The translations under genes and the position numbers were made by a program. This document shows positions 1 to 39,070 of a stretch of 39,070 bases of DNA, one piece after another. The notes under the pieces are model-generated. The model was not told where the DNA came from. It saw nothing but the letters and a program-made list of their open reading frames with translations, and did not search any database. Each line of letters begins with the position of its first letter. The stretch's first letter is position 1. This stretch comes from Gemmatimonadota bacterium (GTDB lineage Bacteria > Gemmatimonadota > Gemmatimonadetes > Gemmatimonadales > Gemmatimonadaceae). The stretch lies in NCBI GenBank assembly GCA_016874035.1, contig VGVM01000022.1, forward strand, positions 1 to 39,070, given 5' to 3'.

Positions 1-2
1 AG

Positions 3-434
3 CCGCGGCTCACGCTCGAGCTGTTCGTGCAGCCACTCTTGTCGAGTGGGGCGTACCGCGCGATTCGGGAGTTGAAGGAGCGCGCGACGTTCCGCTTCAA
101 CGACTTCGGGAAGAACGCGGGCACCATCAGCCTCGGCTCTGACAACCGGTACACGATTGACCCCGATGGCACCGGCCCGTCGAGCACGTTCAAGCTGACC
201 AATCCCGACTTCGATATCCGGTCGCTGCGCGGCAACGCCGTGTTGCGCTGGGAATGGAATCCGGGTTCCACGATCTACCTGGTCTGGCAGCAGGACCGTT
301 CCGGGACGTTTTCGCGCGCAACCGACCGTTCCGGTGCCGGACGTTTTGACATTGCGACGGACGGTCGCGACCTCATCGCGCTCCGCCCGGACAACGTGTT
401 CATCATCAAGGCGAGCTACTGGTTCAACCCGTAG
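3..434 (+). CDS. DUF5916-type surface protein, C-terminal end (partial)
   Basis: The frame is open from the left edge of the window and stops at 434, so only about the last 143 residues are visible. They alternate hydrophobic and polar residues as beta strands do, and end in an aromatic residue followed by NP (SYWFNP). The pattern FVQPLLSSGAYRAIRELK near the start and YLVWQQDR further on are typical of the C-terminal domain of DUF5916 proteins, which usually carry an N-terminal carbohydrate-binding-like domain and are thought to sit in or at the outer membrane. The N-terminal part lies outside the window, so the domain order cannot be checked. A strong hairpin follows directly (454-485). The family assignment comes from recalled motif similarity; the substrate is unknown. 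Confidence 0.65.
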   Translation, partial: PRLTLELFVQPLLSSGAYRAIRELKERATFRFNDFGKNAGTISLGSDNRYTIDPDGTGPSSTFKLTNPDFDIRSLRGNAVLRWEWNPGSTIYLVWQQDRSGTFSRATDRSGAGRFDIATDGRDLIALRPDNVFIIKASYWFNP

Positions 435-453
435 GCAGTCCCGACCGCGCACA

Positions 454-485
454 AACGCCCGCGCGGTGCAACCCGCGTGGGCGTT
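454..485 (+). terminator. Hairpin after the DUF5916-type gene
   Basis: Arms 454-466 and 473-485 pair over 13 positions with one G-U pair and a six-base loop. It begins 20 bases after the stop codon at 434. No clear U tract follows, so factor-independent termination is possible but not certain. Confidence 0.55.
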
Positions 486-534
486 CGCACGTCACAAGGT
501 TGCCGACTCACCCACCATTCGCCGGAATACGCGC

Positions 535-1537
535 ATGAACATTCGACTTGCCGCCTTCCTGATTGCAGCACCGACGGTCCTTGCGGCGCAATCCGTGCTC
601 GTCGCGGGCAACAAGCCCGCGAACACCGTGACGCTCGTTGACCTTGCGAGCGGGACGACGCTGGCGACGTTGCCGACGGGTCTCGGCCCGCACGAGGCCG
701 CTGCGTCGCGTGACGGCAAGTGGGCGGTGGTCACGGACTACGGGACCGGCCCCAATCCCGGAAACTCACTCACGCTCGTGGATGTTGGCGCGCGGACCGT
801 CGCGGGGAAAATTTGACCTGAGGCTCTATCGACGGCCGCACGGGGTCCAGTTCCTCCCGGGCGATACGCTGCTGGCCGTGTCGGTCGAGGCCGATTCCGC
901 CGTGCTGATCGTGCACGTGCCGTCGCGCAGCGTGCAGAAGGCGATCAGGACCAACCAAGCCGGCTCGCACATGGTGAGCGTGCGCCGCGACGGACTGATG
1001 GGCTACACGGCGAACATCGGGAGTGGCTCTGTCACCGAGCTGAACCTCGCGACAGGAGCGACGCGCTCGCTGGCGGTGGCGAACCAGCCGGAAGGCGTCG
1101 GCGTGCGCCCGGATGGGCGCGAAGTGTGGGCGGCGAGCAACACCGCCGGCGTGATCTCGGTGGTGAACACCGCCGACTGGGCCGTGGCGGCAACCATACC
1201 CGTGGGCGAACGGGCCTATCGCATCTCGTTCACGCCCGACGGAGCGCTGGCCGTGGCGTCGCTGACGGCGAGCAGCCGCGTGCGAATCTACGACGCGACG
1301 ACCCGTGTAGAGCTGGCGACAATCACGATTTCCGGATCGAGCTCCGGTACCGATCTCGCGCCCACCGGAGGTGCGCAGCCGGTCGGCATCGCGTACTCGT
1401 CAGACTCACGCTACGCGTACGTGGCGTCTCAGGGGATCAACGCAGTGGCGGTCGTGGACCTTCGCGAGCGAAAGCTGGTGCGGACGATTCCCGTGGGTCC
1501 CGGGCCCGATGCCGTGGCGGTGGCGGAGCGGCGGTAA
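535..1537 (+). pseudogene. YVTN-type beta-propeller protein, interrupted by a +1 frameshift
   Basis: The gene starts at ATG 535 with an export signal (MNIRLAAFLIAAPTVLAAQ) and continues as a secreted beta-propeller of the YVTN/lactonase-like kind, with repeated units such as NTVTLVDLASG, GVISVVNTADW and NAVAVVDLRERK followed by IPVGPGPDAVAV. The first frame stops at 814-816. The rest of the same protein is read from 815 to 1537 in the frame one base further on (DLRLYRRPHGVQF). The break falls in a GGGG-AAAA-TTT run (804-814). Removing one G restores one protein of about 333 residues, with the PHG motif in its expected place. It is therefore either a genuine frameshift mutation, a sequencing or assembly error in a homopolymer, or much less likely a programmed slip. 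Such proteins are periplasmic or surface-exposed; no catalytic residue is evident. No Shine-Dalgarno is seen. Confidence 0.75.
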
Positions 1538-1572
1538 GCCGCGCCATCGCTGGGCGCAGCCGCGGGGAGGAC

Positions 1573-3675
1573 TTACCGCCTCTGCCGTCGCGTCTCGATC
1601 TCAGCGAGGATGCGGTCCAGGATGATCCGTTGCAGCTGGTCGCCGACTTCGCGCCAGCTGGTTTCGTGAGCGCCGCCGCCGGAGCTCATACGACGGAATG
1701 CGCACGCAGTGGATGGCGGGGCGGTTCCGGCGAGGAAATACTCGCGTTCACCGCACCAGCGCCAATCTCCGGACGACGTGTAGGCGTCCTCGATACCATC
1801 GGGCCGATCGAACTGCTCGTCCAACGGTAGGTCGGCACCGGTCAGAAACGCTCCCACGATGGGCACGGCGGCCACGCCGCCCGAGAGCCCGAGCGAGCGG
1901 TTATCATCGTAGCCGACCCAGACGCCCACGGCGATCGTCGGCGTGTACGCGATGAACCAGGCATCGCGCCAATCGTTTGATGTGCCGGTCTTAACCGCGA
2001 TGTCTCCGTTGAAGCGCTCCGCCTCGAGCGCGGTTCCGGTACCGTGCTGTACGGCTCCCATCAGGGCGGTGGTGACGAGAAAGGTCGTGGCTGGGTCGGC
2101 CACTCGCGTTGCGCGTGGCGTCGGCGCGGTGCGGCGGACGCCGGCGGTACCGGTGATCGTGCGAGTCGCCGCGAGATCGCCTTGAGTGGCCAGCACGCCG
2201 TACGCGCGAACCAGCTCGAGCAGCGTGACCTCGCTGCTTCCCAGGGCAAGGCTGGGCACCTCAGCCAGCGGGCTCGAGATGCCGAGCTGCCGCGCCGTGG
2301 TCGCGACGCGCCCCGGCCCGATCGTCATGCCAATGCGAACAAACGGAACGTTCAGCGACTGTTCGAGCGCCTCGCGCAGGGTGACGTCCCCACGAAATCC
2401 ACCATCATAGTTGGCGGGGCGCCAAATCCCTTGACCTGTCGAAACGCTCAACGGTTCGTCTTCGATGCGCGAGGCGAGCGTGAACGCGGGCCGGCCGTCG
2501 GGACCGGCTTGCAGCGCAGCGAGGGCGACGAACGGCTTGAACGCACTGCCCGGTTGGCGCCGTGCGTCGGTCGCGCGATTGAACTGCGACGCGGCGTAGT
2601 CGCGGCCGCCGACCATCGCGAGCACGTCGCCGGTGCGTGGGTCGAGCGCGACGAGCGCAGCCTGGGCACCCGGCCGGTCGAGGCGAACGAGTCCCTGCGC
2701 CACGGCTCGCTCGGCGCTTCTTTGCATGCTTGCGTCGAGCGTTGTGTAGATCGCGCCTCCTCGCTTCGGCAGTCGTTCGCGCACGGACGCCGCCGCGAAG
2801 TTGCGGAAGTACCGCGCATCGAGCATGCGTCGGGGATACGAACGGGTCGAGATTCGGGCGTCGCGTGCGCGCGCGGCTGCGGCGTTCGAGAGGTGTCCCT
2901 GGGCGGCCATCAGCCCGATCACCAGGTCGCGTCGCTCGCGTGCGGCACGAGGGTGGCGAGACGGCGCCAGCCGATTGGGAGACCGGATCATCCCGGCGAG
3001 TAGCGCCGACTCGGCGACGCCGAGCTGTGTCACCGGTTTGCCGAAGTAGTGGCGTGCAGCGGCGCCGACGCCGTGCACTGCCGCGCCGCCGTCCCGACCA
3101 AAGTAGATTTCGTTGAGGTACGCCTCGAGAATGTCCTGCTTGGAATGACGCAGTTCGAGGGCGATCGCAAGCGCGGCCTCGCGGATCTTTCGTATCGGCG
3201 TTCGATCTGCGGTCAAGAAGAGGTTCTTCGCCAGCTGCTGGGTGATGGTGCTCCCGCCTTCGGCGATCCTGCCCGCGCGGGCATTGGCGACGACTGCGCC
3301 GGCGATGCGACGCGGGTCGAGGCCGTGGTGGCGGTAAAAGCGCTTGTCCTCGACGGCGAGCACGGCGTCCACGAGATGCGCAGGAACGGAGCGAAGCCTG
3401 ACCGGCACGCGGTATTCGTTCAGGGCTGGGTCTATTGCGCCGATCGCCACGGCGCCGATCCCGTCAGCCCATGGAGACTGCCGCGTATAGAACGCAGTTG
3501 GAGTGCGAGCGGCCGGGGGTACGAGATGCCCGCGAATGGCGGCTTCCAGCAAAACCGCGATCGAGCCGAGAACGAGTGTAACGAGGGCCGTGCGCTTGAC
3601 GCGGCGGGCCGTGACATGCGTCCCGACCCACGTGCGGGCGGCGCTCCACTGCGTCCTCAGGCGTCCCAGGTCCAT
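1573..3675 (-). CDS. Class A penicillin-binding protein (transglycosylase/transpeptidase)
   Basis: This is a bifunctional peptidoglycan synthase of 700 residues, which polymerises lipid II into glycan strands and cross-links the stem peptides in the periplasm. One N-terminal membrane anchor (residues about 29-46) precedes a GT51 domain with the catalytic Glu109 in EDKRFYRHHG, then GGSTITQQLAKN, a REAALAIALE segment and EAYLNEIYFG. The transpeptidase domain carries SxxK (SAFK, Ser377-Lys380), SxN (SLN, 440-442) and KTGTS (from Lys562), so both activities should be intact. The ATG at 3675 is preferred over an in-frame start 33 bases upstream because GGGGAGG lies 9 bases before it. It converges on the propeller gene with 35 bases between the stops. 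Whether it is a 1A, 1B or 1C type is not resolved. Confidence 0.93.
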   Translation of the reverse strand: MDLGRLRTQWSAARTWVGTHVTARRVKRTALVTLVLGSIAVLLEAAIRGHLVPPAARTPTAFYTRQSPWADGIGAVAIGAIDPALNEYRVPVRLRSVPAHLVDAVLAVEDKRFYRHHGLDPRRIAGAVVANARAGRIAEGGSTITQQLAKNLFLTADRTPIRKIREAALAIALELRHSKQDILEAYLNEIYFGRDGGAAVHGVGAAARHYFGKPVTQLGVAESALLAGMIRSPNRLAPSRHPRAARERRDLVIGLMAAQGHLSNAAAARARDARISTRSYPRRMLDARYFRNFAAASVRERLPKRGGAIYTTLDASMQRSAERAVAQGLVRLDRPGAQAALVALDPRTGDVLAMVGGRDYAASQFNRATDARRQPGSAFKPFVALAALQAGPDGRPAFTLASRIEDEPLSVSTGQGIWRPANYDGGFRGDVTLREALEQSLNVPFVRIGMTIGPGRVATTARQLGISSPLAEVPSLALGSSEVTLLELVRAYGVLATQGDLAATRTITGTAGVRRTAPTPRATRVADPATTFLVTTALMGAVQHGTGTALEAERFNGDIAVKTGTSNDWRDAWFIAYTPTIAVGVWVGYDDNRSLGLSGGVAAVPIVGAFLTGADLPLDEQFDRPDGIEDAYTSSGDWRWCGEREYFLAGTAPPSTACAFRRMSSGGGAHETSWREVGDQLQRIILDRILAEIETRRQRR

Positions 3676-3771
3676 TCGGCCACACCTCCCCGAATCGTAA
3701 GACACCAAACGCCGCGAAATGGATGTGGGTTTCAGCCGATCATCAGGAGAACACTTGGCTTCGTCAGGGAG

Positions 3772-3808
3772 TAAACAAAGGGGCGGCGCGAATTGCTCGC
3801 GCCGCCCC
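3772..3808 (-). terminator. Intrinsic terminator of the glutamine synthetase gene
   Basis: A perfect 12-bp GC-rich stem (3780-3791 with 3797-3808) has a five-base loop. On the minus strand it is followed by TTTGTTTAC. It lies 35 bases beyond the glutamine synthetase stop codon, between that gene and the PBP gene on the same strand, so the two are probably separate transcription units. Confidence 0.8.
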
Positions 3809-3842
3809 GGTGTCGCCCTGACACGCTACCTGCCTGACGGTC

Positions 3843-6056
3843 CTACACCGGGAACACCATCTCCCGGTACCGCGGCAGCGGCCAGCGTGAGTCGTCCATC
3901 TTGAGTTCCAGCGCGTCCGAGGCGTCACGCACCGCCGCCATCGCGTCCGCGCCGCTCGACGTGAGGTACTGCGCCTGCTTCGCGGCGTCGTCATGCATGT
4001 GCTCGGCCTTGGCGATCGCCGCGTTCAGTGCACCGGCGGCCTTCTGCAAATCGGACACCATCTTCGCGAATGCGCTGGCCAGCTCCACCTGCGGCAGCGG
4101 CTTCACACCGGCGTCCTTGCCATTCTCGGCCGACTCGCAGAGCATCGCGAGGTAACCATGCGCCGCCGGGAGGATCATCGTGTCGGCCATCTCCGAGAGC
4201 GTGTGCATCTCGATGAGCATGTCCTTGATGTAGCGCTCCAGCCGGATGTGATAGCGGGACTCAACTTCCTCGGCCGTCAGGATGCCGAGTGAGGTGAAGA
4301 GCTTCCGCGACTGCGCGGTCACGATCTGCGCGAGCGCTTCGGGCGAGCGGCGGAGGTTCGGCAGCCCGCGCTTCTTCGCCTCAACCACCCAGGCGTCCGA
4401 GTAGTTGTTGCCTTCGAAGCGCACGGCCTTCGTTGCGCGGAATGCGGCGCTCACGACCTTGAGCACGGCGTCGTCGCGATTCTTGGTCTTCTTGAGCTCG
4501 GCGCGCAGCTGGGTGGTGAGCTCCGCGATGGACTCCGCCACGGTTGCGTTGAGCAGCATGACGGGGAACGCGATCGACTGCGAAGACCCCACGGCGCGGA
4601 ACTCGAACTTCGCGCCGGTGAACGCGAACGGTGACGTGCGGTTCCGGTCGGTGTTGTCCTTCGCGATCTCGGGCAGCTTCGCGACGCCGAGTTGGATCAT
4701 GGCATCGGCCGCTGCCTTGCCCACGCGGCCGGCGGCGATGTCCTCGATCACCTTCGTGAGCATGTCGCCCATGAAGACGGAAATGATCGCCGGCGGCGCC
4801 TCGTTTGCACCGAGGCGGTGCTCGTTTCCGCTCGTGGCGATGCCCGCGCGGATGAGGCCGGCGTGCTTGTGCACGGCCTTGAGGACCGCGGCGAGGAACA
4901 GGAGGAAGCGGATGTTCTGGTGCGGCGTCTTGCCCGGCTTGAGGAGGTTCACACCGTCGAGGTCGTTATCGGCGGCAATGGCCATCGCCCAGTTGCAGTG
5001 CTTGCCCGAGCCGTTGATGCCCGCGAAGGGCTTCTCGTGCAGGAGCGCCTGGAGGCCGTGACGGAGGGCGACCTTCTTCAGGACGCTCATCACGAGCTGG
5101 TTGTGGTCCACGGCGATGTCGGTTTCCTCGAAGATCGGCGCCATCTCGAACTGGCTGGGCGCGACTTCGTTGTGCCGCGTCATGATCGGCACGCCGAGCT
5201 TGTAGAGCTCGTGTTCGACCTCAGCGATGCAGGCCTGCACGCGCTCCGGAATGCCGCCGAAGTAGTGATCCTCGAGCTGCTGGCCGCGCGGCGGCGGAGC
5301 GCCGACGAGCGTGCGGCCACCCATCACGAGGTCGGGGCGGAGCGCAAAATGCCCGCGATCAACCAGGAAATACTCCTGCTCGGCGCCGAGCGTGGTGTAC
5401 ACGCGGAGCGCACCCTTGTCGCCGACGAGGTTGAGCAACTCGATGGCGCGCGCGGAGAGCACGTCGCTCGACCGCAGCAGCGGCGTGAGTTCGTCGAGCG
5501 CCTCGCCGTGATAGCCGATGAATGCGGAAGGAATGCAGAGCGTCTTGGCGCCGCCGGATTCCATGATGAAGACGGGCGACGCCGGATTCCACGCGGTATA
5601 GCCGCGCGCCTCCCAGGTGGCACGGAGGCCGCCCGAGGGAAACGACGAGGCATCGGGCTCGCTCTGGATAAGCTGATCGCCGGAAAACTTCTCGATGGCG
5701 ATCGAGTTCTCGTCGAAGCTCAGGAACGCGTCATGTTTTTCCGCGGTGAGCCCGGTTTGCGGCTGAAACCAGTGACAGAAATGCGTCACGCCGTGCGAGA
5801 CGGCCCACTCCTTGATGACCTGCGCGACGGTTGGCGCGATCTCGAGGTCGAGTTTCTTCCCGAGTCGAACGGACTCGACGAGCTTCTTATAGACCTCGGC
5901 TGGCAGCTTGGCGCGCATCTGGCGCGCGCCGAACGTGTTGATGCCGAAGTATGACGACGTTGGAGATGGTAATCCGGGCGTGGCGGCCTTCGGCGTTGCG
6001 ACGAAGCGAGAGGCAATGTTGCGGAGCGCGGCTGAACGGGCGGACGAATCAGGCAT
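3843..6056 (-). CDS. glnN: Type III glutamine synthetase
   Basis: It condenses glutamate and ammonia to glutamine with ATP in the cytoplasm. The length, 737 residues, is that of the GSIII family (around 700-730) and well above GSI or GSII. Motifs seen in order are the N-terminal GSIII segment with YFGINTFGARQMR (36-48), the active-site GAEQEYF (224-230), NEVAPSQFEMAP (296-307), NGSGKHCNW (348-356), then HRLGANEAPPA and NRTSPFAFTG with EFRAVGSSQS. The ATG at 6056 is chosen; the longer frame begins with a TTG at 6107 inside an AT-rich region and adds residues unlike the family. There is no clear Shine-Dalgarno. No other glutamine synthetase or nitrogen regulator is in the window. An intrinsic terminator follows at 3772-3808, and inverted repeats upstream (6092-6129) may be the control region. 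Confidence 0.95.
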   Translation of the reverse strand: MPDSSARSAALRNIASRFVATPKAATPGLPSPTSSYFGINTFGARQMRAKLPAEVYKKLVESVRLGKKLDLEIAPTVAQVIKEWAVSHGVTHFCHWFQPQTGLTAEKHDAFLSFDENSIAIEKFSGDQLIQSEPDASSFPSGGLRATWEARGYTAWNPASPVFIMESGGAKTLCIPSAFIGYHGEALDELTPLLRSSDVLSARAIELLNLVGDKGALRVYTTLGAEQEYFLVDRGHFALRPDLVMGGRTLVGAPPPRGQQLEDHYFGGIPERVQACIAEVEHELYKLGVPIMTRHNEVAPSQFEMAPIFEETDIAVDHNQLVMSVLKKVALRHGLQALLHEKPFAGINGSGKHCNWAMAIAADNDLDGVNLLKPGKTPHQNIRFLLFLAAVLKAVHKHAGLIRAGIATSGNEHRLGANEAPPAIISVFMGDMLTKVIEDIAAGRVGKAAADAMIQLGVAKLPEIAKDNTDRNRTSPFAFTGAKFEFRAVGSSQSIAFPVMLLNATVAESIAELTTQLRAELKKTKNRDDAVLKVVSAAFRATKAVRFEGNNYSDAWVVEAKKRGLPNLRRSPEALAQIVTAQSRKLFTSLGILTAEEVESRYHIRLERYIKDMLIEMHTLSEMADTMILPAAHGYLAMLCESAENGKDAGVKPLPQVELASAFAKMVSDLQKAAGALNAAIAKAEHMHDDAAKQAQYLTSSGADAMAAVRDASDALELKMDDSRWPLPRYREMVFPV

Positions 6057-6091
6057 TGTCGGTTGGCTGGTCCGTTTAGTGTGATTGAATA

Positions 6092-6129
6092 TGTGCAGAA
6101 AATGCAAAATTTAGCGTACGTTTTGCACA
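6092..6129 (-). promoter_or_regulatory. Candidate control region upstream of the glutamine synthetase gene
   Basis: The region before glnN is strikingly AT-rich for this genome. It holds TGCAAAA (6103-6109) and its inverse TTTTGCA (6121-6127), plus a second near-inverse copy TGTGCA-GAAAA (6092-6102) matching TTTTGCACA (6121-6129). Repeated, inverted half-sites 36-65 bases before the start codon fit a repressor or activator operator. The protein that would bind is unknown. Confidence 0.4.
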
Positions 6130-6325
6130 ATTTGAACTGCCTACGGCAATAATCGAGACAGAATTGAGCGAATTACGCCAATTTTATGTCACAAATCTTG
6201 CACGCGCAGGCGTTTCGTGAATAACTACTGGCGGATCTGGATGATGGAGACGGGTCCATTCAATAGATGCGCGGGAAGTGGTGTTCACCGCGGCCATATC
6301 GGGGCTGCGCGGGTTCAGCCGGCTC

Positions 6326-7726
6326 CTACCACCAGCCGAGGATCTTCCACCACGCAAGCCCGACCGTGGACCAGATCGCAATCGTCGCGAAGGACACGTA
6401 GAGGCCGAGTCGCCACCAATCTTTCTGCGAGATGTAGTTGGCGCCGAAGTAAATCGGCGCGGTGGTCGTCCCGTAATGCGTGAGCGCGGCCGAGAGGTTG
6501 GAGAAGTACGCCAGGAGGAGCACCGCGAGCAGCGGGGGCGTGCCAGCCGCAATCAACACGGCAACGAACGGCACAAACATCGCCGTCACGTGCGCGGTAA
6601 TGCTCGCGAAGCCGTAGTGTGCGTAGAAGTACACGAGGAGCAGGATGGCGAGTGCTACGCCCCAGGCGAGTCCTTCCGTGTAGCCGGCCGCGGTCTGCGC
6701 GAACTTCTCCGTGATGCCCGACCGCCCGATCGCCTCGGCCATCTTCACGACGCCGCCGTACCAGAGGAAGACGTCCCACGCGCCCTTTTCACTGGTGATG
6801 TCGTTCCAATCGAGCACGTTGCTGACGCAGAGCGCGCTCACACCCAGCAGGGCGACGACCGCCGGGTCCATGCCGTGCAGCTTCGTGGTCATCCAGAGCC
6901 CCGCAACGCCGACGAACACGAACAGCATCATGCGCTCGTCGCGCTTCAGCGGGCCGATCTTCGCGAGCTCCTCCCTGGCCAGTTCGGTTGCGTGCGGCGT
7001 GACCTTTACTTCCGGCGGGAACAGCCGGAAGAGCAACCACGGTACGAAGAGCAGCGCGAGGAGCGCCGGCACCGACGAGCCGATCAGCCACTTCGAGTAG
7101 GTCAGCTCGACCTGCGCCGCCTCGAACGCGAGCTTGGCCACGATGACGTTTGACGCCTGGCCGGTAATGAACGCCGCGCAGGCGACGACATCGCACTGGT
7201 AGATCGTGAGCAGGAGATACGCCCCAAGGCGGCGCGCCGTGGGACCGGGCTTGGAGTCGTAGGCCTCGGCGAGACTGCGGGCGATCGGGAAGATCACGCC
7301 GCCGCAACGCGCACTGTTGCTGGGCAAGAAGGCCGCGAGGACCGTATCGGTGCCGGCGAGCGCGTAGCTCAAGCCGAGCGAGTTCTTGCCCAGCGCACGG
7401 ATAAAGAGAAAGGCGATGCGCCGTCCGAGCCCGGTCTTGAGGACGCCGCGCGACATGAAGAACGCGCAGAGCACGAGCCAGACGAGCGGGTCCGCGTACC
7501 CGGCGAGCGCCTCCCGGGCCGGGAGCGTCTTTGTGACCGCGATCGCCGCGACCCCGAGGAATACGATGGCGCCAGCGGGAACCGGCCGGACGATCGAGCC
7601 GACGATCGTCGCGGTGAAGATCGCCATCAGGCGCCATGACTCGACGGTGATTCCTTCGGGGACGGGCGCCAGCAGCACGACGAGTGCCGATGCGATGACG
7701 ATTCCCCAGCGCATGCCCTGAGTCAT
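6326..7726 (-). CDS. DASS-family (SLC13-like) anion transporter
   Basis: A 466-residue inner-membrane protein with about a dozen hydrophobic segments, typical of the divalent anion:sodium symporter family that moves C4/C5 dicarboxylates or sulfate. Family features are LPSNSARCGGVIFPI (the SNS-type re-entrant motif) near the middle and ITGQASNVIVAK, followed by the PPEVKVTPHATELAREEL loop. This set resembles the 2-oxoglutarate/malate translocator branch (the plastid DiT1-like group) more than sulfate carriers, so a dicarboxylate substrate is the better guess. The ATG at 7726 has no Shine-Dalgarno but has TACATT 8 bases upstream. It lies between glnN and tRNA-Cys, on the same strand as glnN. 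A role in supplying 2-oxoglutarate to ammonia assimilation is only an inference from this position. Confidence 0.85.
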   Translation of the reverse strand: MTQGMRWGIVIASALVVLLAPVPEGITVESWRLMAIFTATIVGSIVRPVPAGAIVFLGVAAIAVTKTLPAREALAGYADPLVWLVLCAFFMSRGVLKTGLGRRIAFLFIRALGKNSLGLSYALAGTDTVLAAFLPSNSARCGGVIFPIARSLAEAYDSKPGPTARRLGAYLLLTIYQCDVVACAAFITGQASNVIVAKLAFEAAQVELTYSKWLIGSSVPALLALLFVPWLLFRLFPPEVKVTPHATELAREELAKIGPLKRDERMMLFVFVGVAGLWMTTKLHGMDPAVVALLGVSALCVSNVLDWNDITSEKGAWDVFLWYGGVVKMAEAIGRSGITEKFAQTAAGYTEGLAWGVALAILLLVYFYAHYGFASITAHVTAMFVPFVAVLIAAGTPPLLAVLLLAYFSNLSAALTHYGTTTAPIYFGANYISQKDWWRLGLYVSFATIAIWSTVGLAWWKILGWW

Positions 7727-7734
7727 GGGGCCAG

Positions 7735-7740
7735 AATGTA
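7735..7740 (-). promoter_or_regulatory. Candidate -10 box (TACATT), DASS transporter
   Basis: On the minus strand TACATT ends 8 bases before the ATG at 7726, so transcription would start at or within a few bases of the start codon. No clear -35 was found. It is one of several similarly placed boxes in the window. Confidence 0.4.
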
Positions 7741-7753
7741 CAGCGTGGCCGCC

Positions 7754-7782
7754 TTGAGAGGGGAAGGCGCGCGGACTACCTT
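7754..7782 (+). promoter_or_regulatory. Promoter of tRNA-Cys
   Basis: TTGAGA (7754-7759) and TACCTT (7777-7782) are separated by exactly 17 bases, the best spacing for a housekeeping sigma factor. The -10 box ends 12 bases before the first base of the tRNA, leaving room for a short 5' leader that RNase P would remove. Confidence 0.65.
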
Positions 7783-7794
7783 CCGTGTCCCTCG

Positions 7795-7866
7795 GGCACC
7801 GTAGCCAAGTGGTAAGGCAGAGGACTGCAAATCCTTTATTCGTCGGTTCGATTCCGACCGGTGCCT
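7795..7866 (+). tRNA. tRNA-Cys (anticodon GCA)
   Basis: The 7-bp acceptor stem GGCACCG (7795-7801) pairs with CGGTGCC (7859-7865). The anticodon loop CTGCAAA sits on a GAGGA/TCCTT stem, and the T arm contains GGTTCGATTCC. The base after the acceptor stem (7866) is T, the discriminator expected for tRNA-Cys. The CCA end is not encoded. It stands alone, with its own promoter just upstream. Confidence 0.96.
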
Positions 7867-7992
7867 CTCGAGTTCAGCGCATGGTGACCGAACGCACATC
7901 ATGCGAAGCAGTTGCGAAGTTCACCACGACTCAACTAGCGTTCCGGCATCGGGTCGGTACGCGACCGGGCGCGCTGACGCGATGAAGCAAGT

Positions 7993-8027
7993 GAAGGCCG
8001 GGCACTCGAAAGAGTGACCCGGCCTTC
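7993..8027 (-). terminator. Hairpin between tRNA-Cys and the amidase gene
   Basis: GAAGGCCGGG-CACTC and GAGTG-A-CCCGGCCTTC (7993-8007 with 8012-8027) form a 15-bp stem with one bulged A and a GAAA loop. It lies 31 bases past the amidase stop and about 125 bases past the tRNA, and could stop transcription from either side. There is no strong U tract. Confidence 0.7.
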
Positions 8028-8058
8028 GTGTTTCGGTCCCTGAGGATCTCGTGCGCGA

Positions 8059-9759
8059 CTACAAGTCGAGTACCGGATACCAGCGCGCAGGTGCACGCCG
8101 CTCGACAAAACGCTCGGCGAGCGTTGCGACGCGGAACAGCAGCGATTCGCTCCACGGGCGACCGATCAACTGCATCCCGATCGGGAGCCCATCGGCGCCA
8201 TAGCCTGCCGGGAAGCTGATCGCCGGATGTCCGGTCAGGTTCGCGGGGAACGCGAATCGCATGACTTCCGTGGTCATCGAAAGGTCCGATTCGCCTTCGC
8301 CAAGCGACGCCTCGGTTATCGGCGGCGCGGTCCGGCCGCTCGCCGGCGTTGCGATGACATCCACGCCGCGAAACGCCTGCGCCCATGCCTGCATCGCCCG
8401 CGTGCGTACGCGGGCGGCCGTGACCAGCTCGGCGGAGCTGAAGGACCGCGCCAGCGCGAGACTCACGCGGGAATCGAGGGCGAACTCGCGGCAGCGACCG
8501 TCGTAGACCGCCGTCGTAGAGGCGGCCATTTCGCCGGTGATGATTGCGATGTGGGCGACGCGCTGAAGATCGAGTTCTGGAATCTCGAGTTCCACCACCG
8601 TTGCGCCGTTCGCTTCAAGCGTGGCCAGCATTCGTTCGCCAACGCGCACGACCTCGGCGGTCGCGTGACGGAACCAGGCCCGGTGCACACCGATCCGCAC
8701 GCCACGTACCGAAGCGGGAGGACTGGCTTCGACGGAAACGCGGGGATGTCCGACGCTGAGGGGATCGCGGCGGTCATCGCCCGCGATCAGTGCGTAGGCC
8801 GCCGCGCAGTCCGCGACGTTCGCCGCAATCGGCCCGAGGTACGCCATACTCCAGACCAACGGCGGCACTCCGTGCTCGCTTATCCGTCCGAAGGTAGGCT
8901 TGATCCCGACGAGCCCGCAGAACGCGGAGGGAAGACGGATTGACCCACCGCCATCCGCCCCGATCGCCACGGGAACCAGGCCGCTCGCGACCGCGCAGGC
9001 CGGCCCGCTCGACGAACCGCCGGTGTGAAAGCCGTCGTGATACGGATTGCGCGGCGTGCCGTAGTGCGGGTTGAGCCCGGTGATGTTGATCCCGAGTTCG
9101 TGCATGTTGGCCTTGCCGACGAGCAACGCGCCGGCCGAGCGAAGCCGCGCGGCAACCGTGGAATCCGTGCTTGCGACACGACCGGTATACACCCGCGTTC
9201 CCAGTGTAGTCGGGTAGCCGGCGACGTCGAGCTCGTCCTTGATGGCCACCGGCACACCATCCCAGATGCCGAGCGGGCGACCTTCGCGCCAGCGCGTGGC
9301 GCTTGCGCGCGCCTGAAGCGCGAGGTCGTCGCGATTGACGGCAATCATGGCACGGAGCGGTTTCGCGTGCCGCTCGCTCTCACCCCAGCGCGCCAGGAAG
9401 GACTCGGCGACTGCCTCTGGCGTGAGCTGGCCGCGGCGGTACGCACGGTGGTAGTCCGCGACCGACGGGAACCGGAATCCTGAGGCGACCGGCTGCGGCG
9501 ATGCGGCGTCGGAATACGGGCTGTCATCCGGTACCGTGGCATCGAGAGGCGGGATATCGGGATCGGCCGCCGGGTGCATTGGGAAGAATGTCGGCGGCTC
9601 GCCGACGTGTGCCGTGCGAAGGCGCGTGACGCCCGCATCGCGCTTGAGCTTCTCGATCAGCCAGGGACCAATGAGCGGGTGTTCAACCGCCCGCGTGAGC
9701 CAGCGCAGTCCCGTGCTGCCGAGCTTGGGCAGCGAGACCGACCGAAGGTCGTAGCTCAC
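8059..9759 (-). CDS. Amidase-signature family hydrolase
   Basis: This is a 566-residue member of the amidase signature family, which hydrolyses amide bonds through a Ser-cisSer-Lys triad. The triad is complete: Lys174 in VPVAIKDE, Ser249 in GGSSSGP and Ser273 in [12 protein letters not shown], with the spacing (75 and 24 residues) known for the family. About 100 residues precede the domain, more than a minimal amidase, and show no signal peptide, so the enzyme is probably cytoplasmic. No GatB or GatC gene is nearby, so it is unlikely to be the tRNA-dependent GatA. The start is GTG at 9759, overlapping the stop of the upstream cyanophycinase-like gene as GTGA, which implies translational coupling and possibly a shared job in degrading amides or peptides. 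The substrate is unknown. Confidence 0.9.
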
Positions 9760-12389
9760 TTGATCGGGTTGGCGAGCGTCGCGACGTGTCCGCGCGGGCC
9801 CGCGACGAAACCTGCCCTCGCGCTGGCGAATCCAACGCCGTACGCGGTGAGCGAATCGGCGGGCGACCAGGTCGCGCCAAAATCACGGCTGAACGCGACG
9901 CCGGTCTGGCCGACCGCGGCGAACACGGCGGGCGATGTACCGGGGACGTACACCACGCCGGAGGTCGTGCCGTCGGGGCGTCGAACGCCGGCTGGTGTCC
10001 ACGTGGCTCCGCCGTCCGCGGTGCGCATCGCAAACGATGTGATGCCGCGTTCGTTACGATAATCGCCGCCGATCACGATGCCGTTCATCGCATCGGCGAA
10101 GGCGACACCGAACAGTCCCGAGCTCGCGCCGCCGGGCATGCCAGTCGAGCTCACGGACCACGTTCGGCCGCGATCCTTGGTCCGGAACACACGCGCCTCA
10201 GGGCCGCCGCCGGTGGCGATCCATCCGTTCGATGAACCCTGGACCGTGAGTTGCGTGTTGCTGGCCGCAAACGCCGCCTCGCCCGGAAGCGCAGCGGGAA
10301 TGTCCTGCGGCGGAACGCGCTTCCATGACCGGCCGCCGTCGCCGGTCGTGAGAATCACGAACCGTCCGCCAACGGGGTCAGAGAACGTGAATCCGTTGTT
10401 GCGATCCCAGAACGCAACGCCGTCGAGGAAGATGCCCGTCGTGGTGTCGCTCCAGGCAAGCGACCAATTCTTCCCGCCGTCGCTGGTGCGAAAGATCTTC
10501 GCCGCGCCGCGCTCGGCCGGACCCGCGCTCACAACCACGGCATTCAGCGCGTCGAACGCCTTGATGCCCCGAAAGTCGAGTGTTGCAGCGCCCGCGACCG
10601 AGTCCACCATCCACGTGGCGCCGCCATCGTTGGTGTGGAACACCTTGCCGCCGCTGCAGCCGGCCCACGCCACCTGCTCGGAGGCGGCGCTGAGGCTACG
10701 GCAGCCGGAGTTGCTCGCCACACTTCCGCGCCGAAAGTCGGAGCGATCGCGACCGGTGAACAGCAGGCGCTCGACGATGCGTTCGGCGGCGGCCTTTGCA
10801 TCGAACGTCGGCGAATCGGTGAGGATGATCACCGAGACCCGATGTCCCGGAATCCGCACGAACGCGCCGCGCTTGCCGTCGGGCGCGGCGAATGCGCTCT
10901 GGCGCGCGAGTCCGCGATAGGAGTCAAAGCGCCAGCCGAGGCCGTTGGCGCCGCCCTTGCCACCGCCCTTGGCGAACATCGAGTCGGTGCCGGCGATGGT
11001 CAGTGCGGCATTCTGGGCGAAGCCGAGTTCCAACCGGTAGAGATCGTCCACGTTGGCCATGACGCCGCCGTCCTCGTCCGCGCGGAGGCGCTGGCCGCCC
11101 TGCGCCGCAAACACGCGGCGCTGCATGATGTCGGCGACCTTGCCCTCGCCACGCTGGGCGATGAGTCGCGCGATCTTCCGCGCCCCATCAGGTGCGGCGT
11201 TTGCGCCGGTGAGAATCTCCCGCACGGTCGCGCTTCCGCCCTGGGAAACCGGCTCGTCCAGCGCAAGCTTCTTGTCGCGAGCGAGTGCGAGTGCAGCCGA
11301 TGCGAGCAGTGGCTCGGCGATGCCGCCGGCGCTGAAGTTCGGCGCGCCGGTGGGTGGGACGAACTTTGGATGCCGTTCGACGTTGTATCCCTTCGCGACG
11401 TACACGCGCCCTTCCTGCGCGACGTGAACCGTGGCCTTGCCTCCCGCCGCGCTCGCGAACGGCGCGAACAGCGAGTCAACAAACGCCTGGGTCAACGGTG
11501 TCGCATCAATGGCGCGGGACGTGATGCGGCGCGTGCCGAGGTTGTAGCGATCGCCCGGAAGCAGCTGCGTGTAGGGCATGCCCGGATCCTTCGGGTCGCG
11601 CCCGTTGTACACGAACGCCTTGTTGCGCCCGATGATTTCCCCCTCATCGCCCTTGATCAGCCACGCGGTTCCCTCGTCCTCCGAGATGAAGAGCATCTCC
11701 GGATGGCGCGGCACCAATGAGTCCGCGATGTCCGGCATCCGTTCGCGAGCGACCACGTGCTGGTCAATCCCGGTGTTGCGGAGGTAGCCGAATCCGCGCG
11801 TGTATCCCGGGTACTCCATGATGAGGTTGTTATTCGAAGGCGCTCCGCGGACCATGAAGCTCCCGAGGATCGAGGCGCCCGCGGATGATCCGCCCACCAC
11901 GCCGCCGCGGGCGAGCACGTTCATGAACTCCGTTTCCGTGCGCGTTCCGCCATAGGAGTCCACGAGCCGGAACTGGCGCCCGCCTTCAAACCAGATGCCG
12001 CCCGCCTGCCGGATGATGTTGACGAAGCTGTCGGAGTTGGCGAGGTCTTTGCGGTTCGGGTTGGAATGGAGTACGACGACGCGCTTGGCTCCCGCGGCCT
12101 TGAGCCCATTTGCGCCGCGCCAATCGGCCGGGTACACGGTGTCGCCGCCGGCCGTCGGGACGTCCACGATCAGCGCGTTGGGGCCACCGGCAGCGTCAAT
12201 GAACGCCTTGTAGAGCTCCGGCCCTTGTCCGCCGCCTCCGACCACCAGGACCGTGCCGCGCGGCGGTCCGACGATCGGCGAGGCAGTCGAGGGCGCCGAC
12301 GCTGTGCCGCCGGATCCGGAGATGGCGCCCGCGCAACCGGCGGCGGAAACGGCGGCGATCAGCGTCAGTGTACGCGAAGCTCGGCGCAT
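9756..12389 (-). CDS. Three-part lipoprotein: cyanophycinase-like, degenerate beta-lactamase-like and Ycf48-like domains
   Basis: The 877-residue product begins with a lipoprotein-type signal (SAAGC, Cys19), so it is probably anchored outside the cytoplasm. Residues about 45-300 are a peptidase S51/cyanophycinase-like domain: GTVLVVGGGGQGPELY, the nucleophile elbow GGSSAGAS (Ser169), IDQHVVARERMPD and SEDEGTAWLI. Residues about 312-548 follow the layout of a class C beta-lactamase-like serine hydrolase (VYVAKGYNVERH, LALDEPVSQ, TVREILTGAN), but the SxxK site is replaced by GIAEP, so this part should be inactive. Residues about 552-877 are a propeller with repeated TxDGGxxW units, as in Ycf48-like and sialidase-like proteins. 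The ATG at 12389 has AGGGAG 7 bases upstream; longer starts lack the signal. The amidase gene overlaps its stop. Cleavage of beta-aspartyl-type peptides is plausible, but no cyanophycin synthetase gene is in the window. Confidence 0.85.
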   Translation of the reverse strand: MRRASRTLTLIAAVSAAGCAGAISGSGGTASAPSTASPIVGPPRGTVLVVGGGGQGPELYKAFIDAAGGPNALIVDVPTAGGDTVYPADWRGANGLKAAGAKRVVVLHSNPNRKDLANSDSFVNIIRQAGGIWFEGGRQFRLVDSYGGTRTETEFMNVLARGGVVGGSSAGASILGSFMVRGAPSNNNLIMEYPGYTRGFGYLRNTGIDQHVVARERMPDIADSLVPRHPEMLFISEDEGTAWLIKGDEGEIIGRNKAFVYNGRDPKDPGMPYTQLLPGDRYNLGTRRITSRAIDATPLTQAFVDSLFAPFASAAGGKATVHVAQEGRVYVAKGYNVERHPKFVPPTGAPNFSAGGIAEPLLASAALALARDKKLALDEPVSQGGSATVREILTGANAAPDGARKIARLIAQRGEGKVADIMQRRVFAAQGGQRLRADEDGGVMANVDDLYRLELGFAQNAALTIAGTDSMFAKGGGKGGANGLGWRFDSYRGLARQSAFAAPDGKRGAFVRIPGHRVSVIILTDSPTFDAKAAAERIVERLLFTGRDRSDFRRGSVASNSGCRSLSAASEQVAWAGCSGGKVFHTNDGGATWMVDSVAGAATLDFRGIKAFDALNAVVVSAGPAERGAAKIFRTSDGGKNWSLAWSDTTTGIFLDGVAFWDRNNGFTFSDPVGGRFVILTTGDGGRSWKRVPPQDIPAALPGEAAFAASNTQLTVQGSSNGWIATGGGPEARVFRTKDRGRTWSVSSTGMPGGASSGLFGVAFADAMNGIVIGGDYRNERGITSFAMRTADGGATWTPAGVRRPDGTTSGVVYVPGTSPAVFAAVGQTGVAFSRDFGATWSPADSLTAYGVGFASARAGFVAGPRGHVATLANPIK

Positions 12390-12469
12390 GGCGAAACTCC
12401 CTGGAGTCACGGTTCGGGGAGAACTTCGCGCCTTGTCGGCGAAAGTGCGAGTCGTGCGAGGCGGCGGAA

Positions 12470-12475
12470 TAGATT
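12470..12475 (+). promoter_or_regulatory. Candidate -10 box (TAGATT), GH10-like hydrolase
   Basis: TAGATT ends 6 bases before ATG 12482, in the 92-bp gap shared with the divergent cyanophycinase-like gene. There is no Shine-Dalgarno close to this ATG, so a leaderless mRNA is possible. Confidence 0.4.
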
Positions 12476-12481
12476 TCGGGC

Positions 12482-14188
12482 ATGCGTCGAGTGGCCCCTG
12501 GCACAGGAGTTCGGACTGCAGTCCGGGCGGTTTGCGGCCTGACATTCATGGCCCTCGAGGCGTTGTCCGCGCAGGCTACGACGGCGGTGCGGTTCGGGTT
12601 GTGCCCGCAGACCGAGGCGTTGTCCGCGCAGGCTACGACGGCGGTGCGGTTCGGGTTGTGCCCGCAGACCGAGGCGGCGTGCCAGGCGCCCGATGTGCCC
12701 CGCGAGTTTCGGGGTGTGTGGGTCGCGACCGTCGCGAACATGGACTGGCCGTCGCGACCTGGGCTCCAGCCGGACAGTGCCCGGCTGGAACTCACGGCGC
12801 TGCTCGACCATGCGGTGCGCACGGGGCTCAACGCCGTCGTGTTCCAGGTGCGGCCCGCCGGGGACGCGCTGTACGCGTCCCGCTTGGAGCCGTGGTCAGA
12901 GTACCTGACGGGTCGGCAGGGTACCGCGCCAGCGCCGATGTGGGATCCGCTCGCGTTCGCGGTGCGTGAAGCGCATGCGCGCGGGCTCGAGCTGCACGCG
13001 TGGTTCAATCCGTACCGCGCCAAGGATCCCTCCGGAAAGGGTGCGCTTGCCGCCAGCCACTTCGCGCGCCGGAACCCGCAGTACGCGAAGCGGTACGGAC
13101 GCTACACCTGGTTCGATCCGGGTGAACCAGCGGTACGAAAGCGCACCGTTGACGTGATCCTTGACGTCGTGCGTCGCTACGACGTGGATGGCATCCACCT
13201 CGACGACTATTTCTACCCGTACCCCGAGGTCCGTCGGCGGCGGGAGATCGAGTTTCCGGATGCCGCGAGCTATCGCCGATACCTGAATCGCGGCGGCAAG
13301 CTCGAGAGGTCCGATTGGCGCCGGGAAAACGTGGACGTACTGGTGGATACGCTGCGTCGCGAGATCGCGCGCGCCAAACCGTGGGTGAAGTTCGGGATCA
13401 GCCCGTTCGGCATCTGGCGTCCCGGCGAACCGGAATCGGCCCGCGGGTTCGACGCGTTCGGGAAGATCTATGCCGATGCGCGCAAATGGCTGAAGCTCGC
13501 GTGGGTGGACTACCTGGTGCCGCAGCTGTACTGGGGTGTTGAACAGGACGGACAGCGGTTCGGCGAACTGTTTCGTTGGTGGTCGGCGCAGAACGATTCG
13601 TCGCGCCACGTCTGGCCGGGCCTGGCGGCGTACAAGATCGGTGAGGGCAGGGCCCCATGGGCTGCGGACGAGATCTTGCGCCAGATCGATTCGACGCGGG
13701 CGATAGCGCGTGAGTTCGCGACGCCCAGCGAGTCCAGTTCCGTGAGCGCTGCCGGCGACGCGTCAGTGGCTCCGGTACCGAGCGACCGCAGCGCGCCCGG
13801 AACCATTCACTTCCAGATGAAGGCGCTCCGGCAGGATCGCGACCAGGTTTCGTCGCGGCTCGCCTCGGGGCCGTACCGAAGCGTCGCCCTGACGCCTTCG
13901 ATGCCATGGAAGGGCGGCGCGGCGCCGCCGACTCCGCCGATCGCCGTCACGGCGAGTGCTGCAGGCGACGTGTTGACGATCGGAAGCCGCACTGACGCGA
14001 CGGTGCGTTGGTGGGTGATCCAGGGATTCGTGCGGGGCGCGTGGCGCACGCGAGTGATGGATGCCGCGGTTGATCGTATCCCGCTGTCCGCACTCTGGCC
14101 GGATCAAGCGCGGTCGGAGCTGATTGCGCTTCGCGCGGTTTCCCGGACCGGTGTGGAAGGGCTTCCCGTAGCCATCCGGGTTCGCTGA
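12482..14188 (+). CDS. Secreted GH10-like glycosyl hydrolase (DUF187/GHL10, YngK-like)
   Basis: The 568-residue exported protein has the TIM-barrel motifs of the GHL10 family: REFRGVWVATVANMDWPS near residue 80, GLNAVVFQVRPAGDALY, HAWFNPYRA, GIHLDDYFYPYP (likely carrying the active-site acids), KFGISPFGIWRPG and DYLVPQLYWG. A C-terminal beta-rich segment (about 455-568) follows. These enzymes are linked to glycan or peptidoglycan breakdown, but the substrate of this one cannot be read from sequence. The N-terminal 60 residues contain a hydrophobic export signal followed by a 19-residue block present twice, caused by a 57-bp duplication, which gives two possible ALSAQA cleavage sites. It is divergent from the cyanophycinase-like gene. 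Confidence 0.88.
   Translation: MRRVAPGTGVRTAVRAVCGLTFMALEALSAQATTAVRFGLCPQTEALSAQATTAVRFGLCPQTEAACQAPDVPREFRGVWVATVANMDWPSRPGLQPDSARLELTALLDHAVRTGLNAVVFQVRPAGDALYASRLEPWSEYLTGRQGTAPAPMWDPLAFAVREAHARGLELHAWFNPYRAKDPSGKGALAASHFARRNPQYAKRYGRYTWFDPGEPAVRKRTVDVILDVVRRYDVDGIHLDDYFYPYPEVRRRREIEFPDAASYRRYLNRGGKLERSDWRRENVDVLVDTLRREIARAKPWVKFGISPFGIWRPGEPESARGFDAFGKIYADARKWLKLAWVDYLVPQLYWGVEQDGQRFGELFRWWSAQNDSSRHVWPGLAAYKIGEGRAPWAADEILRQIDSTRAIAREFATPSESSSVSAAGDASVAPVPSDRSAPGTIHFQMKALRQDRDQVSSRLASGPYRSVALTPSMPWKGGAAPPTPPIAVTASAAGDVLTIGSRTDATVRWWVIQGFVRGAWRTRVMDAAVDRIPLSALWPDQARSELIALRAVSRTGVEGLPVAIRVR
12558..12671 (+). repeat. 57-bp perfect tandem duplication inside the GH10-like gene
   Basis: Bases 12558-12614 and 12615-12671 appear identical, and the next six bases (12672-12677) match the start of a third copy. 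The unit is 19 codons long, so the frame is kept, and it spans the end of the signal peptide. Exact identity suggests a recent slip or unequal crossover. Confidence 0.93.
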
Positions 14189-14250
14189 GCGGCTGCGCCC
14201 CGGCGCCAGCGTGGCGGTGCGGTATCCGCACCTCCGTGACGTCACTGCAC

Positions 14251-14256
14251 TAGCAT
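14251..14256 (+). promoter_or_regulatory. Candidate -10 box (TAGCAT), symporter/HNH chimera
   Basis: TAGCAT ends 8 bases before ATG 14265. The start has no Shine-Dalgarno, so the transcript may begin at the start codon. It would drive the whole chimeric frame. Confidence 0.35.
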
Positions 14257-14264
14257 TCGACCCG

Positions 14265-15602
14265 ATGCGCCGCCTGCTGAACAACCTGACGTTTCGCGTC
14301 CTCGTCGCCGTCGCGCTTGGCATCATCTTCGGGATAGTCGATCCCGAGCATGCCAAGGCGATGAAGATCCTCGGCGACATCTTCATTCGCCTGGTGAAGA
14401 TGGTGATCGCGCCGCTGATCTTCCTGACGATCGTGCTGGGGATCGCGAACATCGCCGACCTGAAGAAGGTCGGGCGCGTAGGCGGCAAGGCGATCCTCTA
14501 CTTCGAGATCGTGACGACGTTCGCGCTAGCGATCGGCCTGATCGTGGTCAATGTCACGAAGCCGGGCGCCGGGCTCGACGTGAGCCAGATGACGAAGGGC
14601 GACGTATCCAGCTTCACGGCGCAGGGAAAGGCGCTGAGCTTCTCGGACTTCTTGGTGCATGTCGTGCCCGAGAGCGCGGTCAAGCTTCGAGATGAGCCAA
14701 GCAAACTGCATCTGAGGGCATATCTAGCAAACCAGGAGGGAGGGTTCGCGTGGGCCGACCTTAGTCTCGTTCCCCCTGACGTCCGAGAGATAACCTCAAG
14801 GACGTCGCAGGGCTCAGCTCTTGCTTGGTCGACCTTTACCAGTGGCGGCGTACCTCCGAGCTCAGGCGTCAGCGCGGCGTTGGCGGAGCTCAATGCAGCT
14901 GCGGAGCCTCAAGCCGTGATTGGGGGCCTGGACGCGGCTGCGGGTTTGGCGCTTGCCAGCTATTTGCGACAGCCTGGCTACGGGCTGTTCTTCGATCCCG
15001 CCAAGAACCACGATGCATGGGTGCAGACGGCACCGCTTTCCGAGAAGGTAGCGGCATTGGCCGCTGAACTCGTCGCGGCGCTGGATGCGAGGTTTCCACT
15101 GCGCCCGGACGGCGACGCAGCGGCTGAGGAGATGGAAGCCGATCCGGATGAAGTCAGCGGATTTGAACAGCAGATCGCGACCCGCAGCTTTGCAGTTCCT
15201 GACTCGACGACAACTGCCAAGACGCGGGGTAGCGCGCAGAGAGCGTTTGCCAAGGAGGTAAAGGCGAACTACGGGTCTCAGTGCGCGATCACAGGCATCA
15301 AGTCCAGCGATTTTCTTGTCGCGGCGCACATTGTGCCATGGAGCAAAGATCAAAGTATCCGCTTGGATCCGTCCAACGGCATCTGCCTGTCGCTGATCAT
15401 GGACCGCGCATTTGAAAAGGGCTACATCCTGATCGAGGATGACCTCACGATTCGCGTCGCCGCGAACAAGATTGAGAAGGATGGAGAGCTTCTCACCCTG
15501 CTTGCGCAGTACGACGGGCGGAAGCTGAATGCCCCCAAAGTTTGCGGACCAAAGCGGGAGTATCTCCAACGGCGGCGAGGCTTAGTCGAAGACGAGGACT
15601 AA
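14265..15602 (+). CDS. Chimera: truncated dicarboxylate/cation symporter fused in frame to an HNH-nuclease-like protein
   Basis: Residues 1-139 are the start of a DctA/GltP-type symporter, with three membrane segments (about 9-24, 38-62, 75-97) and the family pattern KAILYFEIVTTFALAIGL; normal members have about 420 residues and eight helices plus hairpins. At Lys140 (14682) homology stops and a different protein continues in the same frame to 445. Its C-terminal part matches the HNH_2 domain: CAITG (Cys340), AAHIVPW (His355, the expected general base), then DPSNGICLS (Asn371). The third metal-binding His, usual in LHD, is Met379 (IMD), so activity is uncertain. The middle (140-320) is unrecognised. 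No in-frame ATG lies between the junction and the HNH domain except one in EEMEADPD. The missing symporter end is not found downstream. GC content in hand-counted 60-base lines is about 52-60%, below many neighbours. A real recombination or an assembly join are both possible. Confidence 0.75.
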   Translation: MRRLLNNLTFRVLVAVALGIIFGIVDPEHAKAMKILGDIFIRLVKMVIAPLIFLTIVLGIANIADLKKVGRVGGKAILYFEIVTTFALAIGLIVVNVTKPGAGLDVSQMTKGDVSSFTAQGKALSFSDFLVHVVPESAVKLRDEPSKLHLRAYLANQEGGFAWADLSLVPPDVREITSRTSQGSALAWSTFTSGGVPPSSGVSAALAELNAAAEPQAVIGGLDAAAGLALASYLRQPGYGLFFDPAKNHDAWVQTAPLSEKVAALAAELVAALDARFPLRPDGDAAAEEMEADPDEVSGFEQQIATRSFAVPDSTTTAKTRGSAQRAFAKEVKANYGSQCAITGIKSSDFLVAAHIVPWSKDQSIRLDPSNGICLSLIMDRAFEKGYILIEDDLTIRVAANKIEKDGELLTLLAQYDGRKLNAPKVCGPKREYLQRRRGLVEDED

Positions 15603-15867
15603 GTGTGCACGCAGGCTGGAGATTACCGGCGGAAGCGAGTCGAGCTGACGACAGTGAGAAAGCTCGCGGTTACACAAACGCCTGAAGAGACTTCAGTCGC
15701 GCTTCACAATGCGCTATGTAGTCCCGAAGCCAACCTGCGCCTGTTCCGGTGACCTCTTCCCCGAATTCAGAGCCGATTCGTAGGTTGTGAGTGCGTACCG
15801 CCACGATGTCCCGTGGAACACACTGAGTACGCGACCGTAGGTTCTGTTTCGGCGCATCTGGCGCCAG
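15603..15867. other. 265-bp stretch with no recognisable gene
   Basis: No convincing frame, RNA or transposon end was seen here. It does not encode the missing C-terminal two thirds of the symporter. Base composition stays lower in GC than the flanking rhomboid gene (31 of 60 in the line starting at 15661). A small CTGAAG/CTTCAG hairpin at 15682-15696 is too weak to call a terminator. It may be the tail of the inserted or foreign segment. Confidence 0.5.
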
Positions 15868-16635
15868 CTACGATGCACGCGGCCGATCGTCCGGCGGCAC
15901 GAAGTTCGAGAGGAACAGCCGCTCCTCCGGTGTGAGGCTCGAAAGCCCCGTGTCGTTGATCTTGTCGAGGATCCGGTTAAGCTCCTCGCGGTTGACCTCA
16001 TGGACACCCGAGACGTCCACGTTCTTCCACTGGGAGAGGCGGTCTGACGCGGGCTTCGCCACCGTGGACGCCCGGAAGCGCGCCATGCGGCGGGAAGGAT
16101 CGATCATCCTGAGGTAAATCCACGCGCCGAGGTACCCGCCCAGGTGCGCGAAGTCGGCGACACCGCCGCGGGACCCCTGGAATCCGCTGTAGAGCGCAAG
16201 CGCCGTGGTAATGATCACAAGCCAGCGCGCCTGGATCGGGATGATCCCCCAGATGTGGATCTCATCGCGTGGCCAGAACGTGGCGAATGCCAGCATCACG
16301 CCGAACACCGCCGCCGAGGCTCCGACAACCGCCGAGTTGAACGCGAAGAGGAACGACAACAGCGCACCGGTGATACCGCTGATCATGTACAGCGCGAAGA
16401 ACCGCTTCGACCCGATGCGCGATTCAACCCGTGGCCCGAAGAAATACAGGCCCAGTATGTTGAACAGGATGTGAGAGAAGCTGGCGTGCAGGAACATGTA
16501 CGTCACGATCGCCCACGGTCGGATCACGATCAGGCGCGGGACGAACACGAACAGGTTCATGAGCAGCGGTACGGTCTGCTGCAGGAAGAACACGACGACG
16601 TTTGCGATCAGGAAACGCGTCACCCAGGGGGTCAT
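15868..16635 (-). CDS. Rhomboid-family intramembrane serine protease
   Basis: A 255-residue polytopic membrane protein that should cleave substrate helices inside the membrane. It has the HxxxxH...N segment (His50-ASFSH-ILFN, with Asn59), the catalytic Ser107 in VVGASAAVFG and the catalytic His164 in DFAHLGGYLGA, so the Ser-His dyad is intact. About six hydrophobic segments are seen, plus a soluble C-terminal tail of about 75 residues rich in charge (ELNRILDKINDTGL, LTPEERLFLSNF). The ATG at 16635 is preferred over one at 16734: GAGG lies upstream and the longer version would overlap the hexosaminidase by 79 bases with residues unlike a rhomboid. It follows the GH20 gene by 20 bases and is probably co-transcribed. 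Confidence 0.9.
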   Translation of the reverse strand: MTPWVTRFLIANVVVFFLQQTVPLLMNLFVFVPRLIVIRPWAIVTYMFLHASFSHILFNILGLYFFGPRVESRIGSKRFFALYMISGITGALLSFLFAFNSAVVGASAAVFGVMLAFATFWPRDEIHIWGIIPIQARWLVIITTALALYSGFQGSRGGVADFAHLGGYLGAWIYLRMIDPSRRMARFRASTVAKPASDRLSQWKNVDVSGVHEVNREELNRILDKINDTGLSSLTPEERLFLSNFVPPDDRPRAS

Positions 16636-16655
16636 TCGGGGGCCTCGGTTCGCCG

Positions 16656-18806
16656 TTACGGAGTGACCGCGGGTGGTCGCGGCAGGCCCATTTCCTCGAG
16701 ACTCGGGAGGCGTCTCGTGCGATTGTACTGCCACCGGGCCTGGTTGAACTGGTCAATACGACGAATCCAGGTCTGTGCGGCGAGGTCGTAACGATTGATG
16801 ACGTTGTACATCCAGTACGGGCGGTTCTCCGCTTTCCAGCTGCGCTCATAGAGCTCGCGGCCCAACACGTAGCCGTCGCGCAGGTCCTGTGTCCGGCTGT
16901 TGATCTGGGAGGCGATCTCCGTCAGGTCATGCGTCGGGTTCGCGCCCTTGGCGACCGAGTCCAGCGCCGCCGCGTAGTGCTGGACGATTTCATCGGCGAA
17001 CTGGAACTTCATGCCGAGGAAGTCGATGCGCCGGGCGCCCATTTCGACCGCCTCGAGCGCGTCCAACTCCCGCAGCGAGGGGCGTGTGCCGTCGCGGCGC
17101 GGCTGCCTGGCCTGCGCGATCAGCACGAGCGCCGACTCGGCGAGGATTCGCACATCCCGGGTCACGCCGCGGAGTCGGGCGGCCATCGCCTGGCCTTCGC
17201 TTCCGAACGGATCCATCCAGTACAGCGGGTTCGTCGCATCACTGGGCCCGTTCTTCATCATCAGCGCGTGGGCCTGCGACAACTTCTGCTGCGCGGTGCT
17301 GATCTTCCCGCTGCCGTCACCGTGGAACTGCAACCCGAACGCCTCGGCGAACGCGGGGATGGACGTCTCGCCCGGCTGCCAGCTCGCGGCGGCGCCATAG
17401 AGCACACCGTACCACACCTGGTTGAAGATCCCCTCGCCGTCATCGTCCCAGTTGGTGTTCAACATTCCGGTGGCGCCGAGCCGCTGGCCATCGCGGACGA
17501 AGGCCTGGATGTTGCGCAGCGCGACATCGTTGTTGGGATAGACGCGGTTCCAGTTGTTTACGCCCGGCGCGACCCAGGTCTCGATCCCCGCATCCGTGAA
17601 CGGCTTGATGGAGCGTTCGAAGTTGCCGAACGACCAGTAGTTCCACGCGACGGCAATCATGTTCTTCGGGAGCGATCGTACGAGCTGCGGTGACTTCTCG
17701 GCGATGTCACCCCAGAAGAGGTACTGCTTGCCCGGCCTTCGGATCGCCGCCTCAATCTCGCGCAGGAACTCGATGTACACCTTCGAGAGCGAATCGCGCT
17801 GCACACGCTCCCGGGTCTGGCCGAGCCCGAGCTCGAAGGTCTCGTCCGCGCCGATGTGGACGAACTTCGACGGGAACACGGAGTCAATCTCGGCGAACCA
17901 CTGCTTGATCACCTCGATCGAGCCCGGCTGGCCAGGCGCGAGGACATGTCCGTGCGGCGTCTCGGCGAGCTGGCCGTAGATGTCGTACTTGAGCATGTGA
18001 TGGAGGTGTCCGAACGCCTCCTGCTCCGGCACGACCTCGATATGGTACCGCTTGGCGTAGGCCACCAACTCGCGCATCTCGTCCTGCGTGATGGTGCCAC
18101 CCGGCGGCGCCATCAACGGATGGGAGCGATACTCGAACGTGTGTTCGTAGTACGGCGAATAGAGGTTGAGCTTGTACGCGGCAAACGTGCGGATCTGCTT
18201 CTTCTGGTACTCAAGGGTCGGGATCGGGCCGCGGGAGAGGTCGTCCTGCATCCCGCGCCACCTCATGGCGGGCCAGTCGCGGATGGTCGCCGTGAAGACC
18301 TGCGGCGCGGCATTCTCGGTGCGGACCAACTGCTTGAACGTCTGGGCCCCGTAGAACAGTCCCTGCGCGCTGGCGCCGACGATCGTGGTGCCGTCCGCAG
18401 TGGCGATCAGCGCGTACCCTTCGGCGCGCTGCAGGGAGTCGAGGGCGAGCCCCGCGGCGCGAAGTGCCTGGGCGCCGACCGGCGACTCGGCTCGCGCAAG
18501 CGTGACCGCGTACGCGCCGGCCGGCGCGGCGTTCAGCACGGCCGCGCGGAGTCCGCGTTCGAGCAAGGTCGTGGCCAGGTCATTGGCGGTGAAGCGATCC
18601 TCTGCGTTGTTCGCACCCAGCACCGCGACGGCGCGAGGCATCGGGAGCAGCGCGCCAGCGCGCATCTCGCGTGGGGCGGGGATGACCTGGGGGCCGGCGC
18701 CGGCCGACTGGGCGCCGACATCGGAGATGGTGGCCGTGTGTGCGAGGGCGTGAGCGATCGCGATAGCGAGCAGCAGCCCTGGGCGGGCAGGCAGAGATCG
18801 GTGCAT
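16656..18806 (-). CDS. Secreted GH20 beta-N-acetylhexosaminidase
   Basis: The 716-residue exported enzyme should release terminal N-acetylglucosamine or N-acetylgalactosamine by substrate-assisted catalysis. A signal peptide (residues 1-32, ending VGAQS) is followed by the GH20b-like N-terminal domain (about 40-170) and the TIM barrel starting at MRWRGMQDDLSRGP. The catalytic pair is Asp321-Glu322 in HIGADETFELG. Further family features are YSPYYEHTFEYR, WNYWSFGNF and TNWDDDGEGIF. An extra C-terminal helical region runs to 716. The ATG at 18806 has no Shine-Dalgarno; TAAGAT lies 7 bases upstream. Together with the GH10-like hydrolase and the SusC/D pair it supports a lifestyle based on amino-sugar polymers such as chitin fragments or peptidoglycan. 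Confidence 0.92.
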   Translation of the reverse strand: MHRSLPARPGLLLAIAIAHALAHTATISDVGAQSAGAGPQVIPAPREMRAGALLPMPRAVAVLGANNAEDRFTANDLATTLLERGLRAAVLNAAPAGAYAVTLARAESPVGAQALRAAGLALDSLQRAEGYALIATADGTTIVGASAQGLFYGAQTFKQLVRTENAAPQVFTATIRDWPAMRWRGMQDDLSRGPIPTLEYQKKQIRTFAAYKLNLYSPYYEHTFEYRSHPLMAPPGGTITQDEMRELVAYAKRYHIEVVPEQEAFGHLHHMLKYDIYGQLAETPHGHVLAPGQPGSIEVIKQWFAEIDSVFPSKFVHIGADETFELGLGQTRERVQRDSLSKVYIEFLREIEAAIRRPGKQYLFWGDIAEKSPQLVRSLPKNMIAVAWNYWSFGNFERSIKPFTDAGIETWVAPGVNNWNRVYPNNDVALRNIQAFVRDGQRLGATGMLNTNWDDDGEGIFNQVWYGVLYGAAASWQPGETSIPAFAEAFGLQFHGDGSGKISTAQQKLSQAHALMMKNGPSDATNPLYWMDPFGSEGQAMAARLRGVTRDVRILAESALVLIAQARQPRRDGTRPSLRELDALEAVEMGARRIDFLGMKFQFADEIVQHYAAALDSVAKGANPTHDLTEIASQINSRTQDLRDGYVLGRELYERSWKAENRPYWMYNVINRYDLAAQTWIRRIDQFNQARWQYNRTRRLPSLEEMGLPRPPAVTP

Positions 18807-18813
18807 GGAGGGA

Positions 18814-18819
18814 ATCTTA
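18814..18819 (-). promoter_or_regulatory. Candidate -10 box (TAAGAT), GH20 hexosaminidase
   Basis: On the minus strand TAAGAT ends 7 bases before ATG 18806. The bases between are TCCCTCC, the opposite of a Shine-Dalgarno, so initiation on a leaderless mRNA is a reasonable reading. Confidence 0.45.
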
Positions 18820-18889
18820 GCCGTAGCCCAGCGAGCCAGTGGCGCGTTAGTATCTGTTCGAGCCCACCCCTGCCTGGAGTACTCGCGTC

Positions 18890-20212
18890 ATGCTGAAGTT
18901 GTTTCGTATCGTCGGCGTCGCAATCACGCTTGCGGCGCCCTCACTCGCGGCACAGTCACTGGTCCTGCCGCCGGCCCCTGAAGACGACCCGGTCCGCACG
19001 CTGGTCGGTCGCCTGGACCTCGAGCGCTACAAGGCGACGGTAAAAGGACTCACGCAGTTTGGGGACCGCCGGCAAGGCACCAAGCGAAATCGGGACGCGC
19101 TCGACTGGATCGAAGCGCAACTGAAGAGTTACGGTTGCACGAATACCGAGCGGGTCACGTACACGTATCCTGCGGCTGCGGCGGCCGGCCGCGGGGGCGG
19201 CGGCGCTGCCGCCGGTGGCGGCCGAGGGGCCGGTGGAGCTGCCGCCGGAGCGGCTGGCGGTGGTGGCCGGGGTGCCGGTGGAGCCGGTGGCGGCCGCGGT
19301 GCCGCGGCGGGCCCACCCGCAGACACACTCCCGCTGGGCGGTGTTCAGGCCGGCGGCTGGCGGTTCCGGGGGACTCGCGGGCGCACGGGCGTCAACAACG
19401 ATTCGCTGCAGCAGGCGGACCTCCGGCTGCGCGCGTTGAACGCGGAGCCCGCGACCAACGGCGAACGTCAGAGCGTGTTCTGCACGAAGGTTGGCAGCAC
19501 CCGCCCGGACGAGATGTACATCCTGGGCGCGCATATGGATGGCCATGGATGGGGCGAAGCGGCCAATGACGACGGCTCGGGAACGGCACTGGTGATGGAA
19601 ATCGCCAGGGTGCTCAGCAGCCCAGAGGTGCAGACCGAACGCTCGATCCGCTTCGCGCTCTGGAACAACGAGGAGACGGGGCTGAACGGGGCACAGGCGT
19701 ATGTGGACCAGCGTGCGGCGCTGCAGGGCATCGAGAATCCCGCGGGGTCGGGCCGATATCCGGAGCCCAAGTGGGTTGCGATGATCCAGCATGACATGAT
19801 GATGTTCGATCACGGGATGCCGGGCCCCGACGGCAAGCCCGCGAAAGAGCAGCGGCGCGAGGCGGACGTAAACATCGAGTTTGCGATCACGTCAAAGTTC
19901 GCGGACCCGGCAATGAAGCTCGCGTTCCTGTTCCGGCAGGCGAATGAGCGCTACGCCACTGATTACCCGGCAGCTGTCGGGCCGTACATGACCAACACGG
20001 ATTCGCGCCCGTTCCAGGACCTGATCCCGGCGATCAGCTTGCGCGAGAACGAACGCGGGATGCACACGGGCTCGGGTTGGAACCCGCACTGGCATCAGGT
20101 GACGGACGTGTTCTCGACATTCAGCGACAAGGATTTCCGGCTGGGGCTGAACGCGACGCAGACCACGCTGGGCGCGGTTGGGGTGCTGGCGGGGGCGACG
20201 ATCAGGAAGTAG
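18890..20212 (+). CDS. Secreted M28-family zinc aminopeptidase
   Basis: The 440-residue exported peptidase has a signal peptide (MLKLFRIVGVAITLAAPSLAAQ) and an M28 domain. Metal ligands visible are His215 and Asp217 in GAHMDGHG, the bridging Asp in NDDGSG (about 227), the NNEET glutamates, QHDMM and a late NPHWHQVTD histidine, so a two-zinc centre should be complete. It should remove amino acids from peptides in the periplasm or outside. Residues 95-142 are an unusual Gly/Ala/Arg-only stretch inserted before the catalytic core. GGAG lies upstream of the ATG. It is divergent from the GH20 gene and convergent with the M16 pair, with a hairpin between. Confidence 0.9.
   Translation: MLKLFRIVGVAITLAAPSLAAQSLVLPPAPEDDPVRTLVGRLDLERYKATVKGLTQFGDRRQGTKRNRDALDWIEAQLKSYGCTNTERVTYTYPAAAAAGRGGGGAAAGGGRGAGGAAAGAAGGGGRGAGGAGGGRGAAAGPPADTLPLGGVQAGGWRFRGTRGRTGVNNDSLQQADLRLRALNAEPATNGERQSVFCTKVGSTRPDEMYILGAHMDGHGWGEAANDDGSGTALVMEIARVLSSPEVQTERSIRFALWNNEETGLNGAQAYVDQRAALQGIENPAGSGRYPEPKWVAMIQHDMMMFDHGMPGPDGKPAKEQRREADVNIEFAITSKFADPAMKLAFLFRQANERYATDYPAAVGPYMTNTDSRPFQDLIPAISLRENERGMHTGSGWNPHWHQVTDVFSTFSDKDFRLGLNATQTTLGAVGVLAGATIRK
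19172..19315 (+). repeat. Low-complexity Gly/Ala/Arg-coding tract inside the M28 gene
   Basis: Forty-eight codons encode only Ala, Gly and Arg, with a final Gly-Pro boundary. The DNA is an irregular run of GGC, GCC and CGG-type triplets with no fixed period. It adds a flexible loop before the metal-binding core and may vary in length between strains through slippage. Confidence 0.85.
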
Positions 20213-20237
20213 CCGGCCGCAAACGCAGGCGCACAAT

Positions 20238-20274
20238 ACACGGCGGGCCCGGAGTCACTCCGGGCCCGCCGTGT
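20238..20274. terminator. Hairpin between the convergent M28 and M16 genes
   Basis: ACACGGCGGGCCCGGAGT (20238-20255) pairs perfectly with the inverse arm at 20257-20274. The stem is strong in both directions and lies 26 bases after the M28 stop and 22 bases after the M16 stop. There is no long U tract, so it may act as a bidirectional terminator or an RNA 3'-end stabiliser. Confidence 0.75.
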
Positions 20275-20295
20275 GCACTCTGGACCGTGTCGGCC

Positions 20296-21771
20296 CTACG
20301 GCACGACGCGGCGCTGACCCTCGGTGTTGTACACATCGAGTTCGCCGAACTTCTTGAGGATCGCCTCGACCTTCTTTCCGTCACCGACCGCCACGATCTG
20401 CACTCGAGACGGATCGAGGTACTTCCTTGCCATCGCCTGCACCTGCGCGGCGCTGACGCCCATCACGCGATCCGGGTACTTGTCCCAATAGTTGGCGGGC
20501 AGCTTGTAGATCCAGCTGGTGACGTAGTAGGAGAGGATTTGTTGCGGACTCTCAAGGGAAAGCGCGAAGCTCGCCACGAGCGACCGCTTCTTGTCCGCGA
20601 GTTCCTTTGCCGGCACCGTGATATCGCGGATCTGGCGGAGCTCGTCCATCAGGTCCGTGAGTGCCGGTTCAGTGACTTCGGAACGCACGTCGGTTGAGGC
20701 CGACCAGGTTCCCCTGAAGCGTCCCGCTGACATGCCGGAGTATGCGCCGTAGGTGTAGCCCTTCTCTTCACGCAGGTGCGTAAAGAGGCGCCCGGTCGGA
20801 CCAGCGCCGACCACTGCGTTCATCAGCTGCAGGGCGTCGTAGTCGGGATTCGTGCGCTCGATCGCCTGTGCACCGACGATCAAGTTGGTCTGCACGGAGT
20901 TCGGCCGGTCCACGAGGAATACCTTGGCCGAGTTCACCGCAGCCGGGTCCGTGGCCTTCGGCGCGGCGGCGCCGGCCTTCTGCCAACCGCCGAGGTGCGA
21001 CTGGACCATGCGCTGGGCGTCGGCCAGCGAGATGTCACCCGCGATCGCGATCACGGCGTTGTCGGGGACAAACCGGGTGCGATGCCACTCAACCATCTGG
21101 TCGCGTGTGATCCCGTTCAGGTCGGCAGCGGTCATGGAAATCCGGCCCGATGGGTGGTCGCCGTTGATGATCTTGGACCACAGCTCCTGCGCGAGGAAGC
21201 CGGGTATGGAGCGCTGCTGCGCCAGCTGGGCTCCGGAGCGCTGCTTGTACTTCGTGAACTCCTCGGCGGGGAACGACGGGTGTAAGAGCATGTCGGCGGC
21301 GAGCCCCATGACCTTGTCCACATGTTCCGTAAGCGCGAAGCCACTGACGGTTGCGTCGAGTGACGCCATGCCGGTCGCAATGCCCGCCGATGCCGCCATT
21401 GTCTCGAGTTGCTCGGAGATCTGCAGCGTGGTGCGCGATGTCGTGCCTTCACGCATCATCGCCGCGCCGACGGAGGCGAGGCCGGCGCGACCTTGCGGGT
21501 CGAAGTACCCGCCGGCGCCCGGGATCAGCAGCTGGAAACTCACCTGAGGCGTCCGGCGGTCTTCCAGCACGATCAGGTGGAGACCGTTGGCGAGTGTCGC
21601 TTCCTTAGGACGCGGCAGTTTCACCGAAAGGACCTTCTCCGACACCGGCGCCTTGCCCTTCATCACGACGGCCTGGGTCGTCGGTGGCGCCTGCTGGGCG
21701 CCGGCGCGTGCGGTCATGGCGCTGGTGACAGCCACGACGAGCGCGGTCGCTGCGAAGTGTTGGGTACGCAT
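20296..21771 (-). CDS. M16-family peptidase homologue, non-catalytic subunit
   Basis: The 491-residue exported protein has a signal peptide (ending RAGAQQ) and the two-half fold of M16 (pitrilysin/processing peptidase) proteins, with the C-terminal active-site-like Arg/Tyr segment LREEKGYTYGAYSG. The zinc motif HxxEH is absent: where it should stand, the sequence reads ASVGAAMMREGT. It is therefore the inactive partner of the upstream active M16 protein, with which it probably forms a heterodimer in the periplasm. The start codon overlaps the stop of the active subunit gene by one base (TAATG), which favours equal synthesis. Such active/inactive pairs are established for bacterial M16B proteins. 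Confidence 0.9.
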   Translation of the reverse strand: MRTQHFAATALVVAVTSAMTARAGAQQAPPTTQAVVMKGKAPVSEKVLSVKLPRPKEATLANGLHLIVLEDRRTPQVSFQLLIPGAGGYFDPQGRAGLASVGAAMMREGTTSRTTLQISEQLETMAASAGIATGMASLDATVSGFALTEHVDKVMGLAADMLLHPSFPAEEFTKYKQRSGAQLAQQRSIPGFLAQELWSKIINGDHPSGRISMTAADLNGITRDQMVEWHRTRFVPDNAVIAIAGDISLADAQRMVQSHLGGWQKAGAAAPKATDPAAVNSAKVFLVDRPNSVQTNLIVGAQAIERTNPDYDALQLMNAVVGAGPTGRLFTHLREEKGYTYGAYSGMSAGRFRGTWSASTDVRSEVTEPALTDLMDELRQIRDITVPAKELADKKRSLVASFALSLESPQQILSYYVTSWIYKLPANYWDKYPDRVMGVSAAQVQAMARKYLDPSRVQIVAVGDGKKVEAILKKFGELDVYNTEGQRRVVP

Positions 21772-23147
21772 TACGGATTCCCTCCGCGACCGGCGGCGGC
21801 CTTGGGCGTGGTGACAACGACGGAACGATTCTCCTTCGTGAGGTACTGCCTTGCGACCCGCTGGACATCGGCGGCGGTCACCGCCGCAATGCGCTCAGCG
21901 CTGGTGTTGATGCGCGCCGGGTCATCATAGAAGAGGGCGTACTGGGACAGCAGGATCGCCCGTTGCAGCGAACTCTGCATCCGGCCAACCAACGCTCGAC
22001 GCGCGGACGAGCGGGCCTTCTCGATTTCCCAATCCGCCGGCGCCTGCTGCTGGATCCTCTCGATCTCGGCGTAGGCCGCGGCTTCCGCGGCGGCCGCCGC
22101 CTTGCCAGGTGCGACGGTGATCGAGAGGCGGAACAGGCCCGGGCCACGGCTTTCGCCCTTGGAGGTGTTGATACCGGCGGCGAGCTGCTGCCGATTCACC
22201 ACGGCGTCATAGAGGCGCGAACTCCGCCCGCCTCCGAGAATGCTCGCGAGCACAGTCAAGGCATCCTCGTCCCGAGAATCGGACGGGGGAACGACCCACG
22301 ACGCATCCACGCGCGTGAGTCGTGCGAGGGCGTCCTCCAAGGTGAGGCGCTTCTCGGCAGTCCCGGGCGGTTCGACAAGCGACACCGCGGGCGGCGGCGG
22401 CTGTGACGGAATCGGCTCGAAGTACTTTCGCGCCTTGGCGAGCACATCCGCTGTCTTCACGGCGCCAACGATGGCCATGACCGCGTTGTTCGGGGCGTAG
22501 TACGTCTTGAAGAAGTCCGCAACATCCTCGACTGACGCGGCGGAGAGATCCGCCATCGAACCGATGACCGAGTGTTGATACCCGAAGCTGGTGTAGGCAA
22601 GCGAATCGACCACCTCGAACGTGCGGCCGTACGCCTGGTTGTCGATGCCAAGACGACGTTCCTCCTGCACCGCATTGATCTGGTTGGCGAGGTTTTCCTT
22701 GTTGATCACCAGGGAGCGCATCCGGTCGGCTTCGAGGAACAGGCCAAGATCGAGCTGGTTGGCCGGGAGCGTCTCGTAGTAGAGCGTCCGGTCCTTGTTG
22801 GTGGTGCCGTTCATGTCACCACCGTTATTGAACACCAGCGTGAAATGCTCACCCGGGCCGACGTTCTCCGAGCCCTTGAACATCATGTGCTCGAAGAGGT
22901 GCGCGAAGCCGGTGCGTCCGCGTCGCTCATCGCGCGAGCCGGCGTTGTAGCTGATGGCGATCGAGTACACGGGCGCGGATTGGTCCTCCGCCACGATGAC
23001 CCGCAGGCCGTTCTTAAGCCGCGTGTCCGTGTAGGTGATCTTGCGCACCTGTGCTTCCAGACCGCGGCTCGGTGTCCCAAAGGCAACGACCGCTACGCCT
23101 GCAATTGCCGCGAGTGCCCGCACGTGCGGGCGTGGGCGAAACAGCAT
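21771..23147 (-). CDS. M16-family zinc peptidase, catalytic subunit
   Basis: This is a 458-residue exported metallopeptidase. The inverted zinc motif HxxEH is present as HLFEH (His83-Glu86-His87), followed by NNGGDMNGTTNKDRTLYYETLP and the distal Glu in NAVQEERRLG, all typical of M16B enzymes. It should degrade oligopeptides within a closed chamber formed with the downstream non-catalytic subunit. The ATG at 23147 is chosen because a hydrophobic signal follows at once and AGGGAG stands just before it; the frame is open 117 bases further up but adds residues without family character. The two M16 genes form an operon ending at the hairpin 20238-20274. Confidence 0.93.
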   Translation of the reverse strand: MLFRPRPHVRALAAIAGVAVVAFGTPSRGLEAQVRKITYTDTRLKNGLRVIVAEDQSAPVYSIAISYNAGSRDERRGRTGFAHLFEHMMFKGSENVGPGEHFTLVFNNGGDMNGTTNKDRTLYYETLPANQLDLGLFLEADRMRSLVINKENLANQINAVQEERRLGIDNQAYGRTFEVVDSLAYTSFGYQHSVIGSMADLSAASVEDVADFFKTYYAPNNAVMAIVGAVKTADVLAKARKYFEPIPSQPPPPAVSLVEPPGTAEKRLTLEDALARLTRVDASWVVPPSDSRDEDALTVLASILGGGRSSRLYDAVVNRQQLAAGINTSKGESRGPGLFRLSITVAPGKAAAAAEAAAYAEIERIQQQAPADWEIEKARSSARRALVGRMQSSLQRAILLSQYALFYDDPARINTSAERIAAVTAADVQRVARQYLTKENRSVVVTTPKAAAGRGGNP

Positions 23148-23326
23148 GTCTCCCTTCAGGCAGGGTTCCCGACGAACCGAGGACGGGTGGGGGCGCCCCG
23201 GGGGTGTCATATCATCGAGGTTAGGGCCGCATTGCGCAACCCCGGTTGCAGGAGCGTCGCGCATCGGAAGGCCACGAGCGGGAGATGAGTCGGCAGGCCG
23301 TGGTACGCATCACGGCGGACGGCTCG

Positions 23327-23332
23327 TAAGAT
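23327..23332 (+). promoter_or_regulatory. Candidate -10 box (TAAGAT), YdeI/nitrilase operon
   Basis: TAAGAT ends 10 bases before ATG 23343, giving at most a leader of a few bases. It is the same hexamer as before the GH20 gene. No -35 is obvious. Confidence 0.35.
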
Positions 23333-23342
23333 TCAGGGCAGC

Positions 23343-23948
23343 ATGGAGATCACGACGACGCTGTACGTCCACACGCGCCCCGCGTGGCGTGCGTGGCTCC
23401 AGAAGCACCACGCACGGAAGTCCGAGATCTGGCTGGTGTATTACAAGGCGGCGAGCGGAAAACCGCGGATCCCGTACGGCGAAGCGGTTGAGGAGGCACT
23501 GTGTTTCGGGTGGATTGACTCGATCGTGAAGACGCTCGACGAGCACCGCTTTGCGCAGCGCTTCACGCCTCGACAGCCCGGCAGCAACTGGTCAACGCCG
23601 AACCTCGATCGCGTCAAGCGCCTGATCGCGGCGGGCCAGATGACTCCCGCCGGCGGGGTGCACATCCCGGGCGCGCGCGCAGCCAAGGCATTCCATGTCA
23701 AGCACCGCCGTCGTACGACGACCACGACCGTCGCGCTGAAGGACCTCGCGGCCGCCATCGCAAGGAGCGCGAAGGCCGCGATATTCTGGAAGACACTCGC
23801 GCCCGGATACCGGCGCTTGTACGTTCGCGTGGTCATTGAGTGCAAGCGTCCGGAGACGCGCGCGAAGCGCGTGATCACGATGGTTGACCGCCTTTCTCGC
23901 GGAGCGAAACACCCGATGGGACCCGTCGCCGGATACCCGCGCACATGA
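23343..23948 (+). CDS. YdeI/OmpD-associated family protein
   Basis: A 201-residue cytoplasmic protein recognised by the family pattern of a Tyr/Phe-rich start, AWLQKHHARKSEIWLVYYK, YGEAVEEALCFGWIDS and FTPRQPGSNWST, followed by a basic C-terminal region with a helical KDLAAAIARSAKAAIFWKTLAP segment. Members are annotated as YdeI/OmpD-associated or bacteriocin-protection proteins; their biochemical role is not established. The gene overlaps the nitrilase gene by four bases (ATGA), so the two are an operon. Confidence 0.85.
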   Translation: MEITTTLYVHTRPAWRAWLQKHHARKSEIWLVYYKAASGKPRIPYGEAVEEALCFGWIDSIVKTLDEHRFAQRFTPRQPGSNWSTPNLDRVKRLIAAGQMTPAGGVHIPGARAAKAFHVKHRRRTTTTTVALKDLAAAIARSAKAAIFWKTLAPGYRRLYVRVVIECKRPETRAKRVITMVDRLSRGAKHPMGPVAGYPRT

Positions 23949-24946
23949 GTTCCACCCGATCGCCGGACCTGCTCACGGTCGCGATCGCCCAGATTGCGCC
24001 GGTCTGGCTCGATCGCGAACGCACGCTGCGCAAGGTGGAGCGCTGGGTCGGCCGGGCAGCCGATCGAGGCGCGCGCCTCGTCGCGTTCGGTGAGGCACTG
24101 GTGCCGGGCTACCCTTGGTGGATCGAGCATACAGACGGCGCGCGGTTCAACTCGCCGCTCCAGAAGACGCTGCACGCGCACTATCTCGACCAGGCGGTGG
24201 ACGCGGATCGCGGCGACCTCAACCCGCTCTGTGCGCTCGCGCGACGGCGCAAGATCGCGATCGTGCTCGGCACCATTGAACGTCCGCGCGATCGCGGTGG
24301 GCACAGCGTGTACTGTTCGCTGATGTACGTCAGCGCGGCGGGGCGGATCGAGAGCGTCCACCGGAAGCTGATGCCGACGTACGAGGAGCGACTCTCGTGG
24401 TCGCCGGGCGACGGGCATGGGTTGGTCACACATCCGCTCGGCGCCTTCACGCTCGGCAGGCTGAACTGCTGGGAAAACTGGATGCCGCTGGCGCGCACGG
24501 CGCTGTATGCGCAGGGCGAAGACCTGCATGTCGCCTCCTGGCCGGGGAGTGACTACAACACGCGCGATATCACGCGGTTTGCCGCGCGCGAAGGACGGAG
24601 CTACGTGCTTGCGGCTTCAACCCTCATGCGGCGGCGTGATGTTCCCGCCTCGGTGCCTCACGCTGCGGCCGTGCGGCGAGCCATACCGGCGATGTCCGCC
24701 AACGGGGGTTCCGGGATCGCTGGCCCCGACGGCGAGTGGATCGTTCCGCCGGTCACGGGGCGGGAGGCACTGATCGTGCGCACGATCGACCATCGGCGCG
24801 TGCGAGAGGAGCGACAGAACTTCGACGCGGCCGGCCACTATGGCCGTCCCGATGTCACGCAGCTGACGGTGGACCGCACACGGCAGCGGGTGGCGACCTT
24901 CATTGACCAGGGCAGGAAGCGCCGAACCCCGAAGACGCGCCACTAG
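23945..24946 (+). CDS. Nitrilase/carbon-nitrogen hydrolase family protein
   Basis: A 333-residue cytoplasmic hydrolase with the complete Glu-Lys-Cys triad of the family: Glu50 in FGEALVPGYPWW, Lys141 in HRKLMPTYEER and Cys175 in GRLNCWENWMPL. The PGYPWW and NCWENWMPLAR contexts are those of true nitrilases and cyanide hydratases, which convert nitriles to carboxylic acids and ammonia, rather than of amidases or NAD synthetase domains. The substrate is not readable. It starts inside the stop of the YdeI-like gene (ATGA) and so is translationally coupled to it. It converges on the LIC_10091-like gene with 22 bases between stops. Confidence 0.9.
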   Translation: MSSTRSPDLLTVAIAQIAPVWLDRERTLRKVERWVGRAADRGARLVAFGEALVPGYPWWIEHTDGARFNSPLQKTLHAHYLDQAVDADRGDLNPLCALARRRKIAIVLGTIERPRDRGGHSVYCSLMYVSAAGRIESVHRKLMPTYEERLSWSPGDGHGLVTHPLGAFTLGRLNCWENWMPLARTALYAQGEDLHVASWPGSDYNTRDITRFAAREGRSYVLAASTLMRRRDVPASVPHAAAVRRAIPAMSANGGSGIAGPDGEWIVPPVTGREALIVRTIDHRRVREERQNFDAAGHYGRPDVTQLTVDRTRQRVATFIDQGRKRRTPKTRH

Positions 24947-24968
24947 GACGCAGTCGCCGGCAGCGGGC

Positions 24969-26153
24969 CTACCGACAGAACTGGAACACGTCGTAGTACG
25001 AGAGGATCCGGCCTTCGTCGAACCCCTTCATGTGTGCGCTGACGGGACAAAGCAGTTCGTTCTGTCGCGAGTTCACGCTCTGCATGCGTACGCCGTAGCC
25101 CTGGCTTGCGGAACGAATGAAGACCGTCGTGGAATCCGTCGGGAGCGCTCGAACGTTCTCGTAATAGCGCTTCCAGTTGGACGGGTCCTGGAAGAGATAC
25201 TGCTCGACGTTCGAGACGTAGATCGCCGCGACAGTGGCCTTGTGATCCTTCACGTACTGCCCGAATGCCCGGAGCGCCTTGGGACCGGCGAAGTCGCCGG
25301 TGAACGGAATGATGACGTTCCGGTCCTGCATGTCCTTGATGATGCGGTAGTTCTCGTCCGTGGCGAGGTACGAGCGCTTGGCGCCCAGGGAATCGGTTTC
25401 CAGCATCAGGTCGGCATAGTTCGGCATTCCCCCGAATCCGCGACGGCCGCCGCCGCTGAAGCCACCGCCAAACCCGCCACCCATGTTGTAGCGGATTCCC
25501 GGGCCCGCCATCGTGAACGACTCGTACACGTACCCGATGTATGAGGTGTCCTCGGTGCTGAGGGGGAAGCCGTGCGTCTTGATCAGGCGATCGTGAATGG
25601 CGCTGAGCGTCCGGCGCGTGATCCCGCTGTCCCGTGGCGCCGTTCCGATGACCGTGAACAGTTCCTCGACGCTTGCGCTACCCGGAAGTGTGCTGGGCCT
25701 GGCGCGCCCGAAGAGCCGGAACGCAAAATCAACGCGGTTGTCCGACATCTCGAAGAGCGCCTTGTACATCAGGTGCGCGAGCAGGTTGCCGCGACGGATG
25801 TCAATGATGAACGCCACCTTCGGCCGGAGGCCGGCGATAAAGGTGAAGTTCTGTTCCGGGGCGACGCCGAGGTACACGGCGTCAGGCCGGTGCAGGAGCT
25901 GGAGCGCAGGCACCACCCACTGATACGACGTTTCGTTGGAGAGCAGGTTGTCCGAGCGGAACGTGCCGCCGGGTTCCGACAGGTCGTTGATCAGGCGCCA
26001 GAAGGTGGAATCGGCGTAGCGGTCAGGCAGGGTGGCTTGGGCGCGGGCGCTTGAGACACACAGCGTGGCGCCAAGCACACCAGCGAACGCAAGGCGCAGC
26101 GTCGCGTGAAGAGCGCGAACCCTGGAGGCGCGGCGTGCAACGCGGGCTGTCAT
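24969..26153 (-). CDS. Secreted conserved protein, LIC_10091-like (function unknown)
   Basis: The 394-residue product carries an export signal (MTARVARRASRV..., ending SSARAQA). The core segment YLGVAPEQNFTFIAGLRP with AFIIDIRRGNLLAHLMYKALFE is a conserved pattern I associate with proteins named after Leptospira LIC_10091, which have a methyltransferase-like fold of unknown role; that link is from memory. A second conserved part reads FTGDFAGPKALRAFGQYVKDH. Between them is a Gly-rich loop (MGGGFGGGFSGGGRRGFGG). The ATG at 26153 has GGAG 10 bases upstream and is preferred over a start 45 bases earlier. It is divergent from the MarR gene across 160 bp. Confidence 0.6.
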   Translation of the reverse strand: MTARVARRASRVRALHATLRLAFAGVLGATLCVSSARAQATLPDRYADSTFWRLINDLSEPGGTFRSDNLLSNETSYQWVVPALQLLHRPDAVYLGVAPEQNFTFIAGLRPKVAFIIDIRRGNLLAHLMYKALFEMSDNRVDFAFRLFGRARPSTLPGSASVEELFTVIGTAPRDSGITRRTLSAIHDRLIKTHGFPLSTEDTSYIGYVYESFTMAGPGIRYNMGGGFGGGFSGGGRRGFGGMPNYADLMLETDSLGAKRSYLATDENYRIIKDMQDRNVIIPFTGDFAGPKALRAFGQYVKDHKATVAAIYVSNVEQYLFQDPSNWKRYYENVRALPTDSTTVFIRSASQGYGVRMQSVNSRQNELLCPVSAHMKGFDEGRILSYYDVFQFCR

Positions 26154-26301
26154 TGGGCGGTTCTCCGTGTAGCGATCGGGCGATGATCGATGCGTCAACT
26201 TCGCGCCTTTCCGGTGGCCGCGTAACCCTCGCGATCGCCCGGATGGGAGGCCGTTCCGGGCATAATGGCGGCGTAACTACCTCCGTGCGGTCACGCGGCC
26301 A

Positions 26302-26307
26302 TAGTTT
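26302..26307 (+). promoter_or_regulatory. Candidate -10 box (TAGTTT), MarR gene
   Basis: TAGTTT ends 6 bases before ATG 26314, and no Shine-Dalgarno is present. The spacing matches the other candidate leaderless starts in this window. Confidence 0.4.
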
Positions 26308-26313
26308 CCCGGG

Positions 26314-26706
26314 ATGGCCCGAAAGCCGCGCACGACACTTCCGGGAGAAGGCACCGCGACCGCGACCGCACTCAAGCTGTGGGTGACGTTGGCGCGCGCG
26401 TTCGAGTCCGCCGCCGAGCTGTCGCGAATTGACATCGCCGCGAACGACCTGACGCCGGCCGAGTTCGCGATCCTGGAGGCCATCTTCCACAAGGGCCCGA
26501 TGTTGCTGGGCGAGCTGCAGCGCAAGGTCCTCGTGTCGAGCGGCGGAACGACCTTCCTCGTGGACCGCTTGGCGAAACGCGGACTGGTCGAGCGGCAGTC
26601 GTGTCCGACGGATCGCCGCGCCCGCTACGCGGCGCTCACCGCATCCGGTCAATATGCCCGCGCCGTGGAACAGGCGCCAGTGGTCAGGACGGAATGGCGC
26701 GCTTGA
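26314..26706 (+). CDS. MarR-family transcriptional regulator, apparently C-terminally truncated
   Basis: The 130-residue protein has the MarR winged helix: LTPAEFAILEAIFHKGPMLLGELQRKV, then the recognition helix SGGTTFLVDRLAKRGLVERQ and the wing CPTDRRARYAALTASG. MarR proteins normally continue with a further 30-40 residues forming the last dimerisation helix; here the sequence runs out after ALTASGQ into a short unrelated tail ending EWRA. Its last 23 bases overlap the end of the convergent DinB-like gene, which looks intact. Other frames after the break do not restore a MarR tail. Dimerisation, and so regulation, may be impaired. It is divergent from the LIC_10091-like gene, a possible target. 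Confidence 0.8.
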   Translation: MARKPRTTLPGEGTATATALKLWVTLARAFESAAELSRIDIAANDLTPAEFAILEAIFHKGPMLLGELQRKVLVSSGGTTFLVDRLAKRGLVERQSCPTDRRARYAALTASGQYARAVEQAPVVRTEWRA

Positions 26707-27205
26707 TGTGTGCGATCTGCCCCAGGTGGTAGATGTCGTGATCGGCCAGTCCTGAGGTGGTCTCCGCGCGAGACCGTAACGATGCCGACTCTCCGTCACC
26801 GCGAACGACGGGGCGAACCCAGTCTTCGTCGGTCGCGCTCTCGATCGCCGAGATCAGCGCTCGACGGGCTTCGGCGAGCGACGCCAAGGTCTCTGTCCAA
26901 GCCTCCTGGGCGGCCGCTGAGTCCGGCATGCTTGCCGCCGCCGGAATCCGCGGCCAATCGCCCACTGCGGGAGTTCCAGCGCGTGCACCACCGAGGCGAG
27001 CGGTGACTTCCGTGGTCCAGGCGGTCATGTGCAGCACCAGCTGCCAAATCGTATGTGTGCGAGCGTCCACGCTGCGTGCCGCATCGCGCGCAGCGATTCC
27101 GGCAAGGATTGCATCACTCGAGCTGCCATACCATGGATCGCCGTGCCAGAGCTCTGTCAGGCGGCGAATCAGTGCGTGCCGGGTCATATAGGTCATATGG
27201 GTCAT
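26684..27205 (-). CDS. DinB-like four-helix protein
   Basis: A protein of about 173 residues of the DinB/YfiT-like superfamily, putative metal-dependent enzymes often using thiol cofactors. Typical histidines lie in TIWQLVLHMTAWTTEV and in the C-terminal ADHDIYHLGQIAHIKRA, giving the three-His metal site arrangement of the family. Three in-frame ATGs occur within 18 bases (27205, 27196, 27187); the first is taken, but none has a Shine-Dalgarno. A far longer open frame upstream on this strand is rejected as antisense to the two secreted paralogues. It is divergent from the first of those and convergent with the MarR gene. Confidence 0.82.
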   Translation of the reverse strand: MTHMTYMTRHALIRRLTELWHGDPWYGSSSDAILAGIAARDAARSVDARTHTIWQLVLHMTAWTTEVTARLGGARAGTPAVGDWPRIPAAASMPDSAAAQEAWTETLASLAEARRALISAIESATDEDWVRPVVRGDGESASLRSRAETTSGLADHDIYHLGQIAHIKRAIPS

Positions 27206-27298
27206 CGCGGGGTAATTGCGTGGGGACAGTTGCAGTAGCTTTTCCGGTGCCGCTCGGTGTGATCGGTCGGGTCCCGTGCACTGGAGTTTGGAGGAACC

Positions 27299-27847
27299 AT
27301 GCGAGTTGCGGTATGGCATACGGCGACGCTTATCGGGCTGTGCTCCCTCGTGGGCACACCGGCGATGGGACAAGCGGGCAGCGCGGCGGGCGTCCCGTGC
27401 CGCGAGATCGGCTGCCAGATGGTGATTGACTGGGGAGTCGGTCAAAGCCCCATGGACATGCCGCCGGACCGGAAGTACGGCTCGTCGGCGGAATTCGATA
27501 AAGCCATCCGTGCCGCGTTGGGAGGCCACAACATGCAAGCGGTCGGCGGCGACGGCGCGGCCGTGGCGGTACGGATCAAGGCGACCTACAAGACCCGAGT
27601 CCTGTGCGACGACATGCCCGGAACCACGCCGGATCGCAGCTGTGCCACGATCGGCGAGGCGATCATCACGCTCGCAAGTTCGGACAGTTCCGTCAAGCTC
27701 CCTACGGCGACACGGCTGATCAACCGCTGCGGTGCGTCGGAGGCGGTGATGTCCATGAAGCAGTTCGGCACCTACGTTGGTGAGACGATCTGGTATTCGC
27801 TCGAAGGATCCGCAAAGAAGGCCAACAAACCATCCGGCCGCTGCTGA
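27299..27847 (+). CDS. Secreted six-cysteine protein, paralogue A (function unknown)
   Basis: A 182-residue protein with a signal peptide (cleavage near PAMGQA) and no family I recognise. The mature part has six cysteines (34, 39, 103, 115, 144, 182), the last being the final residue, which suggests three disulfides in the periplasm or outside. Motifs are CQMVIDWGVGQS, PDRKYGSSAEF, CDDMPG, LINRCG and SLEGSAKKANKPSGRC. The downstream neighbour is a clear paralogue with the same cysteine spacing. GGAGG stands 4 bases before the ATG, an unusually strong ribosome site for this window. No catalytic motif is evident. Confidence 0.85.
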   Translation: MRVAVWHTATLIGLCSLVGTPAMGQAGSAAGVPCREIGCQMVIDWGVGQSPMDMPPDRKYGSSAEFDKAIRAALGGHNMQAVGGDGAAVAVRIKATYKTRVLCDDMPGTTPDRSCATIGEAIITLASSDSSVKLPTATRLINRCGASEAVMSMKQFGTYVGETIWYSLEGSAKKANKPSGRC

Positions 27848-27891
27848 GTCGTCCTCGACCCTGCGTCGCCCGAGTTCAACGGGGGAGATAT

Positions 27892-28431
27892 ATGCGCATG
27901 AACCACGTGTTTTCGGCCGCCATCGTGGCGGCCGGGGTAGGCGCCCTGAGCGCGTCACCAGCCAGCGCACAGGACACGCCGTGCAAGGCGGCGCTGTGCG
28001 TACTGGTGATTGACTGGGGCAGCGGAAAAAGCGCGGCCGATTATCCGTACGACCGACGGTACGGCTCGGCGGACGATTTTGCGGCGCGTTTCCGGAGCGT
28101 GATGACGGCCAACGGGTTTCGGCTGAGCGACACGCCGGTCGAAGGCGCCCTGGTGATGAACCTGCGTCCCCAGATGCGGCCGCGGAGCATGTGCGATGCG
28201 ATGGCCGGGCTAAACACGGACATGAGTTGCACGGCCATGTCCGCACTGGCGGTGAACTTCGTCGCGCCACAGGGTTCCAAGGGTCCCGGTGCGATCCGTA
28301 TCACCAATCGCTGTGCAGCCGGCGACGTATACATGCCGCACAAGGAATTTGCGCAGTACGCGGGCGACTTCATCCAGTGGCAGCTGGAAGGGCAGGCCGC
28401 GAAGAAGGAGCGGCCGGTGGGGAACTGCTAG
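27892..28431 (+). CDS. Secreted six-cysteine protein, paralogue B (function unknown)
   Basis: A 179-residue exported protein (signal ending SPASAQ) paralogous to the gene 44 bases upstream. Cysteines are at 31, 36, 101, 113, 141 and 179, so the spacings 5, 65, 12, 28 and 38 match those of paralogue A (5, 64, 12, 29 and 38). Shared motifs are VIDWGSGKS, YDRRYGSADDF, CDAMAG, ITNRCAAG and QLEGQAAKKERPVGNC. Identity outside these is modest, so the duplication is old. GGGGGAGA precedes the ATG by five bases. The pair are probably co-transcribed. I do not recognise a described family; a role at the cell surface, such as binding or inhibition, is speculation. Confidence 0.85.
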   Translation: MRMNHVFSAAIVAAGVGALSASPASAQDTPCKAALCVLVIDWGSGKSAADYPYDRRYGSADDFAARFRSVMTANGFRLSDTPVEGALVMNLRPQMRPRSMCDAMAGLNTDMSCTAMSALAVNFVAPQGSKGPGAIRITNRCAAGDVYMPHKEFAQYAGDFIQWQLEGQAAKKERPVGNC

Positions 28432-28452
28432 GGGCGGGGCTGCGCCGGCGCC

Positions 28453-29646
28453 CTACGCCGCCATCACCTCGAACACGCCGGCGGCGCCCATCCCGCCGCC
28501 GATGCACATGGTCACCATTCCCAGCCCGCCGCCGCGTGCGCCGAGCTCGTGGATGAGCTGAGTGGTGAGCTTGGCGCCGGTGGCGCCGAGCGGATGACCA
28601 AGCGCGATCGCGCCGCCATTCACGTTCACGCGGGTCGTGTCCATGCCAAGGTCCTTGATGACCGCGAGTGCCTGCGCGGCAAAGGCCTCGTTGAACTCGA
28701 TCAGCTTCATGTCGCCCAACTGCAGCCCTGCGCGACTCAGTGCCTTGGGAACGGCCGTCACGGGGCCAACGCCCATGACGTCGGGATCCACGCCGGCTGT
28801 CGCGAACGACACGAAGCGCGCGAGCGGCTTCACGCCGAGCGCCTGCGCGCGCGTGGCGCTCATGAGAAGCACGGCCGCGGCGCCATCGGAGTACGGGCTC
28901 GCGTTGCCCGCGGTCACCGTGCCCTTGGCGCTGAATGCCGGCTTGAGCTTCGCGAGGCCTTCGGCCGTCGTGTCCGGGCGGACGAGTTCGTCCGTGTCGA
29001 ACACGGCAACTGTCTGCGTCTTCTTCGCGCCTTCCCATCGTTCGCGCGAGACGGAGATCGGCACGACCTGTCCCTGAAAGGCCCCGCGTGACTTGGCTGC
29101 GGCGGCCTTCCGGTGCGACTCAGCCGCGAACGCATCCTGCGCATCGCGCGAAATGCCCCAGCGCTGCGCCACGCGCTCGGCCGTGAACCCCATGCCGATC
29201 ATGTCCTCCGCCATGTCGGGGTGGAGTCGCGTGTGATAACCCGACATCGGCACCTGGCTCATCATCTCGACGCCGCCTGCGAGCACCACGTCATTCATGC
29301 CGCTCATGATCGCTTGCGCACCCATCGCGACGGTCTGGAGTCCCGACGAGCAGAACCGGTTGACCGTTGCCGCGCTCACGCCAACCGGAAACTCGGCGCG
29401 GAGCACCGCAAGGCGCGCATGGTTGAGACCTTGCGAGCCCTCGGGCATCGCGCAGCCCCAGAGCACGTCGTCCAGCATGCCGGCATCAAACGCCCCACGT
29501 TCGGAGTGCACGTTCGCGACCGCGGCGCGCATCACCGCGGCCGACAGGTCAATCGGGTGCGTGCTGGCGAGCGATCCATCCTTCTTGCCTCGGGCGACGG
29601 CAGAGCGGACGGCGGAGACGATGACGACTTCGTGAAGCTGTGACAT
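28453..29646 (-). CDS. Acetyl-CoA acyltransferase (thiolase)
   Basis: The 397-residue cytoplasmic thiolase cleaves 3-ketoacyl-CoA with CoA in fatty-acid beta-oxidation, or condenses acetyl-CoA in reverse. The three catalytic elements are present: Cys99 in VNRFCSSGLQ, His351 in GGAIALGHPLGATG and Cys381 in MCIGGGMG, with NEAFAAQALA between. The family usually has 390-400 residues. The ATG at 29646 follows GAGGGA; an in-frame TTG 12 bases earlier is rejected. No partner multifunctional FadB gene is adjacent, so biosynthetic and degradative use cannot be told apart, although the GHPLGATG/NRFCSSG form is that of FadA-like enzymes. Confidence 0.94.
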   Translation of the reverse strand: MSQLHEVVIVSAVRSAVARGKKDGSLASTHPIDLSAAVMRAAVANVHSERGAFDAGMLDDVLWGCAMPEGSQGLNHARLAVLRAEFPVGVSAATVNRFCSSGLQTVAMGAQAIMSGMNDVVLAGGVEMMSQVPMSGYHTRLHPDMAEDMIGMGFTAERVAQRWGISRDAQDAFAAESHRKAAAAKSRGAFQGQVVPISVSRERWEGAKKTQTVAVFDTDELVRPDTTAEGLAKLKPAFSAKGTVTAGNASPYSDGAAAVLLMSATRAQALGVKPLARFVSFATAGVDPDVMGVGPVTAVPKALSRAGLQLGDMKLIEFNEAFAAQALAVIKDLGMDTTRVNVNGGAIALGHPLGATGAKLTTQLIHELGARGGGLGMVTMCIGGGMGAAGVFEVMAA

Positions 29647-29693
29647 ACGATCCCTCAAAGCTGAAGTGCTTCCGACGTATCGGATCCTAACGG

Positions 29694-32387
29694 CTATGGT
29701 TCGGGCCGAACCTCGAGCGCCTTGCCCTTGAGCGACGCGGGGTCAATACCGCGTCGGATCACCGGAACGCGGGCGCCGCCACTTGGCCAGGTCACCTCGA
29801 CATCCACGCGTGCACCCACCGGCAACCCGAAGTGCACCGGAAGGTCGTTCTGCGAATTGTACCCTGAGCCGGAGTCGAGCAGGCGAGTGCCAAGCAGGCG
29901 GCGTGTGCCGGTTGCATACACGCGCACTTCGGCGCCCGCGCGCGTCGCGCGCCCAGCGGCGTCGAGTACGCGAACAAACAGCGCCTGACGCCTCGAGCTC
30001 CGCGGCGGAACGTTGCGCCACACACCGTGCATGCCCGGCGGGGCGACCGCAATCAGCGCGAGATCCAGCCAGCCGTCGCCGTCCAGGTCGGCCCATGCCG
30101 CACCGTGGTCCGCAACGACGGGAAGGCTGGCGGGCGTCACGTGCTCGAACGTCGCACCCGTGTTCCGGAAGAGGTACGACGGGTAGCTGATGTTCGTGGT
30201 CCAGGTTCCGTTGACGTACAGGTCAATCCGGCCGTCGTTGTCGAAGTCATCGAGCGCGCAGGTGTCGTAGCGCGAGTCGAGCGCGATCCCCCATGCAGCG
30301 GACACATCCTCGAACCCAGCAGGGCGATTGAGCAACACGCCGTTCTTTCCGTAGTTCGCCGTGATGATATCGAGCCTCCCATCGCCGTCCACGTCCGCCG
30401 CGCACGGACGCACGGAGCCGCGCAGCGGATCGCCGAGCGGGCGGCCGCCGCCGGCCAAGCCAAGTGACGCCGCGACGTCGGTGAACCGGCCGCGATCGTT
30501 CCGGAACATGCCGTTCGCATCGCCGTCCTGGTTTGCCACGTAGAGGTCGAGCCATCCGTCCTGGTCAAAATCGAACCACACGGCGCCGACGGTCTTGCGT
30601 GGGTCGGCGAGTCCGAGCTCCGCGGCCACGTCGCGGAACCGCCCGTTGTCGTTGCGAAACAGCATGTTGGCGCGGTCACGCCACGCGACGAAGAGGTCGT
30701 TGTCGCGGTCACCGTCATAGTCGAGGATCGAGAACTGTCGTACCGCGCCGGTCACAACGTCTGTGAGGCCGAGCGCAACGGTCGCGTCAGCGAAGCGTCC
30801 GCCTGTGTTCCTGTAGAAGCGAAGGATCGGGCGCTTGGTCGCACCGGTGTCGGGAATGAACCCGACGATGAGATCCATGTCGCCGTCGGTGTCGAAATCG
30901 CCCCACGCGCCGGCGCGAGTCGCGCGCGCATCGGCGACGCCGACGTCTGCCGCAACATTCCGGAAGCCGCTCGGCTCGTTCCGGTACAACTTGTTCGCCT
31001 CGCCATTCATGCCGACGAAGAAGTCGGTGCGTCCGTCGCCGTCAAAATCCGCGAGCGTGCCGACGAGCGCCGTGCCGCCGGTGAACACCGACGGTTGCAC
31101 GCGTTCAAATCCGTTGGCCATCAGGCCCTTCGCGACGCGGCCGCCTTTCATCACGAACGCGACCTTGCTGAGCGCCGTGATGTCGGCCAGCGGATTGGCG
31201 TCGAGCGCGACGATATCCGCCTCGAGCCCCGGCGCGATCGCGCCGATACGATCCTTCATCCCGAGCGATTCGGCCGCGCGCGAGGTGATCTGCAGGATTG
31301 CCTCGCTCGGTTGAAGGCCTGCGACGTGCACACGGTAGATCGCCTCGCGAGCATTCTGGCCGTGCGCGCCGGCGGTCGCATCCGTGCCCGCCAGCAGCTT
31401 GAGCCCGGGGATCTTCATGGCCCGCTTGAACATCTCGAGCTTGAGCGGGATGCCGTCCTCCATGAACTTGAAGCCCGCTTCGTCGTAGTTGCCGATCCCC
31501 AGGTACCGGGGCTTGTTCTCGAGGTAGTTCTGCGTGACCAGCCCGATGTTGGGCTCGAAGAATGTGCCGCGCTCGGCCATGAGCTTGAGCTCGGCATCCG
31601 TGGCCTGGCTGCCATGGGTGATCGCGAAGCAGCCCGCGAGCGTCGCGGCCCGCACGGCGGACGCGGCGTGTGCGTGGATCCAGGTCCGCTTGCCGAGCGT
31701 ACGTGCCTCACTGCAGGCGGCTTCGATCTGGGCATCGGAGAGCGTCTGGCCACCGCCTTCCCGAATGCTCTTCGAGGCGAAGACCTTGATCACGTCCGCG
31801 CCGCGTGCGGCCTGCGCGCGAACCCATTCGCGAATTTGTTCCGGCGTGCGACTGGTGTCACTGAACGAGCCGAGCGAGCTGACGATGCGTGGCCCGAAAC
31901 GGTCGCTGCGGTCGAGCATCGCGCGGAGTTCGGTATCGCTCGCCGCCCCGATGGACTGGACCGTAGTGAACCCGGCCATGAGCGTGGCGTACGCGTTGTC
32001 GGCCGAAGCGTGAAGGCGCTGCGCCGGAGTCTCGCCCCAGTTGTCCGCGCGACCGTCGCGCCCGAAGTGCGAGTCCATGTGAACGTGCGTATCAATGAAG
32101 CCCGGCAGGACCGTCTTCCCGGATAGGTCATACGTGACCGCCTGACCGGTTCGGGCAGGTGTAACGGAGATGATCGTCGTACCCCGCACGGAAATCGCGA
32201 CATTTCGGCGCGCGCCGCCACGGCCGTCGAGCAGCGTCCCGGCGAGGATGGTGACAGTGGCGGGCTGGGTGCCCTGGGCCGGGTTCCTGAGGCTACCCGG
32301 GATTCCCATGCCCAGCAGCAGGAATGGCAGGGCGGCCAGGCGCGCGCCGCGCGGGTGTGTCCAATGGCGACTCGAACGCAGTGGCAT
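29694..32387 (-). CDS. Secreted amidohydrolase fused to FG-GAP/VCBS repeats and an ASPIC/UnbV domain
   Basis: The 897-residue exported protein starts with a signal peptide (ending about NPAQG). Residues about 45-425 are an imidazolonepropionase-like metal-dependent amidohydrolase with all expected metal ligands: His101 and His103 in DTHVHMDSH, Lys201 in VIKVFAS, His238/His240 in WIHAHA, His258 in ITHGS and Asp336 in GTDATAG. Residues about 440-780 are FG-GAP/VCBS-type repeats with calcium-binding DxDGDG-like loops (DFDGDGRTD, DFDTDGDMD, DYDGDRDND, DVDGDGRLD, DFDNDGRID, DLDGDGWLD). Residues about 815-875 are an ASPIC/UnbV domain. Separate proteins of both kinds are common in this sort of genome; their fusion is unusual. 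A GAGG is 9 bases before the ATG. The substrate is unknown. Confidence 0.88.
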   Translation of the reverse strand: MPLRSSRHWTHPRGARLAALPFLLLGMGIPGSLRNPAQGTQPATVTILAGTLLDGRGGARRNVAISVRGTTIISVTPARTGQAVTYDLSGKTVLPGFIDTHVHMDSHFGRDGRADNWGETPAQRLHASADNAYATLMAGFTTVQSIGAASDTELRAMLDRSDRFGPRIVSSLGSFSDTSRTPEQIREWVRAQAARGADVIKVFASKSIREGGGQTLSDAQIEAACSEARTLGKRTWIHAHAASAVRAATLAGCFAITHGSQATDAELKLMAERGTFFEPNIGLVTQNYLENKPRYLGIGNYDEAGFKFMEDGIPLKLEMFKRAMKIPGLKLLAGTDATAGAHGQNAREAIYRVHVAGLQPSEAILQITSRAAESLGMKDRIGAIAPGLEADIVALDANPLADITALSKVAFVMKGGRVAKGLMANGFERVQPSVFTGGTALVGTLADFDGDGRTDFFVGMNGEANKLYRNEPSGFRNVAADVGVADARATRAGAWGDFDTDGDMDLIVGFIPDTGATKRPILRFYRNTGGRFADATVALGLTDVVTGAVRQFSILDYDGDRDNDLFVAWRDRANMLFRNDNGRFRDVAAELGLADPRKTVGAVWFDFDQDGWLDLYVANQDGDANGMFRNDRGRFTDVAASLGLAGGGRPLGDPLRGSVRPCAADVDGDGRLDIITANYGKNGVLLNRPAGFEDVSAAWGIALDSRYDTCALDDFDNDGRIDLYVNGTWTTNISYPSYLFRNTGATFEHVTPASLPVVADHGAAWADLDGDGWLDLALIAVAPPGMHGVWRNVPPRSSRRQALFVRVLDAAGRATRAGAEVRVYATGTRRLLGTRLLDSGSGYNSQNDLPVHFGLPVGARVDVEVTWPSGGARVPVIRRGIDPASLKGKALEVRPEP

Positions 32388-32473
32388 GGAGGGGGACCTC
32401 TTCGGGACGTGTTCGAGGGTCAGGCGAGCTATGCCAAAAGGGGGTCCGATAGGTGCATCGCCTGCCGGACCGC

Positions 32474-32479
32474 TACCTT
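32474..32479 (+). promoter_or_regulatory. Candidate -10 box (TACCTT), desaturase
   Basis: TACCTT ends 6 bases before ATG 32486 and is identical to the -10 of the tRNA-Cys promoter. A leaderless transcript is possible. Confidence 0.4.
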
Positions 32480-32485
32480 TGGCGG

Positions 32486-33580
32486 ATGCTTTCAGTGCCT
32501 ATCAAGTTCGGTGTCCGGTCGGACTTCCGGAAGGAACTGCACAAAAAAGTTTACGAGTACCTCGACAACTGCGGGAAGCCTATCCGGGCCCCGTTGGCGA
32601 TGTACCGGAAGACGGCCATCCTGCTGGCATGGCTGGCCCTGGCCTACACGGCGCTCGTCTTCATCAGCAGCAGCTGGTGGCAGGCGTTGCTCAGCTCGGC
32701 ACTGATGGCCGCGGCAATCGCGGGGATCGGGTTCAATATCCCCCACGATGCCGGGCACGGGAGCTACTCGGGGAATGCCGCAGTGAACCGCGGTATGGCG
32801 TTCGTGTTCGATATCATGGGCGCGAGCTCCTACTGCTGGCACTGGAAGCACAACGTGCTCCACCACGGGTGGACAAACGTTCCGGGCGTGGACGACGACA
32901 TCAACGTCGGGCCGTTGGCCCGACTCGCCCCGCAGCAGAAGCACTACGGATTCCATCGCCTTCAGCAGTACTACCTGTGGGGTCTGTACGGTCTGACCAC
33001 CCTCAAGTGGCAGCTTGTTGACGACTTCAAGGACATCATCCTCGGGCGTATCGGACCCCGCCAGATTCCGCGGCCGAAGGGAATGGAGCTCGTACTGTTC
33101 TTCGTGGGCAAGGCGACGTGGGCGACGATTTTTCTCGTGATTCCATTGATGTTCCACTCGTTCGGTACGGTCCTGACGATGTACCTCGTGACCAACGCAA
33201 TCCTCGGCGTAATCACGTCAGTGGTGTTCCAGATGGCGCACACGGTGGAAGAGGCCGACTTCGTACCGCCGCCACCGGGCGCTCCCGAGGAGCGAATCCA
33301 GAATGAATGGGCCGCACACCAGGCGGAGACGACGGTGAACTTCGCGCCCCGGAACCGGTTCTGGACCTGGTACCTTGGCGGCCTGAACTACCAGATCGAG
33401 CATCACCTGTTTCCGAGCGTCAGCCACCAGCACTATCCGGACATCGCGCCGATCGTCGAACAGACCTGCCGGGCGCACAATGTCGGGTACTACACGCACC
33501 CGTCGTTCCGCGCCGCGATCGCATCGCATTTCCGCTATCTGCGTGAGATGGGCAAGCCGCCGGAGATGGCCCCGGCGTAG
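32486..33580 (+). CDS. Membrane fatty-acid desaturase
   Basis: This 364-residue di-iron enzyme of the inner membrane should introduce a cis double bond into acyl chains. All three histidine boxes are present: HDAGH (His87-His91), HNVLHH (His122-His127) preceded by HWK, and QIEHH near residue 310. The Gln-containing third box and overall layout resemble the acyl-lipid (delta-6-like, linoleoyl-CoA desaturase) branch but with no cytochrome b5 domain. At least four hydrophobic segments flank the boxes. The ATG at 32486 is preferred over one 33 bases earlier, since MLSVPIKFGV begins the conserved region. It diverges from the amidohydrolase fusion. Regulation by temperature would be usual for such genes but is not shown here. 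Confidence 0.92.
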   Translation: MLSVPIKFGVRSDFRKELHKKVYEYLDNCGKPIRAPLAMYRKTAILLAWLALAYTALVFISSSWWQALLSSALMAAAIAGIGFNIPHDAGHGSYSGNAAVNRGMAFVFDIMGASSYCWHWKHNVLHHGWTNVPGVDDDINVGPLARLAPQQKHYGFHRLQQYYLWGLYGLTTLKWQLVDDFKDIILGRIGPRQIPRPKGMELVLFFVGKATWATIFLVIPLMFHSFGTVLTMYLVTNAILGVITSVVFQMAHTVEEADFVPPPPGAPEERIQNEWAAHQAETTVNFAPRNRFWTWYLGGLNYQIEHHLFPSVSHQHYPDIAPIVEQTCRAHNVGYYTHPSFRAAIASHFRYLREMGKPPEMAPA

Positions 33581-33598
33581 CGCCGCGCCCGTCCATGG

Positions 33599-33635
33599 AA
33601 AAAAGGAAGCCCCCGGCGATTCGCCGGGGGCTTCC
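33599..33635 (-). terminator. Intrinsic terminator of the SusC-SusD-DUF4397 operon
   Basis: A perfect stem (arms of 14 bp, 33605-33618 and 33622-33635) is followed on the minus strand by six Ts. It lies 24 bases past the DUF4397 stop and 25 bases past the desaturase stop. It is the clearest factor-independent terminator in the window and may also stop plus-strand transcripts. Confidence 0.93.
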
Positions 33636-33659
33636 TGCGTTACGCGAACTTACGACCGG

Positions 33660-34439
33660 CTACCGATTGGCCGTGTTGTCGAGGAAGGGGCGGTTCGTGG
33701 CCGTGGTGGAGGTCACGGTCATGTCACCGCGCGCCGTAATCGTGTACACACGGCCGGCCACGAAGCTGACGGCCGTGCGGCTGATGGCGTTGGTGGTCAC
33801 GCCGCTCAGCCGCGTGCCGAGGTCGTACACCGCCGGGGCCACCGCCGTAAAGGCGCCGGCGCCCTTGTAGGCCACGGCGGCACCGATGGCCGCCTCCGCC
33901 GCGGTCGTCGTGTTGCGGCCATACAGCGTCATGGCCTGCGAGTTCGGGCTCGCATTGACGAACCGGACATACGCCTGCGTGTAGTCAATGGCGCTGGCGT
34001 AGTCATCCTCGACCACAAAGCCCTCGACCATCTTCGTGGCGGTGTTGTAGAACCCACTCAGATACAGCGAGTAGATCTTTCCGGCAGCGAGCGTTGCCGG
34101 CACCGATGCGATGCCGAGTCCGTTGTCGGTAACCGCAGTGATCTTGCCGCTGAACGTGTATGCGCCGGGCGCAATGGCCGAGTACAGGCCGCTCGCGCCG
34201 ACGCTCCCGTACGCCACGCCGTTGTTCGACTCGGCGCCCGTGGCGGAGAGGACGGCCGTCATCTTCACGTCGTTGGCGAAAAAGTTTACCGACGGCGCAT
34301 TGATGCCGAAGTTGAAGAATCGGACGCGGGACTCGGCCACCGGCCCGGTAATGTCCTGCACCTGGACCTTTTCACAGGCCGAGAGTGCAACGACCGCGGC
34401 GAGCGCCGCGAGAAAGTGATATCGAATCATGGAAGTCAT
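33660..34439 (-). CDS. DUF4397 domain lipoprotein
   Basis: The 259-residue product has a lipoprotein signal with lipobox LSAC (Cys22), so it is probably held in the outer membrane. The rest is beta-rich and built of two similar halves with the DUF4397 look: VRFFNFGINAPSVNFFAND...PGAYTFSG and VRFVNASPNSQAMTLYGRN...PAVYDLG. Its function is not known. The ATG follows the SusD stop directly (TAAATG), so it is translationally coupled and is the third gene of the SusC/SusD operon, suggesting an accessory surface role in uptake. A terminator ends the operon just after it. Confidence 0.85.
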   Translation of the reverse strand: MTSMIRYHFLAALAAVVALSACEKVQVQDITGPVAESRVRFFNFGINAPSVNFFANDVKMTAVLSATGAESNNGVAYGSVGASGLYSAIAPGAYTFSGKITAVTDNGLGIASVPATLAAGKIYSLYLSGFYNTATKMVEGFVVEDDYASAIDYTQAYVRFVNASPNSQAMTLYGRNTTTAAEAAIGAAVAYKGAGAFTAVAPAVYDLGTRLSGVTTNAISRTAVSFVAGRVYTITARGDMTVTSTTATNRPFLDNTANR

Positions 34440-36011
34440 TTACGGTTGAGTGATCCAGAGCGGCTTCGTGTGGTAGTCGAGCGCAAGCCCGCCGATGGCG
34501 TCGAGGGACGCCCGGTTCCACACGTACTCCGAGTTGTATCGTGGCCGGATTCGGTGCGCGAGCTTGCCGCCATTGTCGCCGAACAGGCTGGTCGGTGGCG
34601 CGAACCCTGGGAACACCTGGGCCGCGCCTGCCGGGTCGAGGTTCGTGTAGTTGTAGCGGCGCATGTCCATCCAGATCTCGTTGTGGCCCCAGCCCCACTG
34701 CGCGATGTACTTCTGCGACATGATCTGGGTCAGCGTCAGTGCATTCGCCGAGGCGGGCACGATCGCCGGTGCCGCGAGGAACGCCGCCTTCTCGGCCGCG
34801 GTGATCTGCGTGGGTGTCTGGCCGGCGTCGAGGTTGCGCGCATTTACCCAGTCAATGTGCGACGACACGCCGTTGAGGTACGCGGCAAGGGCGGTGGCCT
34901 TGTCGCCCATCTTGTAGGCCGCTTCCGCCTTGATGAACTGGAGCTGCGAGTACGTCATGACCGGCAGCTTTGACTTCTCGGCGAAGATGTAGCGGGCCGG
35001 GAGCGTGAGCCCGCCCGTGCCGGCGTACCCAAAGAAGTTGTTCGGTTGCTGCGTGGCGGTAAGTGCGCCGAAGCCCACGACGTTGATGTTTAGGCCGCGG
35101 TAGAGCCCGTCGGGCGACGCCGCCAACATCCGGCTCATGCGGGGGTCCACGACGCCGCCGAATGCCGTGCCGTTCATGAGGTTCACGACGAACTGCGTCT
35201 GCCGGTAGTTCGTGATGTTGTTGCGCGTCCGGCTCCAGAAGTTCATGTCGTCGTTCACGGTGCCCGGGTAGGCAAGCAACGGATCGTCGGCGTTGCCGGC
35301 GAGCGAGCGGTTCACATCCGCGATCACGTCGGCGGGTTTGTAGCTGGACTTGTTGCTGTAGTGGTTGAGCGCCAGCGCGCGCATGCCGTACGCGAGCTTC
35401 AGCCACTTGGTGCGGTCGCCGTTGTAGATCTTGTCAGTGCGACCCAGGTAGGCTGCGTTCACCGCACCGTCGGTGCGCTGCAGGTTGGTGATCGCTTCGC
35501 CGAGCAGGCGCAGGACTTCGCTGTACGCGTACTCCTGCGTGTCATAGTTGAAGATGAACTTGGTCTGGTCGATCGCTTCCTTCACGATGATCTCGCCGCT
35601 CAAGTCCGTGTTGACTTGCCAGCCCCAAGCCTTGAGGATGTAACCAACGCCAAGGACGTCCCAGCGTTCCTCGGCCTCGGCGATCCGCATCATGTCCACG
35701 AGGTTCTGGCCAAAGGTCCAGTACACGTCTCGCCACTGCTGGCCGCCGTTATCGCTGGAGGCGTCGTAGCCCATGCGATCCCAGGTGGAAAGTGCCGTGC
35801 CCGGCAGCGTCCACTGCTGCGTGTAGCGGCCGACAAAGCGACCGTCAAACTGGGGCGACGTGACCATCCAGTGCAGCATCGGCGCGAGATACAGGTTCGC
35901 CGACACGGTCTGCGGTGCGTTCGGATTCTCGTTGACGTCGAGGAAGTTCTTGCACCCCGGAGCCAGGACGAGTGCGCCGACAAATGCGGCGCCATGGAGG
36001 AGTTTTTTCAT
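34440..36011 (-). CDS. SusD/RagB-family outer-membrane substrate-binding lipoprotein
   Basis: A 523-residue lipoprotein (signal MKKLLHGAAFVGALVLAPGC, Cys20) of the SusD/RagB family, with the usual start NFLDVNENPNAP and helical TPR-like parts (EAYAYSEVLRLLGEAITNLQ-type segment and WLKLAYGMRALALNHYSN). It should cap the SusC barrel and bind the nutrient, an oligosaccharide or peptide. The pattern fits the SusD-like group seen outside Bacteroidota. It starts two bases after the SusC stop, without its own Shine-Dalgarno, so it is coupled to SusC. No sugar-specific regulator or hydrolase adjoins the operon, so the ligand is unknown. Confidence 0.93.
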   Translation of the reverse strand: MKKLLHGAAFVGALVLAPGCKNFLDVNENPNAPQTVSANLYLAPMLHWMVTSPQFDGRFVGRYTQQWTLPGTALSTWDRMGYDASSDNGGQQWRDVYWTFGQNLVDMMRIAEAEERWDVLGVGYILKAWGWQVNTDLSGEIIVKEAIDQTKFIFNYDTQEYAYSEVLRLLGEAITNLQRTDGAVNAAYLGRTDKIYNGDRTKWLKLAYGMRALALNHYSNKSSYKPADVIADVNRSLAGNADDPLLAYPGTVNDDMNFWSRTRNNITNYRQTQFVVNLMNGTAFGGVVDPRMSRMLAASPDGLYRGLNINVVGFGALTATQQPNNFFGYAGTGGLTLPARYIFAEKSKLPVMTYSQLQFIKAEAAYKMGDKATALAAYLNGVSSHIDWVNARNLDAGQTPTQITAAEKAAFLAAPAIVPASANALTLTQIMSQKYIAQWGWGHNEIWMDMRRYNYTNLDPAGAAQVFPGFAPPTSLFGDNGGKLAHRIRPRYNSEYVWNRASLDAIGGLALDYHTKPLWITQP

Positions 36012-36013
36012 GG

Positions 36014-39000
36014 TTAGAACCGGGTCTTGATGCCGAAGTTGATGCCGCGCGGCATGGGGAAGTTCCCGAAATCGATGCCGGAGGCTCCAGAACCACCCAC
36101 CGCCGCCGAGTTGCCGTTGACGATCGGGTCGAGGCCGGAGTAGTTGGTGATCAGGAAGAGGTCGGTCGCGGTCATGAAGAGCCGCACGTCGCGCGCCTTG
36201 AGGTAGCGGCCGGGCATCTCGTACTGCACGGTGACGTCGCGGAGACGGAGCCAGTTGATGTCCTTCTCGATGAAGAGCTCTTCGCTGATGGACGTGTAGT
36301 AGTTCGTCTGCACCGCGGGAATCACGACGATGTTGTTCGGCGTCGGTGTTGCGCTGTTCTCCTTGCCGTCACGCAGCACACCCTTGACCACGCGGGGCTG
36401 CTCGCGGTCCAGCGTGCGCATGCTGAGGCCACGCGCGGTGAGGAACTGTTGCGTGGCATTGAACACGTCGCCGCCCTTCCGGAAGTCGAGCAGGAAGCTG
36501 AGCGACCATGCGCCGTGCCGGAACATGTTCGTGACGCCCATCGTCCATTCGGGCTGGCGATCGTAGCCCGCGTCAATGAAGAGCGTCGAGCGGATCGGAA
36601 GGCCCGTGGTCGGGTCAATGAGGATCTCGCCCTGGTTGTTGCGCAGGTAGAACAGGCCGGTGAGCGAACGCGTCGAGGCGCCCGGTGCCGTGCCATTGCG
36701 CACGTTGCCGAAGAGCCAGGTGTCCGACACGTAGGATTCCGGAAGCTCGTTGGGGAGCTTGATGGTTTCGCCCTTGCTGCGGTCGAAGTTCACGATGACA
36801 TCCCACGAGAGCACCGGCTTCGACATCGGCGTGCCGCGCAGCGTGACTTCCCAGCCCTGGTTGCGCGTCTCGGCGCCGTTCAGGTTGAAGAGGATGTAGC
36901 CCGTGCCGTAGCTGCCGCGGATGTCGTTGACGATCTGGTCCCTCGTCTGCTTGCGGTACCAGGTGATGTCGAGCCCGAGGCGGTCGTCGAGGAAGCCGAG
37001 CTCGGCGCCGAACTCATACGAGCGCGCAAACTCCGGCTTGAGCGCGAGGTTCGGGCCGGTGAACCCGTAGCCATACCCGCCGAACGACGTGGCCTTGAAC
37101 TCGAGCGAGGGGCGGTACGCATACGGGCGGGCATCGCGGCCGACCTCGGCCCAGGCCGCGCGCACCTTGCCCGTCATGAACTCGCTCACGGATGGGAACG
37201 CATCCGAGAAGACGTAGCTGGTGGAGATCGAGGGGTAGAAGAACGAGTTCCGCTCCGCCGGGATCGTCGAGGTCCAGTCGTTGCGCCCCGTGACGTTCAC
37301 GTAGAGGTAGTTCTTGTAGTCGAGCGTTGCCTGCGCGAACGCGCTCACGAGGCGACGCTGCTGAATGGTCGTGCGGTTGAAGCGCAGGTTCGTGTTGTTG
37401 ATGGACACGAAGTTCGGGTCGAGGAAGTCCTGGCCCTTGAGCGCATCGTACGACGACTTGAGCTGCTGCACCTGGTGCCCGACGAGCCCGCTGATCGCGA
37501 AATCCCGCCATAGCGGCCGGCGGTTCACGTTCAGGAGCGTCTGCGCGGTGAGGTTCCGCGTGAAGTCGGTGGACTGGTCGAGAACGCCGTTGGTGCTCTG
37601 GCTGTAGATGCTCTCCGGGTGACGGGCGAGCATCGTGCCGGCGGTGTACGAATCGAACCCGATGTTCGACTTGATGTTGCCCCAGCCGAACGGGGTCAGT
37701 ACGACACCGAGGTTCGTGATGAGCCGGTTCGTCTTGGTGTCGTTGGTGTTCTTGTTGACGTTGAAGTACGGGTTGTCCGTCTCGCCGGTAGCGGCAAGCG
37801 AGGTGATGCGGCGCCGGGTCCCCGCAGGCGTCAGCCAGTCCTTGGCATTGTCGGTGGCCGGCCACATCAGCAGCCCGAGGAGCGGACCATCCGTGCCCTT
37901 GAATGACTGACGGTTGTCGCTGTACGAGTACGCCATCGACAGGTCGGCCTTGAGCCAGTTGGTGACCTGCGCCGCCGACGCGCCCGTGAGGTTGTACTTG
38001 GTGAGGAAGCTGTTTGGCACCACGCCGTTCACCTTGTCCGTGCTTCCGGCGACGCGGTAGTTGATCTTGCCGTCCGGTGCGGCGCCGCTGAAGGTGAGCG
38101 AATGCTTCTGCGTCAGCGCGGACTTGAAGAACCCGTCCACGTTGTTGTAGAAGGTGGTGCCGGGCGCATACGGTGTGCCGAAGTAGAAGAACGAACCCTG
38201 TACCCCACTGGAGATCGAGGTGGGACCGTACACGCGCTGCACCTCGGGTTCGGCGCGCGGCGTCTCGATACGGAAGCTGTTGCTGTACTCGAGCCCGCCG
38301 ATGCCGGCCTTGCCGCGCTTCGTGGTGATCACGATCGCGCCGTTCGCGGCGTCAATGCCGTAGAGGGCCGATGCTTCCGGGCCCTTGAGCACGACGAGCG
38401 ACTCGATGTCGTCCGGGTTGATGTCGGCCGCGCGGTTCGTGAAGTCCACGCCGCGGTTGTTGAGCGCCGTGGTCGAACCGGGAGCGTCGGACGCGAGCAC
38501 GTTCGTGTTCATCGTCTTGTTGTCGAGCGGCAGGCCGTCCACGATGAACAGCGGCTGGTTGCTGCTCGAGATCGAGCTGACGCCGCGGATCGTGATCGAA
38601 CTCGATGCGCCGGGGACACCCGAGCTGCTCGTCACCTCGACGCCGGCCACGCGGCCCTGCAGCGAGTTGACGAAGTTCTCGCGCTGCGTCTGGGCGATTT
38701 CCGCGCCCGGGACGGTCTGCTGGGCGACACCGATGGATCGGCGCACGGAGGTCTCGCCAAGGGCGGAGATGACCGTGGCGTCCAGCATCATGGCGATGCG
38801 CTTCAGCTGGATATCGATCGTGTTGTCCGCGCCGACCACACGCTCGACAGACTCGTTGCCGATCAGCCGGAAGATCAGCACCTGACCGACCGAAGCACGG
38901 AGCGTGTACGCCCCGGCGTCCGTGGTGAGGGTGCCGATGTTCGTGCCTTTGACGCCGACCTGGACGCCGACCATCGGCTGTCCCGATTCGTTCGTCACCC

Positions 39001-39070
39001 TGCCGGACACGGCCTTCTGCTGCGCCCACGCGGGCGCAACGAGAACGACCATGCCCATCAAGACCATCAA
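36014..39070 (-). CDS. SusC/RagA-family TonB-dependent outer-membrane transporter (start cut by window edge)
   Basis: At least 1018 residues are visible and the frame reaches the window edge, so the true start may lie beyond it. After a signal peptide (ending PAWAQQ) comes a carboxypeptidase-regulatory-like domain (GRVTNESGQPMVGVQVGVKGT, TDAGAYTL), then the TonB plug with the SusC signature SLQGRVAGVEV, SSITIRGVSSIS, PLFIVDGLPLD and VLKGPEASALYG, followed by a large beta barrel ending in the aromatic residue of GIKTRF. It imports a ligand captured by SusD, energised by TonB. It is the first visible gene of the three-gene operon; promoter and any regulator lie outside the window. Confidence 0.95.
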   Translation of the reverse strand: MMVLMGMVVLVAPAWAQQKAVSGRVTNESGQPMVGVQVGVKGTNIGTLTTDAGAYTLRASVGQVLIFRLIGNESVERVVGADNTIDIQLKRIAMMLDATVISALGETSVRRSIGVAQQTVPGAEIAQTQRENFVNSLQGRVAGVEVTSSSGVPGASSSITIRGVSSISSSNQPLFIVDGLPLDNKTMNTNVLASDAPGSTTALNNRGVDFTNRAADINPDDIESLVVLKGPEASALYGIDAANGAIVITTKRGKAGIGGLEYSNSFRIETPRAEPEVQRVYGPTSISSGVQGSFFYFGTPYAPGTTFYNNVDGFFKSALTQKHSLTFSGAAPDGKINYRVAGSTDKVNGVVPNSFLTKYNLTGASAAQVTNWLKADLSMAYSYSDNRQSFKGTDGPLLGLLMWPATDNAKDWLTPAGTRRRITSLAATGETDNPYFNVNKNTNDTKTNRLITNLGVVLTPFGWGNIKSNIGFDSYTAGTMLARHPESIYSQSTNGVLDQSTDFTRNLTAQTLLNVNRRPLWRDFAISGLVGHQVQQLKSSYDALKGQDFLDPNFVSINNTNLRFNRTTIQQRRLVSAFAQATLDYKNYLYVNVTGRNDWTSTIPAERNSFFYPSISTSYVFSDAFPSVSEFMTGKVRAAWAEVGRDARPYAYRPSLEFKATSFGGYGYGFTGPNLALKPEFARSYEFGAELGFLDDRLGLDITWYRKQTRDQIVNDIRGSYGTGYILFNLNGAETRNQGWEVTLRGTPMSKPVLSWDVIVNFDRSKGETIKLPNELPESYVSDTWLFGNVRNGTAPGASTRSLTGLFYLRNNQGEILIDPTTGLPIRSTLFIDAGYDRQPEWTMGVTNMFRHGAWSLSFLLDFRKGGDVFNATQQFLTARGLSMRTLDREQPRVVKGVLRDGKENSATPTPNNIVVIPAVQTNYYTSISEELFIEKDINWLRLRDVTVQYEMPGRYLKARDVRLFMTATDLFLITNYSGLDPIVNGNSAAVGGSGASGIDFGNFPMPRGINFGIKTRF

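Follow-up and report, generated by a model that had tools for sequence, protein, structure and literature searches.

Closest described systems

Transporters of the DctA/GltPh family have their N-terminus in the cytoplasm and the loop between TM3 and TM4 outside the cell. Among DctA/SDF symporters (PF00375, NF002461), the intact DctA proteins from genomes of the same genus align at their start, end to end, with the first 139 residues of the protein analysed here, with up to 84 % identity and at the same locus, but the fusion has no counterpart to the rest of TM4 to TM8, to HP1 and HP2 or to the substrate and ion sites past residue 139-140. Because everything after residue 139-140 is missing, the fusion is not a symporter. 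The second relative is the HNH_2 (PF13391) Type II restriction endonuclease of a module with two methyltransferases (L036, L037, L050, NZ_CP034812.1). Here the C-terminal part aligns free of gaps, whereas the N-terminal ~144 aa are absent, a membrane stub stands in front and no methyltransferase gene lies beside the fusion. The third is a process: insertions and rearrangements linked to restriction-modification (RM) genes have been described, and an RM plasmid entering the chromosome in the laboratory formed joints at 1-3 bp of identity (PMC3031569). Likewise, an RM gene occupies here a chromosomal locus where the relatives have none, and it has a joint at a short match; unlike the described cases, the nuclease tail alone remains, in frame with a resident gene. 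A literature search for comparable fusions returned a single match, which was unrelated.

The fused reading frame and the dctA locus

The window, meaning the whole stretch of 39,070 nucleotides that was analysed, belongs to a genome of 99.5 % completeness assembled into 191 contigs, with an estimated contamination of 3.24 %. On its plus strand an open reading frame of 445 aa (14265-15602) runs uninterrupted from an ATG at 14265 to the stop at 15600-15602; an in-frame GTG is located upstream at 14211. The features of the locus are:

12482 to 14188, plus strand: GHL10 glycosyl-hydrolase-like gene (Pfam GHL10), the conserved left neighbour of dctA
14265 to 14681, plus strand: 5' part of dctA, codons 1-139, covering TM1-3 and a short stretch that corresponds to the beginning of TM4
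14673 to 14687, plus strand: junction, reading GCGGTCAAGCTT, with Ala-Val-Lys codons assignable to either parent
14682 to 15602, plus strand: HNH_2 restriction endonuclease gene, 3' part only, corresponding to homolog residues 145-450; it keeps the HNH motif and lacks the ~144 N-terminal aa
15603 to 15867: intergenic stretch in which the foreign DNA ends on its right side, at a point that is not exactly locatable
15868 to 16734, minus strand: rhomboid protease gene (Pfam Rhomboid), the conserved right neighbour of dctA in the relatives G008 and G002

The initial annotation had described an in-frame chimera of a symporter and an HNH protein with an unbroken frame, and the reading frame check, Pfam and NCBIfam bore this out. 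In Pfam, the fused protein matched SDF over residues 8-139 (E 5.8e-32), covering only positions 1-127 of the 387 in the full-length profile, and HNH_2 over residues 340-391 (E 9.8e-10) with the whole 66-position profile. The top NCBIfam matches of residues 3-140 were DctA models. Three hydrophobic segments, at about residues 4-30, 36-68 and 74-104, agree with the three membrane helices that had been proposed. The DctA N-terminus (residues 1-139) is followed by the C-terminal ~306 of the ~450 residues of an HNH_2 nuclease, and intact HNH proteins align to the fused protein only from about residue 138-140 onward. The nuclease part has indeed no good start of its own: the next in-frame ATG after codon 134 is codon 290, with GTG and TTG as the only candidates in between.

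Both closest relatives, G008 and G002, possess an intact dctA here, flanked by the same GHL10 gene on one side and the same rhomboid gene on the other; in G008 it has 424 codons. To these two DctA proteins the symporter part is 84 % and 79 % identical, respectively, and with the same neighbours it has the orthologous position and start of dctA. The alignment of the window with G008/G002 breaks off at 14684/14676 and resumes at 15878/15879, and the flanks on either side of the fusion are colinear. The GHL10 gene adjoins dctA in several genomes of the same genus, and dctA homologs in genomes of the same genus or family aligned over at least about 400 residues; the fusion was not seen among the matches listed from 60 related genomes. 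The remainder of the symporter is absent downstream, as had been noted before, and a search of the own genome for the dctA C-terminus yielded distant paralogs only. The symporter is inactivated, since its transport core is lost.

The nuclease parent and its restriction-modification module

Comparison of residues 140-445 with genome contigs revealed two homologs, L036 and L037, with 57-60 % identity over 302-303 aa. Both matches begin at the first residue past the junction, and the intact genes encode 450 and 451 aa, with ~144 conserved residues ahead of the matched part. Residues 140-442 of the fused protein and 145-447 of the L037 protein, HNH motif included, align gap-free at 57 % identity, and the region of the HNH motif is conserved with the homologs. 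An AlphaFold model of the intact nuclease, meant to show where the cut falls among its domains, reached a mean pLDDT of 40.6 with four sequences only and was set aside.

The intact homologs originate from a Hydrogenophaga MAG, an Acidimicrobiaceae MAG, an integrase-bearing viral contig and a Paracoccus plasmid. All of these HNH genes follow a gene for a Dam-type methyltransferase and have a divergent second methyltransferase gene nearby; in L036 and L037 the first of these is a D12-class adenine methyltransferase gene directly ahead of the HNH gene, and the second is of the N6/N4 type. The same three-gene order is found on the mobilizable Paracoccus plasmid, beside a recombinase gene and with neighbours annotated as methyltransferases. 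On the viral contig L050 (1-5036, viral collection) an integrase-like reading frame, so labelled from reading its translation, is followed by the complete module of two methyltransferases and HNH nuclease, which suggests an integrating element as its carrier. PADLOC models gave matches for a Type II restriction enzyme and methyltransferase. Judged from these sequences, the conserved three-gene module, its mobile contexts and the PADLOC matches point to the endonuclease of a mobile Type II RM module as the most likely nuclease parent.

The fused gene retained the HNH_2 domain with the HNH motif, and lacks both the conserved N-terminal ~144 aa and partner methyltransferases beside it. A location of the missing parts on other contigs was considered and rejected, as searches of the own genome found none of them. 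A homolog query for the nuclease matched residues 143-446 only, thus the N-terminus was not found, and there was no further nuclease copy. The Dam-type methyltransferase was not found in the own genome either; as positive control, the same query recovered the gene in both homologous genomes. For the second methyltransferase a weak match on another contig was the only one in the own genome. A first-look search of limited sensitivity (1e-15) matched the nuclease family nowhere else among 395 genomes of the phylum.

The nuclease part has a foreign codon composition (GC3 of 0.67 versus 0.80-0.91). In detail, the dctA part has a host-like GC3 of 0.914 and the neighbouring genes have 0.80-0.87; the 0.667 of the nuclease part comes close to the 0.613 of the Hydrogenophaga gene.

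The junction and the origin of the fusion

At the joint, Ala-Val-Lys is encoded by both parents: the junction codons read GCCGTGAAGGCG in dctA of G008 and GCGGTAAAGCTT in the Hydrogenophaga HNH gene, with a nucleotide match of up to nine bases. On the nuclease side the junction cuts through the conserved block GQPYL-A-K-----LHLR. The sequence AAGCTT, a HindIII site, lies at the junction and continues into the nuclease gene. A chimera from HindIII cloning or ligation was considered and rejected: AAGCTT is native to the L037 nuclease gene, and none of the relatives' dctA genes listed carries a HindIII site at the junction codon. In blastn at word size 7, the intergenic stretch 15603-15867 matched neither the dctA-rhomboid spacer of the relatives nor the sequences 3' of the HNH homologs.

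Common assemblers use k-mers longer than ~9 bases. An assembly or binning artefact, in which the contig would have picked up part of an RM gene of a different organism, would fit the fragmented assembly with its estimated contamination, the composition shift at the junction and a nuclease foreign to the phylum sample. However, with conserved neighbours kept in order and orientation on both flanks it would require two separate false joins ~1.2 kb apart, the contig contains no N, the match of ~9 bases at the joint is shorter than the usual k-mers, and a ligation at the HindIII site is opposed by its absence from that codon in the relatives' dctA genes listed. We regard such an artefact as unlikely.

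The fusion is instead best explained, with a probability of roughly 75 %, as a recombination scar: an RM module was inserted beside dctA and one deletion then left an in-frame remnant. We infer two steps in this order. A mobile Type II RM module, consisting of the divergent N6/N4 methyltransferase, the Dam-type methyltransferase and the HNH endonuclease, would first have inserted between dctA and the rhomboid gene. One deletion from about codon 140 of dctA to about codon 145 of the HNH gene, presumably assisted by the short Ala-Val-Lys match of about 9 bases, would then have taken out the last two thirds of dctA along with the methyltransferases and the first third of the nuclease. The frame may have been kept by chance; because one joint in three keeps it, no selection is needed for its retention. 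None of the genomes searched contained the intermediate, a full module at the dctA-rhomboid site; this counts against the explanation, as do the right border that could not be placed and the fragmented state of the assembly. Also against a scar stand the 445 open codons and the intact HNH motif, without visible decay, a state that fits a recent event and fits selection too.

The same kind of dead scar could have arisen by a one-step replacement, in which foreign DNA with the nuclease tail alone recombined illegitimately at two short matches and displaced ~1.1 kb made up of dctA and spacer sequence, and a full module was never resident. The similar lengths of the exchanged segments (~1119 bases in G008 versus ~1193 in the window) and the short match at the left junction agree with it, but a match at the right border was not shown and two illegitimate joints would be needed in a single event, which makes this route rather improbable.

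Two readings had been offered in the initial annotation, a scar of recombination with a foreign nuclease gene and a membrane-anchored HNH effector. The former is supported by the intact dctA at this locus in the relatives and the intact HNH genes in RM modules elsewhere. This very pattern, an intact symporter at the locus and an intact HNH gene elsewhere, had been named in advance as refuting a working fusion. Most likely the fusion is a non-working scar of gain and loss of DNA and not a new kind of protein; its explanation is ordinary. If the scar is real, it presents a readable case of an RM module lost without killing the host: one deletion takes away both the methyltransferases and a part that the nuclease cannot do without, and the host pays with an adjacent gene of its own. 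It would also be a caution that domains fused in frame in just one assembled genome lend weak support to a novel effector architecture.

Membrane topology and function

According to the title of their 2013 paper, as cited in PMC8490817, Mulligan and Mindell reportedly placed the TM3-TM4 loop of this transporter family on the extracellular side. If made, the fusion would be a three-helix membrane stub whose truncated nuclease emerges into the periplasm and not on the side of the chromosomal DNA, because the TM3-TM4 loop is extracellular. Very probably it is unable to restrict DNA. A functional membrane-anchored HNH nuclease as a new effector could build on the open frame, the intact HNH motif and the intact dctA start region. 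Yet the nuclease lacks its conserved N-terminal third, the cut lies inside a conserved block, the tail would exit on the outer face by the topology of the symporter family, and the fusion occurred in no other genome searched, among the matches listed. The anchored effector is not supported by these results and is highly improbable, since an outward-facing nuclease part would have to act without its conserved N-terminal third. It is equally hard to believe that the fusion is expressed in the inner membrane with the HNH domain acting on DNA at or outside the membrane, e.g., on incoming phage DNA, and serves as a solitary anchored nuclease taken over from an RM system.

Other observations in the window

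Near the start of the GHL10 gene, a perfect 57-base tandem duplication (12556-12676, 2.1 copies, 100 % match) is present in frame. It lies just past the start of a divergent open reading frame of 929 aa (9756-12545, minus strand). The encoded protein has a peptidase S51 (cyanophycinase-like) domain and YCF48/BNR repeats, as well as a beta-lactamase-like stretch slightly below the Pfam cut-off. It aligns with its counterpart in G008 over 858 residues with 75 % identity and is therefore not a chimera of the dctA/HNH kind.
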